A stretch of DNA of 43,824 nucleotides from Cyanobacteria bacterium HKST-UBA02 (GTDB lineage: Bacteria; Cyanobacteriota; Vampirovibrionia; Obscuribacterales; Obscuribacteraceae). Under the pieces are notes generated by a model that worked only from the letters and a program-made list of their open reading frames with translations, made no database searches and had not been told where the DNA came from. Position numbers and translations under genes: made by a program. Within the stretch, counting starts at the first letter, position 1. Each line of letters opens with the position of its first letter. The DNA lies in contig JAGQHH010000100.1 in assembly GCA_020431945.1 (NCBI GenBank), positions 1-43,824 of the forward strand. The letters are read 5' to 3'. Shown one piece after another: positions 1-43,824 of the stretch.

Positions 1-489
1 GCTGCTACCGAGACCGAACTGAAAGATCGCAAGTATCGTTTCGAAGATGCTCTCAACGCTACCCGCGCTGCTGTTGAAGAAGGTTACGTCTCCGGAGGCG
101 GCACCACTCTTCTCAACATCGCCAAGAAGCTCGAGAAGAGCGCCAAGGATCTCCACGGTGACGAGCGCACCGGTTTCGAGATCGTTGTTCGCTCCTTCGA
201 ATACCCGGTCCGCCAGATCGCCAGCAACGCCGGTCTCTCCGGTGAAGTAGTGGTCGAGCGTATCAAAGAGAAGAACGAAGATGGCTACGGCTTCAATGCC
301 ATGAAGTTCGAATACTGCGACATGGCCAAGGCCGGTATCATCGATCCCGCCAAGGTCGAGCGCTTCGCCATCCAGAACGCCAGCTCTATCGCTGCAATGT
401 TCCTGACCACCGAAGCTCTGGTTGTCGATCTTCCCGAAGAGAAGAAAGCACCCATGATGCCCGACCATGCCGGTATGGGCGGCTTCTAA
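1..489 (+). CDS. groL: Chaperonin GroEL, C-terminal 162 residues (5' end outside window)
   Basis: This is the C-terminal part of the 60-kDa chaperonin, which forms the double-ring ATP-dependent protein folding chamber in the cytoplasm. The reading frame is open from base 1 and ends at TAA 487-489. Recognisable GroEL blocks include the equatorial-domain segment [13 protein letters not shown], the segment around [14 protein letters not shown], and [10 protein letters not shown], followed by [17 protein letters not shown]. The tail ends in [11 protein letters not shown], a short Met/Gly tail instead of the long GGM repeats of the E. coli protein. A strong terminator follows at once, so this is the last gene of its operon (groES would be expected upstream, outside the window). 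The identification is secure. Confidence 0.97.
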
Positions 490-510
490 ACCAGGCCAAT
501 AGATAGCGAG

Positions 511-538
511 AAGGGGGTCGCCCGGCGACCCCCTTTTT
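511..538 (+). terminator. Rho-independent terminator of groEL
   Basis: A 9-bp perfect stem (513-521 with 525-533, GGGGGTCGC/GCGACCCCC) closes a 3-base loop and is followed by TTTTT at 534-538; A511-A512 can extend the stem. It lies 22 bases after the groEL stop. The convergent gene ending at 556 may also use it, though its T-tail in that direction is weak. Confidence 0.92.
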
Positions 539-555
539 GTCTGCATGTAAAAAAG

Positions 556-1533
556 TCAAACGCCGAAGCGCTCCCGGAAGGAAAGGAGCTTCGCCAGATC
601 GATATTGCCGCCGCAGGCAACTACTACCACTGTCTCGCCCGGGGAATAGTCGATTTTCTTTCCGGTCAGGGCTGCGATATTGCAGGACGCCGCCGGCTCC
701 AGAAGCACTTTGTCATGGTCCAGGGTGCTCAGGATCGCCTCCACGGAAGAGCGATCGTCCACTACGGCAATGGCGGATACTTTCTCCCTGATGATGGCAA
801 GCTGTCTTTCCCGGCTTCGTCTGGCGCCCAGGCTGTCGGCGATGGAGGTGATGGCCGGAAGCTCGACGAGCTTGCGGGCGCGTACACTGCGGCTCATGCA
901 GTCGGCTCCCTCGGTTTCGACACCGGCGACTCTGGTGCCCGGTGCCAGCCAGGTGGTGGCGGATGCAATACCTGAGATGAGACCGCCTCCACCTATGGAT
1001 GCGACAATCAGATCCGGTCTGGGACCCTGCTCCAGAATCTCGGCCACTATGGTGCCCTGACCGGCCATCACCTGCTCGTTGTCGAAAGGATGGATGTAGG
1101 CGCGCTCGTTCCTGACCGCATATTCCATGGCGCTTTCATTGGCGTCGTCCCAGGAAGCTCCTTCGATGATGATTTCGGCATCCAGTTTTTTGAGGGCTTC
1201 GATTTTGTGCGAAGCGGTACTCTCCGGCAGGAAGACCGTGGCTCTGCTGCCCAGCAGGCGTGCGGCATAAGTGAGACCGAGACCGTGGTTGCCACCGGAA
1301 GCAGTGACTACGCCCCGGCGCAGTCCTTCTTCGTCGAGCTGGCAGACGGCGTTGATGCCGCCTCTCACCTTGAAAGAGCGGGTAGGCTGGAGACATTCGA
1401 GCTTGAGCAGAACCTCGGCGCCGGTGACCTCGCTCAGGTATGCCGAGCGAATCAAAGGTGTGGGCTTGAGCCATGACTTGACATTGCAGGCAGCGAGTTT
1501 GAGCTCGTGGCTGCCTATGGACCTGGTAGACAT
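556..1533 (-). CDS. PLP-dependent threonine/serine dehydratase-like enzyme
   Basis: A fold-type II pyridoxal-phosphate enzyme of the threonine dehydratase / serine racemase family, likely deaminating threonine or serine to the 2-oxo acid. Visible motifs are the Schiff-base lysine in TRSFKVRGG, the substrate loop TASGGNHGLGL, and the phosphate-binding glycine loop SIGGGGLISG. The C-terminal VVVACGGNIDL also matches the family. The catalytic domain fills the whole protein (325 residues) and there is no ACT-like regulatory domain, as in catabolic or short biosynthetic forms. I take the ATG at 1533; a TTG at 1551 would add six residues, and neither has a good ribosome site. Serine racemase or threo-3-hydroxyaspartate dehydratase activity cannot be excluded. 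Confidence 0.85.
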   Translation of the reverse strand: MSTRSIGSHELKLAACNVKSWLKPTPLIRSAYLSEVTGAEVLLKLECLQPTRSFKVRGGINAVCQLDEEGLRRGVVTASGGNHGLGLTYAARLLGSRATVFLPESTASHKIEALKKLDAEIIIEGASWDDANESAMEYAVRNERAYIHPFDNEQVMAGQGTIVAEILEQGPRPDLIVASIGGGGLISGIASATTWLAPGTRVAGVETEGADCMSRSVRARKLVELPAITSIADSLGARRSRERQLAIIREKVSAIAVVDDRSSVEAILSTLDHDKVLLEPAASCNIAALTGKKIDYSPGETVVVVACGGNIDLAKLLSFRERFGV

Positions 1534-1622
1534 GCTGAGTATTTTACACAAAGGGGACCCTGACTGGCACTGAAATGCGCCGGTAGTGCTATGTCACAGT
1601 CAAGTGCGAGGAGGAGGGAGCG

Positions 1623-2075
1623 ATGACTACTAAATTCGAGAAATTTGATTTGCTCGATATACTCGAGCTGGAGCTCAAGGGCATAGGCATGCTAATCGAT
1701 GAGCTCATCGGCAATTATGCTGGGATGACCAATGAAGAGCGCCTGGGCGAAGTAGCTCATGTGTTCGATGCACTGAATCGTCACCTGACTACCCAGAAAC
1801 GGGTGATCAAGTGCCTGGAGGGAAGCTCGGTCTCCGATGAGATGCTTGCCGAGATCCGGAGACGCTGCGGGAAGATAGACGATCTCGAGCACTCCATGGT
1901 GATGAGCCATGTGGATGAGACAGCCTTCATCCACGATCTGGTAGAGCTGCGGGACAGGCTCCGGGATTTCGCCCGGTGCGAGTCCGGAAAGGTATTCAAA
2001 GCCATGCGCATGAAGCTCACCGGAGCCGAGAAGAACATGGTGGAGAAGCAGATCACCAGGGAGCTGGTGGGCTAG
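1623..2075 (+). CDS. Helical protein, possibly hemerythrin-like
   Basis: A 150-residue soluble protein with a strong ribosome site (GGAGGAGGGAG) just before the ATG. It is almost entirely predicted helix with many charged residues and no signal peptide. Histidines and acids are spaced in a way that recalls HHE/hemerythrin four-helix bundles (HVFDALNRHLTTQK, then DDLEHSMVMSHVDE, then RDFARCESGKVF). The canonical H plus HxxxE pattern is not intact, so metal binding is only a possibility. It stands alone between the dehydratase (divergent) and the DUF151 gene. I do not recognise a specific function; a structure search against hemerythrin would decide it. Confidence 0.7.
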   Translation: MTTKFEKFDLLDILELELKGIGMLIDELIGNYAGMTNEERLGEVAHVFDALNRHLTTQKRVIKCLEGSSVSDEMLAEIRRRCGKIDDLEHSMVMSHVDETAFIHDLVELRDRLRDFARCESGKVFKAMRMKLTGAEKNMVEKQITRELVG

Positions 2076-2172
2076 CAGATGTGCTAGAACTTGTGTCCAG
2101 ATCTGATATGGTGGTTTATATAGGATCAGGATTCACAGTTTTCAGCATGCCCATCGAAAGGAGCTCAGCCGA

Positions 2173-2694
2173 TTGACCGAAGTGTTTGTCATAGGGCTCG
2201 GTGTCGATCCCAGAGATGATCAACCGATTCTGGTGCTCAGCGATGCTGCCGGAAAGCGTGCGCTGCCCATATGGATCGGCGCTCCGGAAGCCAGTGCCAT
2301 CTCCAGCGCTCTTCGCAAGCAGGACTTCGGCAGACCCATGACCCACGACCTCCTGTTCAATACCATCCAGGAGCTCGATTACGCCGTCAAAGGAATCGAG
2401 ATAGTAAAAGAGACCAACAATATCTTTTTTGCCACCATCAAGCTTGTATCCCGCAAAGGCAAGGGCAAAGAAGTCATCCGCGAGATCGACGCCCGGCCCT
2501 CCGATGCCATCGCCATCGCCATCCGCGCCAACGCGCCACTGCATGTAGCCAGCGAGGTATTCGAGTCCCGGTCCGTTCCCCTGGAGAGAGAAGGGGATGA
2601 GGAGATCGAGCTGGTGGCTGAAGAGAAAGAAGACGATCAGGAATTCAAGCGCTTCTTGAGCGAAGTGAAAGCATCCGATTTCAAGCTCGAATAG
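2173..2694 (+). CDS. Bifunctional nuclease family (DUF151/BFN) protein
   Basis: The protein matches the BFN/DUF151 family: an N-terminal VxGLGVDPRDDQPILVLSD block, the signature RALPIWIGAPEASAI, then PMTHDLLFNTI, and ARPSDAIAIAIRANAPLHVA. Plant members of this family have DNase and RNase activity; the bacterial role is poorly defined, so the function here is inferred. A C-terminal acidic tail of about 40 residues (EEIELVAEEKEDD) follows the core domain and resembles the UVR-like tails of some members, although I cannot assign it. The start is a TTG at 2173, chosen because AAAGGAG (2157-2163) sits ten bases upstream and the conserved N-terminal strand begins directly after it. Confidence 0.88.
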   Translation: MTEVFVIGLGVDPRDDQPILVLSDAAGKRALPIWIGAPEASAISSALRKQDFGRPMTHDLLFNTIQELDYAVKGIEIVKETNNIFFATIKLVSRKGKGKEVIREIDARPSDAIAIAIRANAPLHVASEVFESRSVPLEREGDEEIELVAEEKEDDQEFKRFLSEVKASDFKLE

Positions 2695-2703
2695 ATTTAC
2701 TAA

Positions 2704-3195
2704 CTACTGCTTGATATCGACGGAGCGGTAAGAGAGCTTTTCGGCCAGGCGCTCATAGGTCTCGGCCTCTTTGTCTTTCTTGGCTTTTCTCATGAGACTG
2801 GCATAGCCTTTCAGGGCGTCTTCCACGGTCTGATTGTAAAGCGACGGGCTGGCGGACACCGATGCCATGGCTTTCTCGAGCAGGGGCTTGGCGCGCCAGC
2901 TATAGCCCATGCGATTGTAGACGCTTGCCAGGCGGCAGAGGGTGTCGACATAACGTCCGTCCGTGGCACCATAACGTATGGCATGCTCCAGGGATTCCTT
3001 ATACATGCCGGCAGCGAGGACGAGCTCGCCCCGGGCGTCGGCTTTGCGGGCAACATTGTTGAAAGAGTTGAACAGATCCAGAACCGGCGGATGGTCGTCG
3101 GGTGTGGGCTCGCTCGTCTGGGCCCGGGCGGGGGCGCAAGCCAGAGCGCAAAGCAGGGTCATCGCCACTAGAGCATTTCTGGTATCTTTTCTCAT
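2704..3195 (-). CDS. Secreted TPR-like protein
   Basis: A 163-residue protein with a clear signal peptide: MRKDTR, a hydrophobic stretch (ALVAMTLLCALACA), and a probable cleavage at APARAQ. The mature part is helical, with one or two tetratricopeptide-like units (RGELVLAAGMYKESLEHAI and YVDTLCRLASVYNRMGYSWR), the type common in the other secreted repeat proteins of this window. It probably acts in the periplasm or at the cell surface as a protein-binding scaffold. It converges on the DUF151 gene with a 9-base gap and diverges from the secreted protein at 3285. AAAGGA precedes its ATG. No specific function is recognised. Confidence 0.75.
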   Translation of the reverse strand: MRKDTRNALVAMTLLCALACAPARAQTSEPTPDDHPPVLDLFNSFNNVARKADARGELVLAAGMYKESLEHAIRYGATDGRYVDTLCRLASVYNRMGYSWRAKPLLEKAMASVSASPSLYNQTVEDALKGYASLMRKAKKDKEAETYERLAEKLSYRSVDIKQ

Positions 3196-3284
3196 TCCTT
3201 TGATCTCCGCTTCCCGAGAATAACTTACCCGGCTATCGAATTAATTAGGGCATAATTTAAGCAACTGGAGTAAAAGAAAACGCA

Positions 3285-3962
3285 ATGCTCTTGAGGACCT
3301 GTTTATTCCTGATCACAATTGTCTGGGCCTGCCCGGGCGCGGTCCTCGCTCAAACGAGCGAGATGGAGAGACAGACCCGCCAGATGGAGCGGCGGATGGT
3401 CAACGAGCAGGCTGATTTCCAGCTCTATCTCCAGATGATGAAAGTCAACAACTATCTCTACCAGTACTGTCTCTGGAATCACCGCTGGCCCGAGCCAATC
3501 GATCAAGAGAACCAGGTGATCAACCAGCTTTCCGAGCTGATTCCGAACAACCCGTACAAACCTGCCCAGCTTCAGGAGTCGGCGGGGGAGAGCACCGACC
3601 CCGACTATCGCTATGTCAATCAACCGCTCAATGAAGACTATTCCGGTCAGGCCGCTTCCGGATTCTCCCGGGAGTCCTCTTACGTGCCGAATAATTCTTA
3701 CGAGGCTTACGGCAGCAAGAAGATCAAGCTCAAATTCAACCCCAGTCTCACTATCCAGGAGGCGGAAGAATGGGAGAGCGATCCGCCCGATGAATGGCAG
3801 GAATCACCTGGCACCATTACTGGTATCAGTAACGGCATGAATCTGGTGGTCGTCTGGGGCGCTGGTGCCGATGGTCGGCCGATCAAGGTGCCGGGCGGGC
3901 GCAAAGTGCGCCTTTTCATAACCAATATCCTCATGGATGCCGAGGGTTACGGAAACAATTAA
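3285..3962 (+). CDS. Secreted protein of unknown function
   Basis: A 225-residue protein with a signal peptide (MLLRTCLFLITIVWACPGAVLAQ, cleavage probably after VLA). The first part of the mature chain is a charged helix (EMERQTRQMERRMVNEQ), followed by a compact segment rich in Tyr, Asn, Trp and Pro (YQYCLWNHRWPEP, IPNNPYKPAQ) and a C-terminal part with a GAGADGRPIK turn. Sequences with the short 'pro-x-pseudopilin' type C-terminus can look like this (GADGRPI is reminiscent), but there is no pilin-type N-terminus. It is divergent from the TPR gene across a 90-base A+T-rich gap (AATTAATTAGGGCATAATTT) that should hold promoters for both. No family recognised. Confidence 0.7.
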   Translation: MLLRTCLFLITIVWACPGAVLAQTSEMERQTRQMERRMVNEQADFQLYLQMMKVNNYLYQYCLWNHRWPEPIDQENQVINQLSELIPNNPYKPAQLQESAGESTDPDYRYVNQPLNEDYSGQAASGFSRESSYVPNNSYEAYGSKKIKLKFNPSLTIQEAEEWESDPPDEWQESPGTITGISNGMNLVVVWGAGADGRPIKVPGGRKVRLFITNILMDAEGYGNN

Positions 3963-4181
3963 TCAACGAACAATTCGCAATCGCGCCAGGCATGATTGTA
4001 GTTTTGTTGATTCCTTGAACAGAGCACTTTACAGAGAAGCTCTTTGCGTCAGGGATTCGCTATGCAAAGCGAGAAATCTTTTTGCGACGGCTTCTCAATA
4101 GGCGCTTGGATCACTTGCATCTGATGCTTCGTTGCCAGAGGAGCGGTGTATTCAAGAAGCACTATTTCTTCCGGAACTGGC

Positions 4182-4187
4182 TACAAT
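4182..4187 (+). promoter_or_regulatory. Candidate -10 box of the encapsulin operon
   Basis: TACAAT, preceded by TGGC, lies 28 bases before the GTG start of the cargo gene. No convincing -35 box is visible at the right distance, so this would have to act as an extended -10 promoter. It sits in a 252-base gap after the secreted-protein gene. Confidence 0.3.
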
Positions 4188-4214
4188 GCTCCGGTAGTTA
4201 ATGAGGAGCGACCT

Positions 4215-4649
4215 GTGAGCGAACTCAATGAGATCCTGCACAATATCGCCGACCATACCGAGACACTGCACCGGATAATCGGCGATCAGAATCTGGAGAC
4301 CGAGCTCAAGCGCAGGCTGGTGGAGCATATCATCCTCGAGGAGAAAGACAACTCCGAGCGATTGAGACGGTTGCATTCAGGCAATCCCAGACCGATCACT
4401 CAGAAGCTCCTGGACCACAGCTATTTCCTGCAGAAAATGGTTTCTTCGGATTCCATGACTGTCGAGCTCAAGGCGGAGCTTCTCCATCATTTCATGGAAG
4501 AGCACCAGGAATGGCAGCGGGATCTACAGGTCGACTATCATGCTCCGGGGCCGGGACCGGCTACGGTTTTGGCGGCCGGTTCAGATTCTCCGAAAAATGA
4601 AAGCACAACATCTTGGACAGTCGGCCCCATGTGGGGTCAGGGAGGCTAA
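4215..4649 (+). CDS. Encapsulin cargo: hemerythrin-like (HHE) protein with C-terminal loading peptide
   Basis: A 144-residue protein made of two similar helical hairpins: residues 13-51 (DHTETL...ETELKRRLVEH) and 67-104 (DHSYFL...TVELKAELLHH). Each carries the hemerythrin pattern of one His followed about 24 residues later by HxxxE (H14, H38xxxE42; H68, H92xxxE96). It should therefore bind a di-iron centre and act in O2, NO or peroxide handling or iron redox chemistry. A Pro/Gly/Ala/Ser linker (110-130) leads to the tail TTSWTVGPMWGQGG, which resembles the LTVGxLR-type peptide that docks cargo inside encapsulin shells. The shell gene starts one base after this stop. I chose the GTG at 4215 because GAGGAG sits seven bases upstream; a GTG at 4146 would add 23 residues without a ribosome site. 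Confidence 0.85.
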   Translation: MSELNEILHNIADHTETLHRIIGDQNLETELKRRLVEHIILEEKDNSERLRRLHSGNPRPITQKLLDHSYFLQKMVSSDSMTVELKAELLHHFMEEHQEWQRDLQVDYHAPGPGPATVLAAGSDSPKNESTTSWTVGPMWGQGG

Positions 4650-4650
4650 C

Positions 4651-5514
4651 GTGTGGAAGAGTCATCAGAAGCTCACTGAGCTTCCTATTACCGAACAACA
4701 AGCGCAGAGCATGCTCGAGGACGCCGTGCAGGAAGTACGCCGCACGGTGGTGGCGCGCAAGCTCATGGCACTCTACGGGCCTCTGGGCGCCGGCACCGAG
4801 TCGGTGTCGCTCGAGCGGCACAGCCAGGACTCGCCGGCTGAAATCGATCTCGAGGGAAAACCCGATCCCGAGCCTATCGGCGCTCACGAAAAAGAGCAAT
4901 ATGTCCGGGTACCGATTATCTATAAGGACTTCATACTTCACTGGCGCGATGTCAAATACAGCCAGGACACCGGCTCTCCCCTGGACAATACCCATGCTGT
5001 AAGAGCCGCCCATCAGGTAGGCGACAAAGAGGACAATCTTCTCTTCAACGGCTCCGAGGATCTGAAGATCTTTGGTCTTCTCAACTGTCCTGGTATCCAG
5101 ACCATCGAAGGCGGAGACTGGACCAAGCCCGGCGACTCGGTGGCGGACGTTTATACCGCGGTGCGCAGCCTCCTGGCTAAGGACCATCACTTCCCCTATG
5201 TACTGGTGATGTCCCTCGATATGTACGAAGCGCTGCTCAAGCCGGTGCGCGAATCCCCGGTTCTCGAGCTCGAGCAGATAAGCAAGCTCTGTGTCGACGG
5301 CGTCTACTGGAGCGCTCAGATCCCCTCGGGCACTGCCGCCCTTCTCTCCACCGGTTCCCAGAATTTCGATATAGCCGTGGCGGAGGATCTGCGTATCGCC
5401 TATCTCGGACCCAGCGACATGAACTACCGGTTCCGGGTCTATGAGTCCCTGGTTCTGAGAGTGAAGCGACCCACAGCCATCTGCATGATCAAGTCCAGGA
5501 GCAAAGGCAAGTAA
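4651..5514 (+). CDS. Family 1 encapsulin shell protein
   Basis: A 287-residue HK97-fold nanocompartment protein, which self-assembles into an icosahedral shell around cargo. Family hallmarks are the N-terminal helix region (LPITEQQAQSMLEDAVQEVR, which lines the cargo site), ARKLMALYGPLGAG, the E-loop region, FILHWRDVKYSQDTG, and DKEDNLLFNGSEDLKIFGLLN. The axial-domain region follows (YVLVMSLDMYEAL), then EDLRIAYLGP and RFRVYESLVLRV at the end. An acidic insertion (SQDSPAEIDLEGKPDPEPIG) lies before the E-loop strand. The start is GTG at 4651, one base after the cargo stop and preceded by GGAGG at 4641-4645; an upstream in-frame ATG at 4540 lies inside the cargo gene and gives an unrelated N-terminus. 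The length is usual for the family (about 265-290 residues). Confidence 0.93.
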   Translation: MWKSHQKLTELPITEQQAQSMLEDAVQEVRRTVVARKLMALYGPLGAGTESVSLERHSQDSPAEIDLEGKPDPEPIGAHEKEQYVRVPIIYKDFILHWRDVKYSQDTGSPLDNTHAVRAAHQVGDKEDNLLFNGSEDLKIFGLLNCPGIQTIEGGDWTKPGDSVADVYTAVRSLLAKDHHFPYVLVMSLDMYEALLKPVRESPVLELEQISKLCVDGVYWSAQIPSGTAALLSTGSQNFDIAVAEDLRIAYLGPSDMNYRFRVYESLVLRVKRPTAICMIKSRSKGK

Positions 5515-5533
5515 TCGGCCGGTCTCAATGAAG

Positions 5534-5560
5534 AACCGGCCTCTTCGAGAGGCCGGTTTT
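5534..5560 (+). terminator. Terminator of the encapsulin operon
   Basis: A 9-bp stem CCGGCCTCT/AGAGGCCGG (5536-5544 with 5548-5556) with a TCG loop, extended by AA/TT, is followed by TTTT at 5557-5560. It lies about 20 bases past the encapsulin stop and between two convergent genes, so it may serve both. Confidence 0.88.
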
Positions 5561-5582
5561 CGCTTTTATAAGATCTCTGGTC

Positions 5583-5990
5583 TCAGGCTACTGAGATCAT
5601 CGGAGCGAATGAGAGCACGGCTTGAATAGCGAGCAGAGTCTTGGCGGCACGATGAGCGACATAAGGATTGTCGTCGTCGAGAAGGCGAGAGAGCCAGGAT
5701 TCGCCGAGATTGGGATTCTCGGCCATCTGGTAGCGAACATATTCGCTCTGATCGGCGGCCAGCATCTCGAGAGCCCGGGCCGGAACATTGGGATTGTCGC
5801 TGACGGCGGCTCTGTCGTCGGGATCTTTGTCCACTGCAAGAGCCAGAAGGATGGCTTCGGGGGTTTTTTCGTTCTCTGCCACCCTCATGCGCACCCGCGC
5901 ATCAGGATTTTGGGAGAGGCGAAGGAGTTCCGGGTTTTGAGTATCTGGGTTTCCAGCAGGAAAATAGTCAGTGAGATACGTCGCAATCAT
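5583..5990 (-). CDS. Leucine-rich repeat variant (LRV) / HEAT-like protein
   Basis: A 135-residue soluble protein of short helical repeats of about 24 residues. The repeating unit has an NP or DNP corner and hydrophobic positions: RLSQNPDARVRMRVAENEKT, AVSDNPNVPARALEMLAAD, MAENPNLGESWLSRLLDDD, NPYVAHRAAKTL. This matches the LRV type of alpha-alpha repeat known from the Azotobacter LRV protein. It lacks the Cys-rich FeS cluster seen at the N-terminus of that protein. Likely a protein-binding scaffold. It is convergent with the encapsulin gene and divergent from the kinase at 6206. Its ATG at 5990 has no strong ribosome site. Confidence 0.82.
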   Translation of the reverse strand: MIATYLTDYFPAGNPDTQNPELLRLSQNPDARVRMRVAENEKTPEAILLALAVDKDPDDRAAVSDNPNVPARALEMLAADQSEYVRYQMAENPNLGESWLSRLLDDDNPYVAHRAAKTLLAIQAVLSFAPMISVA

Positions 5991-6054
5991 TGGATCTGAT
6001 TACCTCTTCGAAATATGCTTAACAATTAGAATCTAAGAAAGCTCTCAGATCAAG

Positions 6055-6081
6055 TTGACAAAGTTTAATCCGGGATAATCT
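6055..6081 (+). promoter_or_regulatory. Candidate sigma-70 promoter of the kinase gene
   Basis: A perfect -35 TTGACA (6055-6060) is followed by TAATCT at 6076-6081, with a short 15-base spacer; GATAAT (6074-6079) overlaps it. The kinase ATG lies 124 bases downstream. The spacing is suboptimal. Confidence 0.35.
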
Positions 6082-6205
6082 GGACCTGCATCGATCCTGT
6101 ATCTCATTACCCGCCAAGCAATAGAGAGAATGTTATCGTAAATATGAACAAAAAGTTAAGGGTGTCTCGAGATGCGCCAGGGCTGCGGGGTTCGAGCAAG
6201 GGTAT

Positions 6206-8215
6206 ATGACAAACGTGGAAGACAACTGTCCGAGCTGTTTGAAGCCCAGGCAGGCTGGCCAGAGCGGCAGCCTCACCCAGTGGATCGCTGTCTGTCGCTG
6301 TCATGAGGAGGAAAACCTCACTCAACAGGCGGAGTCCCTCAATATCTGTTTCAAGTGCGGCAAAGCGATCGATCCCGGGCGCTCGGGCAGTTTTACCCAG
6401 TGGATCTTCCGCCCGGAGAGTTGCCGCTGCGATGTGCCCCTTCGTTTTGCCGCGGCCCTGGATTCGGCCGCCGAATCGAAAGAGGCCCCGGAGTTCGTCG
6501 AAGAAGAGGACCTGGAGTTCCTCGATCTTCCCTCCGACCAGTTTCCGGTGGAGCGTTACCGTCCCATGAGCAAGATCGGCTCAGGCGGGGCCGGCTCGGT
6601 CTATCTCTGCCGGGACAGTGTGCTCAATAAAGACGTGGCAGTGAAATCCCTGAGCTCGGTCACTCCGGCGCAGCTCATCACCTTCCAGCGCGAAGCCCGG
6701 GTAACGAGCCAGCTCAACCATCCGAATATCGTCCGGGTCTTCGACTTCGGAGTGGTGGACGGACGTATTCCTTATATGGTGATGGATTTTTTCGACGGCG
6801 TTAGCCTGAGCCGTTACCTGGAAGAAAATGGAGCCCTTCCCGAGGAGCTGGCGACGGACGTGATCATCCAGGTTTGCCAGGCTCTTTCTAAGGCTCACGG
6901 CATGGCCATCTTCCACCGCGATCTGAAGCCGGGCAATGTCCTGGTGCGAAAGCGGGAGGGGGGTCTAGAGGCGAGGCTCATTGATTTTGGGATTGCCCAT
7001 GTCGGGGTGGACAGGGCAGATCACACGCCTACCATGCTGGAAGGCAAGAAAGTGGTAGGTACTCCGGCTTATATGAGCCCGGACCAGATCGACACCGGCA
7101 ATTATGACGCCCGGAGCGAAATCTACTCCCTGGGCTGTGTTCTCTACGAGCTTGTCACAGGCGAGCAGGTCTTCACCGGCGCCAATGCCCTGGATGTCGT
7201 ATACAAGCATAAGAATGAAGAACCGCCGGTGGTGCGATCTTCTACTGGTCTGGATAAAGTTATCGACCGCTGCCTGGAGAAAGACCCGGAACTCCGTTAC
7301 CAGAGTGCCGAAGATCTGGCCGGGGCTCTGCGCGGTCTGGAGCGTGAGGCGCCCGGGCCTCAGGGTGTCCAGTTGGATATCAAGAAAGGTGGCGGGAAGA
7401 CCTCGCCTCTTGTTGCAGCGATGGTGATCGGTGGCGCTCTCGTTTCCTCGGTGGTGCTACTCTCGGTGCTCGGTATCGTCGATCTGCAGAAACCGCAAAA
7501 AACTGCGGTGAAGACCGGTAAGCCGGAGGATATGGATGCGAAAATGCTGCCTGAGCTCGTCGGGCAGAAGGCTCCGGTCAATGAAGACATTCCGGTGGAG
7601 AACAGAGCGCTCAATGACACCACGATTCTTTTTACCGGGCCCACCGCCATGGCCTCTTTTCGTAAAGAAGTGGCGGAGAATCCGGGCAAGCGCTATCTCA
7701 ATATCGCCCTGCAATATGCCAATCTCAGCGATGACGATATCGAGGAGCTGGTCAAGCTCAATCCCCAGGCTCTTCTTATAAGCGGCAATCCGAGACTCAC
7801 CGACCGGAGTTGCGAGCTCATCGCCAGGCTTCCTTTCATCGACCGTCTGGAGCTGGAGGAATCGCCGAAGATAACCGGCAAGGGTCTGGCCATGCTCGAC
7901 AAGTCACCCCGGCTGGCCTATATGTCCTTTCGCAATTGCAATCTGAGCGACACGGATCTTGCCAGTCTCAAACCCGATTCCCCGCTTTTCAAGCTGATTG
8001 TATCCGGCAACCCCCGGCTCACTCTTGCCGGCATCGAGAAGCTCTCGAGGCGCAAGCGCACTCTCGAGGTGGTGGCGGAAAATTGTGCCGGTATCGGTCG
8101 CCCGACCCCGGCACAGATCCAGAGGCTCTACTCCCTGGCCAATATCAGGCTCAATCTTGTGGACGAAGGAGACTTCGACCTCAAGAAAATCACCGAAGAT
8201 TTCATGCTCGAGTGA
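6206..8215 (+). CDS. Membrane Ser/Thr protein kinase with duplicated Cys motif and LRR-like C-terminus
   Basis: A 669-residue Hanks-type kinase. Residues 1-76 hold two copies of a Cys module: C8-x2-C11, G18xSGSxTQWI27, C30-x-C32, then C48-x2-C51, G58xSGSxTQWI67, C73-x-C75, which looks like a pair of small zinc-binding knuckles. The kinase domain (about 117-375) has the glycine loop GSGGAGSV, the VAVKSL lysine, FHRDLKPGNVLV, LIDFGIA and GTPAYMSPDQI, so it should be active. One transmembrane helix lies at about 402-426 (AAMVIGGALVSSVVLLSVLG). The C-terminal outer part contains LRR-like units (LSDDDIEELVKLNPQALLIS, LTDRSCELIARLPFIDRLEL, LSDTDLASL). It probably senses a partner outside the membrane and signals inward. 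The gene overlaps the convergent monooxygenase by 14 bases. Confidence 0.93.
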   Translation: MTNVEDNCPSCLKPRQAGQSGSLTQWIAVCRCHEEENLTQQAESLNICFKCGKAIDPGRSGSFTQWIFRPESCRCDVPLRFAAALDSAAESKEAPEFVEEEDLEFLDLPSDQFPVERYRPMSKIGSGGAGSVYLCRDSVLNKDVAVKSLSSVTPAQLITFQREARVTSQLNHPNIVRVFDFGVVDGRIPYMVMDFFDGVSLSRYLEENGALPEELATDVIIQVCQALSKAHGMAIFHRDLKPGNVLVRKREGGLEARLIDFGIAHVGVDRADHTPTMLEGKKVVGTPAYMSPDQIDTGNYDARSEIYSLGCVLYELVTGEQVFTGANALDVVYKHKNEEPPVVRSSTGLDKVIDRCLEKDPELRYQSAEDLAGALRGLEREAPGPQGVQLDIKKGGGKTSPLVAAMVIGGALVSSVVLLSVLGIVDLQKPQKTAVKTGKPEDMDAKMLPELVGQKAPVNEDIPVENRALNDTTILFTGPTAMASFRKEVAENPGKRYLNIALQYANLSDDDIEELVKLNPQALLISGNPRLTDRSCELIARLPFIDRLELEESPKITGKGLAMLDKSPRLAYMSFRNCNLSDTDLASLKPDSPLFKLIVSGNPRLTLAGIEKLSRRKRTLEVVAENCAGIGRPTPAQIQRLYSLANIRLNLVDEGDFDLKKITEDFMLE

Positions 8216-9926
8216 GCACCAGGAAGTGCTGATCTAAGTAGCCGCGCAGGGCGCCTTCATCCAGAGGTTGGCTACGGAAGGCGATATAGCTGTCCGGTCT
8301 GATCAGATAGAGACAGGCCGAGTCCGCTCCGTATTTGTGCTTCACCGAGTGGTCCCAGTCGGTGGCGATGCGGCTCTCGTCATTGAGCAGGCTCGCCAGG
8401 CTGTCCCGGTCTTCATGGCTGTCCACGATCACATGCCAGTCGATGATGTCTCCATAGTCGGAGTCGATGGATTTGATCAGGGCTGCTGCTTTCTCGAGAG
8501 ACTCATGGCTCGGCTCGCGACCGGCCAGCACGAGAAGATTGTGCCTGGTTCCGGCCAGCAGCGGGTAGAGTCGCTCGGGTGAAGTCTCATTGCGGCTCTC
8601 CACAAATGCATCCGGGGCCAGGTCCCCGGCCCGGGGTCCCCTGTGGAATTCCATATAACCGGTTAGCCCGTGACTGTCTTTCAGATCCTTCAGAGGCGGC
8701 ACCACAGAATCGATCAGGCTCGGGGCATGCTCGGCGACGATGGCTGATTTGCGATAGTTGAGCGAATGCTCCGAGATGCTGTTGCGCATTCTCTCCTGAA
8801 TGACCTCCTGGGCCGAGAGCAGGGGCGCGATTTTGTTGCGGAGATGCTTGGCCACAGGATTCCTGGTGGTATTTACCTTCATCATGAAGTCGGTCATCTT
8901 GAGGACACCAAGGGCGATGGCAAGACGCTCGTCGTTATAGCTCTCCAGAAAGTCTTCCGACACCCGGCCCGATAGAGCAAGAGCAAGCTTCCAGGCGAGG
9001 TTGCAGGCGTCCTGTATGCCGGTGTTCATGCCCTGACCGCCTGCCGGGCTGTGAATGTGGGCAGCGTCGCCGGCGATAAAGACCCGACCGACGCGGTAGC
9101 GATTGACATGCCGGCGGTGAATGGCGAATGCCGCTATCCAGCGCGGATCGCCCAGGGTGAGCTTGGTGGGGCAGCGCTCGTCCACGACTTTCTGGACTTC
9201 GGCGAGATCCGGTTCTTTCTCAGACGGCGCAGTCTCGCCGATATCGCCGACGATCCGGTAGCGGTTGTTGCCGTACGGGAAAATGGCGAGGAGCCCGTCG
9301 CCGTTGTTGAATACATTGATCTCGTTCTCGGCGATATCGCCCTCTACCGATACATCTCCCAGCAGGAAAGTCTCAGGGTACTGCTCGCCTTCGAAGTCCA
9401 GACCGAGAAGATGGCGGACCTTGCTGTGGGCTCCATCGCAGCCGACCAGATAGCGGCAGGAGATCTCCTGGCGATTGCCGTCCGCATCGACAATGGTGGC
9501 AATCACCCGATCGCTGAGCTGCTCCATCTCGACGAGCTCCAGGGAATGCTCCACCGATTTGCCGAAACTGCCGAGGAGCTTGCGGAGGAGCTCCTCCGTC
9601 CTGCTCTGGGGCAGGCAGAGAGCGAAGGGGAAGGGGCTGTCGAGCTCGTCGAGGGTGAGATGAGCGATGCGTTTGCCGTCGGCGAAAACATTGATGATAT
9701 TCACTTCCACCCCGGAAGCGAGAAACTCGTCGATTACTCCGAAGTCGTCCAGGATCTCCAGGGTGCGCGAATGCACTCCCAGGGCTTTCGATTTGTCGGA
9801 CGGCTCTTTGTATTTGTCGATAACCCGGAAATTCACGCCTTGCCTGGCCAGTTGAATCGCCATGGTCAGGCCGGTCGGCCCGCCGCCGACTACCAGCACG
9901 TCAAGATCGGTTTTCTTGTCTGTCAT
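8202..9926 (-). CDS. FAD-dependent aromatic monooxygenase (PheA/MhpA type)
   Basis: A 574-residue class A flavoprotein hydroxylase. The N-terminal dinucleotide fold is VVGGGPTGLTMAIQLARQG; the conserved YLVGCDGAHSKVR segment contains the DG motif; and the second FAD motif is FIAGDAAHIHSPAGGQGMN, followed by GIQDACNLAWKLAL. The last 120 residues have the thioredoxin-like fold typical of phenol hydroxylase-type enzymes (LLAGTRHNLLVLAGRE; DSACLYLIRPDSYIAFRS). It should use NAD(P)H and O2 to hydroxylate an aromatic or polyketide-like ring; the substrate cannot be read from sequence. GAGGAGA lies just before the ATG, which starts one base after the ispF stop, so it is the last gene of the accC-ispF-monooxygenase operon. 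Confidence 0.92.
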   Translation of the reverse strand: MTDKKTDLDVLVVGGGPTGLTMAIQLARQGVNFRVIDKYKEPSDKSKALGVHSRTLEILDDFGVIDEFLASGVEVNIINVFADGKRIAHLTLDELDSPFPFALCLPQSRTEELLRKLLGSFGKSVEHSLELVEMEQLSDRVIATIVDADGNRQEISCRYLVGCDGAHSKVRHLLGLDFEGEQYPETFLLGDVSVEGDIAENEINVFNNGDGLLAIFPYGNNRYRIVGDIGETAPSEKEPDLAEVQKVVDERCPTKLTLGDPRWIAAFAIHRRHVNRYRVGRVFIAGDAAHIHSPAGGQGMNTGIQDACNLAWKLALALSGRVSEDFLESYNDERLAIALGVLKMTDFMMKVNTTRNPVAKHLRNKIAPLLSAQEVIQERMRNSISEHSLNYRKSAIVAEHAPSLIDSVVPPLKDLKDSHGLTGYMEFHRGPRAGDLAPDAFVESRNETSPERLYPLLAGTRHNLLVLAGREPSHESLEKAAALIKSIDSDYGDIIDWHVIVDSHEDRDSLASLLNDESRIATDWDHSVKHKYGADSACLYLIRPDSYIAFRSQPLDEGALRGYLDQHFLVLTRA

Positions 9927-9927
9927 C

Positions 9928-10434
9928 TCAGTCTCGTCTCCTCACAAGTAGTGCCACCGCATATGCTTCCATCGCCTCGCCCCGGCCCACCTCGCCCATA
10001 CGCTCGGCGGTCTTGGCTTTGAGGCTGATTGATTCCGTTCCGATCGAGGCGACCCCGGCCAGGCTCGCCTTCATGGCTTGATAATGGCTCGACAGACGCG
10101 GCTTCTCGCAGACGACAGTAGCGTCGATATTGCCGATGGCGAAGCCGTGCTCTTCGAGCAATGCCACTGTCTTCTCCAGCATCGCCAGGCTCCTGATTCC
10201 TTTGATCGAAGCGTCTCCGGGTGGAAAGTGCTGGCCTATGTCGCCGAGACCTGCTGCGCCGAGAAGAGCATCGATGATGGCATGGGTGAGGACGTCGCCG
10301 TCCGAGTGTCCGGCCAGCCCGCGATCGAATTCGATCTCGATGCCGCCCAGAAAAAGCGGAATACCGGGCTCGAGCCTGTGGATATCGTAGCCATTGCCTA
10401 CCCTGAAGGGGCAATCGATTTTACTACCCGCCAT
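9928..10434 (-). CDS. ispF: 2-C-methyl-D-erythritol 2,4-cyclodiphosphate synthase
   Basis: The fifth enzyme of the MEP isoprenoid pathway, converting CDP-ME 2-phosphate to MEcPP. Family motifs are complete: VGNGYDIHRL (metal-binding Asp and His), IPLFLGGIEIEF, GHSDGDVLTHAIIDALLGA (second His), GLGDIGQHFPPGD, and the C-terminal KAKTAERMGEVGRGE. The length of 168 residues is normal for a trimeric stand-alone enzyme. It sits nine bases downstream of the biotin carboxylase gene and one base upstream of the monooxygenase, so the three are probably co-transcribed. A GAGGAA site precedes the ATG. There is no ispD fused or adjacent. Confidence 0.97.
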   Translation of the reverse strand: MAGSKIDCPFRVGNGYDIHRLEPGIPLFLGGIEIEFDRGLAGHSDGDVLTHAIIDALLGAAGLGDIGQHFPPGDASIKGIRSLAMLEKTVALLEEHGFAIGNIDATVVCEKPRLSSHYQAMKASLAGVASIGTESISLKAKTAERMGEVGRGEAMEAYAVALLVRRRD

Positions 10435-10443
10435 CGACGTTCC

Positions 10444-12240
10444 TCAGGAGATCGTGAGCAGAAGGCTGTCCCGCTCCACGGTCTGACCGACTTTGACTTT
10501 GATATCGCCAATGGTGCCATCCATATCCGCCACTATATCCGATTCCATCTTCATGGCTTCGAAGACGATCAGACGTTGTCCGGATTTCACCTGGTCGCCT
10601 TTCTTGACCAGGAGCTCTTTGACCAGACCGTGCATGGAAGAGGTGATCTCGCCGCTAGCTCCGGGTTTGCTCCGGGCGCTCCGGGAGGCTCTTCTTGCCG
10701 GGGTGCGGGTTCCGGCAGTTTTGCCGGTTTCGGCGCCCGCCGGTACCAGCTCAGTCACCTGGACCTTGAAGACTTTCTGATCGACTTCGACCTCGTAGGT
10801 CCTGGCGCCGGAGCTTTCGCCATTAGTCTCCACCGGCTTCAGCGAGGATCCCCGGCTGGCATTGAAGTTTTTTTTTTCGCTTCTGGCTTTGATGTCTTTC
10901 CAGCCCGGCATCATTTCTTTTTCGACATAAGCCGTATGGACTTCCCCTGCCTGGTACGTGGGATCATCGAGAAGAGCCAGATGGAAAGGAATGGTGGTCT
11001 TCACTCCCTCGATGACGAAGTCGTTGAGAGCCAGGCGCATTCTCTGTATGGCTTCGGGCCGGTTGCGACCCCAGACCACGAGCTTGGCCAGGAGAGAGTC
11101 ATAGAAAGGCAATACCTGATAGCCGGGATAGGAAGCGCTGTCCACCCGAGAGAAGGGATGCTGAGGCTCGACATAATCGGTGATAGTGCCGGGATTGGGC
11201 ATGAAGTTCTTGTCCGGATCCTCGGCGTTGATCCGGCACTCGATGGAGTGCCCGCGCTGGGTGAAATCTTCCTGGCTCACCGAGAGCTTCTCGCCGGTAG
11301 CGATGAGAATCTGCTCTTTGACGATGTCGACTCCGGTGGTCATCTCGGTGATCGGGTGCTCCACCTGTACCCGGGTGTTCATCTCCAGGAAATAGAAATC
11401 TTCGCCGGACACGAGAAATTCCAGGGTGCCCGCCGATGTATAGCCGAGAGCGCGGGTGCCGCGCACGGCTGCTTGGAGAAGCTTCTCTTTGACCTGGGGA
11501 TCGAGCTTGGCTGCCGGGGTCTCTTCCAGGAGCTTCTGGTGCCGGCGCTGGCTCGAGCAGTCTCTCTCATATAAGTGGATGACATTGCCGTGATTGTCGC
11601 CTAGAACCTGCACTTCGATATGGCGCGGTTTGTCTAGATACTTCTCGACATATACTTCGGGGCTGCCGAAATAGCTGGCGCCTTCTCGCTGTGCTCCGGC
11701 AAGAGCTGTATCCACCTCGCTGTCGTTGCGGACCACGCGAAGTCCTCGACCGCCACCACCGGCGCTGGCTTTGATGGCGATCGGGTAGCCGAAGCGCGAG
11801 GCGATCTCTTTGACCTTTTCCGGGTCGGTGACCGGGTCGATGGTGCCGGGCACCACGGGTACGCCTGCTTTTTCCATGACCTGGCGGGCATGCACCTTCG
11901 ATCCCATCTTTCTGATCACGTCGGCGCCGGGACCCACGAAAGTGATACCGGCTCTGGTGCAATCCTCGGCGAACTGTCCGTTTTCGGCCAGGAATCCGTA
12001 ACCGGGGTGGATGGCTTCCGCGCCGGACTTCTTCGCCAGCTCGAGGATCTGAGAGGCATCCAGATAGACCTGGTTGGGCGGCCCTTCGAGTTTCCAGGTC
12101 TCACCGGCGAGCTTGACGTGACGGCTTTCCCTGTCCGGCTCCGAGAAGATAGCTACCGGAATGATGTCAAGCTCACGACAGGCCTGGATTATTCTTACGG
12201 CGATTTCACCACGGTTTGCGATTAGAAGTTTCTTGAACAT
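10444..12240 (-). CDS. Biotin carboxylase fused to a biotin carboxyl carrier domain (acyl-CoA/pyruvate carboxylase alpha-type)
   Basis: A 598-residue fusion. Residues 1-450 are an ATP-grasp biotin carboxylase: MFKKLLIANRGEIAVRII, IHPGYGFLAEN, IKASAGGGGRGLR (ATP glycine loop), RDCSSQRRHQKL and FLEMNTRVQVEHPITE. A basic linker of about 70 residues, rich in Arg, Ser and Lys, leads to a C-terminal biotinyl domain with the biotin lysine in FEAMKMESDI. The enzyme carboxylates biotin with bicarbonate and ATP; the acceptor depends on a carboxyltransferase subunit that is not in the window. Acetyl-, propionyl- or methylcrotonyl-CoA carboxylase alpha subunits and pyruvate carboxylase subunit A all have related layouts. 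I start it at ATG 12240, where the conserved domain begins; an upstream in-frame start at 12300 would add 20 unconserved residues. Confidence 0.93.
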   Translation of the reverse strand: MFKKLLIANRGEIAVRIIQACRELDIIPVAIFSEPDRESRHVKLAGETWKLEGPPNQVYLDASQILELAKKSGAEAIHPGYGFLAENGQFAEDCTRAGITFVGPGADVIRKMGSKVHARQVMEKAGVPVVPGTIDPVTDPEKVKEIASRFGYPIAIKASAGGGGRGLRVVRNDSEVDTALAGAQREGASYFGSPEVYVEKYLDKPRHIEVQVLGDNHGNVIHLYERDCSSQRRHQKLLEETPAAKLDPQVKEKLLQAAVRGTRALGYTSAGTLEFLVSGEDFYFLEMNTRVQVEHPITEMTTGVDIVKEQILIATGEKLSVSQEDFTQRGHSIECRINAEDPDKNFMPNPGTITDYVEPQHPFSRVDSASYPGYQVLPFYDSLLAKLVVWGRNRPEAIQRMRLALNDFVIEGVKTTIPFHLALLDDPTYQAGEVHTAYVEKEMMPGWKDIKARSEKKNFNASRGSSLKPVETNGESSGARTYEVEVDQKVFKVQVTELVPAGAETGKTAGTRTPARRASRSARSKPGASGEITSSMHGLVKELLVKKGDQVKSGQRLIVFEAMKMESDIVADMDGTIGDIKVKVGQTVERDSLLLTIS

Positions 12241-12396
12241 TTCGGCTTCGATCCTCGGAGAATGTGACGTAAAAGCTAAATTAGCTTTCAGCAAGCGCAT
12301 ATGCTGCGACCTGAGACCAAGCTATCAGCATCGCAATAAAAAGGAATAAGAAAACAGGAAAATATCATTTTTGCTGCCCATGGGTGCATGCCGGGG

Positions 12397-12410
12397 CAGT
12401 TGAACAACTG
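12397..12410. promoter_or_regulatory. Perfect palindrome, candidate operator
   Basis: CAGTTGAACAACTG is a 6+2+6 perfect inverted repeat. It abuts the TTGACT that could be the -35 box of the hydroxyacyl-CoA dehydrogenase gene, between that gene and the divergent biotin carboxylase. The position suits a repressor or activator site; the regulator is unknown. Confidence 0.4.
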
Positions 12411-12440
12411 TTGACTTCCTGGTTTTCCAGAGCGTAATGA
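12411..12440 (+). promoter_or_regulatory. Candidate promoter of the hydroxyacyl-CoA dehydrogenase gene
   Basis: TTGACT (12411-12416) is separated by 18 bases from TAATGA (12435-12440), a poor -10. The start codon is 37 bases further on. The -35 match is good and the -10 is weak. Confidence 0.35.
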
Positions 12441-12476
12441 TGATAGGATCTCTCTGGTCACTTAGTAAGGCGGACT

Positions 12477-13352
12477 ATGTCAACCGCGCAATCTTTCAAA
12501 CGGATCTTCATGGCCGGCTCGGGCTTCATGGGCCGTGCCATCGCCTACCTCATCGTTTCACGATCGAAGGCTGAGGTGGTTCTCTACGATATCTCGGACG
12601 ACGCCCTCAAGCTGGCGCTTTCCGAGATCGATAAGTTCGGGGCCAAATCCGTGGAGAAGGGTCTCTTCAGCGAGAAGGAGCTGGCTGAGATCAAGGGGCG
12701 TATCGTCACCAGCACATCTACGGATAAGGCTGCCGACTGCGATCTGGTGATCGAAGCGATTCGCGAGGACCTCGATGTAAAGAGAGAGCTTTTCGCCAGG
12801 CTCGATAAGACCTGTCCGGCGAATACGGTCTTCGCCTCCAACACTTCCTCTCTGCCCATTACCAGCCTGGCATCGGCTACCAGCCGTTCGGACAAATTTA
12901 TAGGTATGCATTTCTTCTCCCCGGCTCATGTCATGAAGCTGGTGGAGATCATCCCCGGCGTGGATACCAGCGATGAGACCATCGCCAGGGTGCGGACCTT
13001 CGGGGAGAGTCTGGGCAAGACCATCATCAAGTCCAAGGACTTCCCGGGCTTCATCACCACCCGTCTCGGGATGGTCCTCATAAACGAAGCGGCTTTCGCC
13101 CTCATGGAAGGGCTCTCGAGCCCGGAAGAAATAGATCAGGGTATGACCCTCGGTTATAACCATCCGATGGGACCCCTGGCCCTTGCCGACTTTGTCGGAC
13201 TGGACATCGTCCTCAATATCATGGAGACGATGCAGGAAGGCTTCGGCGATCCCAAATACCGTCCCTGCCCGGTGCTCAGGCAACTGGTTACCGCCGGGCA
13301 CCTGGGACGAAAAACCGGTAAAGGCTTCTACGCATATGGTGGCAAAGGGTGA
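12477..13352 (+). CDS. 3-hydroxyacyl-CoA dehydrogenase (3-hydroxybutyryl-CoA dehydrogenase type)
   Basis: A 291-residue stand-alone NAD(H)-dependent L-3-hydroxyacyl-CoA dehydrogenase that interconverts 3-hydroxyacyl-CoA and 3-ketoacyl-CoA in fatty acid or butyrate-type metabolism. The Rossmann motif is FMAGSGFMGRAIAYL; then NTSSLPITSLAS, and the catalytic segment GMHFFSPAHVMKLVEIIPG with the active-site His and Glu. The C-terminal dimerisation domain has GFITTRLGMVLINEAAFALMEG and YNHPMGPLALADFVGLD, ending in GKGFYAYGG. The length is that of Hbd/PaaH-type monomers, with no enoyl-CoA hydratase fusion. Its TGA overlaps the GTG start of the glycosyltransferase (GTGA), which suggests translational coupling to an otherwise unrelated function. 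Confidence 0.94.
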   Translation: MSTAQSFKRIFMAGSGFMGRAIAYLIVSRSKAEVVLYDISDDALKLALSEIDKFGAKSVEKGLFSEKELAEIKGRIVTSTSTDKAADCDLVIEAIREDLDVKRELFARLDKTCPANTVFASNTSSLPITSLASATSRSDKFIGMHFFSPAHVMKLVEIIPGVDTSDETIARVRTFGESLGKTIIKSKDFPGFITTRLGMVLINEAAFALMEGLSSPEEIDQGMTLGYNHPMGPLALADFVGLDIVLNIMETMQEGFGDPKYRPCPVLRQLVTAGHLGRKTGKGFYAYGGKG

Positions 13353-14581
13353 TCTCGATAACCTTATACATGGTTACCACTTTCCTCATCCTCGGCTTGT
13401 TCGGGCTGACCTGCGCTTTCTATCATTACCTGCGCCAGGTCGAGACTTCGACAGTCCCGGAGAAGAGCCTGCCCTTCATCTCGATTCTCGTACCCGCCCG
13501 TAACGAAGAAGGCAAGATCGAGCGCTGTATCGAGTCCTTGCTCAAGCAAGATTATCCAAACTTCGAGCTGATCATCATCGACGATCGCTCCACCGACCGC
13601 ACCGGCGAGATCATCGAGTCCTTTGCCGCCCGGGACAACCGGGTCCGTTATGTCCAGGGCAAAGACGCTCCGGACGGCTGGATCGGCAAGTGCAACGCCC
13701 TCGCTCATGCTGTGGGCTATGCCTCCGGAGACTGGCTGGTCTTCACCGACGCCGACACCTATCACAATCCCAATTCGGTGCGGGACGCCGTTTCCCATGC
13801 CGTGGTCAACAAGCTCGACCTGCTCTCCTTCATGCCCCTGCAAGAGCTGGGCAGTTTCCCCGAGCGCCTGATCATGCCGCTTCTCCTGGGCTCTTTCCTC
13901 CTGGGCGATCCTTTCCATACGGTCAACGATTCCGATGCCAAGCGGGCTTATGCCTACGGACAATTCGTTCTCTGCCGGGGCAGCTCTTATGATGCCGTGG
14001 GCGGTCACCAGAGCGTCCGGGACGAGATCGTCGAAGACCATGCCATGGCCCGGGTCTTCAAAGAAAAGGGCTATAAGATTGCTGTGGCTGACGGCAAAAA
14101 CCTCTACAGCGTCCGCATGTACACGGATCTCGAATCCCTCTGGCAGGGCTGGACCAAGAATCTCTTCTCCTTCATCGACAGCCGCCTGAGCAACCTGGTT
14201 CTCATCCTGGTGATGATGAACACCGTGGTCCTCCTGCCTTATTTCGAGCTCGCCTGGGTGATTGCCGAATGGTTCGAAGGCGATGTGACCATCAATACCT
14301 ACCGTCTCACGGTCCTGGTCCTGGTTCAGTATGTCACTCTCTACCTCTGGTACAAGAAGACCGCCGAGCATTTCAAAGGTGTCGACTGGCGCCACTTCTT
14401 CCTCCATCCTTTCGGGATCGTCGGCGTCAGCGCCCTGTATATACATTCGGCCTATCTGGTTCTTTTCGGCGAGCAGGTCAACTGGAAAGGCCGCCGCTAT
14501 GTAGTCAATACCCGCAAGACTATCTGCTCGGAGACGAGCCCTCTGGAGAAGGCCAAGCTCATGACCGACTCTCCGGACTGA
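13349..14581 (+). CDS. Family 2 glycosyltransferase, membrane-anchored
   Basis: A 410-residue GT-A enzyme. An N-terminal membrane helix (LYMVTTFLILGLFGLTCAF) precedes the catalytic domain: ISILVPARNEEGKIERCIES, FELIIIDDRSTDRTGEI, GKCNALAHAV, and LVFTDADTYHNPNS, whose DAD binds the metal and nucleotide-sugar. Later motifs are GQFVLCRGSSYDAVGGH and the EDH of the catalytic base. Two or three C-terminal transmembrane helices follow (LVLILVMMNTVVLLPYF, TVLVLVQYVTLYLW, IVGVSALYIHSAYLVLF). The order resembles HpnB/CrtQ-like transferases that act on isoprenoid or hopanoid lipids, but the acceptor is not readable. It starts at GTG 13349, overlapping the dehydrogenase stop by four bases. Confidence 0.9.
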   Translation: MISITLYMVTTFLILGLFGLTCAFYHYLRQVETSTVPEKSLPFISILVPARNEEGKIERCIESLLKQDYPNFELIIIDDRSTDRTGEIIESFAARDNRVRYVQGKDAPDGWIGKCNALAHAVGYASGDWLVFTDADTYHNPNSVRDAVSHAVVNKLDLLSFMPLQELGSFPERLIMPLLLGSFLLGDPFHTVNDSDAKRAYAYGQFVLCRGSSYDAVGGHQSVRDEIVEDHAMARVFKEKGYKIAVADGKNLYSVRMYTDLESLWQGWTKNLFSFIDSRLSNLVLILVMMNTVVLLPYFELAWVIAEWFEGDVTINTYRLTVLVLVQYVTLYLWYKKTAEHFKGVDWRHFFLHPFGIVGVSALYIHSAYLVLFGEQVNWKGRRYVVNTRKTICSETSPLEKAKLMTDSPD

Positions 14582-14592
14582 TCTGTTTTTAA

Positions 14593-14808
14593 ATGAACCA
14601 GGAAGGCAAAAAACCCAGCGTCGTGCAGCTCCAGGGATTCATCCGGGACAGCGAGCGGCTCCGCTTCGTGGCTTGCGACGGCGGCTCTTATACCGGACAT
14701 CTCAAGTGGTTCGACGATCAGTCTTTCTGTCTGGAGCTGGAGGACGGGGATTCCTTCACTCTGCTTCGGCATAGCGTGATCGGTTACGGTCCGGCCCCCT
14801 TGTCTTAG
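14593..14808 (+). CDS. Hfq-like Sm-fold protein of cyanobacterial type
   Basis: A 71-residue protein with the layout of the short cyanobacterial Hfq proteins: PSVVQLQGFIRD (helix and first strand), the Sm1-like GGSYTGHLKWFDDQSFCLEL, and an Sm2-like TLLRHSVIGYGP where classical Hfq has YKHAIS. Cyanobacterial Hfq binds type IV pilus proteins and affects motility more than it binds RNA, so the role here may differ from that of the proteobacterial RNA chaperone. The disordered C-terminal tail of enterobacterial Hfq is absent. It lies between the glycosyltransferase (11-base gap) and mreB. A hexamer model and a profile search against Sm/Hfq would settle the call. Confidence 0.68.
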   Translation: MNQEGKKPSVVQLQGFIRDSERLRFVACDGGSYTGHLKWFDDQSFCLELEDGDSFTLLRHSVIGYGPAPLS

Positions 14809-14940
14809 CTGGTTCGGGGCGGCTCTGGAAATCCGCTATATACCAGGTCTATATGTATCCAGTGGTTGGATCCAAATCCCCCTTGTCGTGTTAGACTTAA
14901 GCAGGGTAGCGGGTTTTTGGGGCTTTCTGGAGTGATTAAC

Positions 14941-15975
14941 TTGGTAGGCTGGTTTAAAGGCTGGATAAACAGTGGCGTCGGGGTAGACCTCGGTACCGCC
15001 AACACGCTCATCTATGTGAAAAACCACGGTGTGGTGCTCAGGGAGCCGTCGGTGATCGCCATCGACGACAATACCAAAGAAGCGCTTGCCGCGGGTGAGG
15101 AAGCGCGAGCCATGATTGGGCGCACACCGATCGGCGTGCGGGCCATCCGGCCGCTTCGCGATGGTGTCATCGCCGAGCTGGACGACGCCAAGATCATGCT
15201 CGAGATGTTCATCAAGCGCATATCCGCGCACCAGACGGCGATCAAGCGACCCGAATTCGTCATCGCCGTGCCTTCCGGGATCACCAGCGTGGAGCGTATC
15301 GCTATCTCCAAGGTGGCGGAGAGCGCCAATCCCACCCGGACCTATATGCCCGAAGAGACGATGGCTGCTGCCATCGGCGCCGACCTTCCGGTCACCGAGC
15401 CCACCGGCTCCATGATCGTTGATATCGGTGGCGGTACCACCGAAGTCTCGGTGATCTCCCTTTCCGGTATAGTCGTCAGCGACTCCATCCGCATTGCCGG
15501 GGATGAGCTCAATGACGCCATCCGAAGCTATCTCAAGAAAGTCCACAGTCTCGATATCGGCGAGAAGACCGCCGAAGAATTGAAGTTCCGCCTGGGCTCG
15601 GCCTGGAAGACCGAAGAAAACGACAAATACAATGTCCGCGGTCTCAACCTCATCAACGGCCTGCCGCGCACCGTGACAGTCAGCCGTGGCGAAGTCCGGG
15701 AAGCTCTCCAGGAGCCGCTCTCGGCCATCGTCGATGCGGTCAAGCGCACTCTGGAGAAAACCCCTCCCGAGCTTGCTGCCGACATCTTCAATCGCGGCAT
15801 CGTCGTAGTCGGTGGTGGCGCTCTCCTGCAGGGGCTCGACGAGCTCATCTCCAGTGAGACCGAAGTGCCCGTATTCATCGCTGACGATCCGCTCTCGGCG
15901 GTGGCGGTGGGCACCGGCAAGATGCTTACCGATCCTACCTACAGTCGGGTTTTGCAGAAGTGCCAGGTTAAGTAG
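14941..15975 (+). CDS. mreB: Rod-shape actin homologue MreB
   Basis: The bacterial actin that directs lateral wall synthesis. Motifs are VGVDLGTANTLIYVK (phosphate 1), REPSVIAID, GRTPIGVRAIRPLRDGVIA, the second phosphate loop MIVDIGGGTTEVSVIS, AGDELNDAIRSYLKK, and GIVVVGGGALLQGLDELI (adenosine motif). It has 344 residues, the usual length. I choose TTG 14941 as the start: GGAG lies at 14929-14932, eight bases upstream, and translation then begins just before GWFKGWINSG, the amphipathic membrane-binding N-terminus. GTG 14932 is possible. It heads the mreBCD-mrdA operon. Confidence 0.96.
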   Translation: MVGWFKGWINSGVGVDLGTANTLIYVKNHGVVLREPSVIAIDDNTKEALAAGEEARAMIGRTPIGVRAIRPLRDGVIAELDDAKIMLEMFIKRISAHQTAIKRPEFVIAVPSGITSVERIAISKVAESANPTRTYMPEETMAAAIGADLPVTEPTGSMIVDIGGGTTEVSVISLSGIVVSDSIRIAGDELNDAIRSYLKKVHSLDIGEKTAEELKFRLGSAWKTEENDKYNVRGLNLINGLPRTVTVSRGEVREALQEPLSAIVDAVKRTLEKTPPELAADIFNRGIVVVGGGALLQGLDELISSETEVPVFIADDPLSAVAVGTGKMLTDPTYSRVLQKCQVK

Positions 15976-15986
15976 GGGCTCGTTTC

Positions 15987-16793
15987 GTGCCTACTGCTGA
16001 CGAACAAAAGCTCAAGGAGCAATCCGAGTCAGTTGCCGAGGCGATTTTCCTTGTCATGTTGATCGTCCTCATCGGCGGTCCGGTTTCGGGTCTGGTTCTT
16101 TCCACCTCTTCCTGGGTCTCGGGTATCTATACCAAGGGTGTTTCCCAGGTGGAGTCCACCAAGAATCTCGCCGAGAAGGTTTTCAAATCCGGGGAGCGGA
16201 TCAGAGAGCTGGAGCGCAAGCTCACCAATGCCGAGCTCGAGCTCAGCACGCTCAGGCGTCAGGCACGGGACACCGACAACCTCCGCAAACTCCTGGGACT
16301 GAAAGAGAAAACCACTCGCAAGACCATAGCCGCCGAAGTCATCGCCCGCAACCCGGACAACTGGTTCGAGCGTGCCGTGCTCGATAAGGGCGAGGTCGAA
16401 GGGGTGGTGAAAGGCTCGGCGGTAATCACCGCCGACGGAGTCGTCGGGCAGGTGGTGAGCACCTCGGAGCATGCAAGCGTGGTGCGTCTGATCACCGATC
16501 CTGAACAGAAGATCGGCGTCCTCATCAAGCGTATCGGTCTGCCCGGTATCATCTCCGGTAACGGTCAGAAGCTTGCCACCATCGATTTCGTCCCGGTGGG
16601 GACCAATGTGGACATCGGCGACAAGATCGTCTGTTTCGGCAAGGGTCTGAGCTTCCCCGAGAATCACCCGGTGGGCGATGTGGTGGCGGTGCGCCGGGAC
16701 ACCAATGGCGCCTCGATGCAGATCGACGTCAAGCTCGACGAAAACTGTTACGATCTGTCCCAGGTGCTCGTTTTGCCTCCTCTGACCAACTGA
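15987..16793 (+). CDS. mreC: Rod-shape-determining protein MreC
   Basis: A 268-residue bitopic membrane protein of the elongasome. The N-terminal membrane helix (AIFLVMLIVLIGGPVSGLVL) is followed by a coiled coil (about 55-95, GERIRELERKLTNAELELS) and two periplasmic beta domains with the family motifs AEVIARNPDNWFERAVLDKG, ADGVVGQVVSTSEHASVVRL and PVGDVVAV. It links the MreB filament to PBP2 and MreD. The start is GTG 15987, eleven bases after mreB. The N-terminal 18 residues before the helix are unusually polar (ADEQKLKEQSESVAE). Confidence 0.93.
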   Translation: MPTADEQKLKEQSESVAEAIFLVMLIVLIGGPVSGLVLSTSSWVSGIYTKGVSQVESTKNLAEKVFKSGERIRELERKLTNAELELSTLRRQARDTDNLRKLLGLKEKTTRKTIAAEVIARNPDNWFERAVLDKGEVEGVVKGSAVITADGVVGQVVSTSEHASVVRLITDPEQKIGVLIKRIGLPGIISGNGQKLATIDFVPVGTNVDIGDKIVCFGKGLSFPENHPVGDVVAVRRDTNGASMQIDVKLDENCYDLSQVLVLPPLTN

Positions 16794-16799
16794 GCGGTG

Positions 16800-17411
16800 A
16801 TGGATGTGTTTTTCTCCAGGAGATTGCAAAGACGATTGGGTGCAGTAGGGGTCTGCATCCTGATCATCGCCACTGTCTGGATCCTCCAGCTCGCGGTTCT
16901 GAGCAGGCTTTCCCTCAACCATGTCCAGTGCAATCTGGCTCTCACTTTCAGCATCGTCTGGGGTCTCACTTTCGGATCGCCGCTGCCGGCGCCGTCTTTC
17001 ACCGAGATTCGTTTGAGCTCCCTGAAAGACGTCCTGGTTCGTCAGGTGCTCTCCGGCTCTCCGAGCGGCGCCCTGGTGGGAGCCGCTTTCGCTGCTCTTT
17101 ATGCCAGCGTGGTACCGGTCTATCCGGTGAGTCTTCCCCTGGTGGGCTGGACTGCAGGCTATTTCTGTCTGCGCAATTTCAACCAGGCCCTGATCGTCTG
17201 CATCCCCCTTGTCCTGCTTCTCACTTTCATGGCTGAGCTGATCATGGCTGCCCAGCTGGGTATCCTCGGCCGTCCGGGAGTGCTGGAGAATTTCGTGAGA
17301 ATCGCTCTCACCGAGGCGGCCCTCAACGCCATCATCGCCCCTTGCGTTTTCTTCCCCATGCGAGGCTGGAGCGAATTCGTCAAATACAGGGAACTGACGG
17401 AGGCGCGCTGA
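16800..17411 (+). CDS. mreD: Rod-shape-determining protein MreD
   Basis: A 203-residue polytopic membrane protein with about five transmembrane segments (VCILIIATVWILQLAVLS, NLALTFSIVWGLTFG, GALVGAAFAALYASVV, LIVCIPLVLLLTFMAEL, ALNAIIAPCVFF). Its sequence is weakly conserved, as is usual for MreD, and the call rests on topology plus its position between mreC and the PBP2 gene. GTG 16797 or ATG 16800 can be the start; the spacing to mreC is three to six bases. It is somewhat longer than E. coli MreD (162). Confidence 0.85.
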   Translation: MDVFFSRRLQRRLGAVGVCILIIATVWILQLAVLSRLSLNHVQCNLALTFSIVWGLTFGSPLPAPSFTEIRLSSLKDVLVRQVLSGSPSGALVGAAFAALYASVVPVYPVSLPLVGWTAGYFCLRNFNQALIVCIPLVLLLTFMAELIMAAQLGILGRPGVLENFVRIALTEAALNAIIAPCVFFPMRGWSEFVKYRELTEAR

Positions 17412-17414
17412 TCG

Positions 17415-19265
17415 ATGAGCTTGATCGATTCCGGCCTCAGTCCCGAAGAGACTGAAAAATACGCTTTCAAGTCAGTGGTCCTGGCGGCGGTGGTGCTCAC
17501 TGCTCTCAGCCTTCTCATTGCCCGGCTCACCTGGTTGCAGGGCATCCAGAGCCAGTACTATTCCAGCGCTGCCGAGGAGAACTCCACCCGGGTCACTTTC
17601 CTGCGTGCTCCCAGGGGCAGTATCTACGATCGGCATGGCACCCTGCTCGCCACCAATAAGCAGTCCCTTTCGATGATCGTCATCCCCAATCTTCTCGACA
17701 AGCCCGAGGAGCTGGCTCACCGCCTGTCCGGGGTGCTCAATCTGAAGTATCCCGAGGTCCTGGACCGTCTGCTCAAAGCCAAGGCATCGAATTCGGTGAT
17801 GCCCGTGGTTATCGAGCGCGATCTCGATATGGACCTGGTGAGCCGTTTTTATGACCAGAAGATTTTCCTGCCCGGTGTGGACATCCTTCCTGATATAAGC
17901 CGTACCTATCCGCATGCCGATGTCACCGCCCATGTCCTCGGCTATTGCGGAGAGATCACCAGCGCCCAGCTCAAACGGCGGACCAATCGTCGCATGGGTG
18001 ACGTGGTCGGTCAGGCGGGTGTGGAGAAACTTTATGACGACCAGCTTCGGGGCGTGGACGGCGAGCAGCGTATGAGAGTCAACGCCAGGGGCGCGGCCCT
18101 TTCTCCCGATACCGCCAAGCCGGTGGTGACCAAGAAAGCCATTGCCGGTCTGCCGATTGTCCTGTCTCTCGATCTCGATCTCCAGCGAGCCGGTTTCAAC
18201 GCCCTGGGTCAGAAATCAGGCGGGATCGCCGCCATGGATCCCCAGTCCGGGGAAGTCCTGGTCCTGGTGTCGCGACCGAGCTATGACCCCAACGTTTTCA
18301 CCCGGCGAATGACCAAAGAGGATCGCAAGATCCTGATGAATCCTCTGCATCCTCTGCATAACCGGGCAGTTACAGGTTTCCCGCCGGGCTCGATCTGGAA
18401 ACCCGTCACCCTTCTGGCTGCCCTCGAATATGGTGCGGTGAAACCCGATACCAAGCTGGTGGTCTCGGGCGGTATCACTGTCGGCGGCTATACATTTCAC
18501 GACTGGACCGGCGCCGGCGGTACCTACGATCTGATCAAATGTCTTGCCTGGTCCCGGGATACCGCTTTCTACCAGATGGCCCTGAAGATGACCCCGGAGA
18601 TGATCAAAGACTGGGGTGTCAAGATGGGAGCCGGCAGACCCACCGGTATCGAGCTTCCTCACGAGCCTTCCGGGCTCGTTCCCGACGCCGAGTGGAAGAT
18701 GGCCCGGATGCGGGACAAATGGTATGCCGGCAACACTCTTCATATGTCCATCGGTCAGACATTCTTGCAGGTCTCGCCTTTGCAGGCGGCTCGCATGTAC
18801 GCCGGCTTCGGTATGAAAGGCCGGGTGCCCGGGGCACACCTGGCGATCAAAATCGGCGAGCGTCAGGTGCCGGCACCGGCACACGAAATCTGGCGTCCCA
18901 ACCCGGAATATATGGCTCTGGTGCGGGAAGGTCTCAAGCAGGTCGTGGCAAGCGGTACCGGGGGACGGGCCCGCCTCCAGAATGTCTCGGTGTCGGGCAA
19001 GACCGGTTCGGCGGAAGCGCCTCCCAAGGGAAGCAAGACCCATGGATGGTTCGCCTGTTACGCACCCTCTGACAATCCGGAGATTTCAGCCTGCGCTTTC
19101 GTGGAGCACGGCGGTCACGGAGGCACGGCAGCAGCTCCCCTGTGCAAGGCTATTCTCGAGCAGTATTTCGGTATCGCCAACAATGCCACCTCCCAGGCAC
19201 CGCCGGCGGCAGCTGGTACCAAACCGAAGAAGAAGCCCGTCAAGCCCAAACCGGCTGGAAACTGA
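17415..19265 (+). CDS. mrdA: Penicillin-binding protein 2 (elongation transpeptidase)
   Basis: A 616-residue class B PBP that cross-links peptidoglycan during elongation. An N-terminal membrane helix (VVLAAVVLTALSLLIARLTW) precedes the dimerisation region (LRAPRGSIYDRHGTLLATNK, HVLGYCGEIT, GQAGVEKLYDDQLRG). The transpeptidase domain has the active-site serine in PGSIWKP (about residue 326), SRD at about 380 as the second motif, and SGKTGSAE (about 528) as the KTG triad. The final 30 residues are a Pro/Lys/Ala-rich tail (KPKKKPVKPKPAGN). It is the last gene of the mre operon, three bases after mreD. SIWK in place of the more usual STFK is a mild variation. Confidence 0.95.
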   Translation: MSLIDSGLSPEETEKYAFKSVVLAAVVLTALSLLIARLTWLQGIQSQYYSSAAEENSTRVTFLRAPRGSIYDRHGTLLATNKQSLSMIVIPNLLDKPEELAHRLSGVLNLKYPEVLDRLLKAKASNSVMPVVIERDLDMDLVSRFYDQKIFLPGVDILPDISRTYPHADVTAHVLGYCGEITSAQLKRRTNRRMGDVVGQAGVEKLYDDQLRGVDGEQRMRVNARGAALSPDTAKPVVTKKAIAGLPIVLSLDLDLQRAGFNALGQKSGGIAAMDPQSGEVLVLVSRPSYDPNVFTRRMTKEDRKILMNPLHPLHNRAVTGFPPGSIWKPVTLLAALEYGAVKPDTKLVVSGGITVGGYTFHDWTGAGGTYDLIKCLAWSRDTAFYQMALKMTPEMIKDWGVKMGAGRPTGIELPHEPSGLVPDAEWKMARMRDKWYAGNTLHMSIGQTFLQVSPLQAARMYAGFGMKGRVPGAHLAIKIGERQVPAPAHEIWRPNPEYMALVREGLKQVVASGTGGRARLQNVSVSGKTGSAEAPPKGSKTHGWFACYAPSDNPEISACAFVEHGGHGGTAAAPLCKAILEQYFGIANNATSQAPPAAAGTKPKKKPVKPKPAGN

Positions 19266-19448
19266 GATCCGCCTTAAGCAAGCTCGACTTTTACAAGACT
19301 TTTTCAGAAGAGATGATGGGAGATCCGATTGGCTTCCGGTCTATATCCGGTCGATCTTTTATCGATCTTCGATAGATCTGCGATGTTTATATCCGTTCGT
19401 AGGCCACACCGAATGTGGCATCACTTTCTTCTGGACTTTTCCCCGGAC

Positions 19449-19461
19449 TATAAAGGATAAT
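19449..19461 (+). promoter_or_regulatory. Candidate -10 region of the coiled-coil protein gene
   Basis: Overlapping TATAAA (19449-19454) and GATAAT (19456-19461) lie 29-41 bases before the ATG at 19490, in the 224-base gap after the PBP2 gene. No clear -35 box is visible. The gap also carries short GATC-rich inverted repeats but no strong terminator. Confidence 0.35.
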
Positions 19462-19489
19462 TAGTCAGGGTAAAGTTGGGGAGAAGCAG

Positions 19490-20311
19490 ATGGGCCGGGC
19501 TCAGCGAAAAGTCAAAAGAGAAGAAGCTTCCCTGGAAGGCCTCGATGAGGTTTTCAGCGGTGATGAAATCCAGAACGAGAGCAATGTCGATGGCAAGAAT
19601 GTCGAGATGCTCTTTCAAGACGACTCGGAGCAGGAACAGTCCGAGCCTGAAGCAGGGACTGAGCCCGAAGCCAGAGAAGAGACGGAGGGAGAGTCCCCCG
19701 TTTCACAGGCTGAAAGCTCGCAGTCCGAAAATTCGCAGCCTGTAGAGAGCTCCCATACCGAGGTCGCCCGCCGGGAAGAGACTGGTATCTCGGCTCCTTT
19801 CGTGGATGCCGACGATCGGGTCTCCCGTCGCGATCTGCTCAATATTCTCGAAGGTTTCACTCGCCTGCTCAAGCGTGACGGTGAGCCCAATCTTCCTCTC
19901 TCGGAAGACCTCCGCTATACCGAGGTCGATATCGAGGACAAGACCGCCGAGCTCGAAGACATGCGGCGTCTGGTCATCGAAGCCCAGGAGACGATTATCA
20001 AGCTGCTCACCGACCGTGTCGAGGACCGGGCCCGGATAGCCACCCTGGAGACCGAGCTGCGTCTCCTGCCCGATCTGCAGGAGCAGGCCGACCGCGCCAT
20101 GGCGGTAGCCTTCAAGACCGAAGAGTTCAGGACCGAGCTTCACAAAGTCAAATTCGAGCTCGAGAAAAACCGCATCGCTGCTGTCCGCCGTGACATGTAC
20201 AGTGGTCCCAAAGGCGTCCTCACCCGGGTGCGCCGCTGGTTTCTCAAAGGCAGCGGCCGCGGCCAGCTCCAGTTCAAAGAAGAGATGGAGCGCTTGAGCC
20301 GTAAGAGCTAA
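19490..20311 (+). CDS. Acidic coiled-coil protein of unknown function
   Basis: A 273-residue soluble protein. Residues 1-110 are low-complexity and rich in Glu, Ser and Gln (SEQEQSEPEAGTEPEAREET); 110-245 are predicted helix with long coiled-coil heptads (DKTAELEDMRRLVIEAQETI, ARIATLETELRLLPDLQEQA); the C-terminus is strongly basic (LTRVRRWFLKGSGRGQLQ). An acidic tail followed by a long helix recalls the domain order of GrpE, but the GrpE beta domain is not apparent, and I do not call it GrpE. A GGGGAGAAG ribosome site precedes the ATG. Function unknown; a cytoskeletal or DnaK-cofactor role is conceivable. Confidence 0.7.
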   Translation: MGRAQRKVKREEASLEGLDEVFSGDEIQNESNVDGKNVEMLFQDDSEQEQSEPEAGTEPEAREETEGESPVSQAESSQSENSQPVESSHTEVARREETGISAPFVDADDRVSRRDLLNILEGFTRLLKRDGEPNLPLSEDLRYTEVDIEDKTAELEDMRRLVIEAQETIIKLLTDRVEDRARIATLETELRLLPDLQEQADRAMAVAFKTEEFRTELHKVKFELEKNRIAAVRRDMYSGPKGVLTRVRRWFLKGSGRGQLQFKEEMERLSRKS

Positions 20312-20363
20312 AAAGCGCAGAAAATATCAAGACAGCCTCCTTCGATTCCGTTAGTATCCGTCT

Positions 20364-21236
20364 ATGGCGGCTGAATACGAGCGTCGATTACAAGAGGCTG
20401 TCGATTTTATCGAGAGCCACCTGGACGCCGATCTCTCGGTGCCCGACGTGGCAAGGGAGGTGGGTTATTCCGGCTTCCACTTCCACAGGATCTTCCGGGG
20501 TCTGACGGGAGAATCTATAAAGGACTACATCAAGAAGAGAAGGCTGTTCCTTGCAAGCACCAGGCTCATAGAAAGTACTGATGCCATCGGCGATATCGCC
20601 ATGAGGGCCGGCTTCGAGAGTCAGGCTGCTTTCACCCGGGCTTTCAAGCGTATGTTCGGGATCACTCCGGCGATCTTTCGCCGGCGCGGCCGGGCTGCTG
20701 TAATGGTCCGGGAACGGACCTTCTCACTGGATTTGATCGAGCATCTCAAGGAGGGTGTCACCATGGAGCCAGTATTCAAAGAGCGCGGAGCCGAGAAGAT
20801 AATCGGTCTTGCCGGCACATTCTCGGAGGACTGCTTCGAAGGTATCAGCAAGCTCTGGTCCGACTTCGACAGACGTTCAGGGGATATCCAGGGGAAGCGA
20901 CTTCCTTACAGTCTCGGAGTCTGTCTCGAATCGCATCCGCAAATCGAAGTGAAAGCTCCCGATACCTTTATATATGTAGCCGGGGTCGCCGTGGCAGACG
21001 ATGCTGAGCCACCGGAGGGGCTGGTGGCGGTATCGATACCGCCATCGAGATATGCAGTTTTCACCCATCGCGGTCCGATCAATACCATTACCCATACGGT
21101 GAACTATATATGGGGCACCTGGATTCCGCGCAATACGGAGATCTATAAGAAGGGGCCTGATTTCGAGCTCTATGACGACCGTTTCGATAGTAGGTCTTTG
21201 AGTGGTGAAGTGGATATATATGTGCCGGTGCGGTAG
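20364..21236 (+). CDS. AraC-family regulator with GyrI-like effector-binding domain
   Basis: A 290-residue regulator. Residues 5-105 are the double helix-turn-helix of the AraC family (LSVPDVAREVGYSGFHFHRI and GDIAMRAGFESQAAFTRAFK, ending in FGITPAIFR). Residues 120-290 form a GyrI-like/SOUL-type effector-binding domain (EKIIGLAGTF, SRYAVFTHRGPINTITHTVN, FELYDDRF, VDIYVPV). Regulators of this layout (Rob/SoxS-like with GyrI) bind hydrophobic small molecules and control detoxification or efflux genes. The target is unknown, and the nearest downstream genes are the MscS pair. No strong ribosome site precedes the ATG. Confidence 0.92.
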   Translation: MAAEYERRLQEAVDFIESHLDADLSVPDVAREVGYSGFHFHRIFRGLTGESIKDYIKKRRLFLASTRLIESTDAIGDIAMRAGFESQAAFTRAFKRMFGITPAIFRRRGRAAVMVRERTFSLDLIEHLKEGVTMEPVFKERGAEKIIGLAGTFSEDCFEGISKLWSDFDRRSGDIQGKRLPYSLGVCLESHPQIEVKAPDTFIYVAGVAVADDAEPPEGLVAVSIPPSRYAVFTHRGPINTITHTVNYIWGTWIPRNTEIYKKGPDFELYDDRFDSRSLSGEVDIYVPVR

Positions 21237-21339
21237 GGAAGTTTTTTAAGAGTTTATTAGAATGCCCTTTCGAATTTGGCTGCGCAAGGGCGATCCGGAC
21301 CGTTAATATAGATCTGGTCTGTAGTAGAGCGTCAGCCAG

Positions 21340-23208
21340 ATGTCCATTTCGAAGCATTTTATCGCCCTGGTCCTTGTACTGACTGCCTTTACCGGTGGTG
21401 CCCTGGCCCAGACCGCTCCCCGGGAGCCGGTCGCCGAATCGCCGCAGCAGGCGCCTGCTGAAACTCCAGTCAAGATACCTGTTGAAACTCCGCCTCAATC
21501 TCCAACTGAGACTCCGGCTGAGACTCCTTCTGAGACTCCTTCTGCGACACCGTCCGAAACGGCTCCGGCAAAACCGGCACCGGAACAGCCGACCACTGAA
21601 CAACCGACTACAGAACAGCCGGATTCTGAGACCGAGAAGCCGGCGAAACCGCCGGGGGTGCCGGTCAAAGTGGCGGGCCAGGAGGTCTTTCGCATCCGGG
21701 CGACTCTGGGCGATTTCACCCCGGAGCGGCGGGTCAAGAGCATCGACGCTCGCATCGCGGCTCTCCAGAACGATCCCGACTATGACAAGCTTGTCAATCA
21801 GCTGAAGCTCCGGGACAGCGCCACCAGTACCGATATCTATACCGGCAAGCATACCCTGGTCACCATTACCGATCCCGATGCCGAGGCCGAGGGCTACGGT
21901 GGCCGCCAGCGTCTCGCTTCGGATATCCTCATCGCGCTCAGAGACGCGCTCAAAAACGACGCAGACTCGCGCAGCTTCCATGCTCTTCTTGTGGCATGCT
22001 GTCTTTCGGTGGTGGCCACAATCTGTCTCGCCCTGGCCATAGCTCTCATCAACTGGCTTTTCCCGAGGATCTACCAGGTCCTCGGCCGCTGGCGCGGAAC
22101 CATAATCAAGCCTGTGAAGATCCAGAGAGCCGAGCTTCTTTCCTCCGCCACCATCACCGACATTCTGAGCGGCACTTTCCGGGGCTTCCGGGTGCTCTGC
22201 TTCCTATCGGTGCTTTCAATCTATCTCTCGGTGGTCCTCTCCTTCTTCCCGCAGACCAGACCCCTGGCTCAGGAAGGCGTGCACCAGCTCCTGGCGCCGA
22301 TCAGCTCCACAGTGGTGCCCGCGGTAATCTCCTACATTCCCAATCTCCTTTTCATTACTTTTATCGTGGTGATTACTTACTATGTGATCACTTTCACCCA
22401 TTTCATCTTCAGAGAAATCGACCGGTCCACGATCACGGTTCCCGGTTTTGATCCGGAATGGTCGATGCCGACTTACAAAATCGCTCGCTTCCTGATCATC
22501 GCTTTCTCCCTTATCCTTCTTTTCCCCTATCTTCCCGGCGCCGGGAGCCCGGCTTTCCAGCAGGTCTCGATCTTCCTGGGAGTGCTATTCTCCCTGGCCT
22601 CCACAGGAGCCCTGTCCCATGTCATCGCCGGGATCTTTCTCACCTATACCGGCGCCATGCGCGTGGGAGACAGGGTGAAAATAGCCGATACCATAGGCGA
22701 TGTCGTGGAGAAGACTCTCCTGGCAACCAAGATAAAGACCATCAAGAACGAATACATCACCATTCCCAACGGTCTCGTCCTGGGCAATCACATAATCAAC
22801 TACACCTCGTCCATCGACGGTGGCGGCCTGATTCTCCATACCTCGGTGACCATCGGCTACGATTGCGACTGGCCGAAAATTCATGAGTCCCTCATCGAGG
22901 CGGCCAGAGCCACCGAGCATATACTCGAGCATCCGGAGCCTTTCGTCTGGCAGACCTCCCTGGGCGATTACTCGGTGACTTACGAGATCAATGCCTACAC
23001 CAACAAACCGGGCTCCATGGCGGGCATCTATGCCGAGCTCCACCGCAATATTCAAGACCGGCTCCATGACGCCGGTATCGAGATCCTATCGCCGGCCTAC
23101 CAGGCGGTGCGGGACGGCAACAAGGTCACCATCCCCGCATCCAGGCTGCCGGAAGATTACCGCCAGCCGTCCTTTCAGGTTGCGGTCACCGAGAAGACCG
23201 GAGTTTAG
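21340..23208 (+). CDS. MscS-family mechanosensitive channel with Pro-rich periplasmic linker (paralogue 1)
   Basis: A 622-residue channel. A signal peptide (MSISKHFIALVLVLTAFTGGALA) is followed by a Pro/Thr/Glu-rich region of about 80 residues built of imperfect ETPxxTP and TTEQP repeats (codon-level repeats at about 21440-21640). A periplasmic domain follows (GQEVFRIRATLGDFTPERRV through DIYTGKHTLVTITDPDAEAEG) and is also present in the next gene. After four or more membrane helices comes the MscS pore helix and beta domain: STGALSHVIAGIFLTYTG, RVGDRVKIADTIGDVVEKTL, TIPNGLVLGNHIINYT. It should gate on membrane tension. It ends two bases before the next gene's ATG at 23210. Confidence 0.9.
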   Translation: MSISKHFIALVLVLTAFTGGALAQTAPREPVAESPQQAPAETPVKIPVETPPQSPTETPAETPSETPSATPSETAPAKPAPEQPTTEQPTTEQPDSETEKPAKPPGVPVKVAGQEVFRIRATLGDFTPERRVKSIDARIAALQNDPDYDKLVNQLKLRDSATSTDIYTGKHTLVTITDPDAEAEGYGGRQRLASDILIALRDALKNDADSRSFHALLVACCLSVVATICLALAIALINWLFPRIYQVLGRWRGTIIKPVKIQRAELLSSATITDILSGTFRGFRVLCFLSVLSIYLSVVLSFFPQTRPLAQEGVHQLLAPISSTVVPAVISYIPNLLFITFIVVITYYVITFTHFIFREIDRSTITVPGFDPEWSMPTYKIARFLIIAFSLILLFPYLPGAGSPAFQQVSIFLGVLFSLASTGALSHVIAGIFLTYTGAMRVGDRVKIADTIGDVVEKTLLATKIKTIKNEYITIPNGLVLGNHIINYTSSIDGGGLILHTSVTIGYDCDWPKIHESLIEAARATEHILEHPEPFVWQTSLGDYSVTYEINAYTNKPGSMAGIYAELHRNIQDRLHDAGIEILSPAYQAVRDGNKVTIPASRLPEDYRQPSFQVAVTEKTGV

Positions 23209-23209
23209 A

Positions 23210-24502
23210 ATGTCAACAAGAGCAGTTCTGATTCTCGTTCTCCTGATGTCGCTTCTTATCTGCGCCCCCGTAACCGCTCAGAGCGGCGACGACGTGGCCA
23301 ACAGTTCAGCAGATGTCATTGTGAGTGGTGAAAAGGTCTTTACCATCCAGAGACATATGGGTCCTTATCGATCCGATGTGCGGGCTCGCAATATCGCCGA
23401 GCGAATCGAGAATGTCATCGACAACCCCGAGCTCGATCCCAAGAATCTCAAGGTTCTCGAGCGTGAGAACACCGTCGATATTGCTATCGGCAGCACGGTG
23501 TTGACCACTGTCACCCCCGGCGATGCTGCGGAAGCCGGTAAAGACATGATGGAGCTCGCTCACACCAGGCTCGGGGCGATCAAGTCGGCTGTCGAGCGGG
23601 GCAAAGCCAAGCGCAATGTCGAGCATTTCATCCAGCAAGTCCAGCCGGACAATGTCAACGCGACGATCATGCGTTTTCTCTCCGATCCTATGTCTCTCAA
23701 TTTCCTGGTGACCCTGATCGGGCTATGTGCCCTGGCGCTAACTACTTATATAGTGAAGCGGTCCTTTAGAGGATACTTTCAGGATTCTACCCAGCGGTAC
23801 ACTTTCTCGAAGGTCGTCGAGTTCACTTCTTATTTCGTCGGTCTGATTCTCATCACAGTCATTTTTAGAGATGCTCTGGGCAACCTGGCCGTGATTCTCG
23901 GCGCCGCCACCGCCGGCTTCGCTTTCGCGCTCAAAGAAGTGATTGTCGGTCTTGCCGGCTGGGTGGCTGTAAGCTTCGGGGACCTCTATAAAGTCGGCGA
24001 CAGGGTTCAACTTGGCGGCATCAAGGGCGATGTCATCGACATAGGCTTCGGGCGCACCACCTTGATGGAGCTTGGTGAGTGGGTGGATGGTGATCTCTAC
24101 ACCGGACGTATAGTGAGGATCTCGAACGGTACCGTGTTCACCGATCCGCTCTTCAATTATTCCCGTGATCTGCCTTTCCTCTGGGATGAGATCGTGGTGA
24201 CCGTCAAATACGGAAGCGATCCTAAGAAAGCCCGCAAGCTCATCGAGACCGCGGTGGAAAGAGCCGTGGGCGGTTACACTGATGATGCCAGGCAATTCTG
24301 GGAGAAGGTCAAGCAGAAATATCTGGTGGAGGACGAGCGCATCGATCCTTTCGTTACCCTTGTCCTCACCGATGGTGGCATGCAGTTTACCGCTCGTTAT
24401 CCGGTAGACTACAAAGATCGGCGCACTGCCAAGGACAGGCTTTTCGAGGAGATCATGAAATCCCTGGGGAAAGCCGAAGAAGGCAGCGTCAAGATAGGTT
24501 AG
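23210..24502 (+). CDS. MscS-family mechanosensitive channel (paralogue 2)
   Basis: A 430-residue channel beginning at ATG 23210, just after the stop of paralogue 1. A signal peptide (MSTRAVLILVLLMSLLICAPVTA) leads directly to a periplasmic domain homologous to that of its neighbour (GEKVFTIQRHMGPYRSDVRA ... VDIAIGSTVLTTVTPGDAAEAG). Three membrane helices follow, then the pore segment VILGAATAGFAFALKEVIVG, and the beta domain FGDLYKVGDRVQLGGIKGDV and RISNGTVFTDPLFNYS. The longer frame beginning at 22991 inside paralogue 1 is not the real start, as it has no signal peptide. The two genes are almost certainly co-transcribed. The convergent XRE-receiver gene ends three bases away. Confidence 0.93.
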   Translation: MSTRAVLILVLLMSLLICAPVTAQSGDDVANSSADVIVSGEKVFTIQRHMGPYRSDVRARNIAERIENVIDNPELDPKNLKVLERENTVDIAIGSTVLTTVTPGDAAEAGKDMMELAHTRLGAIKSAVERGKAKRNVEHFIQQVQPDNVNATIMRFLSDPMSLNFLVTLIGLCALALTTYIVKRSFRGYFQDSTQRYTFSKVVEFTSYFVGLILITVIFRDALGNLAVILGAATAGFAFALKEVIVGLAGWVAVSFGDLYKVGDRVQLGGIKGDVIDIGFGRTTLMELGEWVDGDLYTGRIVRISNGTVFTDPLFNYSRDLPFLWDEIVVTVKYGSDPKKARKLIETAVERAVGGYTDDARQFWEKVKQKYLVEDERIDPFVTLVLTDGGMQFTARYPVDYKDRRTAKDRLFEEIMKSLGKAEEGSVKIG

Positions 24503-24505
24503 ATA

Positions 24506-25177
24506 TCAGTCCGGCGATGGCAGGGCGCTGGTGCCGAACCAATAGTCCAGGACACTGTTGATGGAGCGCTCGAATTCGGCTGGATCCACCGGCTTGCTCA
24601 GGTAAGAGTTGGCATATGAGCCGTAGGTTTTTTTCACGTCCTGGGGATTGGAGGAAGTGGTGAGGATCACCACCGGGATATGTCTGAGGCTCTCGTTCTG
24701 CTTGAAGGCTTTGAGCAGGTCGTGACCGCTCTTGCCGGGCAGATTGAGATCGAGGAAGACTATCTCTGCCAGGCTGGTCCTGGGCTTGTCACCGACTTTG
24801 CGAATCAGCTCGAAGGCTTTCAGACCGCTGTCAACCACGGACAGAGAAGTCCTGTGGCTGGAGTTCTTCAAGCAGCGTTTGAAAACGAACACATCGGCCG
24901 GATTGTCTTCTATAAGAAGGATCCTGATCAGACCTGATTTTTCCTCGGCAGCCTCTTCCGCTTCGCCGATCAGCCTGGCTACGGGGATATCCAGGGAGCG
25001 CGCGATGTTGTTGAGGCTTTCCAGGCTCAAATTCTGGGTGCCCCGCTCGATATTGCAGATATAAGTACGATGCAGTCCTGCCCTTTCGGCCAGCTCGGTC
25101 TGCGAGAGTCCGAGCTCCTCCCGTCTCTTGCGGATCGTTTTGCTGAGAGCGTTTAAAAGTGCCTCTGTCTCTGCCAT
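24506..25177 (-). CDS. XRE helix-turn-helix fused to an Rcp1-type response-regulator receiver
   Basis: A 223-residue two-domain regulator with the DNA-binding domain first. Residues about 8-70 are an XRE/Cro helix-turn-helix (KTIRKRREELGLSQTELAER, HRTYICNIERGTQNLSLESL). Residues about 82-215 are a receiver domain: IRILLIEDNPADVFVFKRCL, the phospho-acceptor Asp in IVFLDLNLPGKSG, the switch Thr in VVILTTSSNPQD, and the Lys in YLSKPVD. The receiver is of the Rcp1 subclass that serves phytochrome-like histidine kinases. Most response regulators have receiver first, so the order is unusual. ATG 25177 is preferred over TTG 25231, whose added residues would run through the promoter region. The partner may be the kinase at 28577. 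Confidence 0.92.
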   Translation of the reverse strand: MAETEALLNALSKTIRKRREELGLSQTELAERAGLHRTYICNIERGTQNLSLESLNNIARSLDIPVARLIGEAEEAAEEKSGLIRILLIEDNPADVFVFKRCLKNSSHRTSLSVVDSGLKAFELIRKVGDKPRTSLAEIVFLDLNLPGKSGHDLLKAFKQNESLRHIPVVILTTSSNPQDVKKTYGSYANSYLSKPVDPAEFERSINSVLDYWFGTSALPSPD

Positions 25178-25251
25178 AGAAGATCTTTTTCGATGTGTGA
25201 CACGTAATGTAGAATATACTCTATTTTTCAAGAGATTTCAAGCTGTAGGCG

Positions 25252-25260
25252 TGGTATATT
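25252..25260 (+). promoter_or_regulatory. Candidate extended -10 promoter of the sigma factor gene
   Basis: TGGTATATT fits the extended -10 pattern TGnTATAAT with one mismatch. It lies 43 bases upstream of the sigma factor ATG, in the divergent region shared with the XRE-receiver gene. No good -35 is seen, as is common for this promoter type. Confidence 0.45.
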
Positions 25261-25302
25261 GTCTACATAGATGTTCCAGAAAACTTGTGAGGTGACGCTA
25301 TT

Positions 25303-26151
25303 ATGGCCGTTTGCAATAGCGCTCCGCTTAAACACAGCTCCAGGCGGAGCCCAAATACAACCTGTCGGAGAGGTTCAGTCCTTTCTCCAATTGACGAACG
25401 AGAACTTTTTGCCAGAGCCGCTGGCGGGGACCGTATGGCCCGCAATCGTCTTGTCCTTACCCACCTGCGTCTGGTGGCCAGTATCGCCAGGCGCTATCGC
25501 AACCGCGGTCTGCCTTTTGCCGACCTTTTACAGGAAGGATATATGGGCCTGATGATCGCAGTGGGCAAATTCGATCCGGATCTGGGCAATCGCTTCTCTA
25601 CTTATGCTTCCTGGTGGATCAGACAGTCGATGACCAGGGCTCTTTCCAATCAGTCCCGGACCATCCGGCTGCCGGTCCATCTCAATGAGCTGATGACCAG
25701 GTTGCGCCGCATTCGAAGCGAGCTGCAATCAGCCACCGGTCGAAAGCCGACTATAGATGAGCTGGCTTGCGCTATGGAGGAGAATCCGGAAAAGATCGTC
25801 AGTGTCATGGAAGCCTTTCAACCGGTGGATTCTCTCGACCGGGAGCTTTTCGTGGATGGCGCGGAAAGCACCTGTGCTCTCAGCGATATGATCGCCGACA
25901 ATCAGGCGCGCGAGCCCGAAGCCCTGGCCGAAGAGGGACTGCTTCAAGAAAGAGTAGCTCATCTTCTCGACTGCCTGAACGAGCGGGAGCGCCGGGTGGT
26001 ATCACTGCGTTTCGGAATCGAGGATGGTGTTACCTGCTCTCTCAATGAAGTGAGCAGCGCCATGGGGTTGAGCCGGGATCAAGTCGGCAAGGCATCTTGC
26101 CAGGCCATGCGTAAGCTCAGGGTTCGGACCAGAAAAGAAGATTTTGTCTAG
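25303..26151 (+). CDS. Sigma-70 family RNA polymerase sigma factor (non-primary)
   Basis: A 282-residue sigma factor. It lacks region 1.1 and has regions 2 (RNRLVLTHLRLVASIARRYR, LPFADLLQEGYMGLMIAVGK, FSTYASWWIRQSMTRAL), 3 (RSELQSATGRKPTIDELACA) and 4 (LNERERRVVSLRFGIEDGVT, then the helix-turn-helix SLNEVSSAMGLSRDQVGKAS). Region 2.4 is close to the primary-sigma consensus, which predicts a TATAAT-like -10. In region 4.2 the near-invariant VRQIE of the recognition helix is VGKAS, so -35 recognition probably differs. It is best placed in group 2/3 (stress or stationary-phase type). An XRE-receiver gene diverges from it; no anti-sigma gene is adjacent. Confidence 0.93.
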   Translation: MAVCNSAPLKHSSRRSPNTTCRRGSVLSPIDERELFARAAGGDRMARNRLVLTHLRLVASIARRYRNRGLPFADLLQEGYMGLMIAVGKFDPDLGNRFSTYASWWIRQSMTRALSNQSRTIRLPVHLNELMTRLRRIRSELQSATGRKPTIDELACAMEENPEKIVSVMEAFQPVDSLDRELFVDGAESTCALSDMIADNQAREPEALAEEGLLQERVAHLLDCLNERERRVVSLRFGIEDGVTCSLNEVSSAMGLSRDQVGKASCQAMRKLRVRTRKEDFV

Positions 26152-26179
26152 TTCGAATTTGGTCTGGTTCGGATTCAGC

Positions 26180-26560
26180 TTAGTCGTCATCCGGGAGGAT
26201 GGTGCATTCGACGAAAGCCACTCCACCAAGTAGAGTACCCAGCTGCTTGGCGGCGCCCTGGCTGAGGTCCATCACCCGCGATTTGACGAAAGGACCGCGG
26301 TCGTTCACTTTGACGATCACCGATTTGCCGTTCTTCGGATTTTCCACCATGACCTTGGTTCCGAAAGGAAGACTGCGGTGGGCTGCGGTCAGGGCATGCA
26401 TGTTGAAACGCTCGCCTGAGGCTGTTTTGTTTCCCTGCAATCCGGGACCGTACCAGGAGACGTTACCGGAGAATCTTTTTGCCGATGCTGCCCCGGCAGC
26501 GGGTGCCAGGGTCAGAACGATAGCGGCGGCGCATAAGAGTGATGTGATTCCCGAGGGCAT
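26180..26560 (-). CDS. RlpA-like secreted double-psi beta-barrel protein
   Basis: A 126-residue exported protein with a signal peptide (TSLLCAAAIVLTLAPAAGAAS) and one DPBB domain: VSWYGPGLQGNKTASGERFN, LTAAHRSLPFGTKVMV, VIVKVNDRGPFVKSRVMDLS. These match RlpA, a lytic transglycosylase acting on denuded glycan strands at the septum or periplasm; the Asp of NDRGPF and the nearby His and Glu residues are conserved. The SPOR domain of E. coli RlpA is absent, as in short forms. The stop of the TPR gene lies two bases upstream of this start, so the two form an operon. Confidence 0.92.
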   Translation of the reverse strand: MPSGITSLLCAAAIVLTLAPAAGAASAKRFSGNVSWYGPGLQGNKTASGERFNMHALTAAHRSLPFGTKVMVENPKNGKSVIVKVNDRGPFVKSRVMDLSQGAAKQLGTLLGGVAFVECTILPDDD

Positions 26561-26562
26561 GG

Positions 26563-28149
26563 CTATTGCTGTACCCCTTTCTCGATGGAAGCTGCTTCCC
26601 TGTTCATCTTTTTCGCGTCATCGTCCTGATTGAGATCGCGCAGCACCGAAGCATAATTGCGCATGGCCGCCGCCACCGGCAGCGATCTTGCGCCGAAGAC
26701 CTTGCTTCGAATATCGATGACGTTCTTGTATAAATCCGCTGCTTTGTCAGGCATGTCGTTTTCCGAATAGAGCCTGGCAAGGTTGTTCATGAAGATGCTG
26801 TTTTCTTTGGAGTCTCTGCCGTAAGCCTTTTCGATGACCGTCATGGCTTCTTTGAGATATTTCTCGCTATTGGCGAAGTCTTCTTTCTGCTTGTAGAGCA
26901 TCGCCAGGTCATTGAGCTTGTCAGAGAGAAGCTTCTGATCCGGAGACTCCTGCTTTTCTATGAGAGAGCGCCCTTCCTGGTTGATCTCGATAGCCCGGTC
27001 GAGATTGTTGTCCTGCCTGTAGCAGTCTTCCAGACGGGAGAGGACTTTCACTTTCATGTCGTCGGCGCTCTCGCCGACAGTCTTGCAGATGGCCAGGGCT
27101 TTCTCGAAAGAAGTGACCGCGTCGCTGTACTTTTCCAGCTCCTGATACATGGAGCCCTGATCTGAGAGGGTGTCGATCAGGGCCTCGTCCCCTTCTCCGA
27201 AAGCCTCGGTCTGCATCGTCAGGGCCCGGGAGTAGAGAGGCTCGGCTTTGGCGGGCTCGCCCATCTCGCGATAGACCAGGGCGAGGTTTTTGATGGCTGC
27301 GATCTTTTGCTCGGGCGTAGCGCTCTGGTCGCTGTCTACGATTTTGAGCGAGCGCTCGAGAAGCGGCTCGGCTTCTTCGAATTTGCCCTGCTCCCGGTAG
27401 CTGCGCGCCAGGTTGTTGAGGCTTCCGGCAACACTGAGGTCGTCTTTGCCGCTGGCGCTCTCGCGAATCTGAAGGCTGCTCTTATAGAGGCTCTCGGCTT
27501 CGGCGGGCTTGTTCTGGAGTCTTTTGACAACAGCCAGGTTGTTCTGGATTACGGCAATCGCCGGATTGCCCTCGCCGAAGACCTTCTTTGCCGTCTCCAG
27601 GGACTGCAGGAGGGTCTTCTCAGCCCGGTCATAGTCTTCGCGGCTGCGATAAATGGCTGAGAGGCGATTGAGATTGATACAGAGGCGGGGGTCGTCATTG
27701 CCTGATTTCTCGATGATGCGATTGGCTTCCAGCAGGGACTTCTCGGCATCATCGAATTTCTCGTCTTCCATATAAGACGATGCCAGATTGTTGAGGGTCG
27801 GAATCAGGTCCTGGTCGTCATTACCATGAGCCTTGCGCTTGATATCCAGGGATTGCTGGTAAAGCTCCCGGGCTTTGTCTCTTCTGCCCATCTGGTCGTA
27901 CACGAGAGCCAGGTCATTGAGGTTTTTAGCCTTGCTGTCGCTGTTTCCGTGAAAACTATCGCTGTCTTTCAAAGCCCGGGTGAAACATTCCAGGGCTTTC
28001 GGGAATTTCTGCTCTTTGAATGCCTTCGTGCCGGCGTCCATGGCTTCCTGCCAGGTCTGCTCGCTGGCCCTGGCACTGGCGGCGAAAGACAGGCAGAGCG
28101 CGGCAACCAGGGCTCTACTCACGACTTTCGACGGGCGTTGGGAGGTCAT
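26563..28149 (-). CDS. Exported tetratricopeptide-repeat protein, kinesin light chain type
   Basis: A 528-residue protein with a signal peptide (ALVAALCLSFAASARA) and about ten consecutive TPR units of 42 residues, the spacing of kinesin light chain repeats. Typical units are IPTLNNLASSYMEDEKFDDA, AVIQNNLAVVKRLQNKPAEA and AGSLNNLARSYREQGKFEEA. It is a periplasmic protein-interaction scaffold. It is transcribed with the RlpA-like gene, which suggests a role near peptidoglycan, but no enzyme domain is present. The region is an internally repetitive coding sequence, so short nucleotide repeats here are expected. Confidence 0.93.
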   Translation of the reverse strand: MTSQRPSKVVSRALVAALCLSFAASARASEQTWQEAMDAGTKAFKEQKFPKALECFTRALKDSDSFHGNSDSKAKNLNDLALVYDQMGRRDKARELYQQSLDIKRKAHGNDDQDLIPTLNNLASSYMEDEKFDDAEKSLLEANRIIEKSGNDDPRLCINLNRLSAIYRSREDYDRAEKTLLQSLETAKKVFGEGNPAIAVIQNNLAVVKRLQNKPAEAESLYKSSLQIRESASGKDDLSVAGSLNNLARSYREQGKFEEAEPLLERSLKIVDSDQSATPEQKIAAIKNLALVYREMGEPAKAEPLYSRALTMQTEAFGEGDEALIDTLSDQGSMYQELEKYSDAVTSFEKALAICKTVGESADDMKVKVLSRLEDCYRQDNNLDRAIEINQEGRSLIEKQESPDQKLLSDKLNDLAMLYKQKEDFANSEKYLKEAMTVIEKAYGRDSKENSIFMNNLARLYSENDMPDKAADLYKNVIDIRSKVFGARSLPVAAAMRNYASVLRDLNQDDDAKKMNREAASIEKGVQQ

Positions 28150-28184
28150 CTCGCTTACAGCTCTTTCCGGGGGGACAAGAGCTG

Positions 28185-28190
28185 ATTATA
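28185..28190 (-). promoter_or_regulatory. Candidate -10 box of the TPR-rlpA-like operon
   Basis: TATAAT, a perfect match on the minus strand, lies 36 bases before the TPR gene start. There is no convincing -35 hexamer at 16-18 bases. Confidence 0.4.
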
Positions 28191-28198
28191 AAGCGAAA

Positions 28199-28230
28199 GG
28201 GACTGTACTTGCTCAATTGCAAACAGTCCC
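28199..28230 (-). terminator. Candidate terminator of the DUF1508 gene
   Basis: An 8-bp stem GGGACTGT/ACAGTCCC (28199-28206 with 28223-28230) has an inner TTGC/GCAA pairing. On the minus strand it is followed by TTTCGCTTT, an imperfect T-tract. It sits 46 bases past the DUF1508 stop and just before the promoter of the next minus-strand gene. Confidence 0.5.
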
Positions 28231-28275
28231 AAGCTGATGGAATTTTAATAAGGGCAGTGCCACTGTTAGCGGTGC

Positions 28276-28473
28276 TTACAGCTGGATCGTGATCGGTTCT
28301 TGAATGATTTCCACCGGGGCGTCTTTCGCTACACGCTTGATGGCTTCGATGCCGTTCTCCGCCGATTGTCTGGTGGTATAACCCTGGGATGCGGCGATGA
28401 TCAAGCCATTTTCAGCCTTCAGATGAAAATAGTATTTGCCGTCCACTCCCTCGAATATCTCGAACTTGCCCAT
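28276..28473 (-). CDS. DUF1508 (YegP-like) small protein
   Basis: A 65-residue protein consisting of one DUF1508 unit: GKFEIFEGVDGKYYFHLKAE, NGLIIAASQGYTTRQSAENG, IEAIKRVAKDA. Family members usually carry one or two such units and adopt a beta-beta-beta-alpha fold. Their role is unknown; expression is often stress-linked. CGGAGGT lies just upstream of the ATG. It is divergent from the PAS kinase gene. Confidence 0.9.
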   Translation of the reverse strand: MGKFEIFEGVDGKYYFHLKAENGLIIAASQGYTTRQSAENGIEAIKRVAKDAPVEIIQEPITIQL

Positions 28474-28526
28474 AAGACCTCCGTTTTTGCTAACACTCCT
28501 TCCATAGCATTAGTTGTTCCTGACGA

Positions 28527-28535
28527 TGCTATATT
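28527..28535 (+). promoter_or_regulatory. Candidate extended -10 promoter of the PAS kinase gene
   Basis: TGCTATATT, matching TGnTATAAT except at one base, lies 42 bases upstream of the proposed ATG at 28577. It has the same hexamer (TATATT) as the sigma factor's candidate promoter. Confidence 0.45.
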
Positions 28536-28576
28536 TGTTGCTTACTTACTCAGTATCAAACGGAAGATCGGATCGG

Positions 28577-30100
28577 ATGACCCAGTCAGGCGGGAAAACA
28601 GAGCTCAATCTTTTCGATTACCCTCATATGGTCGCCTGGGGCGAGTCACCCGGTGATGTTGCCGGGCACAATGAGCGATTTCCTGCTTCTTTCGGCACCG
28701 GGCTTGCCTGGCTGGTGCAGGTTACGGATGAGGACCGCAGGCGTATATCCTTTCTTCTAGAGCGCTGCCGGGAAAGAAGAGTCCCCCTTCTCACCCTTGC
28801 CAAACTGAGCATAGACGGTGCCCGGCCGGTGGATCATGTGATCGCCGTGGCGCCGGGCTCCGGGGCCGGCGGTGATGCGGGAAGTAGACCGGCATGGTTC
28901 CTGTCGATGTTCGATGCTTCCAACCTCGATGCGGAGCTGGTCCTGAGGGATATGTCCCGCAAGAGCCCCGGTGAGCTCGGGGGTATCGAGTTGACCTTTC
29001 CACCCCGTTCGAGAGTGCGTTACAGCCTCGGCAAGCTGGTGGAGAACTCCGCCGACGCGATTATCTCTTATGCCCTCAACGGCTCAATCGATAGCTGGAA
29101 CCAGGGCGCCGAGGACCTCTACGGCTACTCAGCCGGGGAGGCTATCGGCAAGAATCTTGCCATGATTATCCCGGAGGGGCGCTGGAACGAAGTAGAAGAC
29201 GTTCTCCAGTCCCTGCAAGAGGGCAAGACGGTAAAGTCTTTCGAGACTATAAGGCTGCGTAAAGACGGCAGTCCGGTGCATGTATCGGTGCAGGTGGCAC
29301 CGCTTCGCGACGAGACCGGTCAGGTGATTGCTGCTTTTGCCATCTCCCGTGATGTCACCGCTCGCCGCCAGGCAGAGGAAGCTCTGCTCCGTCAGGCAGA
29401 GACCCTGGCACGCTCCAACGCCGAGCTGGAGCGCTTCGCCTGGATGGTGGCACATGATCTTAAAGAGCCGATTCGCACCATGGCTACCTATGCGCATCTG
29501 GTGGCTGATTCTATCGAGAGAGAGCCGGGCTCCGAGCTCGACGAGATGCTCAAATTCATGGTCGAGGCCGGAGTCCGGGCAAGCGATCGGATCCAGGATG
29601 TGCTTGCTTATAGCTCTATCGGCAAGAAGAATTTTCAGCTCGATTCGGTGGATCTCAACAAGCTCGTCAAGACTGTGCTCAGGGATCTCAGCCAGACCGT
29701 CGCCGCCAACAAAGCCCAGATCGAAGTATCCAGGCTGCCGGAGCTCAAGGTGAACGAGTCGACGATGATGCTCCTATTTCAGAACTTGATCGCTAATGCC
29801 ATAAAATTTCGCGGCAAGAAAAAGCCCGTGGTCAAGATCGAAGCTCGCAAGAAGGGCGACGAGTATGTTTTTTCCGTCACCGACAATGGTATCGGGGTCG
29901 ATCCGGAAGGTGCCGACAAAGTCTTCGAGATGTTCCAGCGATTGCATCCGGATCGCTTTCCCGGAACCGGCATCGGTCTTTCGATCTGCAAGAAAGTCGT
30001 GAGCATGCACGGCGGCAAGATCTGGGTCGAGCCGGGGAAAGATGGCGGCTCGGTGTTCCATTTCACGATTCCGGCCAATCCCGAGTTGATAACGTCGTGA
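28577..30100 (+). CDS. Soluble PAS-domain histidine kinase with phytochrome-type H-box
   Basis: A 507-residue cytoplasmic sensor kinase without membrane helices. The first 155 residues are an unassigned sensory region. A PAS domain follows (about 165-275: NSADAIISYALNGSIDSWNQ, DLYGYSAGEAIGKN, RLRKDGSPVHVSVQVAPLRD). Then come a coiled linker, the dimerisation/phosphoacceptor helix with the His in MVAHDLKEPIRTMATYAHLV, and the catalytic domain with LFQNLIANAIKFRG (N box), SVTDNGIGVDPE (G1) and GTGIGLSICKKVVSMHGGKI (G2). The HDLKEP H-box is the type found in phytochrome-like kinases whose partners are Rcp1-type receivers, such as the one at 24506. ATG 28577 is chosen over TTG 28514 because GGAAGA precedes it. 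Confidence 0.93.
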   Translation: MTQSGGKTELNLFDYPHMVAWGESPGDVAGHNERFPASFGTGLAWLVQVTDEDRRRISFLLERCRERRVPLLTLAKLSIDGARPVDHVIAVAPGSGAGGDAGSRPAWFLSMFDASNLDAELVLRDMSRKSPGELGGIELTFPPRSRVRYSLGKLVENSADAIISYALNGSIDSWNQGAEDLYGYSAGEAIGKNLAMIIPEGRWNEVEDVLQSLQEGKTVKSFETIRLRKDGSPVHVSVQVAPLRDETGQVIAAFAISRDVTARRQAEEALLRQAETLARSNAELERFAWMVAHDLKEPIRTMATYAHLVADSIEREPGSELDEMLKFMVEAGVRASDRIQDVLAYSSIGKKNFQLDSVDLNKLVKTVLRDLSQTVAANKAQIEVSRLPELKVNESTMMLLFQNLIANAIKFRGKKKPVVKIEARKKGDEYVFSVTDNGIGVDPEGADKVFEMFQRLHPDRFPGTGIGLSICKKVVSMHGGKIWVEPGKDGGSVFHFTIPANPELITS

Positions 30101-30164
30101 TGTTGATGGGCAGGGAGCTAGCTCGTGGCTACCTAAAAGCACCGCCCCCATAATCTCACAATGG

Positions 30165-30449
30165 TCAGGAACCTGTTTGATCAATTGGTTGCAATAGTCT
30201 GAACCGGACTATCCATGACACGTCGCGCTGCGTGACTGACATAACCAGACCTTTGTGTTGCTGCCCATCAAGCCACATCACCCCGTATAGAGGTGTTCCA
30301 CCTTTCAAGCGCATATTCAATCGGTCGTACGATTCAGTGTATCCGCGAAAGGTTAGCGCGTACTCTCCAGGCACGATTTCCGTAGGTCGCTTCTCATTAT
30401 GTGTCGTGAGATGAAGAGTTTCGATAACTAGAGCTGGGACTGAGTACAT
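30165..30449 (-). CDS. 94-residue protein of unknown family, third gene of the low-G+C cassette
   Basis: A small basic protein, predicted mainly as beta strands, with no signal peptide or membrane helix. Recognisable features are PGEYALTFRGYTESYDRLNM, then GTPLYGVMWLDGQQHKGLVM and DVSWIVRFRLLQP. I do not recognise a family. An AGGAG ribosome site lies seven bases before the ATG, which supports it as a real gene. It follows the kinase gene on the same strand after 120 bases and converges on the PAS kinase gene, 64 bases away. Its A+T-rich composition matches the two upstream genes. It could be an effector, a substrate or a modulator of the kinase; that is inference. Confidence 0.65.
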   Translation of the reverse strand: MYSVPALVIETLHLTTHNEKRPTEIVPGEYALTFRGYTESYDRLNMRLKGGTPLYGVMWLDGQQHKGLVMSVTQRDVSWIVRFRLLQPIDQTGS

Positions 30450-30569
30450 TTGCTTCTCCTAGAAACTGAGAACGATATCTACTTCGTTTGTTCTCTCATC
30501 AAGATTCATTCCAGTGTAGTGCGCCAAGGTCGCCTTCCTTGTTTTGGCAAAACAGCGTGCACTCAGGGA

Positions 30570-31625
30570 TCAGCTTGCATCGGCAACGACCCACTGCATG
30601 AACTTACTTATCAACTTGTCCGCTTGTTTCTTTGTTAGTTCTTGCCCACAAAACTTGAGAATTCTTGTCTTTCGATCTGCTGAACAGCGCCGAGACTCAA
30701 CCGAGTATCGCCCAGAGCGTTCAATCATTTCAAATTCGTACTTGAATTTCTCACCAACTCCAATATAGTTTCCCGTCGAATCTTGCGTCCAGTAACCTCG
30801 ATACTTCAGATGCTCAAGAGCCCTTAGCATTTCGAGCGCCGACTGATATCTGCTGGCCGAATCGACATTCATTGCTTTGTTTACGATTCGTCTGAGAGAC
30901 AAAGGAACCCAAGGGCGATAATCATCCTGCTTGGGTACAAGCCCTGCGATTTTTCTCTTTTCAAATTCATCTTTGCCCAATGAAAAAAAATCGGAAACCA
31001 CGCTTCCCAGTCCATTGAGCAACCTAAATGCTGTAACTCCTACCTGGTATATATCTGTTTGAATTGTTATCGTGTTCGTGACGCACGTTTCAGGAGCACA
31101 ATGAATTAAGTACATATCCTTCGCCACTGCAGACGTCCCCGATTGCACCATTGCAGCGATGCCATAATCTGATAGTACTGGCTGACCCTTCAATCCGATA
31201 AGAATATTTGTGGGCTTCACATCGTTGTGAAATATTCCAGCCTGGTGCAAATATTCTAGACCGCGCAGGACACCTACCAGCGTTGCTAGGACATCTGGAA
31301 TAGTGAGGAAATTTCCAACGGTCGCTTTGTTTTGTACGCTTCCTTCCGGCAAATATTGTTGAGATATGAGCGTTACCATCTTCCCCTCGAAGTTCGCGAT
31401 ATCCGCGCCATAGATGGGTATCAAGTTATCGTGCGTCAGTTTATTCCCAATGACGGCTTCTTCAAGCGTCGACTTGACACAAGCAAGCGCAGTGGGAAGA
31501 ATTTTTACGGCGACTTCCTTTTCGATAGCACTATCCGTGCATTTCCAAACTTGTCCGAATTCACCCTCACCAATCTGCAGGGCCAATGAGTATTTATATA
31601 TCTGATCGCCGGAGCTATACTTCAT
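30570..31625 (-). CDS. Soluble Ser/Thr protein kinase with novel C-terminal extension, second gene of the low-G+C cassette
   Basis: A 351-residue Hanks-type kinase: glycine loop GEGEFGQV (19-26), catalytic lysine in VAVKIL (K41), catalytic loop FHNDVKPTNIL (H133-N134-D135, N140), SDYG (153-155) as the metal loop, and CAPETC (APE 177-179). HND and DYG replace the usual HRD and DFG; both Asp residues are kept, so it should be active, and the missing HRD arginine suggests no activation-loop phosphorylation is needed. About 75 residues after the kinase domain (YRGYWTQDSTGNYIGVGEKF onward) form an extra domain I do not recognise. There is no membrane helix. The start overlaps the upstream gene by 11 bases, so the two are translationally coupled. 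Composition is about 37-45% G+C, unlike the flanks. Confidence 0.92.
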   Translation of the reverse strand: MKYSSGDQIYKYSLALQIGEGEFGQVWKCTDSAIEKEVAVKILPTALACVKSTLEEAVIGNKLTHDNLIPIYGADIANFEGKMVTLISQQYLPEGSVQNKATVGNFLTIPDVLATLVGVLRGLEYLHQAGIFHNDVKPTNILIGLKGQPVLSDYGIAAMVQSGTSAVAKDMYLIHCAPETCVTNTITIQTDIYQVGVTAFRLLNGLGSVVSDFFSLGKDEFEKRKIAGLVPKQDDYRPWVPLSLRRIVNKAMNVDSASRYQSALEMLRALEHLKYRGYWTQDSTGNYIGVGEKFKYEFEMIERSGRYSVESRRCSADRKTRILKFCGQELTKKQADKLISKFMQWVVADAS

Positions 31626-32094
31626 TCTTGTTGAGCAAATACGCAGCAGCCAGAATGGCGTCCGCCATCTGTTGATTCCAATACTTTGTTGTCGTCCCTA
31701 CTAGCGCTTCAGCTCTAAGAAGGGCTTCGGTGCTGTTTGTTTTTAACTTACTGTACAAATATGCTCCAAGTTCAATATTGCGTTCCGCAGCCACTAGGAA
31801 TGCAATTGCATCGGCATAACAAGTTGTTCTCTTGTCTACAGAATCGCTGCTTCTGATCCCATATTCTGGTAACTTCACACCAATCACGCTAATTGGTCCC
31901 ATGTGATCGCAGATTCTGCTTAGTTCTATGTGTAGCCACGCGGCCCGCTGATCCTGCTGTTCCAACATAGCGGCTGGAAATGACAATTTATTTTCCGTTT
32001 CTGCATTCACAAGTGTCAAGCTGCCTTCATTATCAATGTCAACTATTGCATACCGCACTTGTTGCGGGGCCGACCGAATTCCTAAAGCACGCAT
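31615..32094 (-). CDS. RNase H/RuvC-fold-like protein, first gene of the low-G+C cassette
   Basis: A 159-residue soluble protein. MRALGIRSAPQQVRYAIVD resembles the first beta hairpin of RuvC-like and DUF3010-type RNase H folds; ISVIGVKLPEYG looks like the central strand; RTTCYADAIAFLVAAER follows; and WNQQMADAILAAAYLL (D145) resembles the last catalytic helix. The first-strand acid of true nucleases is not present (GIRS where GIDPG is usual), so activity is doubtful. The start is ATG 32094 because AAAGGAGGC lies a few bases upstream; a start at 32151 would add 19 residues. The stop TAG lies inside the kinase start region. The fold assignment is my reading of pattern, not a search result. Confidence 0.75.
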   Translation of the reverse strand: MRALGIRSAPQQVRYAIVDIDNEGSLTLVNAETENKLSFPAAMLEQQDQRAAWLHIELSRICDHMGPISVIGVKLPEYGIRSSDSVDKRTTCYADAIAFLVAAERNIELGAYLYSKLKTNSTEALLRAEALVGTTTKYWNQQMADAILAAAYLLNKNEV

Positions 32095-32379
32095 AAGCCT
32101 CCTTTCTGAACGATTCAAAGATTGAGTTTTGCCGGATTGCAGGAGGTTCAATCGAGATTAATCAGAGCAATCAACAGAGTATAGAGGATTTTTATAACAC
32201 TGCGGTGTTCCATGCGAAAATCACCCGAATGGGGGCGTTTGTCGACGAAATATATCACCAACGTTGCGTGCACTTTCTCTACTGTCGATTTGCCATCGCT
32301 GCTGGCCGGCTTGAGTTGTTCCTAGGTTCGCGAAGAGTCGGACCTGTTTTCGCTGAGAGAAACATCACGACAAAATCCC

Positions 32380-32408
32380 TTGACAAGGCGCGGGCCCTGT
32401 TGTAACTT
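32380..32408 (+). promoter_or_regulatory. Sigma-70 promoter of the ABC transporter unit
   Basis: A perfect -35 TTGACA (32380-32385) is followed after 17 bases by TAACTT (32403-32408), which is preceded directly by TG. This would give a leader of about 350 bases before the transporter ATG. Confidence 0.55.
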
Positions 32409-32470
32409 GGCTGAATCCCAGGACCGCGATTACAGAGTCCCCTCGATTGAGTTCGAGCCGCAACTTTCAA

Positions 32471-32575
32471 GCAGGAGACGACTATGACCAGGAAAGCAAT
32501 TCATTAAAGGGCAGGCGTTGATGCCATAGTCATCCACCGAGGTGCAGATTCGCACTCGGTCGAATTGGTCATAGT
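32471..32575 (+). promoter_or_regulatory. Structured leader with a seven-residue leader peptide
   Basis: GCAGGAG precedes ATG at 32484, opening a frame that ends at TAA 32505-32507 (MTRKAIH). ACTATGACC (32481-32489), which covers this start codon, can pair with GGTCATAGT (32567-32575); alternatively GACTATG (32480-32486) can pair with CATAGTC (32525-32531). The two pairings exclude each other. Between them is a hairpin, ACCGA-g-GTGC/GCAC-TCGGT (32536-32560). After the TAA the same frame stays open for about 48 codons, to the TAG at 32652, so a broken small gene is an alternative reading. No T-tract terminator is apparent. Confidence 0.4.
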
Positions 32576-32763
32576 TGCAGGTTCTCTCTGCACAAACAAA
32601 CGCAGCAACTTACGCGAACGCAGCCCTCCATCTGTTTGTGCTCGTAACTAGCTCGGCAAGTCTCGAGCTCGGTTCGGCACTCGCAATGCCGCTGAAGGCT
32701 TTCATTGCGTTTACTGTTTGTCGAAACTGAGCCGCAGGGCTTGTCTTTACGGAGACATCCCGG

Positions 32764-34620
32764 ATGAACTCGCTCATAAATAGAAATCCCTTCGGATTTC
32801 TGATAGCCCGCGGTTGGCAATATGCCGGTCGGCAGCGATGGATTATCATCGTGTGCTACTGCATGCATGCCTTCGCACAAGCCGCTCAACTGGCGGAGCC
32901 GTATGTGATTGCACAGTTGCTGAACACTGTTCAATCGCACACGAAGGCACCATCGGAGCTGACACAGGACATCTTCAATACCCTTGCAATCTATCTCTTT
33001 CTGCAGTTCTTGTTCTGGGTATTCCACGGACCGGCGCGATATCTGGAGATGAATCTCGGCTTCCACATCAAGCTGAACTATCGCACCACGCTCTTCCGAA
33101 TGGTGACCTCCTTGCCGCTATCCTGGCATCGGCAGCACCACTCCGGTGAAAGCATCGACAAGATCAATCGGGCAGCGAACTCGCTCGGCACATATTTCGA
33201 CGACGGATTCCAGGTTTCGTATATGGTGTTCCGGCTGATCGGCGCCCAGGTGATGCTCTGTTGTTTCCTTCCCGCAGCAGGTCTTGCCGCGCTAGCGACC
33301 ACTGCCATTGCTGTGGGGCTCGAGCTCTGGTTCTATGTCTATCTCTCGAAGATATATGAAACACTCAACCGTTGCGAAAACAATGTCGCAGCCGCTGTTC
33401 ACGACTATATAACCAACGTGGAAAGCGTAATCATGCTCCGGCTCGAGGGTCGCACCACGAGCGAAGTGGCTCGGCTTATTCTTTCTCAGCTCGAGCTGAT
33501 GAGGCGGGGCGTGACTATCAACGAGATAAAGTGGTTCATCAGCACCATGCTGATCGGAGCGATGACGGTGACGGTGCTCGGATATTACACATTCTCGACT
33601 CTGTCACTCGGGCAGCAGTTGATGGGCGGGACGTTTCTGGCGCTTTTCGAATACTTGCGCCGGATCGGCGATTCGTTCTCCGACTTCTCGCTCTTGTATG
33701 GACATGTCGTCCGCCACGCAACCAACGTGAAAAGCGCCGATACAATCGTGCACGCTGCATCGGCTTTGTCTGTTGAATCTGAGCAGCATTCTCTACCGGC
33801 GACCTGGAACACGCTCACTATCAAGAATCTGAACTTTGCATACGAAGATGCCGAGTACGGAAAAATGCATCTTTCCGACGTCAGTATCGAATTGCGCAAA
33901 GGTATGAGTATTGCTCTGGTCGGCGAGAGCGGCAGCGGTAAAAGTACACTGTTGTCATTGCTGCGTGGCTTGCAAGAGCCGGATTCGGTACAGGTCCTGT
34001 GCGATGGCGAGCTGCTGCCGAGGGGGCTCAAACACATGGCGGGAGACACTACGCTGCTGCCGCAGGACCCGCAGTTGTTCAATGACACTATAGAGCGAAA
34101 CGTCACCTTCGGGCTCGAAGCTCATGAAACGGCTATGCCGGAAGCACTCGAGCTGGCTCGCTTCTCGCCAGTGCTGGCCAGGCTCCCCCAGGGGGTCCAA
34201 ACCAACATCGCCGAGAAAGGCGTCAACCTCAGTGGTGGTGAGAAGCAGCGACTGGCTCTTGCCCGCGGATTGTTTTTCGCCCGGGACTCTCAGCTCGTTC
34301 TGCTCGACGAACCGACCAGCAGCGTGGACACATATAACGAGCGGCTCATCTACACCGGTGTTTTGCGAAGATTCAAGGACAAGTGCCTGGTCTCTTCGAT
34401 TCACAAACTGCACCTCTTGGATTTGTTCGACCGTATCTATGTCCTCGAACGAGGCAGAGTCGTTGAGTCAGGTGACTTCCACGACCTGCTGAGGCGCGAT
34501 GGCGCCCTGGCAAGAATGTGGAGACACTATCAGGTCGGCTCGGGCGAAGGAGGTGACACCATCGAGCTGATAGAGCCTCCGCTCTCTCGTCAAGCGCGGA
34601 ATATATGCCGCAAAAACTAG
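32764..34620 (+). CDS. ABC exporter, fused permease and ATPase
   Basis: A 618-residue half-transporter of the ABC exporter type that should work as a homodimer, since no partner gene is adjacent. The first 330 residues hold about six membrane helices (IIIVCYCMHAFAQAAQLAEP, TLAIYLFLQFLFWVFHGPAR, VMLCCFLPAAGLAALATTAI, FISTMLIGAMTVTVLGYYTF). The ATPase has VGESGSGKSTLL (Walker A), the Q-loop LLPQDPQLFNDTI, NLSGGEKQRLALARGL (signature), LVLLDEPTSSVDT (Walker B and D-loop), and the H-loop SIHKLHLL. Typical substrates are lipids, peptides or drugs; nothing identifies the cargo. GGAG precedes the ATG. Its last codons run into the 12-base repeat cluster. It borders the low-G+C cassette but is itself higher in G+C. 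Confidence 0.94.
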   Translation: MNSLINRNPFGFLIARGWQYAGRQRWIIIVCYCMHAFAQAAQLAEPYVIAQLLNTVQSHTKAPSELTQDIFNTLAIYLFLQFLFWVFHGPARYLEMNLGFHIKLNYRTTLFRMVTSLPLSWHRQHHSGESIDKINRAANSLGTYFDDGFQVSYMVFRLIGAQVMLCCFLPAAGLAALATTAIAVGLELWFYVYLSKIYETLNRCENNVAAAVHDYITNVESVIMLRLEGRTTSEVARLILSQLELMRRGVTINEIKWFISTMLIGAMTVTVLGYYTFSTLSLGQQLMGGTFLALFEYLRRIGDSFSDFSLLYGHVVRHATNVKSADTIVHAASALSVESEQHSLPATWNTLTIKNLNFAYEDAEYGKMHLSDVSIELRKGMSIALVGESGSGKSTLLSLLRGLQEPDSVQVLCDGELLPRGLKHMAGDTTLLPQDPQLFNDTIERNVTFGLEAHETAMPEALELARFSPVLARLPQGVQTNIAEKGVNLSGGEKQRLALARGLFFARDSQLVLLDEPTSSVDTYNERLIYTGVLRRFKDKCLVSSIHKLHLLDLFDRIYVLERGRVVESGDFHDLLRRDGALARMWRHYQVGSGEGGDTIELIEPPLSRQARNICRKN

Positions 34621-34705
34621 GCATCTGCGGCATATATTGCTCAAAAAGCCGATTTCGCGGCATATATTGCTTACTTTTTGGCGAAAAGGAAGAAATATAT
34701 GCCGC
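34597..34705. repeat. Four copies of a 12-base repeat in inverted and direct order
   Basis: AATATATGCCGC occurs at 34600-34611 and 34694-34705, and its reverse complement GCGGCATATATT at 34627-34638 and 34657-34668. The two inner copies are direct repeats 30 bases apart, identical over 15 bases (to TGCT). Each outer copy can form a 12-bp hairpin with the neighbouring inner copy. The first copy overlaps the end of the ABC transporter coding region. It could be an operator array, a recombination or integration footprint, or a pair of RNA hairpins. Confidence 0.85.
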
Positions 34706-34795
34706 ACCCCCGCTGCTCGAATCATCTGAGACAAGTTCAAAGGTGGACTCAGAGAGATACCTGTGGCAGAGTAGTAATAGCCGGGAGGTGTCGGT

Positions 34796-35023
34796 ATGAC
34801 CAGAAAGAAGGATACTTTTTTTAAGCCCGTGGTCGCGGCTACGCTCTTTAGCTGTGTGTCCGGCATGGTCTATGGTATCTGGTGGGTAGGTACTCCACCC
34901 ACGGACACCGGTGTCAAAAGGCAGGCTCTATTCGAAGAGACCTATTCGACTCCCGATGCTGCTGGAATGGAAGCCGTGCGCAATGCCCATACCTCGAATT
35001 TCGATACTGTTCTGACATTTTAG
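34796..35023 (+). CDS. Small single-pass membrane protein of unknown function
   Basis: A 75-residue protein with one hydrophobic helix (PVVAATLFSCVSGMVYGIWW), a basic N-terminus (MTRKKDTFF) and a polar C-terminal half (VGTPPTDTGVKRQALFEETY). The N-in orientation follows from the positive residues. GGGAGG lies ten bases before the ATG. It stands alone between the repeat cluster and the convergent antiporter gene. Its first codons, ATGACCAGAAAG, resemble those of the seven-codon frame at 32484 (ATGACCAGGAAAG), which may be coincidence. No family recognised. Confidence 0.65.
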   Translation: MTRKKDTFFKPVVAATLFSCVSGMVYGIWWVGTPPTDTGVKRQALFEETYSTPDAAGMEAVRNAHTSNFDTVLTF

Positions 35024-35044
35024 AGCAGGGCGATCAACCCCTCT

Positions 35045-36403
35045 TCAGGACATGGCTTGACCAGGATCTTTCGGTGCTGAGCCGAGGACCAGGGCATACG
35101 GCTCCGGGACTATTTTGCGGTGCAGGATGAAGACCAGCACCGCGGTCAGTATGGTACTGAACATGATTACAGAATAGGCGACATTCTGGACTACCGGACC
35201 ATACGGCAGACCTTCTTGAACAGCAAGGGATGCCACTACTGCCGATGCCAGACCTTTGGGTGCCATTACCGCTGTGGTGACGGCATCCAGAGAGGGCATG
35301 CTGTCGTCGGAACAGAGTCGTACTATGAAGATGCGGGCAAAATAGATCCATGCCACAGTGAACAGACCGGCAAAAATCTGGGTCATGTCGCTCAACTGGA
35401 TACAGATGCCCAGATAGACGAAGAAGAATGTTTTGACGATGAAAGTGAACTCACCGATCACTGCCTGATCCAGCCAGTGGAGCCCGCTCGGGGTAATTTT
35501 CGAGAGCTCCTCTTGCTTCTTTGGTTCCAGGGACGAGAGCATGTTGAGAGCCGTGCGGCCGAGCAGGCTCTTCTCTAGCTCCTGGCGATCGATTTGATCG
35601 AGCTTCAATAGCTCCCCGAGCCTCGGCAGTGAAAGCCGCCGGATATTGCCGATGGCGATGCCGAAACTGAGGGCGGCGATGGGACCGCTGAAGCCCAGGA
35701 TACTGGTGATGGCATAGACGATACAGACGAATGCCGGGGTCGTGAGGATGGCATTCTCGAGCTCGTGAAAGAAGTTGAGCAGGTAGCTCCAGAGCACGCC
35801 GAAGACGAAGCCGATCACCATGGCCATGGCGAAGGACGCCACGATCTCGCCGGTGATTTTGCCGGGGTTCAAAGTTCCCCTGGTGGCGACTTGCAATACG
35901 GTCAGGGCTCCGACTATACAGAGGACATCGCTGATTGTAGACTCGAGCAAGAGCATTGTGCTTGCTCTTTTGCTCAGATCGAGCTTGGTAAGAAGCGGTA
36001 TCACAACAGCCGACGAGGTGCCGCCCACAGTCAGACCCAGCAGGATGCCGCCGGTCAGGGGCAGCCCGAAATAGATCACGGAGAGCGCTGCGACTATGGC
36101 TGCGGTAACGAAGAAACTAGCTGTGGTAAGGGTGAGGGATTCCACCAGGGACTTCTTGATATCGTTCAGCTTGAGACCCAGACCGCTCTGAAAGAGCAGC
36201 ACGACCAGGGCTATGCTGGAGAAGACCGGTCCCACTGCACCTATGCTGTCCGGACCGACAAGCTTGAGGATCGGTCCGATTATAAGTCCGAGCACCATCA
36301 GCGGTAGCACATCTGGAACTCCCGCCCGCTCGAAGAGGGCGTCGAAAAGGTGGGCCATAAAAATCAGGGCGCCTATTCCAAGTATTGCAAGAGAGACATC
36401 CAT
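35045..36403 (-). CDS. Cation:proton antiporter (CPA2 type)
   Basis: A 452-residue membrane protein with about 12 or 13 transmembrane helices: LAILGIGALIFMAHLFDALF at the N-terminus, then VLPLMVLGLIIGPILKLVG, VVLLFQSGLGLKLNDIKKSL (the conserved FxxGL region), GTSSAVVIPLLTKLDL, and late segments AVMAPKGLASAVVASLAVQE and VIMFSTILTAVLVFILH. These match the Na+/H+ exchanger domain shared by KefB/NapA-like proteins. It ends after the membrane part, with no C-terminal TrkA nucleotide-binding domain, so it is not KefB itself. It should exchange Na+ or K+ for protons. No convincing ribosome site precedes ATG 36403. Confidence 0.92.
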   Translation of the reverse strand: MDVSLAILGIGALIFMAHLFDALFERAGVPDVLPLMVLGLIIGPILKLVGPDSIGAVGPVFSSIALVVLLFQSGLGLKLNDIKKSLVESLTLTTASFFVTAAIVAALSVIYFGLPLTGGILLGLTVGGTSSAVVIPLLTKLDLSKRASTMLLLESTISDVLCIVGALTVLQVATRGTLNPGKITGEIVASFAMAMVIGFVFGVLWSYLLNFFHELENAILTTPAFVCIVYAITSILGFSGPIAALSFGIAIGNIRRLSLPRLGELLKLDQIDRQELEKSLLGRTALNMLSSLEPKKQEELSKITPSGLHWLDQAVIGEFTFIVKTFFFVYLGICIQLSDMTQIFAGLFTVAWIYFARIFIVRLCSDDSMPSLDAVTTAVMAPKGLASAVVASLAVQEGLPYGPVVQNVAYSVIMFSTILTAVLVFILHRKIVPEPYALVLGSAPKDPGQAMS

Positions 36404-36469
36404 GCATTTTGCATAGCACGACTGCGGTCAGGTGGCGTCGTTTTCCTCCGGTCGCGCTATGGAAGATAT

Positions 36470-37102
36470 ATGGACAGCGTCAAGTCTGAGCCGAAAGTTG
36501 TGGAGTCCGTCTCGAACAGAGCCGGCTATGTTGCCGTGGTTTTGATTCCGGTCGCTTTACTCCTGTGTCCTCTACTGATCGATCTGAAATTGATGGACGA
36601 GAGCGCATCGCCGGCGCCTGAGACAGAGCACGCTATAAAAGGAAAGAGTTCTGTTACTCAAAAGAAAGAATCTGCGTCAAAACCAGAAGCAGAGCCGGAA
36701 GCGAAACCTGAAAGTATTCCGGCTCCCTCTCCCGAGCCTGATGAAGCTTCCGAGGCTGCCTCGCATAAGAGCGCTTCGGAGCAGTTCGACGAGCTTATTG
36801 GACAGGGAGTATCGAGCCTGAATGTCGGAAGCTATGAAAAAGCCGAAGGCTGCTTCCGCGAGGCATACAGCATCTCCGGCTTTCTGGGCAACGATGATCC
36901 CAGAAAAGTAAAACTATTCGAGCTCATCGGCCGGACCTATCTGGCCCGCAAGAACTATAATCAGGCGATTCAATTCTTACGCTATGTCCAGTACTATCAG
37001 CAGAAGCGGTTCGGGAAAGACTCCCGGGAAGCGACCCGGACTACCTCGCTTCTGTCCCGAGCTTATCAGGGTCTCGGGCGCAAGACCCAGAGTGTCGATT
37101 AA
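36470..37102 (+). CDS. Membrane-anchored TPR protein
   Basis: A 210-residue protein. An N-terminal anchor (YVAVVLIPVALLLCPLLIDL, about residues 19-38) is followed by a Pro/Glu/Ala/Ser linker (ASKPEAEPEAKPESIPAPSP) and two or three TPR-like units (GVSSLNVGSYEKAEGCFREA, ELIGRTYLARKNYNQAIQFL, SLLSRAYQGLGRKTQSVD). It should sit on the outer side of the inner membrane as a docking protein. GGAAGA lies just before ATG 36470; an in-frame upstream start at 36350 lies in the antiporter's 5' end and gives no anchor at the terminus. Its stop shares the sequence TTAA with the convergent small membrane-protein gene. Confidence 0.78.
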   Translation: MDSVKSEPKVVESVSNRAGYVAVVLIPVALLLCPLLIDLKLMDESASPAPETEHAIKGKSSVTQKKESASKPEAEPEAKPESIPAPSPEPDEASEAASHKSASEQFDELIGQGVSSLNVGSYEKAEGCFREAYSISGFLGNDDPRKVKLFELIGRTYLARKNYNQAIQFLRYVQYYQQKRFGKDSREATRTTSLLSRAYQGLGRKTQSVD

Positions 37103-37410
37103 GAAGCCTTCTTCTCTTTGCCGGCGACCATGGCGGCACCGAATACGATGACGGCGGTTACGCATTCCTGGAGACAGAGCCTGCCCAGGTCTATGGCGTT
37201 GGCTTTGAGCTCGCCGAGATCGACGTTCAGTTTGAAGCCCAGAAGATTTGCGCTCTTATCGATTTGCTCCCGGGGAGGAGACCAGATGAAGCTGTAACCC
37301 ATGGGTTGCTGCTTGCCGTTGCCGTCCTGGTAGACCCAGGGCGGGTACAGGCACATACCCAGCATGAATAGCAGACCCCCGACGAGAATGATTGTTTTCA
37401 GATCTTTCAT
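37099..37410 (-). CDS. Small two-helix membrane protein downstream of an XRE regulator
   Basis: A 103-residue protein with an N-terminal helix (TIILVGGLLFMLGMCLYPPW) and a C-terminal helix (CVTAVIVFGAAMVAG). Between them is a polar loop with DGNGKQQPMGYSFIWSPPRE, where the 'YPPWxx.G...PxGYxFIWSPP' layout resembles small uncharacterised membrane proteins of Gram-negative bacteria. ACGGAGGGGC immediately before ATG 37410 fixes the start; a start at 37434 would add eight residues. It is 27 bases downstream of the XRE gene on the same strand. Function unknown. Confidence 0.7.
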   Translation of the reverse strand: MKDLKTIILVGGLLFMLGMCLYPPWVYQDGNGKQQPMGYSFIWSPPREQIDKSANLLGFKLNVDLGELKANAIDLGRLCLQECVTAVIVFGAAMVAGKEKKAS

Positions 37411-37437
37411 TGCCCCTCCGTGAATATTGATCATACA

Positions 37438-37686
37438 TCAAGCTCCTTCTTTGATTCTGATTCCGATTCTGATCAAATCCACCGCCGAAGTGTCCAGATT
37501 GCGGCAGAGAACCTCGAGCTCGGTAAGGCTCGGCAGGCTTTCGCCTTCTTCGATCTGCTCCAGGCGTGGCGCAGGCAGATGGCAATTGCTGGCCAGTTGC
37601 TTGATGCTGAGTCCCTGCTTGACGCGCAGGTGGGTAAGGGCGCTGCCTATCGAGAGGGCAGCCTGTCTGTTTGCTAAGACTGTCAT
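37438..37686 (-). CDS. Small XRE-family helix-turn-helix regulator
   Basis: An 82-residue protein consisting of little more than one Cro/XRE domain: SIGSALTHLRVKQGLSIKQL, then ASNCHLPAPRLEQIEEGESL, and PSLTELEVLCRNLDTSAVDL. AAAGGAGG sits seven bases before ATG. It heads a two-gene unit with a small membrane protein and diverges from the CBS-domain gene, so it may regulate itself. The C-terminal IRIGIRIKEGA is short and polar. Confidence 0.85.
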   Translation of the reverse strand: MTVLANRQAALSIGSALTHLRVKQGLSIKQLASNCHLPAPRLEQIEEGESLPSLTELEVLCRNLDTSAVDLIRIGIRIKEGA

Positions 37687-37798
37687 GTGCGGACCTCCTT
37701 TTCTAATTCCTACTTAGCACGGCTCTTCATGGTGGAAGCCGGCACAGCCTGCGACTGTTCGTGCTAGATCCGGATTAAGCAGAGAAGAGGAGGAAAGA

Positions 37799-38560
37799 AT
37801 GATAAATTGCGAAACAATCATGAGCAGGGATCTGACCGTTGTTTTTCCCCATGTGACCATCGATAAGGTGGCGCTCACCATGCGCGATAGCGACATCGGC
37901 GCGGTGCCGGTGGTATCGGATGATGGATCGAATCAGCTAATAGGGATTGTCACCGACAGAGATATCGCTATTAGAATCGTGGCAGAAGGCAAAGATGCGA
38001 CCAGTATTCCTGTGCATGCGATCATGTCCAGGGATGTCATCGTTTGCGGTGTCGAGACCACTCTGGACGATGCACTGTATCTGATGCTCAATAAAGGAAT
38101 TCGGCGGGTGCCGGTGATCGACGAGAAGAATACCGTGGTAGGTCTGCTGTCCGCCGCCGACGCAGCCAATTCTATAAGACCGGCATACTTATCGCCCGAG
38201 ATCGTCAGTGCCGTGGCCCGATCTTCGGTGAATCAGGACTTCGAGCAAGCCAGGGTACAGTTCGAGGCTGAGATGGACCGCAAGATGGCGGAGCTCACGG
38301 GCAAGATCGATTCGATTATGTTGCGAATGAGAGTGGAAGCCTCGGAGATGACCGAGCAGGTCAAGTCCAGCGACACATATAGGGAATTGCTCGAAATGAG
38401 AGAAGAGCTCGAGGCTGATATTCAAACTTTGAAGGCTTCTTCTACCCAGCAATGGGAGGAGTTGAAGATCAAGGTGAGAGACGGCTGGAACCGGCTCTCG
38501 GTGAAGCTCGAAGAAGCCTGCGAGGCATTTTCCAGAAGCCTTTCCGGTTCGAGCCGGTGA
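37799..38560 (+). CDS. Two-CBS-domain protein with C-terminal coiled coil
   Basis: A 253-residue soluble protein. Residues 1-125 form a Bateman module of two CBS motifs (MSRDLTVVFPHVTIDKVALT, GIVTDRDIAIRIVAEG; MSRDVIVCGVETTLDDALYL, VGLLSAADAANSI), which binds adenosine nucleotides such as AMP, ATP or SAM. Residues 140-245 are a long amphipathic helix (FEAEMDRKMAELTGKIDSIM, YRELLEMREELEADIQTLKA). A regulated CBS module on a coiled coil suggests a nucleotide-sensing partner-binding protein. AGAGGAGGAAAG precedes the ATG. The DUF389 membrane gene follows after 50 bases on the same strand. Confidence 0.92.
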   Translation: MINCETIMSRDLTVVFPHVTIDKVALTMRDSDIGAVPVVSDDGSNQLIGIVTDRDIAIRIVAEGKDATSIPVHAIMSRDVIVCGVETTLDDALYLMLNKGIRRVPVIDEKNTVVGLLSAADAANSIRPAYLSPEIVSAVARSSVNQDFEQARVQFEAEMDRKMAELTGKIDSIMLRMRVEASEMTEQVKSSDTYRELLEMREELEADIQTLKASSTQQWEELKIKVRDGWNRLSVKLEEACEAFSRSLSGSSR

Positions 38561-38610
38561 TTCCAAAGGGTGCGATAATAGAAGCTTTCCCCGGCTGGAA
38601 TCCCTGATCG

Positions 38611-39966
38611 ATGTCCCTTGACTCTCTTCCATATCTGGAGAATATCCGAATAGCGCGGCTATTCGGCCAGAGCGACGAAGCGATCCTGGATCTCAAACAG
38701 CGTCTCAACGAAATGAGCCAGCTGACCATGGATTTTGTCGTCCTGCTGGGCACTTCCACCGTGATTGCAACCCTCGGGCTCTTTCAGAACAGCGCCGCGG
38801 TGATCATCGGAGCCATGATCATCGCGCCTCTGATGAGACCGCTAATGGGTCTTGCTTACGGCAGCTTGATAGCCAATGCATTTCTCATCCGGCGGTCGAT
38901 TTTCACCATCATCGTCGGAACTGTGGTGGCAGTGGTCATCGCTTTTATTTTTGCCACTCTCCTTCAGGGAATCGAGGTGACCTCGGAGATATCGAGCCGC
39001 ATCCATCCCAACCTGCTCGACATGGGGGTGGCGGTCTTCGCCGGAGCGGCGGGCGCCTACTGCCAGACACGCAAGGAGCTCGCTGACACTCTTGCCGGGG
39101 TGGCTATCTCGGTGGCTCTTGTGCCTCCTCTGGGGGTGGTGGGTATCGGACTGGCTCTCGGGCAGACCAAGATCTGGACCGGCGCCGGGCTCCTCTATGC
39201 CACTAACCTCGTGGGGATCACTTTTTCCGCCATAATCGTATTTCTGCTCATGGGCTACGGACCGATCAAGAGAGCGGGCAGAAGCCTCGGGGTATCCCTG
39301 GCGCTCCTGGTCTGCCTGATGATCCCTCTTGCCCTCAGTATGCGCGAGCTTCTTATAGAACACGAGATGAGCGCTAATATCAGGGCGCTTCTCCGGGAGA
39401 AGACCTATACTTTCAAGGATGTTCAGCTCAGCAAGGTCGAGGTCAAGCGTTTTCGCAAGCCCATGCTGGTCACCGCCACGGTGGTCTCGAGCAATACCGA
39501 GATCAACGCCAATCAGGTCCGGCTGGTACAGGACTTTCTTACGAAAGAGACCGGGATTCCCATCGAGTTTCGTCTTCGTGTGATTCCTTCCATGGTGGTG
39601 ACGGCCATAGAAGTCACTCCCGAAGGCGAGCAGGAGAAAACCGTACCGGTGGGCACGCCTCTGGACAACAGCTCTCTTGACTGGCAGGATACCGATTCCC
39701 AGGGTGTCCCGACCGGAGAGCCCGGGAAATCGTCAGGAGAATCTACTGGTGAATCTGCTGGAGAAGAGCCTTCGCCGGCGGTGCCGGAGTTCGAGAGTTC
39801 CGAGCCCGAGTCAGAAAAGAATCAGTCTGAAAAGAGCCAGCCGGAGCAAGGAAGTCCGGAGGCGAGCGCCGATTCCATAGTAGAACCGCAAATTCAGCCA
39901 GAGAGTAAGCAAGGACCCCAGCCGGAAAAGACACTGCCAGTAAATCCGGCTCCCGCAGCGAAATAG
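38611..39966 (+). CDS. DUF389 family membrane protein
   Basis: A 451-residue membrane protein. Family signature segments are MDFVVLLGTSTVIATLGLFQ, NSAAVIIGAMIIAPLMRPLM, GLAYGSLIANAFLIRRS, and ELADTLAGVAISVALVPPLG, within about six or seven membrane helices. After the membrane part is a soluble domain (about 285-350: KDVQLSKVEVKRFRKPMLVT, EFRLRVIPSMVVTAIEVTPE), then a disordered Ser/Glu/Pro/Gln tail of about 90 residues (ESTGESAGEEPSPAVPEFES). The biochemical role of DUF389 is not established. Its stop lies one base from the end of the convergent clpB gene. Confidence 0.9.
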   Translation: MSLDSLPYLENIRIARLFGQSDEAILDLKQRLNEMSQLTMDFVVLLGTSTVIATLGLFQNSAAVIIGAMIIAPLMRPLMGLAYGSLIANAFLIRRSIFTIIVGTVVAVVIAFIFATLLQGIEVTSEISSRIHPNLLDMGVAVFAGAAGAYCQTRKELADTLAGVAISVALVPPLGVVGIGLALGQTKIWTGAGLLYATNLVGITFSAIIVFLLMGYGPIKRAGRSLGVSLALLVCLMIPLALSMRELLIEHEMSANIRALLREKTYTFKDVQLSKVEVKRFRKPMLVTATVVSSNTEINANQVRLVQDFLTKETGIPIEFRLRVIPSMVVTAIEVTPEGEQEKTVPVGTPLDNSSLDWQDTDSQGVPTGEPGKSSGESTGESAGEEPSPAVPEFESSEPESEKNQSEKSQPEQGSPEASADSIVEPQIQPESKQGPQPEKTLPVNPAPAAK

Positions 39967-39967
39967 A

Positions 39968-42598
39968 TCAGGATCTGCCTGCTACCGGCGTCTTGAAGGC
40001 GAGCTTATCGGTGTCATCGAGATCGAGGACGATCTCCTGGTTCTCTGGAACGCAGGAAAGAAGGTATTCGGAGAGGGGCGCTTCCACGAAGGTTTTGATT
40101 GCTCTTTTGATCGGCCGGGCGCCATAGCCAGGATCGTAACCCCTGTTAGCCAGCCAGGATACGGCCTCGGCGCTGGGGTGGAGGCTGAATCCCTTTTCGA
40201 GGAGCCTCTTGTTCAGGGCGTCGAGCTGCAGCCTGACAATCGCTTCGATGCTCTTTATACTGAGGGGCTCGAAGATTACTATGTCGTCGATACGATTGAG
40301 AAGCTCCGGCTTGAAGCAATCCAGCAGTGCCCGGCGAACCGATTCGGGCAGAGTATCTATGCCGCCCCCGAAGGTTTCCCGGGTCTCGTTTTGTTCTTCC
40401 AGGACCTCGGCGGCGCCGGTGTTGGAAGTCATGATGATCACTGTGTTGGTGAAATCGACGGTGCGGCCCCGGGAGTCGGTGAGACGACCATCGTCAAGGA
40501 TCTGCAGGAAGATATTGTAGACATCGCTGTGGGCTTTCTCGATCTCGTCGAAAAGAACGCAGCAATAAGGACGCTTCCTCACCGCTTCGGTGAGCTGCCC
40601 GCCTTCATCCGATCCGAGATAGCCGGGAGAGGCTCCGATCAAGCGGGATACCGTGTACCGGTCGAAATACTCCGACATATCGAGCCTGACCAGGGCTGCC
40701 GGATCGTTGAAGAGGTGATCGGCGAGGGCTCTCGCCGTTTCGGTCTTGCCCACCCCGGTGGGACCGAGAAAGAGGAAAGTCCCCACCGGTCTCTGGGGTG
40801 CACCAAGTCCGGTGCGGGTGATCCTGATACTGCGGGCGACGGCTTTGAGGGCGGCGCTCTGCCCTTTGACTCTCCTGTCCAGCTCGCCCTCGAGAGCAAG
40901 AAGCGCCTCGGCTTCATCGGCTTTCAAACGGCCCACCGGAATCCCGGTCCATTCCGCCACCACCGCTGCGATCTCGTCTTCGCCGACCCGGGCTTCTCTG
41001 CCGTTTTCTTTTGTGGGATCGCCGCCTGCCTTGGCGAGGAGCTTTTCCAGGGGCTCGAGCTTCTCGAGCACGAGCTCGCCGGCCCGGCGAGGGTCCATTT
41101 TGCGCCCCAGCTCTGCGACTTCCAGCCTGACCTGTTCGATCTTGTCTTTGAGGGAAGTGATATGGCTGAGCCCGTCTATCTCTCTGGACCAGTCCTGCCG
41201 GATGACGGCGGCTTTCGTCTCCAGGTCTTCGATGGCACTGTCTATCTCTTTCAAACGATCATAGGAGTCTTTCTCGTTGTCCCGGGCAAGGGAAGCACGC
41301 TCCAGGGAGAGGCGGTGAAGCTCGGCGTGGATGGCGGTGAGCTCCGGCGGCGGCGAGTCGATCTCCATTCTCTTGCGGGAAGCTGCCTCGTCCACCAGGT
41401 CGATGGCTTTGTCCGGAAGGCGCCGGTCGGTGATATAACGATGCGACATCCTGGCAGCGGTCTCCAGGGCCGAGTCCAGAATGGAGATGCCGTGGAAAAC
41501 CTCGAGCTTTTCTTTGAGACCACGCAGGATCGAAAGAGCCTCTTCCAGGGAGGGCTCTTTCACCACCACCGGTTGAAAACGTCTGGCCAACGCCGGATCC
41601 TTCTCGATATGGCGGCTGTACTCGCTGAAAGTGGTGGCGCCGACACAACGAATCTGACCACGCGCCAGATAAGGCTTGAGAATATTGCCGGCGTCCATCG
41701 CACTGCCGCTGGTGGCGCCAGCACCGACCAGCAGATGGAGCTCATCTATGAAGAGGATGATACTGCCGCTTCTTGCGACCAGCTCTTCCACCAGATCATT
41801 CAGTCGCTCTTCGAACTGTCCTCTCAGGCTCGTGCCTGCCACCAGTCTCCCGACATCCAGGCTCACGACCCGCAGACCTCTGAGACTGACCGGGACTTCA
41901 TTGCGTGCGATTCTGAGAGCCAGCCCCTCCGCCAGGGCAGTTTTGCCGACTCCTGCTTCACCCAGGAGGACCGGATTGTTCTTGGAGCGGCGGCTGAGGA
42001 TATTGATCATGCGCCCGATCTCTTTCTCCCGCCCGATCACCGGATCGAGAGAGCCCTCTTCGGCCCGGGCGCTGAGGTCGTCGCAGAGCTCGGCGAGCAC
42101 GCCGGAGAGCATCGGTTGGGCGGGGGCGCCCGGTCCGCTCCCGGAGCTCGCCTTGAGACCGGGCTTTTCGCTCAGGGCGTCTTCGGCTTCCTGCCGGCCG
42201 CAGCCGCTTTCTTTGAGAAGCTCGCAGGCGCGGGTGCCGCCTGCTTCGGTGAAAGCCATGAGGACGTGCTCGACGCCTATGTGCCGGTCGCCCAGGGCTT
42301 CGCTGAGATCGCTGGCTCTCTGGAAGATGGCCATGGTGCTGTCCGCCCAGTCCACCTGATCGGGCCGCACCGGAAAGCCTTCCTGGGTGCTGTAGAGATA
42401 AGCCGTCAGTCTTCTGGTCAATTCCCGGCGGTTCACTTTGAGCCGGTCCAGGGCTCGGGTGAGGGTCGCCGATCCCTGATTGAGCAGAGCCAGCAAGAGA
42501 TGCTCCGGCGAAACCAGACGGGCCGGATATTTCTCCATGAGCCCTGCACAGATCGAAAAGGCTCTGGTGAGATTATCGTCGTACCTTGAAGGATCCAC
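39968..42598 (-). CDS. clpB: ATP-dependent disaggregase ClpB
   Basis: An 876-residue Hsp100 chaperone that extracts proteins from aggregates with DnaK. The N-terminal double Clp_N repeat (VSPEHLLLALLNQGSATLTR; IGVEHVLMAFTEAGGT) is followed by AAA-1 (GEAGVGKTALAEGLA, IILFIDELHLLVGAG), then a coiled-coil M domain (DRLKEIDSAIEDLETKAAVI, LKDKIEQVRLEVAELGRKMD). AAA-2 follows (GPTGVGKTETARALADHLF, CCVLFDEIEKAHSDVYNIFL) with the conserved end LLNRIDDIVIFEPL. The M domain and the absence of a hydrophobic IGF/LGF ClpP-docking loop point to ClpB rather than ClpC. The M domain looks somewhat shorter than in E. coli. The start is GTG 42598. Confidence 0.92.
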   Translation of the reverse strand: MDPSRYDDNLTRAFSICAGLMEKYPARLVSPEHLLLALLNQGSATLTRALDRLKVNRRELTRRLTAYLYSTQEGFPVRPDQVDWADSTMAIFQRASDLSEALGDRHIGVEHVLMAFTEAGGTRACELLKESGCGRQEAEDALSEKPGLKASSGSGPGAPAQPMLSGVLAELCDDLSARAEEGSLDPVIGREKEIGRMINILSRRSKNNPVLLGEAGVGKTALAEGLALRIARNEVPVSLRGLRVVSLDVGRLVAGTSLRGQFEERLNDLVEELVARSGSIILFIDELHLLVGAGATSGSAMDAGNILKPYLARGQIRCVGATTFSEYSRHIEKDPALARRFQPVVVKEPSLEEALSILRGLKEKLEVFHGISILDSALETAARMSHRYITDRRLPDKAIDLVDEAASRKRMEIDSPPPELTAIHAELHRLSLERASLARDNEKDSYDRLKEIDSAIEDLETKAAVIRQDWSREIDGLSHITSLKDKIEQVRLEVAELGRKMDPRRAGELVLEKLEPLEKLLAKAGGDPTKENGREARVGEDEIAAVVAEWTGIPVGRLKADEAEALLALEGELDRRVKGQSAALKAVARSIRITRTGLGAPQRPVGTFLFLGPTGVGKTETARALADHLFNDPAALVRLDMSEYFDRYTVSRLIGASPGYLGSDEGGQLTEAVRKRPYCCVLFDEIEKAHSDVYNIFLQILDDGRLTDSRGRTVDFTNTVIIMTSNTGAAEVLEEQNETRETFGGGIDTLPESVRRALLDCFKPELLNRIDDIVIFEPLSIKSIEAIVRLQLDALNKRLLEKGFSLHPSAEAVSWLANRGYDPGYGARPIKRAIKTFVEAPLSEYLLSCVPENQEIVLDLDDTDKLAFKTPVAGRS

Positions 42599-42715
42599 TC
42601 TATGGGTGCTCCCTGGAGGAGAGGTTAGAATTCTACCTCATTTTTCCCCGGGTGGATCTTTGCTGGAAAAGTCCGGGGTTGTGATACTGCCTGTGGTGGC
42701 GCATCCGGTGAGGAC

Positions 42716-43591
42716 TCAGAGCCCGACGATATCGCAAGCGGGTAGCGAGGACTTGAGCCGGGCAAGACCGATCTCGGTACAGGCGGTATCCCGGGCATCG
42801 AGAAAAGTGAGGCTTTTCATGGAATCGAGAAGATTGATGCCCTTGTCCGTAACCCCTGTGCCGACCAGGTAAAGAGCCTCGAGATTGGCGAGCCGGGCGA
42901 GATCCGGCATGGCGGCATCGGTGATTCTGGTGTCGGTGAGGTAGAGAGTGCGAAGTCCGTTGAGTGCCGCCACATAACGCATGCCGCTGTCGGTGACGGC
43001 GCAGGAGGAAAGATCCAGGTGATGGAGCTGGGTCATCTCTTTGAGCTCATCGAGTCCCTGATCCGAGATGCCGGAAGGGAGAAGCAGGGTGCTGAGGGAT
43101 TTCATCTCTTTGAGATGAATCAGCCCGCCGTCGGTGATCTCGGTTTTCTTCAGGACCAGGGCGGAAAGCGAGGGGAGGGCTGCCAGGTGTTTGAGCCCTT
43201 TATTGGTGATCGATGTATGGAGCAGCCAGATCGTTGAAAGACGCTCCATTCCGTGCAATTTGAGGGCATGGCTGTCGGTGAAAGGCGCGAAATCGAAACG
43301 AAGCTCTTCGAGCTTGCTCATCCCGCAAGCGACTTTTAGAATCCGCTCTGAATAATGCGCCGTGGAGAGATCGAGAGAAGTGAAGAAGTCCAGGTCGCCG
43401 GCGCTCTCCTCCAGGGTCTCGTCCGGAATATGCCCGGAAAGAGCGAGACCGATGAGCTTATTGTCCGGGATCATCGAAGAGAAGCTCCCCACTGCCTCGC
43501 CTATCCACTTGCGCTGGTGCGGAAAGAGGCGATCGGCCAGATAGAGGCTGCCCAGGGAGATGCGTTCCGGAAATGTGACTCTGGCTTCCAT
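42716..43591 (-). CDS. Leucine-rich repeat protein, cysteine-containing type, downstream of a kinase
   Basis: A 291-residue soluble protein made of at least seven LRRs of 23-24 residues with the pattern xLxxLxLxxTxITDxGLxxL: LSTIWLLHTSITNKGLKHLA, LSALVLKKTEITDGGLIHLK, LHHLDLSSCAVTDSGMRYVA, LRTLYLTDTRITDAAMPDLA and LEALYLVGTGVTDKGINLLD. This is the cysteine-containing/F-box-like subclass. The first 110 residues are a less regular cap. It starts nine bases after the kinase stop on the same strand, so it is probably the kinase's ligand-binding partner or substrate. In the kinase at 6206 a similar LRR region is fused to the kinase. Confidence 0.9.
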   Translation of the reverse strand: MEARVTFPERISLGSLYLADRLFPHQRKWIGEAVGSFSSMIPDNKLIGLALSGHIPDETLEESAGDLDFFTSLDLSTAHYSERILKVACGMSKLEELRFDFAPFTDSHALKLHGMERLSTIWLLHTSITNKGLKHLAALPSLSALVLKKTEITDGGLIHLKEMKSLSTLLLPSGISDQGLDELKEMTQLHHLDLSSCAVTDSGMRYVAALNGLRTLYLTDTRITDAAMPDLARLANLEALYLVGTGVTDKGINLLDSMKSLTFLDARDTACTEIGLARLKSSLPACDIVGL

Positions 43592-43600
43592 TGGGACTTA

Positions 43601-43824
43601 TTATATGCCCGTCTCTACCAGCCTCACCAGGTCGCCTTTAACATCGGAACAATTCTGATACCGGAGGCTCAATTCAGGCTCGGTGAGGCGCTTTACGATC
43701 GAGTCGAGAGACTCGCTCAGCGACTGATTCACGCTCCGGGGCGAGCTCGATGAAATCGCTTCGGGCTCGATGCCGGTAAGCATGAAGAAAAGTGTAGCGC
43801 CCATGGCATAGATGTCGCTCTGGG
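43601..43824 (-). CDS. Ser/Thr protein kinase, C-terminal end (5' part outside window)
   Basis: The frame is open to the right edge and reads QSDIYAMGATLFFMLTG, the subdomain IX segment of Hanks-type kinases in which the Asp anchors the catalytic loop. The subdomain XI arginine is in EPELSLRYQNCSDVKGDL. The protein ends about 20 residues after this, so the kinase domain is at the very C-terminus with no transmembrane or extracellular part after it. It is co-oriented and nearly contiguous with the LRR gene downstream. Confidence 0.9.
   Translation of the reverse strand, partial: QSDIYAMGATLFFMLTGIEPEAISSSSPRSVNQSLSESLDSIVKRLTEPELSLRYQNCSDVKGDLVRLVETGI

Follow-up and report, generated by a model that had tools for sequence, protein, structure and literature searches.

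What does a small block of unusual composition do in an otherwise ordinary cyanobacterial chromosome? The window analyzed here, a stretch of 43,824 nucleotides from Cyanobacteria bacterium HKST-UBA02 (contig JAGQHH010000100.1), holds such a block at positions 30165-32094. An earlier sequence-only reading had proposed that its three genes form a transferred cassette with a role in host conflict or stress response, built around a pseudo-nuclease coupled to a soluble kinase. The first two genes are called A and K below.

Layout and composition of the cassette

All three genes lie on the minus strand. Gene A (31615-32094) encodes a RuvC-fold protein of 159 amino acids from its ATG, or 178 in the list of open reading frames, where it is counted from an upstream TTG, and is preceded by a ribosome binding site, AAAGGAGG, at 32098-32105. 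Gene K (30570-31625), assigned from the same list and a domain match, encodes a PknB-like Ser/Thr kinase of 351 amino acids, and an orphan gene (30165-30449) encodes a protein of 94 amino acids behind an AGGAG ribosome binding site at 30456-30460. A and K overlap by 11 bases (31615-31625); in relatives the corresponding spacing ranges from -4 to +47. The initial description of strand, overlap, and ribosome sites at the first and third genes was thus borne out by the frame list and the sequence. No ribosome site was visible ahead of K in the sequence, which fits translational coupling of K to A, and the 11-base overlap probably reflects such coupling.

The cassette is flanked on one side by a convergent gene reading as a histidine kinase and on the other by a divergent ABC transporter gene, from which A is separated by a 669-base region (32095-32763) that holds no convincing gene or insertion repeat and gave no RNA family or tRNA match. 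Around the cassette as a whole, neither an integrase nor a tRNA was seen, and no flanking repeat was convincing; scans for Rfam families, tRNAs and terminators were uninformative, and such repeats as turned up were short and imperfect or chance-like. By reading, the rest of the window is ordinary chromosome (mre genes, a penicillin-binding protein, a sigma factor and a Clp ATPase). No phage gene was recognized near the cassette and no known defense system was found there; ten other window genes gave broad PADLOC matches only (helix-turn-helix, sigma factor, TPR, ABC and kinase). Reference proteins of six types from a type I restriction operon (two S, M, GIY, R and YgjP) had no match in the 43.8 kb at an E value of 1e-4.

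Recomputation of the composition figures that had singled out the block, and of the 669-base gap, gave the same values: G+C is 22 of 60 at 31021-31080 versus 35 of 60 at 15181-15240. Just 8 of the 730 sixty-base bins in the window have a G+C count of 22 or fewer, and 4 of them lie inside the cassette. Over its 1930 bases the cassette has a G+C fraction of 0.461, compared with a window mean of 0.558 (S.D. 0.028), and the window minimum (0.454, start 30294) overlaps it, making the cassette the lowest-G+C block of the window. The difference is also clear at third codon positions, where GC3 is 0.431 for A, 0.466 for K and 0.484 for the 94-residue gene, against a mean of 0.690 (S.D. 0.044, minimum 0.570) for the 26 other window genes; a second Ser/Thr kinase gene (6206-8215) has a GC3 of 0.691, in line with the earlier remark that the other kinases of the window match the local composition. 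These values uphold the view of a transferred block, and by composition the A–K copy in the window is probably a lone pair inside a small foreign insert.

The 94-residue frame outscored its five alternative frames with both codon tables used and is therefore probably coding. A protein search with it returned only itself, no plasmid record matched, and no family was found in Pfam, NCBIfam, PADLOC 2.0.0 or PHROGs, in agreement with the first impression that it belongs to no known family. We therefore rejected it as a conserved third component: it shares the low G+C content of A and K, and having no relatives it was left out of the module. What survives of the proposed three-gene unit is A and K, which are conserved together.

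Gene A has a RuvC fold without the first catalytic aspartate

The fold of gene A is that of RuvC (RNase H-type), at 11-20 percent identity to the RuvC sequences compared. We take the catalytic carboxylates of Escherichia coli RuvC to be D7, E66, D138 and D141. This complete set was not found in gene A, in which Arg7 aligns with the first catalytic aspartate, D7. A search with the single protein gave 3 matches, one of them the window's own, and a profile search gave 332, of which 120 were listed; Arg occupies the first position in all 120 relatives listed. The position of E66 is ambiguous (Lys74 or Glu77), and that of D138 is not conserved by reading. Asp145, in an ADA motif, is present in 120 of 120 among the matches listed and is probably the equivalent of RuvC D141. 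Arg7, Glu77 and Asp145 are kept across distant copies. Gene A is thus a probable pseudo-resolvase, and its role may be that of a sensor or regulator.

For assignment to known families, gene A was below every cut-off in Pfam, NCBIfam, PADLOC 2.0.0 and PHROGs. The RuvC family PF02075 did not match window A and matched 1 of 49 relatives, at an E value of 0.023. DUF3010, to which the protein had been likened, was rejected, with no Pfam family matched at all; the RNase H-type part of that label stands, as RuvC. A6 gave a single chance-like match to PDB sequences (E 0.85), no match to phage records was obtained with A from the window or from phage contig L028, and a viral scan with an alignment of the window type returned nothing.

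The two near relatives P0002 and P0003 are 88 and 71 percent identical to window A. With a pI of 5.4, window A is acidic, compared with a family median of 8.6, values of 8.8-10.0 for six RuvC proteins, and 8.5 (basic) and 7.8 for P0002 and P0003, respectively. This speaks against DNA binding by the window copy and leaves a protein trigger possible.

Gene K encodes a kinase with a complete active site

The active site of the K protein is complete for a protein kinase and belongs to the non-RD type, with HND in the catalytic loop, and its catalytic residues are retained in distant copies. The kinase fold covers residues 6-277, and an extra C-terminal domain follows at about 278-349. Both A and K frames are intact in the window. 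The pseudo-nuclease coupled to a soluble kinase that had been suspected is seen here as a RuvC fold with a lost catalytic residue and a soluble kinase coupled to it.

The best PHROG of window K is 2361 (E 1.2e-44, 153.9 bits). In PADLOC, K and the relatives scanned best matched PD-T4-6 and MADS mad6 (130 bits for K). The same models give 255 bits to the ordinary window kinase at 6206-8215; these matches therefore carry no weight and were rejected as evidence. Against the NCBIfam mad6 equivalog, K scored 110.4 bits, below the cut-off of 460, and all that it has in common with the MADS and PD-T4-6 kinases is the kinase domain.

A–K pairs across genomes

We define the A–K family by a RuvC-fold protein of 150-160 residues with an N-terminal LG[FILV]R, directly followed by an HND-loop kinase with the C-terminal extra domain; the window pair shows all of these features. 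Together with the window, 24 loci from one pattern-limited scan of species genomes, 4 from viral contigs and 2 from plasmids gave 31 loci. K directly follows A in 30 of these 31 (window and L001-L030), the exception being L012, where by eye K begins but meets a stop after 24 codons, shortly before the end of the contig. In L011, K contains one stop. The family is rare. Three samples, of 396, 385 and 296 genomes, each had a full-strength match in no genome but the one on which the sample was centered, and the latter two each gave one weak match, to RuvC itself (L035) and to a protein not relatable to the family (L033). Relatives also occur on plasmids and phage contigs.

HsdM and/or HsdR genes lie beside the pair in 24 of the 31 loci, including two (L029 and L030) from the viral collection. 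The order in these restriction loci is S, M, (GIY), S, A, K, R and a YgjP protease; in L025, on a 5.5-kb contig, only R was seen. Four-base overlaps join hsdS to A in 20 of 22 measurable loci and K to hsdR in 16 of 23. Some loci have an extra gene between K and R: L003 and, judged by eye, L004 have one for DUF4917 (the PADLOC candidate PDC-S21), L021 one for DUF3800, and L025 one for a Schlafen/ATPase protein. The remaining seven loci (window, L006, L008, L012, L022, L027 (8.2 kb) and L028) showed no hsd gene in the stretches examined. Phage contigs L027, L028 and, beyond the 31, L054 all carry the pair, and the hsd reference proteins were unmatched in their stretches examined. The earlier reading had suggested checking whether the gene order recurs in unrelated genomes and near defense genes; for A and K it does, whereas for the 94-residue gene no relative was found.

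The YgjP-type metalloprotease gene (L001:14747-15472 and like loci) is present in 23 of the 24 restriction loci. L025 ends too early to include it, and L015 carries it at the other end.

On the trees, window K groups with an Algoriphagus copy (100/100). The absence of restriction genes requires 4 changes on the A tree and 5 on the K tree, and is not clearly clustered on the latter, where 166-169 of 500 shuffles were as low. Distances between loci correlate at r = 0.953 for A with K (30 loci) and at r = 0.991 for HsdM with HsdR (21 loci), whereas A or K against HsdM or HsdR gave 0.73-0.76 (21-22 loci); none of these correlations was reached by any of 999 shuffles. Distances that are tighter within A–K and within M–R than between them form the pattern of two units that have been partly exchanged.

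The slot between hsdS and hsdR

With HsdR of the Novosphingobium operon as query, 717 plasmid records matched, of which 40 were listed and the best 15 (H7-H21) were followed up. H7 is the Novosphingobium operon itself, H18 and H19 are A–K operons, and H20 lacks annotation; the other 11, with HsdR proteins 42-80 percent identical to the query, were fetched as sister operons. By annotation, all 11 of these, drawn from the best 15 of 717, carry a different gene between hsdS and hsdR: TIGR04141 in three, Shedu with HAD in two, and one each with DUF6119, Shedu with DUF3800, DUF3800, DUF3800 with a hypothetical protein, HAD, and an Abi family protein. Shedu, found in three of the 11, is an established defense gene. 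The slot of this one type I family (L042-L052) thus holds five kinds of gene (Shedu, Abi, TIGR04141/DUF6119, DUF3800 and HAD). A YgjP gene directly follows hsdR in 11 of 11.

Precedents for such cargo exist. An E. coli island active against phage has DarTG2 at its hsdS–hsdR junction, which is termed a potential recombination hotspot (PMC12255303), and PrrC, which resides in a type IC locus, is the classic example of a gene embedded in this way (PMC12707154). Since A–K shares its slot with Shedu and Abi and has DarTG2 and PrrC as precedents, it looks like defense-slot cargo and not like part of the enzyme; since the sister enzymes carry unrelated slot genes, the enzyme does not need it.

Distant relatives in phages

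When phage records were searched with K (36 records), the SPbeta-type phages L6 and L7 aligned to 96 percent of the kinase (E 5e-28). A kinase related to K, compared with plasmids (30 records), matched a Providencia prophage-like region. From these searches, the neighborhoods of SPbetaL7 and Providencia were examined. In both, a gene for a protein of 152-167 residues overlaps the kinase start by 4 bases, and its product belongs to PHROG 3875, "RuvC-like Holliday junction resolvase." A protein of this type was found in 12 E. coli phage records (70.5 percent identity), 4 of which carry the annotation of a 933W-like immunity region, and in the phi24B record the RuvC-like gene overlaps stk by 7 bases. 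In phage 933W itself, the kinase (ST933Wp22) and the RuvC-like protein (p23) are listed side by side in a table of PMC10789677. On a Mesorhizobium plasmid (L060:3218-6483), genes for DUF4433, a macro-domain protein, a RuvC-like protein and a kinase stand in a row, likely a defense cluster. An opposite-strand gene for an ATP-binding protein follows this row. The DUF4433 protein is DarT-like.

All four distant RuvC-like proteins (SPbetaL7, Providencia, phi24B and Mesorhizobium) have an N-terminal LGxR or IGxR. Profile comparison of K with its phage relatives aligned 321 columns (E 3.2e-50); for gene A and the phage RuvC-like proteins, hhalign gave a weak match (probability 75 over 69 columns, with E 2.5e-5 for a single comparison), and neither window A nor L028 A was assigned to PHROG 3875 or any other PHROG. 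In the phi24B protein (L059:1443-1904, PHROG 3875), which goes by the resolvase name in related phage records, LGVR stands at the place of RuvC's first catalytic aspartate, so that name is probably wrong.

Relation to known systems

The closest known system is the 933W-type pair, with which the window shares a RuvC-like gene followed by and overlapping a kinase gene, LGxR at the first catalytic site, and a kinase in PHROG 2361. It differs in that window A falls outside PHROG 3875, with a weak sequence link, that K has HND where Stk-type kinases have HFD in the catalytic loop, and that the window has no recognized phage genes. Relatives of A–K resemble the accessories embedded in type I operons (PrrC, DarTG2 and the PADLOC PDC candidates), lying between hsdS and hsdR as DarTG2 does (PMC12255303). 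The proteins are different, however, no PADLOC model matches A, and the window copy lies outside any restriction operon, unlike the copies in 24 of the 31 family loci. From RuvC resolvase, whose fold it shares, gene A is set apart by the arginine, the low identity and the missing PF02075 match. The earlier statement that no named system has this gene set holds for gene A in the four libraries; it needs amending in that a distant relative, the RuvC-like/Stk pair of 933W-like phages, is partly known.

We found no description of a RuvC-like gene and kinase in type I restriction operons in the literature searched; a 2024 embedding survey by Payne and colleagues, cited in PMC12255303 and PMC13092281, may list the pair. 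Kinase-based abortive infection and cargo within restriction operons are of an already known kind. Within that literature, and with possible overlap with the 2024 preprint, what appears undescribed is that such a kinase is paired with a nuclease-dead RuvC, that the pair occurs in restriction slots, in lone islands and in phages, and that it is connected to the 933W pair.

A candidate anti-phage module and its rivals

The genomic context makes a conflict role of the cassette likelier. We favor, as reasonably probable, the explanation that A–K is a horizontally transferred pair of genes that acts against phage by abortive infection, A being the sensor or restraint and K the effector. Its computed basis is the fold of A, the lost catalytic residue, the complete kinase site, the pairing, the slot exchange and the foreign composition; sensing by A, the trigger, the target of K and protection itself we infer. 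Gene A, keeping the RuvC scaffold and not the nuclease center, would recognize either the branched DNA of phage replication or a phage protein, for example a resolvase, and would hold or trigger K. Once triggered, K might phosphorylate host or phage proteins and so stop the infection, on the model of the Stk kinase of phage 933W, which reportedly causes abortive infection upon infection by phage HK97. Inside a restriction operon, the pair could act as a second layer once restriction fails. More tentatively, and with somewhat less than even confidence, A–K and the phage RuvC-like/Stk pairs may be one ancient, undescribed immune family, in which the scaffold of a Holliday-junction resolvase, its nuclease center lost as the invariant LGxR shows, came to switch on a non-RD kinase, either as a sensor of branched phage DNA or by serving phage resolvases as a decoy, the whole moving between prophages, stand-alone islands and the exchangeable type I slot.

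Much of the same evidence can be read otherwise. The near-strict pairing (30 of 31 loci), with A first and the genes overlapping or close, the spotty distribution over the three genome samples and the copies on plasmids and phage contigs would also suit a toxin–antitoxin system, with K a growth-stopping kinase, A its cognate antitoxin or chaperone, and persistence by addiction making phage sensing unnecessary. To our knowledge a RuvC fold is unusual among antitoxins, and the preference for a slot shared with Shedu, Abi and candidate defense genes is better explained by defense, even if toxin–antitoxin pairs such as DarTG2 also use the junction (PMC12255303); we regard this reading as unlikely. 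A role in restriction control, in which A–K tunes the type I enzyme, for example through HsdR phosphorylation that delays restriction after entry or DNA damage, likewise fits much of the evidence used for a defense module, including the 4-base overlaps with hsdS and hsdR, and for EcoKI, control by phosphorylating the restriction subunit has been named as a possibility (PMC12707154). The window copy would then be a remnant or act on a restriction system elsewhere. This is made quite improbable by the 7 of 31 loci without an hsd gene in the stretch examined, the unrelated slot genes of sister enzymes, the looser tracking of HsdM and HsdR by A and K than of each other, and the distant versions in phage immunity regions. 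That the pair serves ordinary signaling or is cargo in decay, its kinase acquired by transfer along with a degenerate relative of RuvC and having a housekeeping function or none in this host, would agree with the orphan 94-residue gene, the broken kinases of L011 and L012, and the lack of a known defense neighbor seen in the window. The intact frames, the conservation of the kinase catalytic residues and of Arg7, Glu77 and Asp145 in distant copies, and the high identity of A in P0002 and P0003 make it the least credible, and very improbable.

If the anti-phage reading is true, phage proteins named "RuvC-like Holliday junction resolvase" and "hypothetical proteins" of restriction operons would be nuclease-dead partners of an immune kinase, and the Stk kinase of 933W-like phages would gain a candidate regulatory partner. 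Sensing of DNA structure would be added as an idea to kinase-based phage defense, and the hsdS–hsdR junction of one type I family would be a swap slot in which unrelated known and candidate defense genes replace one another.

Two of the loci without hsd genes have neighborhoods of their own. In L008 (7652-12009), the pair lies downstream of a guaA-like gene; by eye, a fragment of a tyrosine recombinase and a DUF4917-like gene cut short are next to it, and the region looks like a decayed island. In L022 (5552-9622, Rhodanobacter), it adjoins a gene for a 1356-residue HTH/Mrr_cat/STAND-NTPase protein, a possible defense neighbor.
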